Shown one piece after another: positions 1 through 37,326 of a stretch of DNA of 37,326 bases. The first letter of the stretch is position 1, and every line of letters begins with the position of its first letter. Both the position numbers and the translations under genes were made by a program. The notes beneath the pieces were generated by a model. The model was not told the DNA's origin. It worked only from the letters and a program-made list of their open reading frames with translations, and searched no databases. The DNA is from a virus. Where the stretch lies: positions 1-37,326 of IMG/VR virus record IMGVR_UViG_3300037247_000239; one strand, 5' to 3'.

Positions 1-90
1 TTCTGATTTTTCTCTCCAACCTGAGGTAGAGCTGTGGTCTAGCCACTTAATCCATACCAAGTCACCGATGTTCTTTTTGGTTAGTTTCAT
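1..90 (-). CDS. Partial small phage protein, C-terminus outside window
   Basis: The first 30 codons of a leftward gene that runs off the left edge. It starts at ATG 90-88 behind a GGAGAG ribosome binding site. The visible product begins MKLTKKNIGDLVWIKWLDH and has the pattern GDLVWIKWLD followed by a GW pair. Small phage early proteins with a 'GDLVxVxWxD...GW' pattern are common; their function is not known to me. It would be the last visible gene of the leftward accessory operon. Confidence 0.6.
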   Translation of the reverse strand, partial: MKLTKKNIGDLVWIKWLDHSSTSGWREKSE

Positions 91-97
91 ATCTCTC

Positions 98-187
98 CTA
101 TAATATCCACTCACATATATATAATGGGTCTTCAAAATCACCCATTAGGTCATACTGGATACCTAAAAGCCTGAGAGCTGCTTCCAT
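98..187 (-). CDS. Possible 29-aa peptide
   Basis: A short leftward frame from ATG 187 to TAG 98, placed between the partial gene at the left edge and the zinc-ribbon gene at 292. The product is acidic, with no cysteine motif. The ribosome binding site is weak. It contains an inverted repeat (AATGGGT at 123-129, ACCCATT at 140-146) that could form a hairpin in the transcript. It fits the tight packing of the operon but could be chance. Confidence 0.3.
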   Translation of the reverse strand: MEAALRLLGIQYDLMGDFEDPLYICEWIL

Positions 188-291
188 TTAATTACCATAA
201 GATATTACAAATACTATTACCTACCACTAGCCAGTAATACCTAGAATGATTACGAAGTAAGTAATAAGATGTGAAACCAGGGTTAGTTTTT

Positions 292-498
292 TCATCCTGT
301 TTTCATCCGTGGAATAATATCTCCGAACTTAACTATTTCTGGCAATCTTTTGCAATCACATTCAGGCTCTAGCTTAGAACAGCCACCACATTTCCAAATT
401 ACATCTATCATTTTGACCTTGTTTAAGCTGACTACTCGCTTCAACATAACTCTTCCACAAGTATCACAGCTAAATACTCCGGTAGATTGTAGTTTCAT
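292..498 (-). CDS. Small zinc-ribbon-like protein
   Basis: 68 residues. Two CxxC pairs are visible: CDTC near residue 11 and CGGC near residue 37, followed by a further C-x-C near residue 47. This is the usual arrangement of a small zinc ribbon that could bind DNA, RNA or protein. The start ATG at 498 has AAGG about 8 bases upstream. It follows the phosphoesterase gene in the leftward operon. I do not recognise a named family; function is inferred only from the cysteine spacing. Confidence 0.65.
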   Translation of the reverse strand: MKLQSTGVFSCDTCGRVMLKRVVSLNKVKMIDVIWKCGGCSKLEPECDCKRLPEIVKFGDIIPRMKTG

Positions 499-510
499 TG
501 TCTTACCTTT

Positions 511-1362
511 CTATCTAAGTGTTACTTCCCAGTGACCATTAGCTTCTAGGATTACTCTAGCCATCATGGTATCCGAGGGAGAAAGCCCTGCTATTTCAGC
601 ATAGGTATTCCAGTAATCAAGGAAGCTGGAGGACATAACCCCAGCTATTTTTTCCAGCTTGATACCACCATTGTGTCTTTTCTGCCGCCAGTTAAATAGC
701 AAAACTACATCGTGTAAATGGCCGCAAAGATATAGCTGGGAGTCACCCTGTTGCATGAATCTATGTAGCATCTGTGCCTTGGCTCCCTTTGTACGAGCAG
801 AGCCGCTACCGTGCCAAAGGTCAATCTTGAATGTTTTGTGGTCTCCGTAGTTAATATCTATAACTTGTTTACCGTGGCTGTAAGGTATTTGTAAGTAGCT
901 AGCAATGAATGAGCCAAGCGAAAAATCACCTAGTTTCTTAGTACGATGCTCGTGGTTACCACCTACATATCCTAAGATGCGGTGCCTGATTGGCATCAAT
1001 AAACGCACGAATTCAACCACTTGTTGAAATGGATTCATAGTATTTTCATAAGGTGAAGCTACTGATAGCGAGGTAGCAGCGTCAATCATGTCACCACCAA
1101 ACAAAACAAAACGTGCCGGATTCTTTTTAATCCACTCTATTTGCTTGATGACTTTTTTTAACTGACAAGACTCATGCCCAAATTGAACGTCAGTAAGCAT
1201 GGTAATTTCTATTCGCTTAAACTTATCTGGTATCTTAACCCTGACATACTTAGTTTGTTCTCCGTATATCATCTTATTGGAGAATTTAACTATGTCCTTA
1301 GGTGCTTTACTAAGTAGTTCTCTAAGAAAATCTTGGCTAGTAGCCGGTACAAGAGTTTTCAT
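511..1362 (-). CDS. Calcineurin-like metallophosphoesterase
   Basis: 283 residues with the metal-binding signature of the calcineurin-like phosphoesterase superfamily: DVQFGH (Asp58, His63), FGGDMID (Asp91), GGNHEHR (Asn136, His137), WHGSG (His184) and CGHLHD (His215, His217). These motifs bind two metal ions and hydrolyse phosphomono- or diester bonds. Substrate cannot be read from the sequence; phage relatives are often annotated as DNA-repair-type nucleases or phosphatases. The ATG lies immediately after the upstream gene's TAA, with GGGAG inside that gene's end as ribosome binding site, so the two are probably coupled. It is the largest enzyme in the leftward operon. Confidence 0.85.
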   Translation of the reverse strand: MKTLVPATSQDFLRELLSKAPKDIVKFSNKMIYGEQTKYVRVKIPDKFKRIEITMLTDVQFGHESCQLKKVIKQIEWIKKNPARFVLFGGDMIDAATSLSVASPYENTMNPFQQVVEFVRLLMPIRHRILGYVGGNHEHRTKKLGDFSLGSFIASYLQIPYSHGKQVIDINYGDHKTFKIDLWHGSGSARTKGAKAQMLHRFMQQGDSQLYLCGHLHDVVLLFNWRQKRHNGGIKLEKIAGVMSSSFLDYWNTYAEIAGLSPSDTMMARVILEANGHWEVTLR

Positions 1363-1737
1363 TTAATATGCTCCCATTAGTTTTCTTTTACGACGCCACG
1401 ACCTTATATAGTCAACATGATATCCAGATTTCTTAATTTTATCTTGCTGTTTGCGAAAGTATTCATAAGGTTCTCCAGTCTTTTTGTTATGAGCTAAGCA
1501 ATACCAACAATATCTCGTTTTAGTAGACCTATATTTAGCCCTGTTGCATCTTTCTTGTGGATGGTGAATGCAGCCAATAAATAAAGTGTCCCATGTTTTA
1601 GCTCTTTCCTCTTTTTTATTATCTGTTGTATGTCTAGAACGTATTACTTTACGACATTCAGAACATCCATAACTTTTATGACCGACTTTTATCTTACTTG
1701 GCAATATCGGCTTCCCATGTTTCTTACATAACAACAC
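1363..1737 (-). CDS. Basic Cys/His-rich putative zinc-binding protein
   Basis: 124 residues, very rich in Lys and Arg. It contains CKKHGK near the N-terminus, a CSEC pair near residue 25, GCIHHP with a following Cys, and a CWYC pair near residue 78. The start is GTG 1737 with GGGA a few bases upstream. The basic composition and paired cysteines suggest a nucleic-acid-binding zinc protein. I looked for an HNH nuclease signature and could not complete one, so no enzymatic role is assigned. It directly precedes the phosphoesterase gene. Confidence 0.65.
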   Translation of the reverse strand: MLLCKKHGKPILPSKIKVGHKSYGCSECRKVIRSRHTTDNKKEERAKTWDTLFIGCIHHPQERCNRAKYRSTKTRYCWYCLAHNKKTGEPYEYFRKQQDKIKKSGYHVDYIRSWRRKRKLMGAY

Positions 1738-1748
1738 AATATCCCTTG

Positions 1749-1979
1749 CTATGATTGTTTTAATGGTTCACCTCTCGAACAGGGTTCTCTTATCCATCCT
1801 CTTAAAAGATTGTTGCATAAAAAGCATAACAAGAAAGTTTCCACTTGAGAGAATTGAGTTGTTGTATTAGGTGTTTTATCTGGTGTTATTGAAATGCCTA
1901 TTGAATAAAATCCTTCTCTTGTTCTCCCTGTATTTTTACATCTATCACATCTATAGGTTGTAATAACTTCTACTCCCAT
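1749..1979 (-). CDS. Small zinc-ribbon-like protein
   Basis: 76 residues with CDRC near residue 11 and CFLC near residue 52, a typical two-knuckle zinc-ribbon spacing, with beta-prone sequence between them. The ATG at 1979 has GGAGG about 8 bases upstream. It lies in the leftward operon just after the putative secreted protein gene. No named family recognised. Confidence 0.6.
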   Translation of the reverse strand: MGVEVITTYRCDRCKNTGRTREGFYSIGISITPDKTPNTTTQFSQVETFLLCFLCNNLLRGWIREPCSRGEPLKQS

Positions 1980-1980
1980 A

Positions 1981-2259
1981 TTATTTTACCTCCACAAACT
2001 TAACTGAATACCAACTATTAAACGTTACCCATACTTTTTGAGGTAACGGCTTACCTTTCACATACTGTCGCAGCTTAACCATGAAAGAACCACTTGCTAT
2101 CTTCCATTGACAACCCTGGCCTGCCCTGGCCACAATCCCAAGGTAGGCGTACTTCCCTTCCCGACTGGTTATCCAGAGAGAACCTTCCTTCCAGGTGAGG
2201 GAATAATATGAGCGTACCGGTGAGAAGAAACTATTGGATGGCCATACTATCTTCAACAT
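1981..2259 (-). CDS. Hypothetical protein, probably C-terminal part of a secreted protein
   Basis: From ATG 2259 the product has 92 residues, rich in aromatic and beta-strand residues, ending KFVEVK. There is no ribosome binding site before this ATG. The same frame stays open upstream to 2457 and there encodes a clear signal peptide (see the feature at 2260-2461), so the true protein is probably about 160 residues and exported. No known domain recognised. Confidence 0.5.
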   Translation of the reverse strand: MLKIVWPSNSFFSPVRSYYSLTWKEGSLWITSREGKYAYLGIVARAGQGCQWKIASGSFMVKLRQYVKGKPLPQKVWVTFNSWYSVKFVEVK

Positions 2260-2461
2260 AGGAAAGGGCTTATGGGTTATATTCCAGCTAATTACCGTGC
2301 AGGATAGTATGGTTTTACTGGAAAGAGCTAGACTAGTTGCTGAGAGGGCCTTATTTGGCCCCAGGATTGGATATGAGCGTACTTCGGGGCTTGCACCAGC
2401 AGGGACAGTGGTAGATACTAACAGGCAGGTAGCGAGTAATAGGTGGGTTCTAACCTGTCAT
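2260..2461 (-). other. Upstream open frame with signal peptide; start apparently frameshifted
   Basis: The frame of the 1981-2259 gene continues upstream without a stop to base 2457. It encodes VRTH, then the hydrophobic run LLLATCLLVSTTVP, then AGA-S: an n-, h- and c-region with an AxA signal peptidase I site. No ATG, GTG or TTG lies in this frame. An ATG at 2461-2459 with AAGGT upstream is one base out of frame; removing one G from the GG at 2455-2454 would join them. This suggests a single-base insertion (mutation or sequence error) right after the start, or a non-standard start codon. Confidence 0.5.
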
Positions 2462-2587
2462 GCTTCGACCTTGGACTATACAGATACAGCCTTTACAAAT
2501 AGTGTGGCGAGTGCAGTTTAGCTTTATCCTGCGCCGCGTTTGGGGTAAGCGGTCATGGCGGCTATGAGAACATACATATTTCGACAT
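2450..2587 (-). CDS. Possible 45-aa Cys/His-rich protein
   Basis: Leftward frame from ATG 2587 to TAG 2450. The product has CSH near residue 6 and a C-terminal cluster with C25, H28, C32, C35 and C37, which resembles the many small zinc-binding proteins in this operon. GGAG lies about 10 bases before the ATG. Its 3' end covers the ATG of the putative secreted protein in the same frame, so it may be an artefact of the frameshift described there. Confidence 0.3.
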   Translation of the reverse strand: MSKYVCSHSRHDRLPQTRRRIKLNCTRHTICKGCICIVQGRSMTG

Positions 2588-2663
2588 CCCCTAGTTTCTC
2601 CGCCCTGCCCAAACAACGGCTCTTCTCGCCACAACCCTCATATATCAAATAGCGAGGCGGCTG

Positions 2664-2999
2664 TCAAGAAGTATTTTGAGAACGGGGTAAGGGTGGCCTG
2701 CCCGGGCCGCCCGGGTGCCATTTTTTGTATCGGCTAATCTTGCGTCTAAATTTTTCAATCCTATTTAGACAATCATCACATCGATATATAGATTTTCCTC
2801 TTGTCCTACCACAGATGGCGCAAGTTCCGTTGAGTTTGTTCCTCAACTGATAGGCGACTGCTGCATTACGATGATTGATTGAATATTTCCTGTGTCGTTT
2901 CTTATGGAGGTAATGATGTAAGTTACCCCTGCAACTAGGACAGACCAACTTCTCCTTTAAAACAATATGAGGATTAAGTATGGGTAGAGTCTCACTCAT
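2664..2999 (-). CDS. Basic zinc-finger-like protein
   Basis: About 111 residues from ATG 2999 (a TTG lies two codons upstream). It has three CxxC pairs: CPSC near residue 20, CAIC near residue 61 and CDDC near residue 75, with many Lys/Arg/His residues and a Gly/Pro-rich tail (HPGGPGRPPLP). The composition suggests nucleic-acid binding. The tail is encoded by an unusually GC-rich stretch for this region. Ribosome binding site weak. No named family recognised. Confidence 0.6.
   Translation of the reverse strand: MSETLPILNPHIVLKEKLVCPSCRGNLHHYLHKKRHRKYSINHRNAAVAYQLRNKLNGTCAICGRTRGKSIYRCDDCLNRIEKFRRKISRYKKWHPGGPGRPPLPRSQNTS
2694..2727 (+). terminator. Terminator-like GC hairpin with T tract, antisense to a gene
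   Basis: CCCGGG at 2701-2706 and again at 2710-2715 can pair through six G-C pairs around a CCG loop. An outer TGGC/GCCA pairing and then TTTTTT follow. This is the form of an intrinsic terminator for rightward transcription, but it lies inside the 3' end of a leftward gene and no rightward gene is evident upstream. It may simply reflect the Gly/Pro codons there (HPGGPGRPP). Confidence 0.35.
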
Positions 3000-3050
3000 T
3001 GTCAATGGCTATTTTATTCCTTTTGTGCTGAATGTCAATCTAACTCCTCC

Positions 3051-3284
3051 TTACTCGCTACCCGTAGCTTTCCACTTAATTGCTGAATCTCCATCTGCTA
3101 CAAGGGCTTTCATGGCTGCTTCAACACACTCTTCAACTGAGTTAGCGTGGCCGCAGATTCCAGAGTTACACCATGCAGCACCATTCTTAGCGTTGTAGAA
3201 TCGCATTACCGTCCAGTGGTAGTGGTTTCCAAGAGCACAATCTCCATCTAAGTTGATTACGAGTTCCTGTGGTGCCTGCATCAC
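3051..3284 (-). CDS. Hypothetical protein
   Basis: About 76 residues; start is GTG 3284 or the ATG directly after it at 3281, both overlapping the TGA of the upstream gene, with GGGGGAG in front. The middle has WCNSGICGH, so one Cys-x4-Cys pair and histidines could bind metal. The C-terminal half (VEECVEAAMKALVADGD) is helical. Resembles small phage hypotheticals of unknown role. Confidence 0.6.
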   Translation of the reverse strand: MMQAPQELVINLDGDCALGNHYHWTVMRFYNAKNGAAWCNSGICGHANSVEECVEAAMKALVADGDSAIKWKATGSE

Positions 3285-3577
3285 TCCCCCTCACACTTGG
3301 TGATGGCTTGCTGTACGTCAGCCCACTTGTCACCAAACTCTTTTGCGGCGGTACTTAGTGCCAATTTCGCTTCCAAAGATACGTCCCGCTTGCTCTGTTC
3401 GGCGGCGATGAATAGCACCTGAGCCGCTACGTCTGCGTGCTTAGCAGCCTCCAGTAGCTCTGCCACCCCGGTTTCGCGGTCAATGATACGGGCAGCAATT
3501 TGATGGTCGGTATCGAGAATCTCCTTAGCAGCCCTCAACGCCCCTGCTGATGGCTTGGGTTGTGTGTCTTTTGTCAT
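3281..3577 (-). CDS. Phage accessory helical protein
   Basis: 98 residues, Ala-rich and mostly helical. The pattern SAGALRAAKEIL followed by a conserved IIDRETG segment and LLEAAKH recurs, to my knowledge, in many small early phage proteins of unknown function. Its TGA overlaps the start of the next gene, indicating coupled translation. Start ATG 3577 with GAGGT about 8 bases upstream. Confidence 0.65.
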   Translation of the reverse strand: MTKDTQPKPSAGALRAAKEILDTDHQIAARIIDRETGVAELLEAAKHADVAAQVLFIAAEQSKRDVSLEAKLALSTAAKEFGDKWADVQQAITKCEGE

Positions 3578-3589
3578 GGTGTTACCTCA

Positions 3590-3745
3590 CTAGCGTCTCA
3601 GTAGTTTTCTAGCCAAGCGTACAAAGTCGTTTGTGATTAGATGAAAAGCATTGTTTAGTATCATCTCAGCTAATAACACGCCAAGGCGAGCCTGTTCTTC
3701 CGTGATGGCCCGCTGTTCAATAATACGTTGGTCTGGCTCTGTCAT
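3590..3745 (-). CDS. 51-aa helical protein
   Basis: Leftward frame from ATG 3745 to TAG 3590. The ATG overlaps the TGA of the upstream gene (ATGA at 3745-3742), a sign of translational coupling, and the gene fills an otherwise empty 165-base gap. The product starts MTEPDQRIIEQRAITEEQ and ends in a basic helix (RLARKLLRR), suggesting an amphipathic all-helical peptide. No family recognised. Confidence 0.6.
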   Translation of the reverse strand: MTEPDQRIIEQRAITEEQARLGVLLAEMILNNAFHLITNDFVRLARKLLRR

Positions 3746-3954
3746 GGTTTCGCTCTAAATCCTAACTCAACCATCCTCTGTTTCAATGTTGGGTTGCTTT
3801 CGGCTTTCAGCCACAGTAGGCTTAAGACCTCTCCACCATCGAACATTTCGAAGCAATCATCGAAACTGCGTCGTAGAGTTTTCTGACCAAGAAGCATTCT
3901 TGCGGCTATAGTTGCTCTGGCTTTTGCCGACCTAGCTTTAGTCGCTTGACTCAT
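3742..3954 (-). CDS. Hypothetical protein
   Basis: 70 residues with a basic, Ala-rich N-terminus (TKARSAKARATIAAR) and a helical C-terminal half. Its stop overlaps the start of the 51-aa gene and its own ATG lies three bases after the stop of the upstream gene, so it belongs to the coupled leftward operon. No domain recognised. Confidence 0.55.
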   Translation of the reverse strand: MSQATKARSAKARATIAARMLLGQKTLRRSFDDCFEMFDGGEVLSLLWLKAESNPTLKQRMVELGFRAKP

Positions 3955-3957
3955 GGC

Positions 3958-4275
3958 CTATCCCTCCCCGTCAATCGCCGCCTTGATTCTGCGGGCATGT
4001 TCAATTATATTCCCCAAGTGAGAAGGCCATTCGCAATCCCCAGCTTTCTCTGGCTCAGTTGCTAGGGTTAGGAGTTTCCTCAGCAACTCATACATCTCCG
4101 GCGCTTTGGCGTGCAGCGGGCAGAATATCCACTCTGAGAAATTCATGCCGTAGTGTACGTAGCAGCCGCAAGCAGGCCGACCGTTATTGCGCGGTAGGCC
4201 ATGCATCTGCTTGGGCCGCCAATCAGTTTCGGCTGGCCCCGGCGTAAACTTACTAGCTGTCTTTGGTTGTGTCAT
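3958..4275 (-). CDS. Phage accessory protein with CPLH motif
   Basis: 105 residues. It has the order PRNNGRPACGCYVHYG, then FCPLHAKAPEMYELLRKLL, then a helical tail ending with ARRIKAAIDGEG. The segment 'CPLHAxAPEMYxxLxxLL' is familiar from many small phage proteins of unknown function. Cys and His at C35/C37 and CPLH could hold a metal ion. ATG 4275 has AGGTGA four bases upstream and overlaps the upstream gene's TGA. Confidence 0.7.
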   Translation of the reverse strand: MTQPKTASKFTPGPAETDWRPKQMHGLPRNNGRPACGCYVHYGMNFSEWIFCPLHAKAPEMYELLRKLLTLATEPEKAGDCEWPSHLGNIIEHARRIKAAIDGEG

Positions 4276-4454
4276 TTCGTCACCTTGTACACCTGGTTGA
4301 ACATCTTTCTAGGCATTGTGTGTCTGTCTAGTTCGCGCTGTACCCTGTCCCTATCTTTCTCGGTCAACTTCGGCCAGATGTGAATCACGCCCGCACAATC
4401 GAAACAGACTAGCCCCTTGACCGTAGTTGCCAGTTGCATCTTAGGTTGTGTCAT
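4272..4454 (-). CDS. Small CxxC protein
   Basis: 60 residues from ATG 4454, chosen over a frame extension to 4472 because GGAGGT lies six bases before this ATG. It contains one CFDC pair near residue 17 and a basic helical C-terminus. Its start overlaps the end of the next upstream gene (stop 4441). The N-terminus MTQPK is shared with its neighbour at 3958. Confidence 0.6.
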   Translation of the reverse strand: MTQPKMQLATTVKGLVCFDCAGVIHIWPKLTEKDRDRVQRELDRHTMPRKMFNQVYKVTK

Positions 4455-4602
4455 GGTTAGACCTCCATTCAATTATTGCTGCCCTCTCTTTAGGTGATAG
4501 TTCCTTACACTCGTCACACTTGTAACACAGGGGAAACTTAGTCCTAATGAAACGCCTAGCGCATACATAGCAGATACTCTCACCAGGAAATTTAGGTGTC
4601 AT
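4441..4602 (-). CDS. 53-aa zinc-ribbon-like protein
   Basis: Leftward frame from ATG 4602 to TAA 4441, overlapping both neighbours slightly. The product has CYVC at residues 11-14 and a second cluster C26-x2-C29-x2-C32, the pattern of a small zinc ribbon, then a helical tail (LSPKERAAIIEWRS). It fills the space between the 4454 and 4592 genes and its codons look protein-like. Confidence 0.65.
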   Translation of the reverse strand: MTPKFPGESICYVCARRFIRTKFPLCYKCDECKELSPKERAAIIEWRSNHDTT

Positions 4603-4819
4603 GGTTTGGTTCCTCCTGTTTAGCTAGTATGCGAAGCTCCTGCATGGCCCACCACATAGCCTCACGCTCCTCTAGGCGTAGGAACCCTGTGAACCTTGTG
4701 CGCCCATTATTGCCAACGCGTGGTTCATAGGCTCTTTCAGGTGAGGGTTTGACACCTCCATTTACATCTTCAATTAGCATCAATTCAAATACCCGTCTTG
4801 CCTCAGTGTTAGTCATCAT
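4592..4819 (-). CDS. Hypothetical protein
   Basis: 75 residues beginning with tandem ATG codons at 4819 and 4816 behind a full AGGAGG; the second ATG has the better spacing. The product has a central GNNGRTRFTGFLRLEER stretch and an aromatic WW pair. No family recognised. It overlaps the 53-aa zinc-ribbon gene at its 3' end. Confidence 0.55.
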   Translation of the reverse strand: MMTNTEARRVFELMLIEDVNGGVKPSPERAYEPRVGNNGRTRFTGFLRLEEREAMWWAMQELRILAKQEEPNHDT

Positions 4820-4904
4820 ATCCTCCTATCTTAGCATCCCTCAGCCTGCATCCTAAAGGATACGGCGTGCTTCTGTAACTCTGCTACATCTACTTGTCAT
4901 TGTG

Positions 4905-4925
4905 TCACCTCTCTCACTTACGCTA
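4905..4925 (-). repeat. Leader repeat, copy 1
   Basis: On the leftward strand this reads TAGCGTAAGTGAGAGAGGTGA. It matches the leader at 5397-5417 at 19 of 21 bases and ends in the extended ribosome binding sequence GAGGTGA. The only frame after it is a 15-codon peptide (ATG 4900 to TAG 4853), so it may be the leader of a lost gene. Confidence 0.55.
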
Positions 4926-5030
4926 CTGGCCTACTCCGTAGAACGGTCAGCAGCCGGGCACTAGGTAGCCAGCGTGTAGCTCTCCATACCCTTGCCTAAC
5001 AGATCGGGATGAGAGCCAACCCAGCTTGCG

Positions 5031-5141
5031 CTAGTTGACACCAGCATGGTTCACATCGGAATAGGTGCGCTTGCCCTTGTGCCAGCCCCATTCGCGTACA
5101 TCGGGCCACTGTAGCCTCACTATCGCGTAACCTTGTTTCAT
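5031..5141 (-). CDS. 36-aa small protein
   Basis: Leftward frame from ATG 5141 to TAG 5031. It has a strong GGAGGT ribosome binding site eight bases before the ATG. The product starts MKQGYAIVRLQWPDVREWGW and is rich in Trp and basic residues. Too short for a family call, but the ribosome binding site makes it credible. Confidence 0.5.
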   Translation of the reverse strand: MKQGYAIVRLQWPDVREWGWHKGKRTYSDVNHAGVN

Positions 5142-5206
5142 TGTCCTTACCTCCTATCACTCCCCCCAGCTCACTCGCCTAGATAGGGAAAGGGCTGGGA
5201 GTTGTG

Positions 5207-5392
5207 TTAGGTTGCGGTCAACTCTAGGTCAGCCAACTCCACCATTAGCAAGTGATAGTGACGCGGGCAAACGTAGATGATATCGCCGTCTATCTGCCGG
5301 ATTGGCTCAGCATCGTCGCCATCGTGCGAACAATCAGCCCAAGCTGGAGCATCCTTGTTGTAGTACCAGCATTTGATCGTGTGCTTGATCAT
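5207..5392 (-). CDS. Small Cys/His-rich protein
   Basis: 61 residues from ATG 5392. This start follows the leader repeat GTGAGTAAGAGAGGTGA directly; a frame extension to 5413 would translate the leader itself. Cys8, Cys21-Ser-His23 and CPRHYH (Cys42, His45, His47) could form one zinc site. The sequence between is acidic. Function unknown. Confidence 0.6.
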   Translation of the reverse strand: MIKHTIKCWYYNKDAPAWADCSHDGDDAEPIRQIDGDIIYVCPRHYHLLMVELADLELTAT

Positions 5393-5396
5393 CCTC

Positions 5397-5417
5397 TCAC
5401 CTCTCTTACTCACGCTA
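5397..5417 (-). repeat. Leader repeat, copy 2
   Basis: Leftward-strand reading TAGCGTGAGTAAGAGAGGTGA, four bases before the ATG region of the 5207-5392 gene. Best-preserved copy of the element found at four leftward gene starts. The GAGGTGA end matches the extended anti-Shine-Dalgarno complement. Confidence 0.6.
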
Positions 5418-5422
5418 GCACT

Positions 5423-5677
5423 CTAGTTGATGCCTAACTCTGTGTTGCGCTCAATGATGTCTCGCACTTGATCCCAGCTGAAGTCACGCTCTATCACATC
5501 TGGGTTGCGCTTGACGTAGGCAACCATCTGTTGCACAACTTCGTCTCGCTCATCATCGTGCAACGTGGCGTCGGCCCATGCCTGTAAATGCTTGCGCGTG
5601 AAAGCGTCCATACACTTCCCACTACACTTGCAGTCCTTCCACTCTAAGCCGCATTCTGGGCAGAAAGGATAGGTCAT
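5423..5677 (-). CDS. Small N-terminal zinc-knuckle protein
   Basis: 84 residues. The N-terminus has CPEC near residue 6 and C16-x-C18-x3-C22, a cluster able to bind one zinc ion; the rest is an acidic helical domain (LHDDERDEVVQQMVAYVKR). ATG 5677 follows leader repeat copy 3 with AAGGAGG. No named family recognised. Confidence 0.6.
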   Translation of the reverse strand: MTYPFCPECGLEWKDCKCSGKCMDAFTRKHLQAWADATLHDDERDEVVQQMVAYVKRNPDVIERDFSWDQVRDIIERNTELGIN

Positions 5678-5680
5678 CGT

Positions 5681-5700
5681 CAGCCTCCTTACTCACGTTA
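5681..5700 (-). repeat. Leader repeat, copy 3
   Basis: Leftward-strand reading TAACGTGAGTAAGGAGGCTG, before the zinc-knuckle gene at 5423-5677. It shares GTGAGTAAG-GAGG with the other copies. Confidence 0.5.
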
Positions 5701-5705
5701 CCACT

Positions 5706-5927
5706 CTATGAGTCCAAGTTATCATAGCCCGCCAGCATCGGCACGCTGGAATCGCACAGCCCTACCTTGTGGCCACACTCGTACAATAGCTGATGCCGCC
5801 GCTTGCAGCAGTCAATGGATGGGTCGCGTTTGCTGGTACAACCAGGCTCGTGAACTCTGCCAGCACAAGCAGTGCAGTCCTGCCATCCTTCCCGCCGGCA
5901 CTCATGTCTAGGCTTGGACTGAGTCAT
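5706..5927 (-). CDS. Cys-rich small protein
   Basis: 73 residues from ATG 5927, chosen over an ATG at 5945 because AAGGAGGAG lies just before 5927. It has nine cysteines, including CTAC, a following GC, a CC pair and CGHKVGLC near the C-terminus, which could bind two metal ions. The upstream region (5951-5975) is a diverged copy of the promoter-leader of the next upstream gene. Confidence 0.55.
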   Translation of the reverse strand: MTQSKPRHECRREGWQDCTACAGRVHEPGCTSKRDPSIDCCKRRHQLLYECGHKVGLCDSSVPMLAGYDNLDS

Positions 5928-5950
5928 TATCTCCTCCTTGTTCATGCGTC

Positions 5951-5975
5951 CACCTTACCAGACCATAATATATTG
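5951..5975 (-). repeat. Diverged copy of the leftward promoter region
   Basis: Matches 6208-6232 at 21 of 25 bases. The copy at 6208-6232 carries the -10 and -35 elements of the leftward promoter; this one has lost the TTGACA hexamer, so it is probably a weak or dead promoter copy left by duplication of gene plus leader. Confidence 0.5.
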
Positions 5976-5983
5976 CTAGGGCG

Positions 5984-6181
5984 CTAGAACCTGCAATCAG
6001 AGTGCTCTACCCGGTACTGTTCCACCTGGTAGCCGGGGTTGATGGACTCCAGCCCCTTCTTGACCATCTCAAAGGGTGCCTGGTTAGTCCATGCGGTAGG
6101 TATCCATCCACCCGTGAAGTCTGCCTTGGCATTCCACCCATCGAAACCCTTGTTGACCACGATTGTCTTTGCTTGAATCAT
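5984..6181 (-). CDS. First gene of the leftward operon, unknown
   Basis: 65 residues from ATG 6181, placed after GAGGTGA of leader repeat copy 4. A frame extension to 6220 would begin upstream of the expected transcription start and is rejected. The product is beta-rich (MIQAKTIVVNKGFDGW) with no motif I recognise. As the promoter-proximal gene it should be well expressed early. Confidence 0.6.
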   Translation of the reverse strand: MIQAKTIVVNKGFDGWNAKADFTGGWIPTAWTNQAPFEMVKKGLESINPGYQVEQYRVEHSDCRF

Positions 6182-6185
6182 CTGT

Positions 6186-6205
6186 TCACCTCGCTTACTT
6201 ATGCA
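6186..6205 (-). repeat. Leader repeat, copy 4
   Basis: Leftward-strand reading TGCATAAGTAAGCGAGGTGA, between the leftward promoter and the first gene. It is the most diverged copy but keeps AGTAAG-GAGGTGA. Confidence 0.5.
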
Positions 6206-6208
6206 CCC

Positions 6209-6236
6209 ACAATACCACACCCTAATATATTGTCAA
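6209..6236 (-). promoter_or_regulatory. Leftward promoter of the accessory operon
   Basis: On the leftward strand TTGACA (6236-6231), a 16-base spacer, then TATTGT (6214-6209) as -10. The predicted start lies near 6202, about 20 bases before the first ATG. The -35 is embedded in the 8-mer CTTGACAA that recurs in three other promoters of the window. Confidence 0.6.
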
Positions 6237-6442
6237 GCATAATCGTATCCCGAAGAGTATTATTTATTGCAAGTTTATTGCAACAGATATTCACCTAGCA
6301 AACCATTTATATTAGTATATGGCATAGCTCGTGCTGGGTTATATGATAAACCATATATGAGTGTGTAGTTATCAGATATATGGGTGATATGACTCATAGA
6401 ACTTTAGTAATGTGTCTATTATACCTCAGACTATAGTTCAAA

Positions 6443-6459
6443 GGCGAACATAAGGCGAA
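6443..6459 (+). repeat. Paired GCGAA motif, copy 1
   Basis: GGCGAA at 6443-6448 and GGCGAA at 6454-6459, 11 bases apart start to start (about one helical turn). The same paired arrangement occurs at 6726-6742 and 35627-35643, suggesting a binding site for a dimeric regulator or replication protein. Confidence 0.55.
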
Positions 6460-6614
6460 TGTATGGTGATAATAGTCTATATGATACATATACATAGACT
6501 TAGTACCCTATCTTACATAATACCGCTTATCGGTACATATGACTAACACCTTTATTATCTTATTGATAACCTGTATGGGAGAACAAAAAGCGAACGACCC
6601 CCCTGGCCTGGCGC

Positions 6615-6655
6615 ATTGGTACCCCCCTACCTGGTATGGGTAATGAGGCTCCAAT
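6615..6655 (+). other. Two-tier inverted repeat
   Basis: ATTGGTACCC at 6615-6624 pairs in two blocks: TACCC with GGGTA at 6638-6642 and ATTGG with CCAAT at 6651-6655, leaving an eight-base bulge. No T tract follows, so it is not an ordinary terminator. It could be a leader structure or a protein site. Confidence 0.35.
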
Positions 6656-6725
6656 CCCAGACCACCAATATTTTCAAAACAGGGCTTCCTGTATGTAGTT
6701 GATTATACTTATGTTAATGGTAAAT

Positions 6726-6742
6726 AGCGAATACTAGGCGAA
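6726..6742 (+). repeat. Paired GCGAA motif, copy 2
   Basis: AGCGAA at 6726-6731 and GGCGAA at 6737-6742 with the same 11-base period as copy 1. It ends six bases before the -35 hexamer of the rightward promoter, a usual position for an activator or repressor site. Confidence 0.55.
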
Positions 6743-6748
6743 TATAAC

Positions 6749-6778
6749 TTGACAAGGACATACTCAATGTGTTAGGCT
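6749..6778 (+). promoter_or_regulatory. Rightward promoter of the virion operon
   Basis: TTGACA at 6749-6754, an 18-base spacer and TAGGCT at 6773-6778 as a weak -10. The weak -10 and the adjacent paired GCGAA site suggest activator dependence. It would drive the 6798-35827 rightward gene set. Confidence 0.5.
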
Positions 6779-6797
6779 TAAGTGTAAAGAGATTTTA

Positions 6798-6965
6798 ATG
6801 AATATCTGTCTCAAATGCGATATTAAATATGACCCTGGCACCTTAAGTATCTATGCCAGAAATACTTATCCTGTTACTTGTAAGCACTGTATCTTTAAAA
6901 AGATAGATACTGAGGCTTATAAAGGGATGACAGATGAAATCAGAAAGTTCTTGTATGAGTCTTAA
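6798..6965 (+). CDS. 55-aa zinc-ribbon-like protein, first rightward gene
   Basis: Frame from ATG 6798 to TAA 6965. CLKC at residues 4-7 and CKHC at residues 28-31 form a classical two-knuckle zinc ribbon; the rest is a helical tail (TDEIRKFLYES). It starts about 13 bases after the expected transcription start and has a weak AAAGAG ribosome binding site. Being first in the virion operon it could be a regulator, but that is inference. Confidence 0.6.
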   Translation: MNICLKCDIKYDPGTLSIYARNTYPVTCKHCIFKKIDTEAYKGMTDEIRKFLYES

Positions 6966-7048
6966 TTAACTTGCTTGTACCCTTGCCTAAGAGGCAACCT
7001 CCAGGGGCTTGCTGTATAACGGTAAAACGCCGACAGGAATGATAAAAT

Positions 7049-7381
7049 ATGGAGAATAAAACGGAAGTGGCTGGTCTTGGTACCGAAAAAGCTTACGGCC
7101 AGCACTTCCAATCAATTTTCTGTGCTGGTGTAAAGATAAGAAAAATCAGGACAGATTCAGATATATCAGTGTGTAGTGTGAACTGGCTGATTGACGAATA
7201 TATATTAGAGTTTGGAGAAACACCAGATATACTTCTGGTAAACAGCAAGGAACTGTCTGACGCAAAACAAATTGTACCAATGTTGGGATATGAACTAAGA
7301 ATCATATCAGTTCCACTATTTAAGACAGACTCATGGGCCATAGCAGGTTCTAAGGGTGTCTTTTGGAGTCCGGGGGCATAA
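7049..7381 (+). CDS. Unknown protein preceding the terminase genes
   Basis: 110 residues. An alternating hydrophobic pattern (PDILLVNSKELSDAKQIV, then ELRIISVPLF) suggests an alpha/beta fold. No catalytic motif seen. AGGA lies about 10 bases before ATG 7049. The leader 6966-7048 holds a perfect TTGCCT-AAG-AGGCAA hairpin (6983-6997). The gene overlaps or abuts the next one, indicating one operon. Confidence 0.55.
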   Translation: MENKTEVAGLGTEKAYGQHFQSIFCAGVKIRKIRTDSDISVCSVNWLIDEYILEFGETPDILLVNSKELSDAKQIVPMLGYELRIISVPLFKTDSWAIAGSKGVFWSPGA

Positions 7382-7382
7382 A

Positions 7383-7610
7383 GTGGCCACCGTGCCTAAA
7401 TATCAATATAAGCAATACTCACAAGGATTTACAATTGCAGTTAGCAATGAAGAACAAAAGTGGATTAGAAAGATAGAACGATACCCTTTGTGGTATCGCT
7501 ATGCGCCAGGGAACATTAAAGATAAAAGCTTAATCTTGTTTACTTATCAGATGTCTATGAGATATGAATGGTTGAAATCTTATAACAATACACTCATATA
7601 TGGAAATTAA
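7383..7610 (+). CDS. Unknown basic protein
   Basis: About 75 residues from GTG 7383 (other candidates are GTG 7356 and GTG 7392; 7383 is chosen because GGGGG lies six bases upstream and it follows the previous stop). Rich in Tyr, Lys and Trp (KYQYKQYSQGF, YPLWYRYAPG). The end overlaps the start of the small terminase candidate by 11 bases. No family recognised. Confidence 0.5.
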   Translation: MATVPKYQYKQYSQGFTIAVSNEEQKWIRKIERYPLWYRYAPGNIKDKSLILFTYQMSMRYEWLKSYNNTLIYGN

Positions 7611-8178
7611 GAAGACCAAGAACTTTAATCTGAAACCACTCCAGCCCGATATCCATAAAACCAACCGCTGGAACTTCAGGGGTAAGAATCTATCCAACCT
7701 GGAGCTGAAGAAACTGGCTTCTAACGGTGTTGCCGAGGTTGACTGGATGCCGGATAACCGGCTAAAGCTACCCAAGTTCCGCCAGAAGTGGCGAACTACT
7801 ACTATCAGGCAGCCCTCAATGTCAGCAGAAGACTTTGAGAAGCTGTTTGCCAAATTCCAATCTGAATATGACGACCTAGAAACCCCTAAGCCTAATATGT
7901 TTGACTGGTTCGCTTACGCCCATCCTGAAATTATGCTGAAGGAGCTATTGAGAAATATCTTAATGACCAAGCGTGGAAGCGATGCCGATAAAGCTTCTCG
8001 TACCATATTGGAATTTGGCAAGCAGAAACCCAAGACAGTCACAGAATTCGGTGAATCGGCTGAGCCTTTTACCAATATGTCTCCCACCGAGATACTTGAC
8101 GTAGCACTGGAGATGTGCGGCCTTAAAAATAAGTTCAGGCAATTCCTTGAGTCAAACCCAGAATCTACAATTAACTAA
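7600..8178 (+). CDS. Putative terminase small subunit
   Basis: 192 residues. Called from its position directly upstream of and overlapping the large terminase gene by 32 bases, its size, and a helical middle ending in RTILEFGKQKPK, a segment typical of phage small terminases that recognise the packaging site and load the large subunit. The N-terminal 60 residues are basic with an NxxELKKLASNG helix that could bind DNA. No sequence signature is decisive. Confidence 0.6.
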   Translation: MEIKKTKNFNLKPLQPDIHKTNRWNFRGKNLSNLELKKLASNGVAEVDWMPDNRLKLPKFRQKWRTTTIRQPSMSAEDFEKLFAKFQSEYDDLETPKPNMFDWFAYAHPEIMLKELLRNILMTKRGSDADKASRTILEFGKQKPKTVTEFGESAEPFTNMSPTEILDVALEMCGLKNKFRQFLESNPESTIN

Positions 8179-9868
8179 GCTGTCCCAAGTTCTTAATCTA
8201 AAATACTGGGAGAAACACCCGGAGAAGTATGCCAAGGATTGCCTAACCATTCAGCCCAAGGTAGGCAAAAAGAAACGGCTGGATATGATGTGGCACCAGC
8301 TTAAGCTCCAAAAGGCTATCAATGAGCAGCGCGCAGCCGGAAAGCCAGTCCGTATCAGGGTGCTCAAGCCCAGGCAAACTTTCATTTCTACCGCTTCTAC
8401 CGCCAACATCTTCCATGCGGATAGATTCTACCGTGGCACCGCAATGGTGGTTTCAATGGACCTGGACTCCTCCGAACACATCTTCTCCATGATTCAGCGT
8501 TATCACTACTATCTGCCAGCAGAAGAGAAAAAGGTGCTCAGGACAGTAGCTTCCAACCGTAAAGAGCTTAAGTTCCAAGAGCCACATGGCGGGCGGATAG
8601 TAATTGAAACCGCCGGTAAAAGTTCCGCTGGACACTCTTTTACTATCAGGCACTTGTTGCTGTCAGAGGTATCACGCTGGCCGGATGGCTGCGACGACAC
8701 AATTATCGGCCTTATGAATGCGGTTCCAGAAGAACCTGAGACAATGATTATCGTAGAGTCAGTTGCCAACGGGATGCAAGGCTGGTTTTACGATGAGTGG
8801 CATCGTAAAGACAATGACTGGTTGAATGTTTTTATGCCCTGGTTTGAACACTTGGAGTACAAGCGAGAGCTTCCGCTGTCAGATAGAAACATCTACGAAG
8901 CTCAATTAGAGCCATACGAGCGGCGCCTGATTGCTGATTTTAACCTCTCCTTGGAACAAATTGAATGGCGACGGTGGGCGATACGAAACAAGTGTAAAGG
9001 TGATGATGAAAAGTTCAGAGAGCAGTATCCTGCCACCGCCCGCGAGGCGTTTCTGGCGTCAGGTAATACCTTCTTCCATATTCCAACGCTGGAAGCAATT
9101 AATACCAGCCAGCCGCTCCAATGTGACTTACGAGTGTTTGAAGGACTCAGCGGGCAGAAAGAGACTAGACCAGTACCTAATCCTCGTGGACTTCTCTCAG
9201 TCTGGAAGCGGCCCCAAAAAGGACGTCAATATGTTATCGGAGCAGACGTTGCTGAAGGTATTGAGATAGACGGAGCACCAGCAGATGACAGACATGATTA
9301 CTCTTGTGCCGATGTTCTCGATAGGGGAACGGGAGAGGTTGTTGCTACGCTACACGCAAGGATTACTCCTGATGAATTCGGGCGGCAACTTAACTTACTC
9401 GCTAGGTTTTACAATCAAGCCTTTGTCGGGGTGGAGAACAACGGTGGATACGGTGGACACACATTAACCACAATGGAAAATGAGGGCTACTCCCCTGCCC
9501 TGCTATATCGTGACCAACAACTACGTAAGCTAGGCTGGACTACCACCAAGGCTAACCGTAAGAGCCTGATGAGCAACCTGGATATGTCCATCCGCTCAAG
9601 AGAAGTCCTGATTAACAGCGATGAAACCATTAATGAGCTTAAGGCTTTTGTCACCAAGCCTGATGGCCGTATAGAGGCCGGGAGTGGCCGCAAGGATGAT
9701 AGAGTCTTTTCCCTAGCCATAGCCAATAAGATGCTGGAAGTGGCGCCGCCCATCCTGAGTGATAAGCACAAAGATGCTACCTTGACTCTGCCAACAGTTA
9801 AATATCATCCTTTCAGGTCTATTCGGCCAGTTCCGCAAGTAAAGAAACCAGCAGTTATATTTAGATAA
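8147..9868 (+). CDS. terL: Terminase large subunit
   Basis: 573 residues, the DNA-packaging motor and nuclease. ATPase part: KPRQTFIST at residues 74-82 (Walker A region, without the usual glycine), HLLLSEVSRW near 169-178 (Walker B with Glu174) and ESVANG at 204-209 (coupling motif). Nuclease part: GADVAEG (Asp367), VENNG (Glu430) and KDDRV (Asp516/Asp517), the RNase H-like triad. The start is TTG 8147 inside the end of the small subunit gene with AGG seven bases upstream. Confidence 0.93.
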   Translation: MSQTQNLQLTKLSQVLNLKYWEKHPEKYAKDCLTIQPKVGKKKRLDMMWHQLKLQKAINEQRAAGKPVRIRVLKPRQTFISTASTANIFHADRFYRGTAMVVSMDLDSSEHIFSMIQRYHYYLPAEEKKVLRTVASNRKELKFQEPHGGRIVIETAGKSSAGHSFTIRHLLLSEVSRWPDGCDDTIIGLMNAVPEEPETMIIVESVANGMQGWFYDEWHRKDNDWLNVFMPWFEHLEYKRELPLSDRNIYEAQLEPYERRLIADFNLSLEQIEWRRWAIRNKCKGDDEKFREQYPATAREAFLASGNTFFHIPTLEAINTSQPLQCDLRVFEGLSGQKETRPVPNPRGLLSVWKRPQKGRQYVIGADVAEGIEIDGAPADDRHDYSCADVLDRGTGEVVATLHARITPDEFGRQLNLLARFYNQAFVGVENNGGYGGHTLTTMENEGYSPALLYRDQQLRKLGWTTTKANRKSLMSNLDMSIRSREVLINSDETINELKAFVTKPDGRIEAGSGRKDDRVFSLAIANKMLEVAPPILSDKHKDATLTLPTVKYHPFRSIRPVPQVKKPAVIFR

Positions 9869-9884
9869 TAATTGAGATAATACC

Positions 9885-12083
9885 ATCCCTCTCCCCAAGG
9901 CCAAACAATTAGTCCTTTCAACTGAGGCCGCTAACCGGCTGGAGTTTACCATAGAGAATGATTTCTCTAAGGATAGCGCCGACCTATTAGAACGCAATAA
10001 CCGCATGAAGCGGTATTCCGGGCTGGCCCGCGCAGCGTCAGACACTCATGGAATACCCCAGGAGGAAAGGTCTAACTTCTCCATCCCGCTAATCCTATGG
10101 CAGCTACTGGCCAAGTTGGCTAAAGAACTGGATGTTCTACTGGGTGAAGAGTCTGAAATATCCGTCACCCCGATTGGGGAGAGTGATGTCGAACGCGCCA
10201 AGAAAGTAAAGAAATGGATGAACTGGCGTATTAAGGTTTCCCTCAAGCTGTTCAAGAAACTCTATCCCTACCTGTTACAGAAAAGTATCATGGGAACCTC
10301 GATTGGCTTTGTTCCCTGGGTAACTCGCAAGCGGCAGGTTAAGAAGTTTGTATCAGAAGAAGTAAATGATTTCAGGGAAGAACTGGTTGACGGCTTACCA
10401 GCCCAGGTACCTTTTACCCGAACAGAAGTACAAGAGGTAATCGAAGAAGTCATAGACTACGACGGGCCTGACTTGGTGGTCGAAGACCTGGAAGATTGGG
10501 TCGTTCCGACAACCGCCAAAGATATTGATAATGCCGACCACTTCATTCGTATTGTCCGGTTGGACATTGATGAAATACTTGATATGTCCGACAGCGGCAA
10601 GTTGGATTCTGACTTAATAAAAGAGAACATAGATAATCTGCGTAGAATCTCCGAGCATACCTTTCAGGCCACCGAAGTAAATAGTGATGTCTTCAAGGAA
10701 AAGAAAGAGCAACAGGGTGTGCCGGAAGTCCCGCAAGGCCGAGAAACTAGAGTTACCTTCTACAACTGGTTTGGGAAGTTCCGTATAGACGAAAAAGGCA
10801 CCAACGACCTAGAACGCAGTCAGGATGTTGTAGCTTTCTACCAGCCTGAGTTGAAGAAAGTCTTGGGCGTAAGTCTTTTGGTTGAGTCTTTTCCTGATGG
10901 CAGACGGCCCTTTATCAAGTCGGACGCCATTATGAATGTCAACCAGTTCTGGGGTTCCGGTCTGTGTGAGTTACTGGAGCCAATCAGTACCGAGATGGAT
11001 GCTTTACATACCCTGGCTGTAAGCGCCGCCGAAGGCGCGGTTGGCACGGTGGTTTTCGCCTCTCCCACCGCCGGCATTAACTGGGACAAGATAAGAATAG
11101 AACCAAATACCGTTATCTTTACCCCTAACCCGCAAGACATCAAGGTTGTTCCCTTGGGCCAGATTAACATGGGGCCTTACATAACCTTGATGCAGGAGCT
11201 GACTTCCTTTGCGGAGAGGTTGACCGCCCTGAATGACCCGCAGCTTGGAAGACAGTTATCCCAACCCAATGCGCCCAGGACCCTGGGTCAACAACAGCTA
11301 CTTCAGGCTGAGTCCAACGTAAGACTCTTACTGGATATTAGACTGGAAAGAGAGAATCTACGAGAACTGCTGAAGCGTATCTGGGAACTGGATAAGCGTT
11401 TCCTGGAGAAACCGGTATTCTTCCGGGTTACCGAGGAAGACCCTAGCGACACAATGACCGATGAAGATATGCAAGGGTCTTACGACTTTGATATTGGGCC
11501 GATTACCGCTCTCAGTAACCGCCAGCAGAAGACTCAAGAGCTATTACAGATGTTGGCCTTATCGGGTCAAGTAGGCATCCCGCAAGTAACAATGGCACTA
11601 TTCAAGCGGGCAGTTGAAAAGGCTGGTTTCCCCGATGTAGCCGCCTTAATACCAGATGCTAGTGAGCAAAAGCCTGGCATGTCGCCTCAAGAAGAAAATA
11701 CTCTCATGCTTCAGGGTAAGGATGTTGACCCCAGCCCGCTTGATAACCATACCAAACATATACCTGTTCACCAAGCGCAAGCTGACCGCTTGGTAGAATT
11801 TGAAAAGAAGCAGCCAGGTATATTAGCCCAAGCTGGTAAGCAAAATGTGGTTGCTAATATCCTCTCTCACATAGCTGAGCATACCGCAGCAATCAAGCGT
11901 GGTGGCTTAGGCGCGGGCGGTCTTACCCCACAAGTACAACAACAGCCTCAACAAGCTCAGTTAGGTCAAGGACAGCAACTAGGCGGTGCCCTAGGACAAC
12001 AGCAACCCGGCCAGCAATCTCCGGGTGACCCTGCTTCGCAGTTGTCAGGCTTACTGAATACTGGAGGAGCTAATTTAGGGTAA
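9885..12083 (+). CDS. Portal protein
   Basis: About 733 residues. Forms the dodecameric ring at the capsid vertex through which DNA passes and to which terminase and tail attach. The call rests on position after terL, size, the helical N-terminus, the ELLEPISTEMDALHTLA region and a Pro/Gln-rich C-terminal tail (from about 640) of repeated Gln. The first ATG is at 10005, but the same frame is open from 9876 and encodes protein-like sequence running into the ATG (LLERNNR-MKRYSG); no ATG/GTG/TTG occurs there. ATC at 9885 (then CCT) is the best-placed start candidate. Confidence 0.82.
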   Translation: MPLPKAKQLVLSTEAANRLEFTIENDFSKDSADLLERNNRMKRYSGLARAASDTHGIPQEERSNFSIPLILWQLLAKLAKELDVLLGEESEISVTPIGESDVERAKKVKKWMNWRIKVSLKLFKKLYPYLLQKSIMGTSIGFVPWVTRKRQVKKFVSEEVNDFREELVDGLPAQVPFTRTEVQEVIEEVIDYDGPDLVVEDLEDWVVPTTAKDIDNADHFIRIVRLDIDEILDMSDSGKLDSDLIKENIDNLRRISEHTFQATEVNSDVFKEKKEQQGVPEVPQGRETRVTFYNWFGKFRIDEKGTNDLERSQDVVAFYQPELKKVLGVSLLVESFPDGRRPFIKSDAIMNVNQFWGSGLCELLEPISTEMDALHTLAVSAAEGAVGTVVFASPTAGINWDKIRIEPNTVIFTPNPQDIKVVPLGQINMGPYITLMQELTSFAERLTALNDPQLGRQLSQPNAPRTLGQQQLLQAESNVRLLLDIRLERENLRELLKRIWELDKRFLEKPVFFRVTEEDPSDTMTDEDMQGSYDFDIGPITALSNRQQKTQELLQMLALSGQVGIPQVTMALFKRAVEKAGFPDVAALIPDASEQKPGMSPQEENTLMLQGKDVDPSPLDNHTKHIPVHQAQADRLVEFEKKQPGILAQAGKQNVVANILSHIAEHTAAIKRGGLGAGGLTPQVQQQPQQAQLGQGQQLGGALGQQQPGQQSPGDPASQLSGLLNTGGANLG

Positions 12084-12232
12084 TGGCTATTAATACTACA
12101 ATTAGATTTCCCTCCTTTTGTTATGATGGGCCTTGGAAAGACCTACCAAAAACTATCAGGCAGATTGCCGAAAAAGCTATCCAAGAATACGAAAAGAAAT
12201 ACCAAGAAGAATATAAGAAACAGTATGGCTAG
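12083..12232 (+). CDS. 49-aa coiled-coil peptide
   Basis: ATG 12083 overlaps the portal stop codon (TAATG), so it is translationally coupled. The product has an N-terminal aromatic part (IRFPSFCYDGPW) and a C-terminal charged helix of Glu, Lys and Tyr. No family recognised. Confidence 0.6.
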   Translation: MAINTTIRFPSFCYDGPWKDLPKTIRQIAEKAIQEYEKKYQEEYKKQYG

Positions 12233-12494
12233 GGTGCTATCTGAAGCCCAAGTAGAAGAGTTGCTATCCAACCCTGCTTGGAAAGAACTAATAGAACGAG
12301 TAAAGAAACTACGCGATGATAGTGAGTATGCTCAAATGACGAGTCCTGACCCATTTACCCATGGCAAGGGTGTAGGTTATCGTCAGGTATGTAATTTAGT
12401 TATATCCCTGCCGGAGATTCTCAGGAAAGAGATACTAGGTGAATCCACCGGGTATCAGGCTCTCAGGGATAAAGTGTTACCGTTTAAGAAATGA
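12225..12494 (+). CDS. Small acidic-helical protein
   Basis: 89 residues from ATG 12225, which overlaps the end of the 49-aa gene; an upstream ATG at 12123 would give a Lys-rich extension that merely mirrors that gene in another frame. The middle contains YAQMTSPDPFTHGKGVGYRQ and the ends are helical. Small proteins of this type, lying between portal and scaffold, occur in many phages; function unknown. Confidence 0.6.
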   Translation: MARVLSEAQVEELLSNPAWKELIERVKKLRDDSEYAQMTSPDPFTHGKGVGYRQVCNLVISLPEILRKEILGESTGYQALRDKVLPFKK

Positions 12495-12613
12495 GTTTAC
12501 AAACCAGAAGTAAATTCCCCGATTTCATAGGAGTCAGCTTGGCTAAACATAAGAAGTTCCCAGCAGGTTTTAAGAAACCTAAGCCTAAGCTTAAGAAACG
12601 TAAGAAGAAGTAA
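12491..12613 (+). CDS. 40-aa very basic peptide
   Basis: ATGA overlap with the previous stop. The C-terminal half is almost all Lys, Phe and Pro (KPKPKLKKRKKK), so it probably binds nucleic acid. A TTG at 12540 with AGGAG in front is an alternative start that would leave only the basic tail. Possibly packaged or DNA-associated; inference only. Confidence 0.5.
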   Translation: MSLQTRSKFPDFIGVSLAKHKKFPAGFKKPKPKLKKRKKK

Positions 12614-12614
12614 C

Positions 12615-12887
12615 ATGGCACAACAAAAAGCTCGACGCAAACAGTTGCAGCGTCTGAATAAGCCCAAGAAGCCAGTAGTATTGCTGAAAGGCAATAAAAA
12701 GAAACCAAAAGTAGTTATTGGCCCTCGTGCTGGTATCCCGCCTGGACTAGCAGAGGCGGCACGTAAGGCCAAGGCTAAAAAGAAATTACCTCGGCCTAAG
12801 AACCCGGCACCACCTTTCCCTAATGAACAGGGAGAGTTTGATGCTGCTAGCAAGGTAGGGGTATCTGAGCGGAGCACATTGGAGTAA
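12615..12887 (+). CDS. Lys/Arg-rich basic protein
   Basis: 90 residues, very basic over the first 65 with Lys-Pro and Ala-Lys runs (NKKKPKVVIGPRAGIP, RKAKAKKKLPRPKNP), then a short neutral tail. Histone H1-like composition suggests nucleic-acid binding, perhaps as a minor virion or DNA-condensing protein. It follows another basic peptide with only one base between, so the two may act together. Confidence 0.55.
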   Translation: MAQQKARRKQLQRLNKPKKPVVLLKGNKKKPKVVIGPRAGIPPGLAEAARKAKAKKKLPRPKNPAPPFPNEQGEFDAASKVGVSERSTLE

Positions 12888-12889
12888 AT

Positions 12890-13207
12890 ATGGCCTGTCC
12901 TTATGCTGGTAAAACTGGAATGACAAACGGGGTACCAAATCATATCCTATGTAATAAGTGGCATTTCAGGCATGGTTTTATGCTTTGGCAATCAATGTGT
13001 ATTAAGAAACTATTAAACCCGGCATCATTCAGATATGACTGGTTATATAATAAACGCCGAGATACTATTATTTTAATGATAGGGGCATATCTAAAAACAC
13101 TGGAAACTTTTGTAATAGGATTTGTACTCTTACTTCCTTTTACCATTATTGGCGAAGGATGTATATTAAGTTTCAGTAACCTAAGATTCGACCGTAGATT
13201 ATTGTAG
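12890..13207 (+). CDS. Hypothetical membrane protein
   Basis: 105 residues. The N-terminal half has Cys, His and Trp (MACPYAGKTG, CNKWHFRHGF); the C-terminal half has a hydrophobic segment of about 20 residues (FVIGFVLLLPFTIIG). Probably a single- or double-pass membrane protein. The position before the scaffold is unusual for a membrane protein. No family recognised. Confidence 0.5.
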   Translation: MACPYAGKTGMTNGVPNHILCNKWHFRHGFMLWQSMCIKKLLNPASFRYDWLYNKRRDTIILMIGAYLKTLETFVIGFVLLLPFTIIGEGCILSFSNLRFDRRLL

Positions 13208-13270
13208 ATTTCTCAAATTCGCTGAACGCTAACAGCGTCATCAAAATGCGTGAAATAGGAGAAATAAATA

Positions 13271-14134
13271 ATGGCAGAAGTAAATAGAGAAGACCCCCAG
13301 CCTCAACCTAATATTGTTGACCCTGGGGCTGCACCCGTAATAACTGATACTCCCCCGGCTGAACCGCTAGATGCCAGGGGTATACCTTTCAAGAATACAG
13401 TTGCTGAACTAGAACGTAAGTTAAAAGAGAAGGAAGAGCTAAACACTCAGTATCAAACCGTACTGGGCCAGTACCAGGCTCAGCAGCAGCAAGCACAAAC
13501 CCAGACACAGGCTGTCACTCAGCCAGCCAAAACTGGCGACGATGACATCCTGGGCCAATACAGTGAACAAGACCGCAAGGCAATAGAAATTATCGCTGCG
13601 CGAGTTGCACGGACAGAGGCTGAAAAGACCGGTTACCGTTTCGTTCAGCAGGCTGCCCACCAGAATGCTTTAGCTGATAACACCGAACTGATGGAAGAAG
13701 CCCGCAAGCAATATTCCGCCTTCAAGCAGAACCAAGTATGGGCACAGGTAGATGACATCTTGGTTCAAGACCGTGCTATTGCTGAAGCGGAAAAGGTGCT
13801 GTTGGCCAAAAAGAATGTGGCCGCCAGCCAGCAGGCAGTAACTGACGCTAATCGTCAAGGTGCGGCTGGTGCTAATTTACCCAATACCTCTGGCCAGTCA
13901 GTAGAGACACCGGAAGACAAGGAAGCCTGGGTAAAGAAATGGATGCAGCAGTGGGAAAACATATCCATGTTCAAGAAGTTTGAACGGGGTGTAGATATTA
14001 ACTCACCCGAAGGCCAGAAACTGTTTAAGGGATATGCTGATGAAGCATGGAACCCAACCATCTTCAGCGGCACCTCGGCAGTAGGACAAGCCTACCGTGA
14101 ACTATCACAGCAGCAGCAACAGGAGAGGTCGTAA
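13271..14134 (+). CDS. Putative scaffolding protein
   Basis: 287 residues, acidic Pro-rich N-terminus, then a coiled coil (ERKLKEKEELNTQYQ) followed by Gln-rich and helical sequence and a compact C-terminal part. Composition and place between portal and capsid genes match phage scaffolding proteins, which direct capsid assembly and then leave. The ribosome binding site TAGGAGAAATAA is the form shared by the capsid genes. The leader holds a small ACGCT-AAC-AGCGT hairpin. Confidence 0.6.
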   Translation: MAEVNREDPQPQPNIVDPGAAPVITDTPPAEPLDARGIPFKNTVAELERKLKEKEELNTQYQTVLGQYQAQQQQAQTQTQAVTQPAKTGDDDILGQYSEQDRKAIEIIAARVARTEAEKTGYRFVQQAAHQNALADNTELMEEARKQYSAFKQNQVWAQVDDILVQDRAIAEAEKVLLAKKNVAASQQAVTDANRQGAAGANLPNTSGQSVETPEDKEAWVKKWMQQWENISMFKKFERGVDINSPEGQKLFKGYADEAWNPTIFSGTSAVGQAYRELSQQQQQERS

Positions 14135-14934
14135 TGGCTAGTTTCAAAGAGAAGGTAAAGAAGTCTCTCGGCTTGGATGAGGACTTTCAGACTCATACCG
14201 AGAAGAATAAAGAAGTAACTGTAAACAATGCTCCTGTTGACGAAGATACCACGGTAATAGTTGAATCGGCTGAGCCTAAAGTTGTTGATGAGCCTGCTAC
14301 GGTAGTATCTAGTGGAACAGAACCAGAAGCGCCTAAAAGGTATGCCGTGGCAGGAGCAGGTGCTGACCCCCATGATAAGAAGCTAGAGCACTTCCGGTAT
14401 ACCAAAGACCCAAACCAACTGGATTACTGGGAATTCGGTGAAGACGTAAACACCATGTCTGTTCCTAAGAATATCAGGGATAAGTACCCTGAAATGAGAT
14501 TCCACTGGCGGAGCCTAGCTAGAGTAGACCGACTGGGAATGGATTACAAGGGTTGGCAGAAGTTTACCGATTCCTCATTGGGTTACGGAGAAGGGCTTAA
14601 GCGCGGCAACGACACTATGTTGTTTGCCATGCCGGAAGGGCGTGCCCAGAAGTATAACGACAAGGTAGCGGCTGAATCTACTCAAAGGGTTAGAGAGCTT
14701 CAGGAACATCAAATAAAGATGAATGACCGTGCGGCTGCGGCTGGTTTGCAACCCTACGAGGCCAAGGGCAAAGGTACCAGCGGCATAGCCATTGGTGAGC
14801 GCCCAGCCCTAGGCAAGCGTCCGGCTGGCCAGCACCGTGGCTTGAGCCGCGAAGAGGTGGTTGAAAGGATAACTCGCCAGCAAGAACAGGCTCGGCGCGG
14901 GCGGGTAACCTTCGACATGGGTGGACGCAGATAA
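14134..14934 (+). CDS. Virion-assembly-region protein of unknown role
   Basis: 266 residues, coupled to the previous gene by TAATG. The first 80 residues are acidic and low-complexity (EPKVVDEPATVVSSGTEPE); the rest is charged and helical, ending with a basic REEVVERITRQQEQARRGR stretch. It could be a second scaffold component or a minor head protein. No domain recognised. Confidence 0.5.
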   Translation: MASFKEKVKKSLGLDEDFQTHTEKNKEVTVNNAPVDEDTTVIVESAEPKVVDEPATVVSSGTEPEAPKRYAVAGAGADPHDKKLEHFRYTKDPNQLDYWEFGEDVNTMSVPKNIRDKYPEMRFHWRSLARVDRLGMDYKGWQKFTDSSLGYGEGLKRGNDTMLFAMPEGRAQKYNDKVAAESTQRVRELQEHQIKMNDRAAAAGLQPYEAKGKGTSGIAIGERPALGKRPAGQHRGLSREEVVERITRQQEQARRGRVTFDMGGRR

Positions 14935-14936
14935 GT

Positions 14937-15260
14937 GTGCGCTTACTTAACCCCTTCAAAACCAAGTGTAAGACTTGTTTCAGATACTGTCTGGACGGTG
15001 AGATAGTTGCCGACCTATGTGCCAACTGTTGGTATGACCGCAGTGAAAACATGCGGAAGCAGTTTCGCATCTCTAACTTTCAATCAAATGGTCATCCTGA
15101 GTGCTGGCAGTGTCATCAGCTTATATATCTTGGTGGGTATCTTACTTGGGTGATAGACGCCAAGAGCTTCGCTTATTTCTGTGTTCCCTGCTCTGACAAG
15201 AAACATCGTACCGACGCCCAGTATAAACACACCAAGTTCCATTACGAAAATAAGCTCTGA
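14937..15260 (+). CDS. Double zinc-ribbon-like protein
   Basis: 107 residues from GTG 14937. First site: CKTC and CANC; second site: CWQC and CVPC. Both sites have two CxxC knuckles separated by beta-type sequence, so two zinc ribbons in tandem are likely. It sits between the putative scaffold and the decoration proteins, an odd place for a zinc protein. Role unknown. The spacer after it (15261-15376) holds a 22-codon frame and the GGAGG ribosome binding site of the next gene. Confidence 0.6.
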   Translation: MRLLNPFKTKCKTCFRYCLDGEIVADLCANCWYDRSENMRKQFRISNFQSNGHPECWQCHQLIYLGGYLTWVIDAKSFAYFCVPCSDKKHRTDAQYKHTKFHYENKL

Positions 15261-15376
15261 AAAATCATAACTAAATCTATCTACTCATACCGTTTCTGGT
15301 TATGGGTTCTAAAAGTAATTCTAATTCTATTGGGAATCAACTCATGCCTAGAGTGGTTCCTTGGAGGTAAGTAAAC

Positions 15377-15889
15377 ATGGCGAACGTTGATAATCCTCAT
15401 GGCTTCGCACCGCTGAAAAGTTTGGGCGGGGGAGACATGGTGGCAAGAGAATATATTAAGGCCGCTGCCGATGGTACGCGGCTGGGTATCAATGACCCGG
15501 TAACCTTTACCGGTGCCGTGGATACCATTGAACAGTACGACCAAGATGACCCGATACTGGGCGTTACCTTGAACTTTGGGGCTGGCACCACCCTAACCAA
15601 CCAATCCGTCATCCTGGCTTTTGAAGATACCTTATTTGAAGCGCAGGAAGATGCCAACATGGGGAAGGCGGCTGAGGGCGCAGGTGCCAATACCATAGCC
15701 GCAGTAGCTGCCAACACTACTACCGGGCATTCCAAGTTTGAGATTTCATCTACCGCAGCGGCTGCTGTTAGGGATTTGCACCTGTATCAAGTAGCTCCCT
15801 ATATTGACAATGATGGCGCTTCTACCAACGCCCGTTGGTTCATCCTGTTTAATGACCGGCAGTACGCTAATGCCATTGCAGGTATCTAA
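15377..15889 (+). CDS. Capsid decoration-like structural protein A
   Basis: 170 residues, beta-rich, with no signal peptide or catalytic motif. The N-terminus MANVDNPHGFAPLKSLGGG is typical of abundant phage structural proteins encoded just before the major capsid gene, which stabilise or decorate the shell. A strong GGAGG precedes the ATG. The next gene is a clear paralogue, so the pair arose by tandem duplication. Confidence 0.7.
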   Translation: MANVDNPHGFAPLKSLGGGDMVAREYIKAAADGTRLGINDPVTFTGAVDTIEQYDQDDPILGVTLNFGAGTTLTNQSVILAFEDTLFEAQEDANMGKAAEGAGANTIAAVAANTTTGHSKFEISSTAAAAVRDLHLYQVAPYIDNDGASTNARWFILFNDRQYANAIAGI

Positions 15890-15891
15890 CT

Positions 15892-16413
15892 ATGGCTAAT
15901 ACAGACAGACCGCATGGATTTGTCGGCTTAAAGAGTCTGGGCGGTGGAGATTTGGTAGTGCGGGAATACGCCAAGGCGGTTGCTGATACTACCGTCATAG
16001 GTGAGAACGACCTGGTAACCATTACTGGTGCTTTCGACACGATTGCCCAGTATGTTCAGGATGACCCGGTTTCGGGTTCCAGCGTCAACTTCGGTGCAAC
16101 TGTTACTGCCACTACCCATTCAGTTGTACTGGCTTTCTCGGACACGCTTTTTGAAGCCCAGGAAGACAGTGACGGCGCAGCAATGGCAGTTGCTGATGAA
16201 GGACAAAGCGCAGATGTTATTGTTGCCGCCGCTAATTCCACCAGCGGTAACTCCAACATGGAAATAGATTCATCTACAGTCACCAACCAAGCCAGGGACG
16301 TTCAACTTTACGCGGTTGCACCTTATGCTGATAATGTTGGTGGCACCACTAATGCCCGTTGGTTTGTTCTTATGAATGACCGGCGTTACTTCAACGCAGT
16401 TGCTGGTGTCTAA
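15892..16413 (+). CDS. Capsid decoration-like structural protein B
   Basis: 173 residues, a paralogue of the preceding gene along its full length: shared PHGF-LKSLGGGD, QDDP, LAF-DTLFEAQED, VAPY-DN and TNARWF segments. The acidic surface and Ala/Thr-rich middle differ. Two bases separate the genes, so they are co-translated. The two proteins may occupy different capsid positions or be alternative decoration subunits; that is inference. Confidence 0.7.
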   Translation: MANTDRPHGFVGLKSLGGGDLVVREYAKAVADTTVIGENDLVTITGAFDTIAQYVQDDPVSGSSVNFGATVTATTHSVVLAFSDTLFEAQEDSDGAAMAVADEGQSADVIVAAANSTSGNSNMEIDSSTVTNQARDVQLYAVAPYADNVGGTTNARWFVLMNDRRYFNAVAGV

Positions 16414-16458
16414 CCAGTAATTGCCCTTTCTTTTTATCTTTAGGAGAAATATTACACT

Positions 16459-17391
16459 ATGGCTTTAATGACTCGTTTGAAGTTTCCTGACTGGGAGACT
16501 ACCGCAGCGTTGCCGTTTCTTAGGCGACTGGTAGAATCCGGTAGGAAGCGTCGGCCAGAATGGTTCCAGCAAGTATTTCGCATGGAATCCACTGACCGTC
16601 CACATGAACAGTATACCAGTATTGCTAAGTTCGGGCTTTTCGTAGAAACCGACGAAGGTTCGCCGGTAACTTATGATTCCGCTATCCAGGGGTTCGATAA
16701 GACCCTCACGCCCCTGCAATACTCGCTGGGCTTCAGAATTTCTCGCCTAGCGTTTGACGATGACCGCTTGGGTGCCTTGAGGAACATGGCATCCGACTTG
16801 GGTTGGTCATGGACAGAATCCAGAAACGTCCTGTCGGCTGATGTCATCAATAACGGTTACAGCGGTGCCATTACCGGTGCTGACGGAGTAGTGTTGTTTT
16901 CCACCTCTCACTTGAGAGAAGATGGCGTTACCTTCAGAAATAGACTGGCTGTCGATGCTGATTTCTCGGTTACATCGCTGAAGACAGCATTCGTTGACTT
17001 TAGGAACTTCCGCGATGGTAGAGGCAAGCGCCTGAACCTGGTGCCGGAATCGATTATGTCGCCTCCGGATAACTGGTTTGACATTGCTGAAGTCTTACAG
17101 TCCAGTGATAGGCCTGATACCGCTAACCGCGCCACTAACGTAGGCCGCTCGTTCTTTGAGGGTGGTATTCTACGGCAACTGCCTCCCAATGATTACCTGA
17201 CCGATACTGACTCATGGGTATTGGTTGGCCCGAAAGAAGACCACGGCCTAATCTTCCTAGAAAGGGAGAAGTTCACGGTAGAAACTGATGTGGACTTTGA
17301 TACTCGCACCCTAAAAACCGCCGCCTGGGGCCGCTTTGATGTTGACTGGGTGAACAACGGCGTGGGGATATTTGCCTCCGCTGGCATGTAA
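16459..17391 (+). CDS. Major capsid protein (HK97 fold, Mu gpT-like)
   Basis: 310 residues. The layout resembles Mu gpT-type major head proteins: an early basic helix (LRRLVESGRKRRPEW), YTSIAKFGLFVETDEGSPV, the VLFSTSHL segment, NLVPESIMSPPDN, and a C-terminal TAAWGRFDVDWVNN. It forms the icosahedral shell. Ribosome binding site TTTAGGAGAAATATT. It follows the decoration pair and ends the head module. Confidence 0.85.
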   Translation: MALMTRLKFPDWETTAALPFLRRLVESGRKRRPEWFQQVFRMESTDRPHEQYTSIAKFGLFVETDEGSPVTYDSAIQGFDKTLTPLQYSLGFRISRLAFDDDRLGALRNMASDLGWSWTESRNVLSADVINNGYSGAITGADGVVLFSTSHLREDGVTFRNRLAVDADFSVTSLKTAFVDFRNFRDGRGKRLNLVPESIMSPPDNWFDIAEVLQSSDRPDTANRATNVGRSFFEGGILRQLPPNDYLTDTDSWVLVGPKEDHGLIFLEREKFTVETDVDFDTRTLKTAAWGRFDVDWVNNGVGIFASAGM

Positions 17392-17474
17392 GTTGCGTAA
17401 GTAATATCTCAAACTCTCCTGAGCAGAATACCCCGTTATGGAGAGTATTTATAGCGGGTAAATTCAGGGTAAGT

Positions 17475-17492
17475 GGGGGTACACATTCCCCC
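17475..17492 (+). other. GGGGG/CCCCC hairpin in the spacer after the capsid gene
   Basis: Five G-C pairs (17475-17479 with 17488-17492) around an eight-base loop, in the 170-base spacer after the major capsid gene. No T tract follows, so it may be an RNA-stabilising or processing structure protecting the abundant capsid mRNA 3' end. Confidence 0.3.
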
Positions 17493-17561
17493 TAGGCATA
17501 GCGGCAACGGAAAGTCTTTTGACCGGTACGCCCGCTACTGTCCCTTTAGGAGAAATAATTA

Positions 17562-18557
17562 ATGAGTGTAACAAATCTTTCAGCTTTAAGTGTAGCTGGA
17601 GTACCTGTATTGGGTAGTGGTGGTATTCCCGCTATGTTTGGTGATTATTGGTTCGTTGATTTCACCAAGGGTTCTGATGGTAATAGTGGTAAGGATACTA
17701 CCCATGCCTTCAAGACTATCTCTAAGGCTTATAACAGCGCCACCACCAATAACAATGACGTTATCCTGGTTGACGGTGATGGAGAAGTCCTTGAGGATGG
17801 CAAGATTACCTGGAGTAAGAATAGAATCCATCTAGTTGGACTAGGTGGGGGCTTTCTTCATGGACAAAGAGCACGCTGGGCTAACTCTTCAACCGGCGTG
17901 AGTGCTGCGATTGACTCGACTATTGAGGTTTCCGGTACCGGCAACTCATTTCACAACCTCAAGATTGTTAATACCGGTACTAACGCAGCTTCAATTGCTT
18001 GCCTGATTGACTCAGGAGAGGCTACTTGGTACAACAACTGTTCCTTTATGAAGTTTTCTGACCTTAACGTAACGGCAGTCGCTGACGTTATCTGTCGGTC
18101 AGACAGTTGTACTTATACCAACTGCGAAATTGGCTTTGATACGCTGGTGCAGGCCAATCCCAGAGCCACCTTCTGGATTCTGAATAGTGGGGCAACCAGG
18201 TGTAAGCATCTGACAATGCAGAATTGTCACTTTGTTTGTGCGTCTTCAGCGCAAACCAAGGTATTTATCCTGGTTGCAAATACGTCCTCTCTCGCCTTTA
18301 GTAATACTTTCACGGACTGCGTGTTCAATGCCGCTATATTCGGCTCAGGCAGCGCAGCAACCCTGGACGATGCTGTGCAAACCGCATCGGGTTTATCAGA
18401 AGGCAATTTGCTTTTTGTTAATCCTGCTTCAAATACTACGGAATTTGCTTCCGCTGATGGTTTATCGAACTCCAGAGATGGAGTTAAGGTAGCTGGCTTC
18501 GCAATGTCTGATACTAACCCTGACCAGTCGGTTGGGACTGCGATTGTACCTGCGTAA
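17562..18557 (+). CDS. Beta-helix virion surface protein
   Basis: 331 residues. After a DYWFVDFTKGSDGNSGKD segment typical of the start of pectate-lyase-like right-handed beta-helices come repeated short strands with Asn/Cys ladders (NCSFMKFSDLNV, NCEIGFD, NCHFVCASS). Probably a capsid or tail surface fibre; carbohydrate binding is possible but no catalytic residues are evident. Leader TTTAGGAGAAATAATT. Located next to the capsid gene, so a head fibre is as likely as a tail part. Confidence 0.6.
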   Translation: MSVTNLSALSVAGVPVLGSGGIPAMFGDYWFVDFTKGSDGNSGKDTTHAFKTISKAYNSATTNNNDVILVDGDGEVLEDGKITWSKNRIHLVGLGGGFLHGQRARWANSSTGVSAAIDSTIEVSGTGNSFHNLKIVNTGTNAASIACLIDSGEATWYNNCSFMKFSDLNVTAVADVICRSDSCTYTNCEIGFDTLVQANPRATFWILNSGATRCKHLTMQNCHFVCASSAQTKVFILVANTSSLAFSNTFTDCVFNAAIFGSGSAATLDDAVQTASGLSEGNLLFVNPASNTTEFASADGLSNSRDGVKVAGFAMSDTNPDQSVGTAIVPA

Positions 18558-18596
18558 TTGCTTTACTCAAGCCTCCTGAGATAATCCCTGTCATAA

Positions 18597-18622
18597 CCTG
18601 CCGTGGAGGCCAGTACGGCAGG
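18597..18622 (+). promoter_or_regulatory. Eight-bp hairpin with GGAGG in its loop
   Basis: CCTGCCGT (18597-18604) pairs perfectly with ACGGCAGG (18615-18622); the ten-base loop begins GGAGG. The next ATG is at 18635 and has no other ribosome binding site, so the hairpin may bring or hide this sequence. No T tract. Confidence 0.4.
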
Positions 18623-18634
18623 CTGCCATAGTAA

Positions 18635-19129
18635 ATGATTACCTTAACCGGCACCTTCCAATACGATGATGGTACCCCGCTAGACGGGACAGCCAAACTC
18701 AATATAATTGGTTCCGATGGACAATACTTCATTCTGGGAGCTGCCCAGGAACAGGGAACGCAAACACCGATACCCAACAGATATGAGATAATTATTACCA
18801 ATGGCTCAATTTCTTCCATAGTTGGGTTCGATACCAACTTCACTTCAACTGATACTATTTGGGGTAACAGCGAAATATCTCCTCCTGACACTCTGTATAA
18901 ATACTGGCTGTTTGATGCTGTAGACAGAAAGATAAGCGGCCCAGTAAATATTCAAATCTCTTCCGGCCCCTACGACTTATTCAGCGCCTTACCATCCAGC
19001 ATCCCAACTTCAGCAGTAACTCAAAATATATTGGTATCCAATCCCCCTTCAGGAAGCATGGCAATCAAGAATTTCTACGTTAATAGTAGCGGGAAAGTAG
19101 TAGTCGAATACGACGACGCTCCCGTTTAG
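18635..19129 (+). CDS. Virion protein with beta-sandwich N-terminus
   Basis: 164 residues. The N-terminus (TGTFQYDDGTPLDGTAKLNI) looks like a carboxypeptidase-regulatory-type or transthyretin-like beta-sandwich used in fibre proteins. The C-terminus ends with SSGKVVVEYDDAPV, which resembles the C-terminus of the next gene's product. Probably a fibre or decoration component. The ribosome binding site may be in the loop of the hairpin before it. Confidence 0.55.
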   Translation: MITLTGTFQYDDGTPLDGTAKLNIIGSDGQYFILGAAQEQGTQTPIPNRYEIIITNGSISSIVGFDTNFTSTDTIWGNSEISPPDTLYKYWLFDAVDRKISGPVNIQISSGPYDLFSALPSSIPTSAVTQNILVSNPPSGSMAIKNFYVNSSGKVVVEYDDAPV

Positions 19130-19144
19130 GTTTTAGGAGAATAA

Positions 19145-19492
19145 ATGGCTATTGCAACTTTTCAATTAGACCCCAATGCTCAGTCTTACACCGACGACGA
19201 CATTGTAGGCAAGGTAAATACTGCCAGCGCCAATATTACCAGGGCTAGTTCGGTTGATGCCGCAGCCCGTCCAATTGCGGCAGGTGAGGTTGATAGTACT
19301 GAGTTGGCGGCTAATGCTGTAGATAATACGAAATTGGCTTCTACTGCTGCCAAGGACAACCTGGATGCTCTGGCGGATACCTCACGTGGTTACATCAAGA
19401 CTGATGCTACTACTGGAGAGTTCAAGGTTATTTCCTTGCAACGTGAAGCCGATGGCAAGCTCGGTATCGACTATGACGACGTTGCTATCTAA
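19145..19492 (+). CDS. Small tail-fibre-like protein
   Basis: 115 residues, with the segment DSTELAANAVDNTKLAS, a repeat type common in phage tail-fibre shafts. The C-terminus ADGKLGIDYDDVAI parallels that of the preceding protein. A strong TTTTAGGAGAATAA leader precedes ATG 19145. Probably assembles with its neighbours into a trimeric fibre. Confidence 0.6.
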   Translation: MAIATFQLDPNAQSYTDDDIVGKVNTASANITRASSVDAAARPIAAGEVDSTELAANAVDNTKLASTAAKDNLDALADTSRGYIKTDATTGEFKVISLQREADGKLGIDYDDVAI

Positions 19493-19494
19493 CT

Positions 19495-19833
19495 ATGGCA
19501 CTTCAGACTGAGCCAGTAGCACACAATAACTTAGTATCTGGCGGTCAAACCACTCTTCATTCACATGCAGGGGGAGGTGGTGGAGCCGATGTCAAGGCGG
19601 GCAATGAGACTGGTATTACTGAAAATACTACTCGCGCCGTTACCTTTACTACCAGTTTCTCGGCTACACCCAATGTCGTAGTAGGTTTTTCAGACAACTC
19701 CGCTGAAATATCAGTGGTATCAGCTCACACCGTTAGCACCACCGGATTTACTATTCTAGTAACCAAGTCAGGCGGTGGTGGTTCGGCCAACCGGGATGTT
19801 GCTTGGGTCGCTACTGATGCGGGCAACCCATAA
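19495..19833 (+). CDS. H-type-lectin-like fibre tip protein
   Basis: 112 residues. The N-terminus has LHSHAGGGGGADVKAG, a Gly-rich collar; the remainder follows the pattern of fibre-tip domains related to H-type lectins: VTFTTSFSATPNVVVGFSD, then a STTGFTILVTKSGG strand. Could bind host surface sugar. Only two bases follow the previous stop, and it is coupled (TAATG) to the glycosyltransferase gene. Confidence 0.55.
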   Translation: MALQTEPVAHNNLVSGGQTTLHSHAGGGGGADVKAGNETGITENTTRAVTFTTSFSATPNVVVGFSDNSAEISVVSAHTVSTTGFTILVTKSGGGGSANRDVAWVATDAGNP

Positions 19834-20534
19834 TGAAAAAGGTATTAATAGCTGTTCCCAATGAGGGCCGCATTGATACCCAGGTAGTAAAGTCTTTGCT
19901 GGATATTAGATGGGGAGAGAAATATCAGAAAAGCATTATCCTGCCAATGATGGATATGCCGATAGAAAACTCTCGTGCCCATACCATAAACTACTTTCTA
20001 AAAGGTGATTGGGACTACCTCTTCAGCATGGACGCTGATAACCCGCCCCTGGCTGACCCGCTGGAACTGATAGAGCTAGACCTAGATTTGGTAGGCTACC
20101 CCACCCCGATATGGTGCTGGAATCGAGAGAAGAATAAAGGCCCTTACCCAATAGAGTGGAATGTCTATGACTACGACTTTAAGCAAGGCCCTAATCGCCA
20201 CAAGCAGCACGAACCAAGAGAGGGGCTGCAAGAAGTAGACGCCATTGGCAGCGGGGCTTTCTTGGTTGCCAGGAGAGTCCTTGAGCACCCGACTGTTCGC
20301 TACCAGCCTTTCCAGCGAAAGTGGAATGATGATGGAACTGTTTTGCTAGGCAGCGACTTGGCTTTCTGCCAGAAGGTCAAAGCCGCCGGGTTCAAGATAC
20401 ATGCTCACTTCGGACATATCTGCCTGCATTACAAACAGGTTGAGCTTACTGCTGTCATAGACGGTTGGAACTCTTTCTATCAAAGAAAGAAGTCAGAGTG
20501 GGCTAACCAGAGCAGAGAGTTTGTTCATATATAA
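19833..20534 (+). CDS. GT-A family glycosyltransferase
   Basis: 233 residues. The nucleotide-sugar site is visible: strand MKKVLIAVPNEGRID, then FSMDADNPP with the metal-binding DxD (Asp67-Ala-Asp69), then AIGSGAFLVARRVLE and a SDLAFCQKVKAAGFKI segment followed by HICLHYKQ, an order typical of GT2-like enzymes. It transfers a sugar from a nucleotide donor; acceptor unknown. It overlaps the lectin-like fibre gene (TAATG), so a virion protein or host surface sugar is a plausible target. Confidence 0.75.
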   Translation: MKKVLIAVPNEGRIDTQVVKSLLDIRWGEKYQKSIILPMMDMPIENSRAHTINYFLKGDWDYLFSMDADNPPLADPLELIELDLDLVGYPTPIWCWNREKNKGPYPIEWNVYDYDFKQGPNRHKQHEPREGLQEVDAIGSGAFLVARRVLEHPTVRYQPFQRKWNDDGTVLLGSDLAFCQKVKAAGFKIHAHFGHICLHYKQVELTAVIDGWNSFYQRKKSEWANQSREFVHI

Positions 20535-20537
20535 AGT

Positions 20538-20687
20538 ATGACTTACCTGACACCCAAGAGGTTGGAATCTTCTACCGAAGATTCCGAAGAGTTACTTAGA
20601 AAGATTCTTGATAAACTTAATATTATAGTCAACCAGCTACAACTTATGACAGATGAGCCGCTGGATGATTCACAGGAGAATATTTAA
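20538..20687 (+). CDS. 49-aa coiled-coil peptide
   Basis: Short frame between the glycosyltransferase and the next virion gene, which it overlaps by one base (TAATG). A heptad-like helix (EELLRKILDKLNIIVNQLQ) dominates and the ends are acidic. Possibly an assembly chaperone or fibre-trimerising peptide; inference only. Confidence 0.55.
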   Translation: MTYLTPKRLESSTEDSEELLRKILDKLNIIVNQLQLMTDEPLDDSQENI

Positions 20688-21268
20688 TGCCTACCATATT
20701 AGATGGTACGGGGAAAGGTTTTCAGGCCCAGGTAGATGAAAATAATCGTCTCAGGGTTGAGTCGGTATCGGAATCAGATGAGCACAGAAAAGCCCTAGAT
20801 GGCGAAGCCTATAGTATTAACTCTGCCACTACTGCCAACCTCCTAACCATAACTACTAACTTTGGGGCCGTACTTCACTTGCAGAATGATTCCAGCACTA
20901 AAGAACTCATCATCCAGAAAGTATTAGTATCTTCAAATGAGGCTGGAACTATTGTAAGATTTATTAAGAATAATGTTATCGGCTCAATTGCTGATAATAA
21001 CAGCCTAACTCCAGCTAACAGTAACTTTGCATCCGGTAAGGTGGCCGATGTCACCGCTCACTCATGGGATGAAACAAACAACGGGATTGGCGGGTTGTCA
21101 GGCGGGACGGTTGTAAGCACCTTTAGCGAAGGCGTAGGAGTGACTGTTCATCCTATAGATGGCGCTATCGTCTTAGGAAAAAACAACGCCCTTACAGTTG
21201 AAATGGCATCCACCAGTACCACTGATGAAGTAAGCGCCTTAATTAGATTCTATTTTCAGGACATATAA
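20687..21268 (+). CDS. Beta-rich virion structural protein
   Basis: 193 residues with no cysteine. The start MPTILDGTGKGFQAQVDENN and the following RLRVESVSES are typical of phage virion proteins with a short N-terminal anchor followed by a jelly-roll-type beta-sandwich. Residues from 80 on are strand-rich with many Thr/Ser/Asn. Coupled to the coiled-coil peptide. Likely a minor tail or head-surface protein. Confidence 0.55.
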   Translation: MPTILDGTGKGFQAQVDENNRLRVESVSESDEHRKALDGEAYSINSATTANLLTITTNFGAVLHLQNDSSTKELIIQKVLVSSNEAGTIVRFIKNNVIGSIADNNSLTPANSNFASGKVADVTAHSWDETNNGIGGLSGGTVVSTFSEGVGVTVHPIDGAIVLGKNNALTVEMASTSTTDEVSALIRFYFQDI

Positions 21269-21271
21269 TAC

Positions 21272-21916
21272 TTGGCCCTTCCAGTACACATACAGGATGT
21301 CGGCTCCGGCCAAAGGGCTGAGGTAACTCCCAGAGGGGCAATATGCATCCAGCCTTTATCGGAACCAGCCTTCCTGCCTCAGAAGATAAAACCCTTTCGA
21401 CAATTTCTTACCAATGGCGGCACCTCATCTGACAGTAGCGATATGATTGTTAATGGTTCGAGCACCAATGTAAACTTCTGGGTAGCTGCTGATTCCACCA
21501 ATGACAGATTCATAACGATATTATCTTTCGTAATAGCTGATACAGGAAACTTTGCCCAGAATGAGTTTGGCGACCTTGGTATATCTTTAACCAACGGTTG
21601 CAGGTTGTTTTATACCAGGGGTTCAGGAGATGAAGTAGATATACATGATGCCCTGAAAATCAACTTCGACTTTACCCGACTGGCATTGGGTAGACCAGCC
21701 TTTGGTGCTGCTGCTACTACGTTCAGAGGAACTAACTTTATCGGAACAGCCGAAGTCATGTTGCCGGTGGTAGACCTGAAGGAATTTATGCCTCCCTTTG
21801 GGATAAAGCTGGATGCCGGGACTAGCCAACGCCTTACGCTCAGAGTAAGAGATGCCCTAGCAGGACTGACTACCTTTGATTGTATCGCCTATGGATTTGA
21901 TAGATTTCCTGACTAA
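21272..21916 (+). CDS. Beta-rich virion structural protein
   Basis: 214 residues from TTG 21272, four bases after the previous stop. The N-terminus (PVHIQDVGSGQRAEVTPRGA) resembles the preceding protein's N-terminal module, suggesting a shared anchor. The remainder is beta-sandwich-like (RFITILSFVIADTG, RLTLRVRDALAGL). Overlaps the next ATG by one base. Virion component by context. Confidence 0.55.
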   Translation: MALPVHIQDVGSGQRAEVTPRGAICIQPLSEPAFLPQKIKPFRQFLTNGGTSSDSSDMIVNGSSTNVNFWVAADSTNDRFITILSFVIADTGNFAQNEFGDLGISLTNGCRLFYTRGSGDEVDIHDALKINFDFTRLALGRPAFGAAATTFRGTNFIGTAEVMLPVVDLKEFMPPFGIKLDAGTSQRLTLRVRDALAGLTTFDCIAYGFDRFPD

Positions 21917-22212
21917 TGGCCAATCTTTTAAGACCACCGCATCTACAGTTAGATACCTCCGCTACGGCATTTACCGGCAGAGGCTTCATTGGTCATATTA
22001 AGTTGTCAGGCGGTTCTGAAAAGACTGTTATAACTCTTTATGATAATACCGCTGCCAGTGGATTGATACTAACCAGATATGTTTTAGGAATAGAAGAAGA
22101 CATGGAATCATCTTACGAGGCACTAACGGTAGGCAAGAGATTCAAGAAAGGTATCTATGTATCTTTTGGAACTCCCTCTACGGGGGCATTGGTAATTATT
22201 ACTTTAACATAA
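21916..22212 (+). CDS. Small beta-rich virion protein
   Basis: 98 residues, coupled to its upstream neighbour by TAATG. It starts MANLLRPPHLQLD and carries strands such as SEKTVITLYDNTAASGLIL and GALVIITLT. A small virion surface protein by context; function not identified. Confidence 0.5.
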   Translation: MANLLRPPHLQLDTSATAFTGRGFIGHIKLSGGSEKTVITLYDNTAASGLILTRYVLGIEEDMESSYEALTVGKRFKKGIYVSFGTPSTGALVIITLT

Positions 22213-22292
22213 TGAATAGAATATCCATACCTAGCCATGTCTTAGGGACATTGCTGCTACCAGAGTATGGTACAAGGAAATTAGGGAGATAA
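22212..22292 (+). CDS. Possible 26-aa peptide
   Basis: Frame starting in the TAATG of the previous stop and filling the gap before the next gene. The product (starting MNRISIPSHVLGTLLLPEYG) is short and has no motif. The end AAATTAGGGAGA also provides the ribosome binding site of the next gene, so it may only be leader sequence. Confidence 0.3.
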   Translation: MNRISIPSHVLGTLLLPEYGTRKLGR

Positions 22293-22298
22293 CTTAAT

Positions 22299-22658
22299 AT
22301 GTCAGTTAATACAGGAGTACTAGCCAGTATCGGCACCATAAAGATACTGAGTGCCAGTTCTGGAGATAATACTAGCACTACGGTTGATGTTAGTAATACC
22401 GGCCTGTTACTTGTTCACTGTCAGGCCGCATCTTCGTGGGATGGCACGCTCACCTTCAGCACCAGGCTAGACGGAACTAATTGGGTAACAACCCAGGGTG
22501 TCCAGATAAGCAATGGAACGGCAATAACAACTGCTACCGGGACAACCCTAAGCATGATGTTCCGCTTTGATGTGAGTGGAGTCCTGGAATTCAGGGCGGT
22601 TATCAGCGGCCATAGTACCGGCACCATAACCGTTACCGCCAGGGGGGTAGGACTCTAA
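22299..22658 (+). CDS. Small beta-rich virion protein
   Basis: 119 residues with the pattern of repeated Thr/Ser/Gly strands (SGDNTSTTVDVSNTGLLLV, STGTITVTARGVGL). No transmembrane or catalytic features. Coupled by TAATG to the next gene. Likely a fibre-associated beta-sandwich subunit. Confidence 0.5.
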   Translation: MSVNTGVLASIGTIKILSASSGDNTSTTVDVSNTGLLLVHCQAASSWDGTLTFSTRLDGTNWVTTQGVQISNGTAITTATGTTLSMMFRFDVSGVLEFRAVISGHSTGTITVTARGVGL

Positions 22659-23206
22659 TGGCTGGAAGATTACCAAGAGTTACAGGTGCAGTTGGAGCAA
22701 TAGACACAGCGGGTGAAGGTGGGGTATTCACGCCTGGTTTTGGCCTTCCGGTTGCTGTTACTGAAACGACAACGCTTTCAGGCGCAAACTTGGTAAGGGC
22801 TATACAAATTGTCCTGCCACTTAGAGTAGTTGTAGGGAAATTAGTGTTTGAGGTTACTACCACATCTGCTAGTGACTTGTGTTCGGTAGGAATTTACGAC
22901 AAGGATAAAAACAGACTTTTTCATTCCGGGGCTGTATCAACCACAAGTGCCGAGATAAAAGACATTAATTTAGCATCTTCCGTAACACTAGAACCGGGCG
23001 TGTATTGGTCTGCCTGGACAGGAGATAACACAACTTTTAAGTTGAGGGCTGCTGTAACTGGAACAACCGCGAATGCTATATTTAGAACAAATAGTAGTCG
23101 TTGTGGGGCTGCTGCAAACTCTTCTTCCAGCGGGGTATTACCTGCAACGCTCGGAGATATTACTGGCGCGAGTCTTAATGCTGCTCTTATTTATCTTGAA
23201 CCCTAA
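22658..23206 (+). CDS. Beta-sandwich virion protein, possible receptor-binding
   Basis: 182 residues. After a flexible Gly-rich N-terminus come alternating strands (LVRAIQIVLPLRVVVGKLVF, CSVGIYDKDKNRLFHSG) and a segment LEPGVYWSAWTGDN, common in carbohydrate-binding or fibre-tip beta-sandwiches. It is the last of the small virion genes before the reverse-strand insertion. A receptor-binding role is inference. Confidence 0.5.
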   Translation: MAGRLPRVTGAVGAIDTAGEGGVFTPGFGLPVAVTETTTLSGANLVRAIQIVLPLRVVVGKLVFEVTTTSASDLCSVGIYDKDKNRLFHSGAVSTTSAEIKDINLASSVTLEPGVYWSAWTGDNTTFKLRAAVTGTTANAIFRTNSSRCGAAANSSSSGVLPATLGDITGASLNAALIYLEP

Positions 23207-23220
23207 TGTCCACACTCTGA

Positions 23221-23574
23221 TTAAAACTGAAACCTTAAACCAAATGTTATCCCAACTCCATGTGCAGAGATAATTGCTACCTGCGGAACATACCAATACT
23301 TGGAGTCATCTTTCATCCACCTGTAAGAGATTATGCTGGTTAAGGTAGCTAGTCCCATCTGGATAGCGTATATCTCCTTTCTACCTGATGGCAGTAAAGG
23401 GTTGCCCTCGTAACAAGTGTTATTTCTCAAGCAGGCTTGGGTCAGTTCAATATCAGCTACTGCACTGGCGTAATTGGCAGCGGTTAATATCCAAAAGGCT
23501 TTGGTATTCTTATCACCAGCATTTAGATTCAAGGGAACAATCAGAACCAACAATATCAGCAGGTATAGTTTCAT
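23221..23574 (-). CDS. Reverse-strand exported membrane protein (moron-like)
   Basis: 117 residues on the opposite strand to all neighbours. The N-terminus MKLYLLILLVLIVPLNLNA-GD is a clear signal peptide with an ANA cleavage site. The mature part has a Cys pair (C48 and C54), an EGNPLLP motif, and two hydrophobic stretches (IYAIQMGLATLTSIISY, PQVAIISAHGVGITFG), ending in the aromatic GLRFQF. It converges on the upstream virion gene with 14 bases between. Single-gene unit with its own promoter, as expected of a prophage or phage accessory gene altering the host envelope. Confidence 0.65.
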   Translation of the reverse strand: MKLYLLILLVLIVPLNLNAGDKNTKAFWILTAANYASAVADIELTQACLRNNTCYEGNPLLPSGRKEIYAIQMGLATLTSIISYRWMKDDSKYWYVPQVAIISAHGVGITFGLRFQF

Positions 23575-23583
23575 AATATTCTA

Positions 23584-23635
23584 AGAGTATTAAATACTAA
23601 CCTCATTGTCAAGTGAATATTATAAGAAATATTAT
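23584..23635. promoter_or_regulatory. Divergent promoter pair sharing one -35 region
   Basis: Leftward: TTGACA (23612-23607), 17-base spacer, TACTCT (23589-23584), nine bases before ATG 23574. Rightward: TTGTCA (23606-23611), 18-base spacer, TATTAT (23630-23635), four bases before ATG 23640. The two -35 hexamers overlap on opposite strands, so only one polymerase can bind at a time. Both transcripts would be almost leaderless. Confidence 0.5.
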
Positions 23636-23639
23636 AGAG

Positions 23640-23735
23640 ATGTTAAAGGATGACTTATTCGGACTGGTAGCTATGATTTTAGCCTTAGGACTTATATATG
23701 GAGTTAGTCAGATAATTCTATCTTATGTTAAGTAG
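23640..23735 (+). CDS. 31-aa single-pass membrane peptide
   Basis: Frame ATG 23640 to TAG 23735. Two charged N-terminal residue pairs (MLKDD) precede one hydrophobic helix (LFGLVAMILALGLIYG) and a short tail. No ribosome binding site; a promoter lies four bases upstream. Candidate lysis or membrane-modifying peptide. Confidence 0.5.
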   Translation: MLKDDLFGLVAMILALGLIYGVSQIILSYVK

Positions 23736-23753
23736 GTATTATTTGGTGCTTTT

Positions 23754-23867
23754 ATGCCTTGGATGGAGATTGGATTAGGCTCACTATTCATCTTAATTGC
23801 TATTGGTGCCCTGTTATTCACTTTAGATAGAGCATCTGGTGTACCTAGAGATAAGAGTAAGAAATAA
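23754..23867 (+). CDS. 37-aa single-pass membrane peptide
   Basis: Frame ATG 23754 to TAA 23867. Hydrophobic helix (IGLGSLFILIAIGALLF) and a basic tail (RASGVPRDKSKK), so N-out/C-in topology is expected. Its stop overlaps the next start (TAATG). It could act as a holin or antiholin with its neighbours, but nothing in the sequence proves this. Confidence 0.5.
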   Translation: MPWMEIGLGSLFILIAIGALLFTLDRASGVPRDKSKK

Positions 23868-24082
23868 TGTCTTACATATCTGACTTAACACCGGAAGAAG
23901 AACTTAAAGAGTTACATGATTACTTTACTACCTGGGTACAGGCTCAAGATAAGAGATACAAGATATTGTTTGAGACGGTTAATATCAGAGACAGAAAGTT
24001 AGATGCTCGTGAGCGCATGTTAAATGAGAAGGAAAAGATATTGAATGATATGGAAGTTAAATTAACAGGTAACTGTTTGTAG
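23867..24082 (+). CDS. 71-aa coiled-coil protein
   Basis: Coupled to the membrane peptide by TAATG. The C-terminal half is a long charged helix (RDRKLDARERMLNEKEKIL) with heptad character and ends near a single Cys. Proteins of this type often pair with small membrane proteins or act as assembly factors for the tailspike encoded next. Role unknown. Confidence 0.55.
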   Translation: MSYISDLTPEEELKELHDYFTTWVQAQDKRYKILFETVNIRDRKLDARERMLNEKEKILNDMEVKLTGNCL

Positions 24083-24096
24083 AACAGGAGGCCGCC

Positions 24097-25626
24097 ATCC
24101 CGCGCACCGACCATTTTACCAACATGACAATTACCGGTTCTCTTAGCTTGGGTGCCCAAGCAAGGATTATTCCTTTGCTCACGGTAGCAAGGTTAAACGA
24201 TATCTTTACAGTTGATGGTACTACTCATGCAACCATTCAGGATGCCATTAATGCAGCAAATTCTGCTGGTGGCGGGATAGTATATATTCCGCCTGGAACA
24301 CATACCTTAACTAACGAACTTGCCATGCGCTCCAATATCAGATTGGTTGGAGCAGGCCCGAACACTATCATCACGCAAGGAAGTACAGCTAATCTCACTA
24401 ACATGATTAACTTCTCCACAAATTCGGCTGATGATGCCTCAATTGAAAATTGTACCATTGACGGAAACCGAGCCAATAACACCTCTGGCAACTCTCTCAT
24501 CAGTCTGAGCACTCGTACAGGAAACAAAGTATTACATAATATCATTAAGAACGCTCTAGGAGCAGGCGTTCTTATGACAGCGGGTAATGGGAATGAAATT
24601 CTACACAATAAGTTCGATGCCATCTTTTCCAATGCCATTTGGATTGAACCATCCTCTACTTCCATTACAAACACTAGGGTAATAGGAAACTATTGTACTC
24701 GTTGGGGAGGACATTTTGTTGCCCTTAGAAGGGCGTCAGGAAATACAGTTGCTCTCAACATCGGGGAGGGCACGCAACTCACAGCCGTTGTGAATGCTGC
24801 AACCTCCATCGTGACATGGGTAAGCGGGACAAAATTCTCCACACTGCTCTCCGGCATGTTTGCCAACGTCGATGGAACAGAAGTTAAAATCCTTTCTGTA
24901 GACTCCGCTACGCAGCTTACTGTAGATACCGATTTAGGTAGCCAATCAAGCGAAGCGATGATTGCCGGTTCTGGAGACGGGATAACTATGAGTTCTGGAA
25001 ACGGCAACGGCATCACTGATAACTATATTAGAAGAGCAATGTCTAATGGTTTCGTAGTCCACAACTCCATTGGAACAACCAACACGACTCAGACTCGTCT
25101 GGTCGGGAACCATGCTGAGCAAAACGGCGATGTGGGATTTTGGATTCGCGACGACGATGGTGCGGGGCTTACAATTGATTCCACCTTGCTGTCGAGTAAT
25201 ACGGCAATAGCAAATGGTATCGCGGGTCATACACTCTTTGATGCTGGTATCAAACTGAGTGGCGCAAGTGTAAACAATACAGCCATTCATGGAAATATGT
25301 TTCGAGATTCCCAGGGTACCCCGACCCAATTAGTCGCTATTGCAATGGATTCTGCTACTGGGACAGGTAACAAGGTCGGTATCAATTATGTCGCCGGGTC
25401 AATGACTCCCATTCGTAATCCTGCCAATGCAAACGCTTCCGGCTTCTCCGGCCCCCTGACCATTAATGGTGACTTGGAAATCAGCAGTACCACTTCAACC
25501 TTGCTTGTGTCTCGTATGACAACTACACAGAGAGATGCTTTAACGGCAGTAAACGGAATGATAATTTATAACACTACCGACAATCAGATGCAGGGACGAA
25601 TCAATGGTTCTTGGGCGGCAATATAA
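24097..25626 (+). CDS. Tailspike with right-handed beta-helix
   Basis: About 509 residues. After a short particle-binding N-terminus comes ATIQDAINAANSAGGGIVYI, the standard opening of pectate-lyase-fold beta-helices, then about ten Asn-rich coils (ASIENCTIDGNRANNTSGN, HNIIKNALGAG) and a C-terminal LLVSRMTTTQRDALTAVNG-MIIYNTTDNQ module common in phage fibres. Likely binds and perhaps cleaves host polysaccharide. The first ATG is 24124, but AGGAGG at 24086-24091 sits five bases before an in-frame ATC at 24097 (ATC CCG CGC), so ATC is probably the true start. Confidence 0.8.
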   Translation: MPRTDHFTNMTITGSLSLGAQARIIPLLTVARLNDIFTVDGTTHATIQDAINAANSAGGGIVYIPPGTHTLTNELAMRSNIRLVGAGPNTIITQGSTANLTNMINFSTNSADDASIENCTIDGNRANNTSGNSLISLSTRTGNKVLHNIIKNALGAGVLMTAGNGNEILHNKFDAIFSNAIWIEPSSTSITNTRVIGNYCTRWGGHFVALRRASGNTVALNIGEGTQLTAVVNAATSIVTWVSGTKFSTLLSGMFANVDGTEVKILSVDSATQLTVDTDLGSQSSEAMIAGSGDGITMSSGNGNGITDNYIRRAMSNGFVVHNSIGTTNTTQTRLVGNHAEQNGDVGFWIRDDDGAGLTIDSTLLSSNTAIANGIAGHTLFDAGIKLSGASVNNTAIHGNMFRDSQGTPTQLVAIAMDSATGTGNKVGINYVAGSMTPIRNPANANASGFSGPLTINGDLEISSTTSTLLVSRMTTTQRDALTAVNGMIIYNTTDNQMQGRINGSWAAI

Positions 25627-26565
25627 ATGGCTTTAATCGTAGGCGACCTTTTACAATCTTTAATGCGTGAGGCGGGCGATAATCCACCTGACCCCGTACT
25701 TTCAGTTGATTGGTTACAGCAAAGATATGAGTCTGTCTTGGCGAGAGCACCGTGGCCCTTTCTGATTAAGGAGGCCACCTTCAGCACTATTGCGGAGATT
25801 ACCGCTGGCACGGTTACGGTTACCAATGGGTCTGCGACAGTCACTGAAACTACCTCCAATGCTAACGGCTGGTCATCCAGCATCGAAGACAGGTTCTTTC
25901 GCAGAGATGGCAACAGTGAGTTTTATAAGATTAGTACCTTTACCGATGCCAACCCCGATACCTTAACCCTCAACCGGGTCTATGAGGGTAGCACCGGTAC
26001 CGAGATTGGTTATACCATATTCCAACGATTCTATTCCCTGGCCTCGGATGTTCGTGAGGTTATGTCTATTGCCAGGGTAGAGACACCTGGTTTCCTTACG
26101 GAAGTATCCCAGGAAGAATTGGCTACTGTATTACCTAACCGACCATCATTAGGCAATCCTGCTTTCTGGTCTTATGCTGGTAGGGATTCCAGCAATAACC
26201 AACAAATAGAACTATACCCCATACCTGATGAGGCTCATGGGTTTCTATATCAATATATTCATTCTACACCCAGCTTGGTAGATGCTGATGTAACTATCCT
26301 GCCACAGATACCCTTTGGGCTGCTGCGGAGTGGCTGGCTGGCTGATTACTGGTCTTGGCGGAGCCGACACGATAATGCCCCACCCAATGCCGGTCAGCAT
26401 CAGCAGAACCAGGAAAGAGAGTTTGAGAAGCGTTTGCAAGAGTTGTTAATCAGGGAGTCACCTAACTTTCCACCCAAGCGGTTGAAATTCCATGACAGGT
26501 TCTGGAAGCACCGTGTCCTGCGGCAGCAGAGAGGTATCCCAGTGAGCTTGCCTAACTCCGGTTAA
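25627..26565 (+). CDS. Head-tail adaptor protein (tail tube A-like)
   Basis: 312 residues. The segment WLQQRYESVLARAPWPFL near residue 30 is typical of podovirus adaptor proteins that dock on the portal ring (T7 gp11/P22 gp4 functional class). A beta-rich middle is followed by a helical, basic C-terminus. Follows the tailspike after one base and precedes the nozzle, the usual order. Confidence 0.65.
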   Translation: MALIVGDLLQSLMREAGDNPPDPVLSVDWLQQRYESVLARAPWPFLIKEATFSTIAEITAGTVTVTNGSATVTETTSNANGWSSSIEDRFFRRDGNSEFYKISTFTDANPDTLTLNRVYEGSTGTEIGYTIFQRFYSLASDVREVMSIARVETPGFLTEVSQEELATVLPNRPSLGNPAFWSYAGRDSSNNQQIELYPIPDEAHGFLYQYIHSTPSLVDADVTILPQIPFGLLRSGWLADYWSWRSRHDNAPPNAGQHQQNQEREFEKRLQELLIRESPNFPPKRLKFHDRFWKHRVLRQQRGIPVSLPNSG

Positions 26566-26568
26566 ATT

Positions 26569-27192
26569 ATGGCATTCAGCGTAGCCAACGCCAGTTCGTA
26601 CGCCACCTCGATGCTTAAGCTATCGTCGTCTGCACTGAACGCCGCTGACGAACTGCGCATAGCCAACTCTATCCAGACTGAGATAACCATGTTCCATTTC
26701 TGGAGCTGGTCTATCACCGCTGGTACCGATATTACCATTTCTTCCGGCACCCAGGACTACTCAGTAGCCTCAGGTAACCAGAATAAGATTCTAGGTATAG
26801 CAGAAGCTAATCTATTAGACGGGTCAACCGAAGAACCTAACCTGATGATATGGTCTTACCCGATACTGCCTAAAAGGTTGGTAGGTGCTGCTACCGGACA
26901 ACCTATAGCGGTTTCTCTAATCTCTCCTACCAAGATTAGACTCTGGCCTACACCCGATGCCAGCTATACCTTTCAATTCCAGTTCTACGCTCGGCCAGCA
27001 ATATTTACTTCTAACGCTGGTACCTGGGATATCTCTGAGGCTTTTACCGATGTAGTTAAGGCCGGGGTCTTATGGCAGGTGATGATATTGCAAGATGATG
27101 TGCGGGAAGAGACTCAGAAACAGACTTTCTTCAGCTTGCTGGCTAATCATAAAAGGGTTGATTTAATGACGGTTGGACGTAGAAGGTTCTAG
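26569..27192 (+). CDS. Second adaptor-like protein
   Basis: 207 residues. The N-terminal helix ADELRIANSIQTEITMFHFW, then beta-rich QDYSVASGNQNKIL, and a C-terminal helix (DVVKAGVLWQVMILQDD) follow the architecture of the preceding adaptor, so it may form the next ring of the connector or be a paralogue. Sequence similarity to it is limited. Confidence 0.55.
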   Translation: MAFSVANASSYATSMLKLSSSALNAADELRIANSIQTEITMFHFWSWSITAGTDITISSGTQDYSVASGNQNKILGIAEANLLDGSTEEPNLMIWSYPILPKRLVGAATGQPIAVSLISPTKIRLWPTPDASYTFQFQFYARPAIFTSNAGTWDISEAFTDVVKAGVLWQVMILQDDVREETQKQTFFSLLANHKRVDLMTVGRRRF

Positions 27193-27204
27193 GAGAATAT
27201 AAGC

Positions 27205-27705
27205 GTGCCATTTTCTAATAGTGATTCAATAACTTCCACTGATGTAAATAATATGTTGCGCGGATTAAATCAAGACCTTACTAGCAATTCTGTTACGGGT
27301 ACTACCGACGAAACCAACTTAACCAGTTTTGCCATGTCAGGCGACACCCTGGGTGCTACCGGAACACTACACGTAAGGGCATGGGGAACAATAACTGGAA
27401 CCAATGATACTAAAACTATAAAGTTAATATTCGGTTCCACTACTCTTTATACCATTGTTAGGAATGCTGCAGGAACTCAACAGTGGCTTTTTGATACTTG
27501 GATAAGTAATACTACCACCTCTGCTCAATTATCTGGAGGAATAGAATCGAAAGATAGTTCCACCGATATAATTATAAGCAATTCTACTGCTTCCAACGAA
27601 GATACTACTGCCAGCGTGACTATAAAAGTAACAGGAACATTGGCAAACTCTTCAGATACTATTTCCCAAAAAGGGTTTTCTATTAATATAGTGCAGGTTA
27701 CGTAA
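27205..27705 (+). CDS. Beta-rich virion protein
   Basis: 166 residues from GTG 27205 behind CTAGGAGAATATAAGC. An N-terminal helix (STDVNNMLRGLNQDL) precedes a Thr/Ser/Gly-rich beta domain with strands such as KTIKLIFGSTTLYTIV. Similar small proteins sit next to nozzle genes in other phages, perhaps as fibre bases. No family recognised. Confidence 0.5.
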   Translation: MPFSNSDSITSTDVNNMLRGLNQDLTSNSVTGTTDETNLTSFAMSGDTLGATGTLHVRAWGTITGTNDTKTIKLIFGSTTLYTIVRNAAGTQQWLFDTWISNTTTSAQLSGGIESKDSSTDIIISNSTASNEDTTASVTIKVTGTLANSSDTISQKGFSINIVQVT

Positions 27706-29766
27706 TTGGGAATAAGAAACCAACAGAAGATTTCATCGCTAGGGATAGTGCCAGGGATACGGCTGGCGCTTAACCCTTTTGCTCAACAAGTAGGCTCAGC
27801 GAGAATGTTGCGTAACTTTGTACCAGAACGCGGACGACTAGCTCGTAAGTCATTCAGTCCAAACTTTACTACTTCATCCAGTTCAAGTTCTGTTTGGCAT
27901 ACTAAGAATTTCAGATATACTCGCGCCAATGCTCCAGAAAATGAGATATTAGTATTTAAGTCTGATGGCAAGGTGTATAAAAGAGTACCCAGCCAGGAGC
28001 AGGAGATATTCCCCGGCGTCACATCGTTTGCGGTACTAAACCAGAAGCCCTTTGTCGGCCAACTGGGTAACAGATTCTTTTGGCATGATGGCTCTTCGGG
28101 ATATGTTTATGATGGCCGTGATGTTCAAACATGGGGCATAGAAAGGGAAACATCTGCACCCTCAACCTCTGCTACCGGTACTGGACTAACCATGAGTACC
28201 GGCCTGAAAGCGGCTATTACCTGGGTAGTCTTAGATGAAGCTGGTAACAGGGTACATGAGTCCAGTCGCAGCGATGTGGCTGCCTTCCAAGCACTCTCTA
28301 ATGAGAACCTGCAAATTGATAAGTCTGGGTTGTCAGATGATGCTAGAGCAACACACTGGTCAGGATATGTGTCAGAACTAGACGGCAGTGAAATATTGCG
28401 AAGAACAAATACTACCATTATAACTACGGATACCTTTATCGTAACTGCACTACCAGCAGCCTTGGATGCTAAAGCGCCCACACTAAACGACCCACCGCCC
28501 AAGTCAACTGTAGGAGAGGTTACAAAAAACCGTATTTTCCTACGGGACAATCAGAACCCTGAGAACCTATGGTTTTCTGCCCTCGGTGAGGTTAAAGGGT
28601 CTAGCAATGGAGCACCGGATGAATCATTTCCGGGTAAAGATTCTTCTTCTATATCAAACTTGGTAAATAATGATTTCATCCCCGACAGGGAAATATCTGC
28701 TATCAAGAGCCATAGTAATATTATCTTCCTGTTTAGTGAGCGTAGAGGCTTCGGGTTGACTGGTGAGCTATCGCTCCTGGATAACCGTGCCCCTAGAGAT
28801 ATGACTAAGTTAGAGGTCTTTTCAGAAGGATGTGCTGGTGCAAATGCTATCGAGTCAACACCCTTTGGCCTAGTCTGGTTCACGCCTGGCAGAAAGCTAT
28901 GGCTGTGGGCTGGTGGACAGGAACTACTAGATATAGGCGAACCTATCCAAACCCTGCTAGGAACTATTCCGGCTGGTAGCCTGAATAATGTCTACATGAA
29001 GTGGTGGGAAGGTAATGGTCGCCAGTGGTTAGTAATAGCTCTTAATAGTAGAGACGGCGAGTCGCCGGATGATAGCTCTACCCTGGCCCAACGCACTTTG
29101 ATATATGACTTCTCGCTACCCTCTCCTCGTCCTGATAGGACACAACCTGACCCTGGCTCATGGATTGAGTGGACAGATATTACCGCTACCGCTATCGGTA
29201 CCTATATCGCCAACGATGGCCAAGAGTTCCTGCTAATTGGTGATAGTTCTGGCAACGTCAAACAAGCAGACACCATTGTCAGTCCCTGCCACCTGAACCG
29301 CTCCTTTATACTGAGTGAGTGCTACCTGGGTTCTACGGTGCAAAATAATCCCCAAGCTGACTTGCGCACTAGCTTATTGCTACCCTCCAGTGACCAGTGG
29401 AGCGTTGGACATTACCTGCAACTATTAACCGGTGACCAGAATGACCCTGGCGTACCATCAGCAGGTGATTTTACCGAACCTACTATATCCAGTTGGATAG
29501 ACCCCGCTTCCGCTGATAGCCCTGGAACGGCCATTACCCTTACGCTGGACTCGGCCCTAACCAGCGGCGACAAAAGAGCCTGGTTAATACCTGATACCAC
29601 CAATACCACTAAGGCTGGAGCCTTTGCCAAACAGTTTCTATTTCAAGCCCAGTATGCTGCTGGGGTAGACGACACCGGTAATGCTGATAATCGCGAGACT
29701 AATAGAATTAATACTATATATAAGATGGGTTTCACGTGGTCGCCCAAGCCGGAGATGGCTGCTTAA
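27706..29766 (+). CDS. Tail nozzle / stabilisation protein (tail tube B-like)
   Basis: 686 residues from TTG 27706 directly after the previous stop. Starts with the typical NPFAQQVGSARMLRNFVPE, then many beta-strand blocks; the AIKSHSNIIFLFSERRGFGL segment and GCAGANAIESTPFGLVWFTP followed by KLWLWAGG are characteristic of the podovirus nozzle or stabilisation protein family (P22 gp10/T7 gp12 functional class). It forms the tail tip through which DNA leaves. Confidence 0.75.
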   Translation: MGIRNQQKISSLGIVPGIRLALNPFAQQVGSARMLRNFVPERGRLARKSFSPNFTTSSSSSSVWHTKNFRYTRANAPENEILVFKSDGKVYKRVPSQEQEIFPGVTSFAVLNQKPFVGQLGNRFFWHDGSSGYVYDGRDVQTWGIERETSAPSTSATGTGLTMSTGLKAAITWVVLDEAGNRVHESSRSDVAAFQALSNENLQIDKSGLSDDARATHWSGYVSELDGSEILRRTNTTIITTDTFIVTALPAALDAKAPTLNDPPPKSTVGEVTKNRIFLRDNQNPENLWFSALGEVKGSSNGAPDESFPGKDSSSISNLVNNDFIPDREISAIKSHSNIIFLFSERRGFGLTGELSLLDNRAPRDMTKLEVFSEGCAGANAIESTPFGLVWFTPGRKLWLWAGGQELLDIGEPIQTLLGTIPAGSLNNVYMKWWEGNGRQWLVIALNSRDGESPDDSSTLAQRTLIYDFSLPSPRPDRTQPDPGSWIEWTDITATAIGTYIANDGQEFLLIGDSSGNVKQADTIVSPCHLNRSFILSECYLGSTVQNNPQADLRTSLLLPSSDQWSVGHYLQLLTGDQNDPGVPSAGDFTEPTISSWIDPASADSPGTAITLTLDSALTSGDKRAWLIPDTTNTTKAGAFAKQFLFQAQYAAGVDDTGNADNRETNRINTIYKMGFTWSPKPEMAA

Positions 29767-29767
29767 T

Positions 29768-30613
29768 ATGCCTCTACAATTATCTATCCCAATTACCGAA
29801 CTACAGCAGTTGCGCAGCAGCACCAAACTTAGTCAAGCCGGTGGTCTTACCTTTTCCAAGCCAACAACACCTTCTAATATTGTCGTTACCGGTTTGAAGT
29901 TCGGCTTTGTAATCCAGTGGTCTAAGGTATCAGGTGTGACCGGCTATCAAATAGCTGTAATGAGTGGAAACAACCTAGCTGCTCCCAACTTACTATTAAG
30001 CGAGATGGGCGAAGACAGCATGGAGAGGCCATATTTTGTTGGCGATGTTGCGCTTACCCGGAGTTTTGCGGTCAGAGCCTTTATTCAAAGTACGACGGGA
30101 TTCCTGTTTTCTAAGTTTACTGAGATTAAATCTGGAACCTCTAAGGTTGATGGGGGAGTATCCGATGGAACCCCAGCCGACCCACCCGCACCTCCTCCTG
30201 ACCCCGGAGAGTCACCAGAGGAGCCTTGCCTGGTAGAAGGCTCATTGGTTAAGACACCTAATGGTTATATTCCAGTAGAAACAGCGGGCAAGTTCCTGAT
30301 AACCCATATCGGTACCTGCGAATCCATTATGGTGAATGTTCCAATAGAAGCCAAGTGCTACAAGGTCTTAATCCAGTCAAAACCGGAGTTTGAGTGTTCA
30401 TATTCTCACCCGCTTCAAGTGTTGGGTAGGGGATGGACTAGAGTAGAAAACCTGTTTACTGATGACAAGGTAAATACCGAAGATGGTTTTCTTCCTATTA
30501 TTTCGATTGAACCGACTGGAAAAAGAATTGTTAGACATCTCAAGTTAGATGGCCCTATTAATAGTTATCAGTCTTTGGGTGGGGTCTACTCACATAACTC
30601 TATAGCTAAATAA
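29768..30613 (+). CDS. FN3-like protein with C-terminal Hint (intein-like) domain
   Basis: 281 residues from ATG 29768. Residues 32-120 look like a fibronectin type III domain (PTTPSNIVVTGLKFGFVIQW, then TGYQIAVMSG). A Pro/Asp-rich linker (APPPDPGESPEEP, 141-153) leads to a Hint domain of 124 residues: Cys154 (CLVEGSLVKTPNGYIPVE, block A), ECSYSHPLQV with His214 (block B) and the C-terminal SLGGVYSHNS with His276-Asn277 (block G). Only SIAK follows Asn277. All residues for self-splicing or self-cleavage are present. It lies between nozzle and ejection genes, so it is probably a virion protein matured by cleavage or ligation. Confidence 0.8.
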   Translation: MPLQLSIPITELQQLRSSTKLSQAGGLTFSKPTTPSNIVVTGLKFGFVIQWSKVSGVTGYQIAVMSGNNLAAPNLLLSEMGEDSMERPYFVGDVALTRSFAVRAFIQSTTGFLFSKFTEIKSGTSKVDGGVSDGTPADPPAPPPDPGESPEEPCLVEGSLVKTPNGYIPVETAGKFLITHIGTCESIMVNVPIEAKCYKVLIQSKPEFECSYSHPLQVLGRGWTRVENLFTDDKVNTEDGFLPIISIEPTGKRIVRHLKLDGPINSYQSLGGVYSHNSIAK

Positions 30614-30614
30614 T

Positions 30615-30634
30615 ATGGTTTCCTATGGTTTCCT
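30615..30634 (+). repeat. Tandem 10-bp duplication at a start codon
   Basis: ATGGTTTCCT occurs twice in direct tandem (30615-30624 and 30625-30634). The first ATG leads to a stop after ten codons; the second is in frame with the 30625-30993 gene. The duplication therefore supplies the working start. Confidence 0.8.
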
Positions 30635-30993
30635 ATCGCAGAATTAAACCAGAAGAGATTAAGCAAGCCTCTGATAAGTTCGTGGAGAAATATCCTTGGG
30701 CTGCCGCACCTAACTGGCTAGGGGTAGTTGTAAAGGTTAAGGATGGAGAGATATTAGGTCTATATGATTTACAAGTACGAGCCACCATCGGGAACCTGGT
30801 TAACTTCGATAACTCCCCCGTGACTGTATGTGAGTTGGCTGCCCATGCTGATTCCCAGCTAATAAATCACAAAGAATATGAATGGATTGTGCCGAATCAA
30901 AATGAGTCAATGCAGAAGTTCTTAGAGAAGCATTATGGCTTAGAGGGCGAGGAAGAAATACCTCATAAGATATATATAATTAAGAGAGATTAA
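30625..30993 (+). CDS. Possible GNAT-fold protein
   Basis: 122 residues. A helix at the N-terminus (RRIKPEEIKQASDKFVEKYP), then GVVVKVKDGEILGLYDLQV, and finally a MQKFLEKHYGLEGEEE segment resemble the order of a GNAT acetyltransferase, ending in a YIIKR strand. The acetyl-CoA loop (R/Q-x-x-G-x-G/A) is not evident, so it may be a degenerate or non-catalytic member. Start at the second copy of a tandem duplication. Confidence 0.45.
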   Translation: MVSYRRIKPEEIKQASDKFVEKYPWAAAPNWLGVVVKVKDGEILGLYDLQVRATIGNLVNFDNSPVTVCELAAHADSQLINHKEYEWIVPNQNESMQKFLEKHYGLEGEEEIPHKIYIIKRD

Positions 30994-30994
30994 T

Positions 30995-31384
30995 ATGCCT
31001 CGAATAAATGGAAGACAACAGTTTAATCCCAATGCTGGGCTTCCGGACCAAGCCCAACCGGTATCCCCGCTGGCTGGACTTATTGATAGCATACAAGCTG
31101 CTGGACGTCAGCCTGCTCCGCTAAGTCAGGTAGTAGCTCAAAATGTTCCTACTCAGCGTCAAGCCCCCCTGAGCCAAGCCGTTGCTCAAAACACGGGCGG
31201 TCGAGGTGGTCATAACTTTTGCCCAACTTGCGGCCAGAATGTTCAATCATCACCTCTGTCTGGTCTTGTTCCTAATATAAATACCGCCGGTCAGCAAGCG
31301 CCATTGGCCCAACCAGTAGCTCAAAATGCTGGCGGGCGCAAGATGCCAGGCAAATCATTCGAATCATTTGGTAGAATCTTCTAA
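30995..31384 (+). CDS. Low-complexity repeat protein with one CPTC knuckle
   Basis: 129 residues, Gln/Pro/Gly/Ala-rich. Two copies of a module about 27 residues long: SPLAGLIDSIQAAG then PLSQVVAQN; and SPLSGLVPNINTAG then PLAQPVAQN, with an extra PLSQAVAQN between. One NFCPTCGQN knuckle lies between the modules. Likely a flexible minor virion or internal protein; first of the Gln/Gly-rich block. Confidence 0.5.
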   Translation: MPRINGRQQFNPNAGLPDQAQPVSPLAGLIDSIQAAGRQPAPLSQVVAQNVPTQRQAPLSQAVAQNTGGRGGHNFCPTCGQNVQSSPLSGLVPNINTAGQQAPLAQPVAQNAGGRKMPGKSFESFGRIF

Positions 31385-31397
31385 GGATATATAAAGT

Positions 31398-31982
31398 ATG
31401 CCAAAAAGCAAGAAGAAAAAGGAATCTGGCCGCCTTGAACTTGAGCAGCAAAAGCTGGCCAATCAAGCCTTGCAAGATGATTTGAAACTGCGTATGCAAG
31501 TATTTAAGTCTATCGAGCCATTTGCAAAGGCGTTAATTTCTATGGGGCTAGACCCGGCTGCCATCCTATCTACCCCGTTAGGAGTGTCCCTATTGGCTCC
31601 TGGCAGAACAGCTATCGGGAAAGAGTTTGAGGCTGCGAGAAGTGCCCTAATTGATACTCTGGGGTCAAGTGGTTTGTCAACTGGCTCTGGAGTAGGCGTA
31701 GGGCCACTGGCTAATCTGTTTGGTGAAGAAGCTCAACAGCAGGCCTCGCTCGTCCAAGGACTGCCCCTACAGTCCCTACAGTTAGGTCTACAAGGGGCCA
31801 ACCTGCTCCAGGGCCAGCAAGCTATCTTCAATCCCCAGATTACTGGTGGTATAGCTAGCCAGTCGGCTGCCAATGTTATTAATCAACCTGAAGGGCCTGG
31901 GGTACAAATAGCTACTGCTGCTGCGGGTGGATTAGGTGCAGCACTATCAGGATTTGGTCAGCCTAGACCTAAAACTACATAA
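31398..31982 (+). CDS. Putative ejection/internal virion protein
   Basis: 194 residues: Lys-rich N-terminus (MPKSKKKKESGRLE), helical EQQKLANQALQDDLKLRMQ, then Gly/Ala/Gln-rich sequence (GEEAQQQASLVQG, NLLQGQQAIFNP) and a hydrophobic Ala/Gly tail. This composition and place after the nozzle match short internal core or ejection proteins (T7 gp14 functional class) that enter the host membrane. Confidence 0.55.
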   Translation: MPKSKKKKESGRLELEQQKLANQALQDDLKLRMQVFKSIEPFAKALISMGLDPAAILSTPLGVSLLAPGRTAIGKEFEAARSALIDTLGSSGLSTGSGVGVGPLANLFGEEAQQQASLVQGLPLQSLQLGLQGANLLQGQQAIFNPQITGGIASQSAANVINQPEGPGVQIATAAAGGLGAALSGFGQPRPKTT

Positions 31983-31984
31983 CC

Positions 31985-32437
31985 ATGCCACAGTTCCTAA
32001 CCCGACAATCATTCTTTCAACAACAGCCCCAAGCAGCCCAATTACCTTTCAGCCAGTTTGGAGGTAATCGCCCTCCATTACAGGGTGATACTACCGGTGG
32101 CATAGCTTTTCCTGATGCTGGTCAAGCTGGACAGCCTACCCAATCCCCACTGTCACCATTCCTGTTACCAACCGGCCTCTCAGATACTGAACTGAATGCC
32201 TTGCTGGGTGTCTCCGGGTTACCAGGAACTAAACAACAGTTGCTAGGGTTTGACCCTATTGCTCTACAAGATTTTAGCAGAGGAGGGTTTAATACTGGCC
32301 TCTTTGGAAACCAACAGCCTGCCCAGACATCCAGCTTGCCGCCTGGTGGTATTCCAATTGAGGGCAGTGGTGGGTTTGATAAGTTTAATCCTGTTATTGC
32401 CGGTGGTACACAACCTAATAAACTAGGTGGGTTCTAA
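31985..32437 (+). CDS. Gln/Pro/Gly-rich virion-region protein
   Basis: 150 residues without predicted fold except short helical TELNALLGVSGLPGTKQQLLG. Rich in Gln, Pro and Gly, uncommon in enzymes and usual for flexible internal virion proteins. Two bases after the previous stop; ends just before the 32439 gene. Confidence 0.5.
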   Translation: MPQFLTRQSFFQQQPQAAQLPFSQFGGNRPPLQGDTTGGIAFPDAGQAGQPTQSPLSPFLLPTGLSDTELNALLGVSGLPGTKQQLLGFDPIALQDFSRGGFNTGLFGNQQPAQTSSLPPGGIPIEGSGGFDKFNPVIAGGTQPNKLGGF

Positions 32438-32438
32438 T

Positions 32439-33650
32439 ATGCCAGGACTGTTCGGGCGACAAACACTAAGTAGAGAAGTAACTGGCTTAGTTGGGCCACA
32501 GCAAGCTCCTCCAGTTAATACCGGCCAAGGTGGTGTGCCAGGACTGGGCGTACAGGGTGTTCCCCAACCACCTCCACCTGAATTACAGACCCAGAATATT
32601 GAGATTCAAGGCCCTAACCGTGGCATCAATCTTATATCCGACTTCCTGACTGGCTTCGGTGGAGGGCCGGGCGCTGCTACTCAACAGCAAGCTCAAAGGT
32701 CAGCACAGACTGAGAGGCTGTTTGGTGCTCAGCAACGACAGGTAAATCAACAGTCTCAACTGGCACAGCAGCAACGGCAATTTGGACTCCAGCAGCAGAA
32801 TCTACAATTATCTCAACAGCGAGAAGAACGAGTAGCAGAAGATGCTACCATCAATCAGTTACTTAATAGTATTTCTATTGATGTTGATAGGAACACTGGC
32901 GAGGTAACACTGACAGATAAAATAGCGGCACTACAGGGACTACCTGGTGCCGTCAGGATATTACGCAAGAAGAAAGATGTAGATTTCAATATAGCTCAGC
33001 TACTACCTCCTAATGCTACCAAAGAAGATATTAATACCGTTTCCATAGCGTTTCAGTTTGGCGGCGACAAGCAGGGACTGCGAGAGCTATTAAAGGTCAG
33101 GAAAGATATTGCTGGCCGTCCTGGGATTTTACAATCCAGGCGTCGCCAGCTAGCCCAAGCCGAACGTGGTCTGCGCGCTGACTATCTAAAAGAAGCTGGT
33201 TCCTTTATAAAGATTCGTGACCAGTTTGATAGGGTACAACTAGCCTCTCAAGACCCAACCGGTGCGTCCGACCTGTCAATGATATTTGCTTTTATGAAGA
33301 TGCTCGACCCGACATCGGTTGTACGTGAGTCTGAGTTCAGGGCAGCGGCAAGCATTGGTTCTATACCTCAACGCATTGAGGGATTCAGAAAGAAGATAAC
33401 CACTGGGGAATTTCTGTCAGCGGGACAGCGTGCTAATTTCCTAGCAGAAGCAGTCAAGTTATTTGGGCGTTCCAAGTCTCGTAAGGAAGCTATTGATAAC
33501 CGGTTCAGGAAGATTTCTATAGGACAGGGTATTAATCCTGAAAACGTAATCCAAAGTTTTGGCTTTGAAACACAAGGTATTACCCAGCCACAAGGAAAAC
33601 CAACCCATCGTTTCAATCCTGAAACTGGCAAGGTAGAACCCATTCAATAA
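32439..33650 (+). CDS. Internal virion / DNA ejection protein
   Basis: About 403 residues from ATG 32439 (a GTG at 32427 lies inside the previous gene and is rejected). Gln-rich coiled coil at 85-135 (QQQAQRSAQTERLFGAQQRQ). The segment DLSMIFAFMKMLDPTSVVRE near residue 283 is a motif recurring in phage internal and ejection proteins, some fused to lytic transglycosylases; no such catalytic domain is seen here. Coupled to the next gene by TAATG. Confidence 0.65.
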   Translation: MPGLFGRQTLSREVTGLVGPQQAPPVNTGQGGVPGLGVQGVPQPPPPELQTQNIEIQGPNRGINLISDFLTGFGGGPGAATQQQAQRSAQTERLFGAQQRQVNQQSQLAQQQRQFGLQQQNLQLSQQREERVAEDATINQLLNSISIDVDRNTGEVTLTDKIAALQGLPGAVRILRKKKDVDFNIAQLLPPNATKEDINTVSIAFQFGGDKQGLRELLKVRKDIAGRPGILQSRRRQLAQAERGLRADYLKEAGSFIKIRDQFDRVQLASQDPTGASDLSMIFAFMKMLDPTSVVRESEFRAAASIGSIPQRIEGFRKKITTGEFLSAGQRANFLAEAVKLFGRSKSRKEAIDNRFRKISIGQGINPENVIQSFGFETQGITQPQGKPTHRFNPETGKVEPIQ

Positions 33651-35437
33651 TGGCTGACCAAAAGAAATTACAGCGTAAGGCAAAAATTGTTAAGATACCA
33701 GGTATAGGGCTAGTTGAGTTTCCCGGTTCTATGTCTGATGAAGATATAGCGGGTCAGATACGTGGGCTTACTGGGGCTGGGAAAGTTGTGACTGGTGCTA
33801 GGGGCATCTTAGAAGAAGCACCACCCGCCATAGGCGCTACTATTGGAGCAGCAGCTGGCACACCATTTGGCCCCCCAGGTAGAATCGCTGGTGCTGGTAT
33901 AGGAGCCGGAATAGGCGAGGCCACAAAAACTGCCACCGTAGGTCAGTTCCCAACACCTGGCGGAAGACTAGGCGGGCCAAGGTTACAACTACCAATAGAG
34001 AGTTTCGATGATGTAGCAAGAAGTGCTGGTGAATTCGCCTTACTTGAAGGTGTGTTTGCTGGTTTTGGTAAACTCTTTCGCCGCCTGAGAGGCCCAACAC
34101 TTACCCAGCGCTCACTGGCAAGACCAGAAGTTAAACTAGCTACAGAGCGCGGGGTAGAATTAACTCTCAGCCAAACTACCCAATCTCCATTCATTATTGG
34201 TTTCGAGTCCATACTGAAAAGGGCTATCGGCACACAGCCGTCCTTTCAAAAACAACAGTTAAGACAGAATGTACAAATAACAAGATTGTTTGATAAGTTA
34301 GCTAGTAACATATCAAAGCAACAAGACAGGAGAACGGTTGGGCTTGCGCTAGGTGAAACCTCTCGCGCTATCAGGAAAGAAGCTGGGGCCGCGCTCGGCC
34401 AAATTGAGGATTCCATTATTTCAAAATCCCCCTCTGGCATCATTAACTTTACCAAAGAACAATCTAATAAGATACTCCAAAACATTAAAGCCCTTGAAGA
34501 GATCGAGGCTGCTGCTGGCACTCCATCCGGTGTAACCGGAGCATTGAAAAACATAAGAGACATTCTATTCCCTGCTGGCGAACCGCTAACCATAGGAGAA
34601 GCATTAATAGCAGCAAAGAACATCAGGCAAATAGCAGATACCAGGAGTGGCAGGGTAGGCTTTTTCTTATCTAGGGCGAGAGGAGATTTACTTGATGCTA
34701 TTGCGGATAGCTTGGGGCGAGAAGGGCTTGGAACAGAAGCCAGACAGCTAAGAACGGCCAGAGCTAGGTTCAGAGAAATTGCTGAAGCATTAAACACTAG
34801 CTTCATACGCTCTTTGCAAAAGTTCAAGCAACCAGAATCAGTTGGTAGAATGCTTGCCATATCCGGAACAGGATTAAGCAAGGCTGAGATTGTAAAAGCT
34901 ATATTCAAGGGTGAGATTCCCAACCCTGTCAGGAGAGCTTTCGTTGAGGAGATTTTGAATCAATCTACTCAGGAGGGTGTCCTTATTGGCAACCTGTTAG
35001 AGAATGTTATTGATAAGAGGGTTGGCGCAGATGTTATACGCGCCGTATTGAAACCAGAGGAAGCATCCTTTCTTCTAAAAGATATTAAGACCCTAGCCAA
35101 CTTGATAGACTTGCCTGTTTCAACAACTAGGCCATTGTCATCGGCAAGCTCAAGCCTCTTGGCATTCGGTCAGAGCCAGCAAGCCGCTGCAGGTGTCGGG
35201 GCTTTTGCTACCCAAGGAAGCGTGTTAGGATTGGCGGCTGCTACTCTTACCCTAGGAATACCAGCTTATATATCTAAGAAGCTGACAAGTAAGGGTGGAG
35301 CAGAACTATTGAAACGGGCGGCAAGAGTGAAAGCTACGTCAGCAGAAGGTCTTAAATTGCTACCTAGACTCTTGGCTATTACTGAAGGTAAGAGATTACT
35401 TAGAAGAAATAATGAAATCCCTAGTACGATACCCTAA
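33650..35437 (+). CDS. Large internal virion/ejection protein
   Basis: 595 residues. N-terminal KIVKIPGIGLVEFPGSMSD is a short motif seen at the start of phage internal virion proteins. Residues 58-95 are Gly/Ala-rich and amphipathic (PPAIGATIGAAAGTPFG), which could insert in a membrane. The middle is long helical sequence, and a second hydrophobic part lies near 510-545. Basic overall. Last gene of the ejection block; it overlaps the reverse-strand peptide gene by four bases. Confidence 0.6.
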   Translation: MADQKKLQRKAKIVKIPGIGLVEFPGSMSDEDIAGQIRGLTGAGKVVTGARGILEEAPPAIGATIGAAAGTPFGPPGRIAGAGIGAGIGEATKTATVGQFPTPGGRLGGPRLQLPIESFDDVARSAGEFALLEGVFAGFGKLFRRLRGPTLTQRSLARPEVKLATERGVELTLSQTTQSPFIIGFESILKRAIGTQPSFQKQQLRQNVQITRLFDKLASNISKQQDRRTVGLALGETSRAIRKEAGAALGQIEDSIISKSPSGIINFTKEQSNKILQNIKALEEIEAAAGTPSGVTGALKNIRDILFPAGEPLTIGEALIAAKNIRQIADTRSGRVGFFLSRARGDLLDAIADSLGREGLGTEARQLRTARARFREIAEALNTSFIRSLQKFKQPESVGRMLAISGTGLSKAEIVKAIFKGEIPNPVRRAFVEEILNQSTQEGVLIGNLLENVIDKRVGADVIRAVLKPEEASFLLKDIKTLANLIDLPVSTTRPLSSASSSLLAFGQSQQAAAGVGAFATQGSVLGLAAATLTLGIPAYISKKLTSKGGAELLKRAARVKATSAEGLKLLPRLLAITEGKRLLRRNNEIPSTIP

Positions 35438-35544
35438 AGTAAATACCAAGCCCATTTTATAAGATATACCACACCCATTCCCAGTAAGCCAACGAGCGCT
35501 ATTGACCCTACAATTCTTATTCCTAATCCTAGTAACCAAAACAT
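35434..35544 (-). CDS. Reverse-strand 36-aa membrane peptide
   Basis: Leftward frame from ATG 35544 to TAG 35434. The product begins MFWLLGLGIRIVGSIALVGL and is nearly all hydrophobic with a few Arg/Lys and Trp, so one transmembrane helix. A good promoter lies directly upstream on the same strand, six bases from ATG. It overlaps the end of the large ejection gene on the other strand. Confidence 0.5.
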   Translation of the reverse strand: MFWLLGLGIRIVGSIALVGLLGMGVVYLIKWAWYLL

Positions 35545-35550
35545 ACCCCA

Positions 35551-35578
35551 ATTCTACTCCCTAAAACATGATTGTCAA
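35551..35578 (-). promoter_or_regulatory. Promoter of the reverse-strand membrane peptide
   Basis: Leftward TTGACA (35578-35573), 16-base spacer, TAGAAT (35556-35551), then six bases to ATG 35544. The -35 is in the shared CTTGACAA 8-mer. The expected start is at or near the ATG, giving a leaderless message. Confidence 0.55.
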
Positions 35579-35626
35579 GTCTTATATGCTGTCTATTTCC
35601 ATTCTAAGGCGTTTACAGGCCCGTAG

Positions 35627-35643
35627 AGCGAAGATAAGGCGAA
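35627..35643 (+). repeat. Paired GCGAA motif, copy 3
   Basis: AGCGAA at 35627-35632 and GGCGAA at 35638-35643, again 11 bases apart, ending one base before ATG 35645. It matches the two copies in the control region 29 kb away. Here the AAGG within it could also serve as ribosome binding site. Confidence 0.55.
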
Positions 35644-35644
35644 T

Positions 35645-35827
35645 ATGATAGAATTCCTCAGTCTCTTTCAAGCACATGGCATAGAAGGGCTAGTAATAGC
35701 CAGCCAGTTTGGACTAATCTTCTGGATGGTAAGGGCACAACGCAATGGTTTCATCAAGTTACTCACTAAGAATATTGAGGTACTTACTTCTGTAGAGCTA
35801 ATAATTAAAGAACGCCTTCCTCGATAA
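35645..35827 (+). CDS. Holin-like small membrane protein
   Basis: 60 residues: an N-terminal hydrophobic helix (GLVIASQFGLIFWMVRAQR) followed by a charged amphipathic helix (NIEVLTSVELIIKERLPR). This shape resembles BhlA/UviB-like holins, which form lesions in the inner membrane to release endolysin. No endolysin gene is adjacent, so the role is inference. It is the last rightward gene, before a terminator. Confidence 0.5.
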   Translation: MIEFLSLFQAHGIEGLVIASQFGLIFWMVRAQRNGFIKLLTKNIEVLTSVELIIKERLPR

Positions 35828-35830
35828 TAG

Positions 35831-35892
35831 AACCCTGACACCATCCGATAAGCTGTTAATTCCCGCAGCGCCAGACGATGCCAGGGTTTTTC
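35831..35892 (+). terminator. Rho-independent terminator of the rightward operon
   Basis: AACCCTG (35831-35837) pairs with CAGGGTT (35882-35888); inside, CATC/GATG and GCTG/CAGC pairings extend the structure; TTTTTCTTCTT follows on the rightward strand. It lies three bases after the last rightward gene and before the converging leftward cluster. Confidence 0.7.
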
Positions 35893-35947
35893 TTCTTAGT
35901 AGGAGATGCTAGTCAATTGTAAAGAGAGGGTTTCTACCTCCTGTGTT

Positions 35948-36250
35948 TTATTTCTCAGTTTTACCTGAGATGTCATTTAACTCGGTTTCCAGTTGGGTGC
36001 GCATATCGTTCTGGCCCTGTAGGTAACGATTGTCGTAGTTTGGGTCGGACTGGTATGCCTGAATCTCGTCTTGTAATCGTGCCCGCTCCGCCGCCGCAGC
36101 CGCTTTCTCGGCGTCTCGCACGATGGGTAGAAGGTACTGCTCTGCATAAGCTGTAACATGCGTCCAGTCTCCGCACCCAATCTTAGTTGCCGGGAGCGCC
36201 TCGGCTAATCTCCTTAGCAAACTCTCCTCCGCCGAAAGTCTATCGCTCAT
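35948..36250 (-). CDS. Coiled-coil phage accessory protein
   Basis: 100 residues with an Ala/Glu/Arg-rich helix (AEKAAAAAERARLQDEIQAY) and a preceding GCGDWTHVTAYAEQY segment. This style of protein is usual among small accessory proteins of tailed phages. The start overlaps the stop of the upstream gene (ATGA). Last gene of the right-end leftward cluster. Confidence 0.6.
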   Translation of the reverse strand: MSDRLSAEESLLRRLAEALPATKIGCGDWTHVTAYAEQYLLPIVRDAEKAAAAAERARLQDEIQAYQSDPNYDNRYLQGQNDMRTQLETELNDISGKTEK

Positions 36251-36663
36251 GGCTTCTCCTCTTCGGCGCGGGCCTTCTCTAGCTTAGCTAGTTGACGCTG
36301 AATCTCGAATTGCTTGTGGTGAATTGGTTTCATTTCTTCCGCAGACGTTTTTGAGAGGGTATTCCATACAAAAGCCAACGCATCATCCCAAGCGTTCAGT
36401 TCTTTCTCCTGCAGCAACCCTTCCAAGGCTGACGCGGCGGGTTGGAGTCGGCGCAGATGGTTTGAGAATTTGATAGCTTCACAGTCGCATGGGCGCTTTG
36501 ACATAGGCGGGTATTGCGTGATGCAATCAGGGTCGTGAAACTTTCTTGTGGCCTCTACACACGCCGCCAACACTTCCGCCCGCGTGTTAGCCAGTAAAGC
36601 CCTGACAAGCGGATTGTGCTTCAGCCTCTCTATAGTTTCTTTCAGTTCAGAACCCTCAGCCAT
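36247..36663 (-). CDS. Helical phage accessory protein
   Basis: 138 residues, mostly helical, with a central cluster of Cys and His (KFHDPDCITQYPPMS, RPCDCEAIKF) that could hold a metal. AAGG before ATG 36663 and GGAGGAG further upstream provide a good ribosome binding site. No named family recognised. Confidence 0.6.
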   Translation of the reverse strand: MAEGSELKETIERLKHNPLVRALLANTRAEVLAACVEATRKFHDPDCITQYPPMSKRPCDCEAIKFSNHLRRLQPAASALEGLLQEKELNAWDDALAFVWNTLSKTSAEEMKPIHHKQFEIQRQLAKLEKARAEEEKP

Positions 36664-36693
36664 TTACCTTCTCCTCCCCACCCTCATCCAGTC

Positions 36694-36825
36694 TCAAACG
36701 TCCTCCCACAGTTCATCAAACTCTTCTTGCGTCATCTCACCGCGCTCCACTTTGCACAAGGAACAGGTGTCTGCGTCGCATAGCCCCTCGTAATGATTAT
36801 CGAAGATGTTATCTACGATGCTCAC
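36694..36825 (-). CDS. 43-aa Cys-containing acidic protein
   Basis: Leftward frame from GTG 36825 to TGA 36694, filling the gap between two other genes. The product is acidic and has three cysteines (C16, C21, C24) in a CDADTCSLC order, then MTQEEFDELWEDV. Purine-rich GAGGC-TGAAG upstream could be the ribosome binding site. Short but plausible. Confidence 0.5.
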   Translation of the reverse strand: MSIVDNIFDNHYEGLCDADTCSLCKVERGEMTQEEFDELWEDV

Positions 36826-36833
36826 CTTCAGCC

Positions 36834-37052
36834 TCATCCAGTCTCGTTACCTGCTGCCGCTCGTCTACAGTCTGGGCACATTGCCCCTCCCTCATGCACA
36901 CGACTTAATAGCCATCCATCCCTTCGAGCTTGAGCACGGCAACTACTTCCATGCTCTCCCACGTATTCTCTAGGGTTCCACTCAGGGTTAAGTGCGTGCA
37001 CACAATCCTTTCGGTCACAGTACAAATCGAGAGTGTAGCCGCCGACAATCAC
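36834..37052 (-). CDS. Zinc-binding phage accessory protein
   Basis: 72 residues from GTG 37052, which overlaps the previous gene's TGA. It has YCDRKDC near residue 11, a Cys followed by RAQARRDGW, and CPDC near the end. The order 'C..C ... C..AR..GW ... CPxC' is a recurring small-phage-protein pattern that probably binds one or two zinc ions. Function unknown. Confidence 0.65.
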   Translation of the reverse strand: MIVGGYTLDLYCDRKDCVHALNPEWNPREYVGEHGSSCRAQARRDGWLLSRVHEGGAMCPDCRRAAAGNETG

Positions 37053-37282
37053 TTCCCACCCTCCTCCCTGCTGCTAGCTGCAAGGTCGAGTTGGCGGATT
37101 GCCGCTATCCCGCTACGACACGCCGCAACACCATCGTTGTCTAGTTCGCCTGTCGTAAGGGCTTCCCACTGACCGCATAATTGAACCAATTCCACTACAC
37201 ACATCTTCCTCACCTTCTCCCGCTCGGCGGCTAGGAGGCGCTTGATTTCTTCAACCAGTTTCTCTTTCTCGATTTCCGTCAT
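37049..37282 (-). CDS. Helical phage accessory protein
   Basis: 77 residues. Starts MTEIEKEKLVEEIKRLL, a charged amphipathic helix, and ends with a DLAASSREEGGK tail. Two Cys near residues 28 and 36. The ATG at 37282 follows AT-rich sequence; the promoter is beyond the right edge. No family recognised. Confidence 0.6.
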   Translation of the reverse strand: MTEIEKEKLVEEIKRLLAAEREKVRKMCVVELVQLCGQWEALTTGELDNDGVAACRSGIAAIRQLDLAASSREEGGK

Positions 37283-37326
37283 AATAGTCCAAAATCCTGT
37301 GTGTCTATTTCGGTCACAAGCATACG

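Follow-up and report, generated by a model that had tools for sequence, protein, structure and literature searches.

A Hint domain, probably an endonuclease-free mini-intein, at the C-terminal end of a variable protein encoded beside a viral nozzle gene

The window analyzed in this paper is a whole IMG/VR virus record of 37,326 bp. On its plus strand, the open reading frame at 29768-30613 encodes a protein of 281 aa and is preceded by a gene (27706-29766) that matches the PHROG head closure Hc3 with E=1.5e-6, which supports the earlier placement of the locus in a virion region. The host gene is small and poorly conserved and lies beside the nozzle gene. The features of the locus are as follows.

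29768..30226, plus strand: residues 1-153, the host part on the N-terminal side (predicted N-extein), whose variable, Pro-rich tail ends in PGESPEEP
30227..30598, plus strand: Hint domain (predicted mini-intein) of 124 aa, Cys154 to Asn277, from the intein profile, tblastn, Pfam and Foldseek
30227..30265, plus strand: block A, Cys154 and CLVEGSLVKTPNG, with C1, G5, T10 and G13 invariant against six other inteins
30395..30412, plus strand: block B, CSYSHP, an S-x-x-H motif with His214, whose His and Pro do not vary among the aligned inteins
30536..30598, plus strand: blocks F and G, HLKLDGPINSYQSLGGVYSHN, ending in His276-Asn277, from the alignments
30599..30613, plus strand: predicted C-extein Ser278-Ile-Ala-Lys and the TAA stop, from the sequence
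30614..30633, plus strand: tandem duplicate of TATGGTTTCC right after the stop, reaching across the beginning of the next gene, against a single copy in relatives

The residues named in a previous, sequence-only reading of this DNA, namely Cys154 (nt 30227), His214, His276 (30593), Asn277 (30596), Ser278 (30599) and the Ile-Ala-Lys that follows before the stop, are all exactly where that reading put them, and block B reads Ser211-x-x-His214 (S211-Y-S-H214, at 30398-30409). In block F the alignments give a His in place of the usual Asp, and the block's own His is missing. The N-terminal part had been labelled FN3 from a pattern seen by eye alone; the Pfam, PHROGs and PDB profile searches gave no FN3 match to that part.

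The identity of the C-terminal domain was addressed with an intein profile (HMM) built from seven phage or plasmid inteins, stripped of their endonuclease parts and not including the target. The target scores 55 bits against this profile (i-Evalue 5.7e-19 for this single comparison), while the best of 5000 shuffles of its letters reaches 7.8 bits, and none of the other open reading frames of the window scores with it. In tblastn, a PhoH mini-intein matches target residues 160-278 (E=3e-3 with the full protein and 5e-4 with the Hint alone), followed by weaker matches to inteins in terminase, portal and thymidylate synthase genes. Nearly all database matches that can be read as Hint are inteins, located in terminase, portal, thymidylate synthase, PhoH, RecA, MuF-like, methyltransferase and helicase genes. 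Identity of the target Hint to each intein aligned with it is 22-30%, and the target and six other inteins all share Cys1, Gly5, Thr10, Gly13, the His-Pro of block B and the terminal Asn. The Pfam Hint_2 match is confined to block A (E=2e-4 with the domain alone) and falls below the curated cut-off, and the PHROGs and NCBIfam searches of the target gave no match. A PDB profile match to VidaL was discounted as independent evidence, two of the three profile rows being other inteins that inflate the score.

Two AlphaFold2 models, built from shallow alignments, are weak (pLDDT 51 and 62, pTM 0.50 and 0.62). In Foldseek searches of the PDB, inteins or BIL domains fill the first 10 places for the first model and the first 12 for the second, though global superposition is poor and every E is 0.001 or higher; the second model matches the C. 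thermocellum BIL domain 2lwy best, but not significantly. A profile and structure comparison had been proposed as a check of the Hint fold, and its ranking agrees with that fold, though at low model confidence. Because the models are weak and no Foldseek match has an E below 0.001, it is the sequence evidence that carries the assignment. From the profile score and the intact invariant catalytic residues there is a strong case that this domain belongs to the Hint superfamily, as had been proposed, and at 124 aa it is free of a homing endonuclease insert, also as described before.

Scans of IMG/VR with the full target protein and with the Hint alone found no relatives, and scans with Hint alignments returned other inteins or a MuF-like Hint and nothing else; one alignment of seven sequences (A8) was too divergent for scanning. 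In bacterial genomes, one Hint scan and one nozzle scan found nothing. The Acinetobacter phage matches to the Hint were dropped as chance, no Hint motifs being visible by eye, and a Salmonella RNR match was rejected since the gene shows no intein. We also noted a RecA-like gene in Salicola phage SCTP-2 (gp204, L009:2587-4557), annotated only as a hypothetical protein, that seems to contain two separate mini-intein-type Hints.

Portal and nozzle scans gave loci from just three related viral contigs. A related nozzle gene was found in just two viral contigs, L004 (85% identical) and L005 (92%), while a 17.5 kb fragment (L013) showed no match to the target protein. Both L004 and L005 encode an orthologue of the target that does not contain the Hint: in L004 it lies at 4330-4794, has 155 aa and ends with PDPGDLPEKPGGPI (PEKPGGPI), and in L005 it lies at 10247-10729, has 161 aa and ends with APEFPGGGGGQLR (EFPGGGGGQLR). 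These orthologues are 48-53% identical to the N-terminal part of the target, and when the target protein was compared with the full records, both of them fragments, residues 1-153 matched and nothing else. On the N side the alignment runs as far as Pro153; the four-residue C-extein gives no protein alignment and is too short for an exact insertion point. The codons of SIAK show a weak DNA similarity to the end of the L005 gene (shuffle p about 0.04). Removal of residues 154-277 leaves 153+4 = 157 aa, against 155 and 161 aa in the orthologues, whose C-termini are no more than a few residues away from where the spliced target is predicted to end; the tail of the host protein differs in both length and sequence among the three relatives. 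The insert has a GC content of 41.7% against a local mean of 47.3% (SD 3.2), which weakly suggests a separate origin. From these two relatives only, we infer that the Hint was gained in this phage rather than lost in the others.

The surroundings of the gene also differ among the three viruses. At 30614-30633 of the window an exact 10-bp tandem duplicate of TATGGTTTCC lies between the target stop and the start of the next gene; its first ATG opens a short out-of-frame peptide and its second (30625) starts a conserved gene. In both relatives a zinc-ribbon-like open reading frame of ~60 codons (CPDC...CKIHG) separates the nozzle gene from the target gene (L004:4142-4330 and L005:10052-10246); it is absent from the window (29766-29768). 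Downstream of the Hint-less orthologue of L004, after two further genes, there is a free-standing LAGLIDADG_1 homing endonuclease open reading frame (5531-5926, E=5.4e-7), and none was seen at the corresponding place in the window. The duplicate, the missing zinc-ribbon-like frame and the LAGLIDADG endonuclease of L004 mark this region as fluid. In a later virion gene, the 407-aa protein at 32427-33650 of the window and the 442-aa protein at L005:12444-13772 have N- and C-terminal stretches in common and middles that look unrelated, suggesting a module exchange.

The reading that fits these data best is that the target Hint is probably an endonuclease-free class 1 mini-intein of 124 aa, inserted four codons before the stop, which would excise itself by splicing or cleavage. 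Cys154 at position 1, S211-Y-S-H214, H276-N277 and the +1 Ser278 are all present, and two orthologous host genes without the insert, those of L004 and L005, are at hand. Cys154 rules out the class 2 (Ala1) mechanism, and the class 3 mechanism (block F Cys) is ruled out as block F has no Cys. The sequence-only reading had held that this could not be an ordinary intein since nothing follows SIAK. Yet the Ser of SIAK is a proper +1 nucleophile and the Hint-less orthologues have about the 157 aa of a spliced target, and because of this the data agree with a mini-intein whose C-extein is very short.

In the proposed mechanism, Cys154 would attack the carbonyl of Pro153, Ser278 would take over the N-terminal part and Asn277 would cyclize, and the splicing product would be residues 1-153 joined to SIAK, a protein of 157 aa that falls in the length class of the Hint-less orthologues. 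Ligation may fail because Pro is a slow -1 residue, and the same chemistry would then remove the Hint to give a protein ending at Pro153, or would clip off SIAK alone. In one intein that was tested with all 20 residues, Pro at -1 made N-terminal cleavage slow but workable (PMC11842431). The replaced Asp and the missing His of block F also lower our confidence in fast splicing. We infer that the Hint would be active; self-processing of the host protein, which had been proposed earlier, is naturally expected, while the ligation to a virion component that was proposed with it is unsupported.

The mini-intein reading is favored by the full core class 1 residue set, kept despite only 22-30% identity to the aligned inteins, and we also counted in its favor the tandem 10-bp duplicate at the right edge of the insert, the LAGLIDADG endonuclease downstream in L004 and the GC content of the insert. 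Counted against it are the site, a variable tail in a gene without a recognized enzyme domain (a setting met more typically with BIL domains), and also the -1 Pro, the block F changes, the weak DNA match of SIAK to L005 and the lack of a close homologue of the Hint. It is conceivable, if rather unlikely, that a BIL-like domain sits at a hypervariable protein end and mainly cleaves, at Pro153/Cys154 and/or after Asn277, trimming or diversifying the host C-terminus. The slow -1 Pro and the rank of 2lwy as best (not significant) Foldseek match of the second model would agree with this, as would the non-conserved host protein and its variable tail, given that BIL domains are described in the variable regions of non-conserved proteins (PMC7765530). 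However, inteins make up most of the sequence matches, and Ser278 is present, whereas BIL domains are described without a +1 nucleophile (PMC7664689). More doubtful still is the idea that the Hint is inactive, a relic or fusion carried passively at the C-terminus: the poor -1 residue and the changes in block F speak for it, as does the tolerance of this gene's end to change, but the core catalytic residues and an unbroken frame are kept at a great divergence from other inteins.

The explanation put forward earlier amounts to a maturation step in which the host protein, then regarded as FN3-like, would be joined in Hedgehog style to a small nucleophile or to some other part of the virion. The gene does sit between the nozzle and later virion genes, and another nucleophile could in principle intercept the N-S acyl-shift chemistry. 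Yet the +1 Ser already supplies an internal nucleophile, and SIAK alone follows the Hint, leaving no room for an adduct-recognition region; together with the orthologues of the two nearest relatives found, which do without the Hint, this makes such a linking highly improbable. A conserved role in virion maturation or ligation is disfavored for the reason that both close relatives manage without the domain. It is likewise very hard to credit that the Hint was recruited in this phage lineage to act on a virion-neck protein as virions assemble, processing its C-terminus or attaching it covalently, a maturation step that is not known in phages.

Inteins are thought to persist through essential conserved sites, from which they cannot be lost imprecisely without killing. 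A mini-intein that looks intact, lies in the variable tail of a gene, has a C-extein of four residues and should be cheap to lose does not fit this view. Such a case could bridge inteins and BIL domains, and could illustrate how a Hint domain turns into a module for processing C-termini. If active, it would also be a natural mini-intein of very small size that has almost no C-extein, and a possible tool for making defined C-termini.

Among known systems, phage class 1 mini-inteins such as the PhoH mini-intein (LR756500), the TerL mini-intein (Caudoviricetes vir335) and gp41-1, whose structure is solved, share with the target the Hint fold and the block B S/T-x-x-H. Like the target, they have a terminal Asn (usually His-Asn) with Ser, Cys or Thr at +1, and about 125-135 aa with no endonuclease. 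They differ from it in that they interrupt conserved enzyme genes and have long C-exteins, whereas the target has Pro at -1 and its variable host gene, with no recognized enzyme domain, continues for just four codons after it before the stop. The usual site of inteins is at conserved active sites of nucleic-acid enzymes, and mycobacteriophage inteins are found in nucleic-acid-binding proteins at functional motifs (PMC5050341). A-type BIL domains have in common with the target the Hint fold, the terminal His-Asn and a place in the variable part of a non-conserved protein, but the A-type is described without the +1 nucleophile that Ser278 provides here. The Hedgehog Hog domain is also a Hint fold on the C-terminal side of the protein to be processed; it carries a sterol or adduct recognition region, whereas the target ends four residues after Asn277 without one and keeps the His-Asn and the +1 Ser, as inteins do. 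In the literature searched, with many subscription papers outside its coverage, we found no description of a Hint with intein residues in a BIL-like setting. The target Hint combines the residues of an intein with the setting of a BIL domain, and it is best filed as a putative intein-type Hint at an unusual site.
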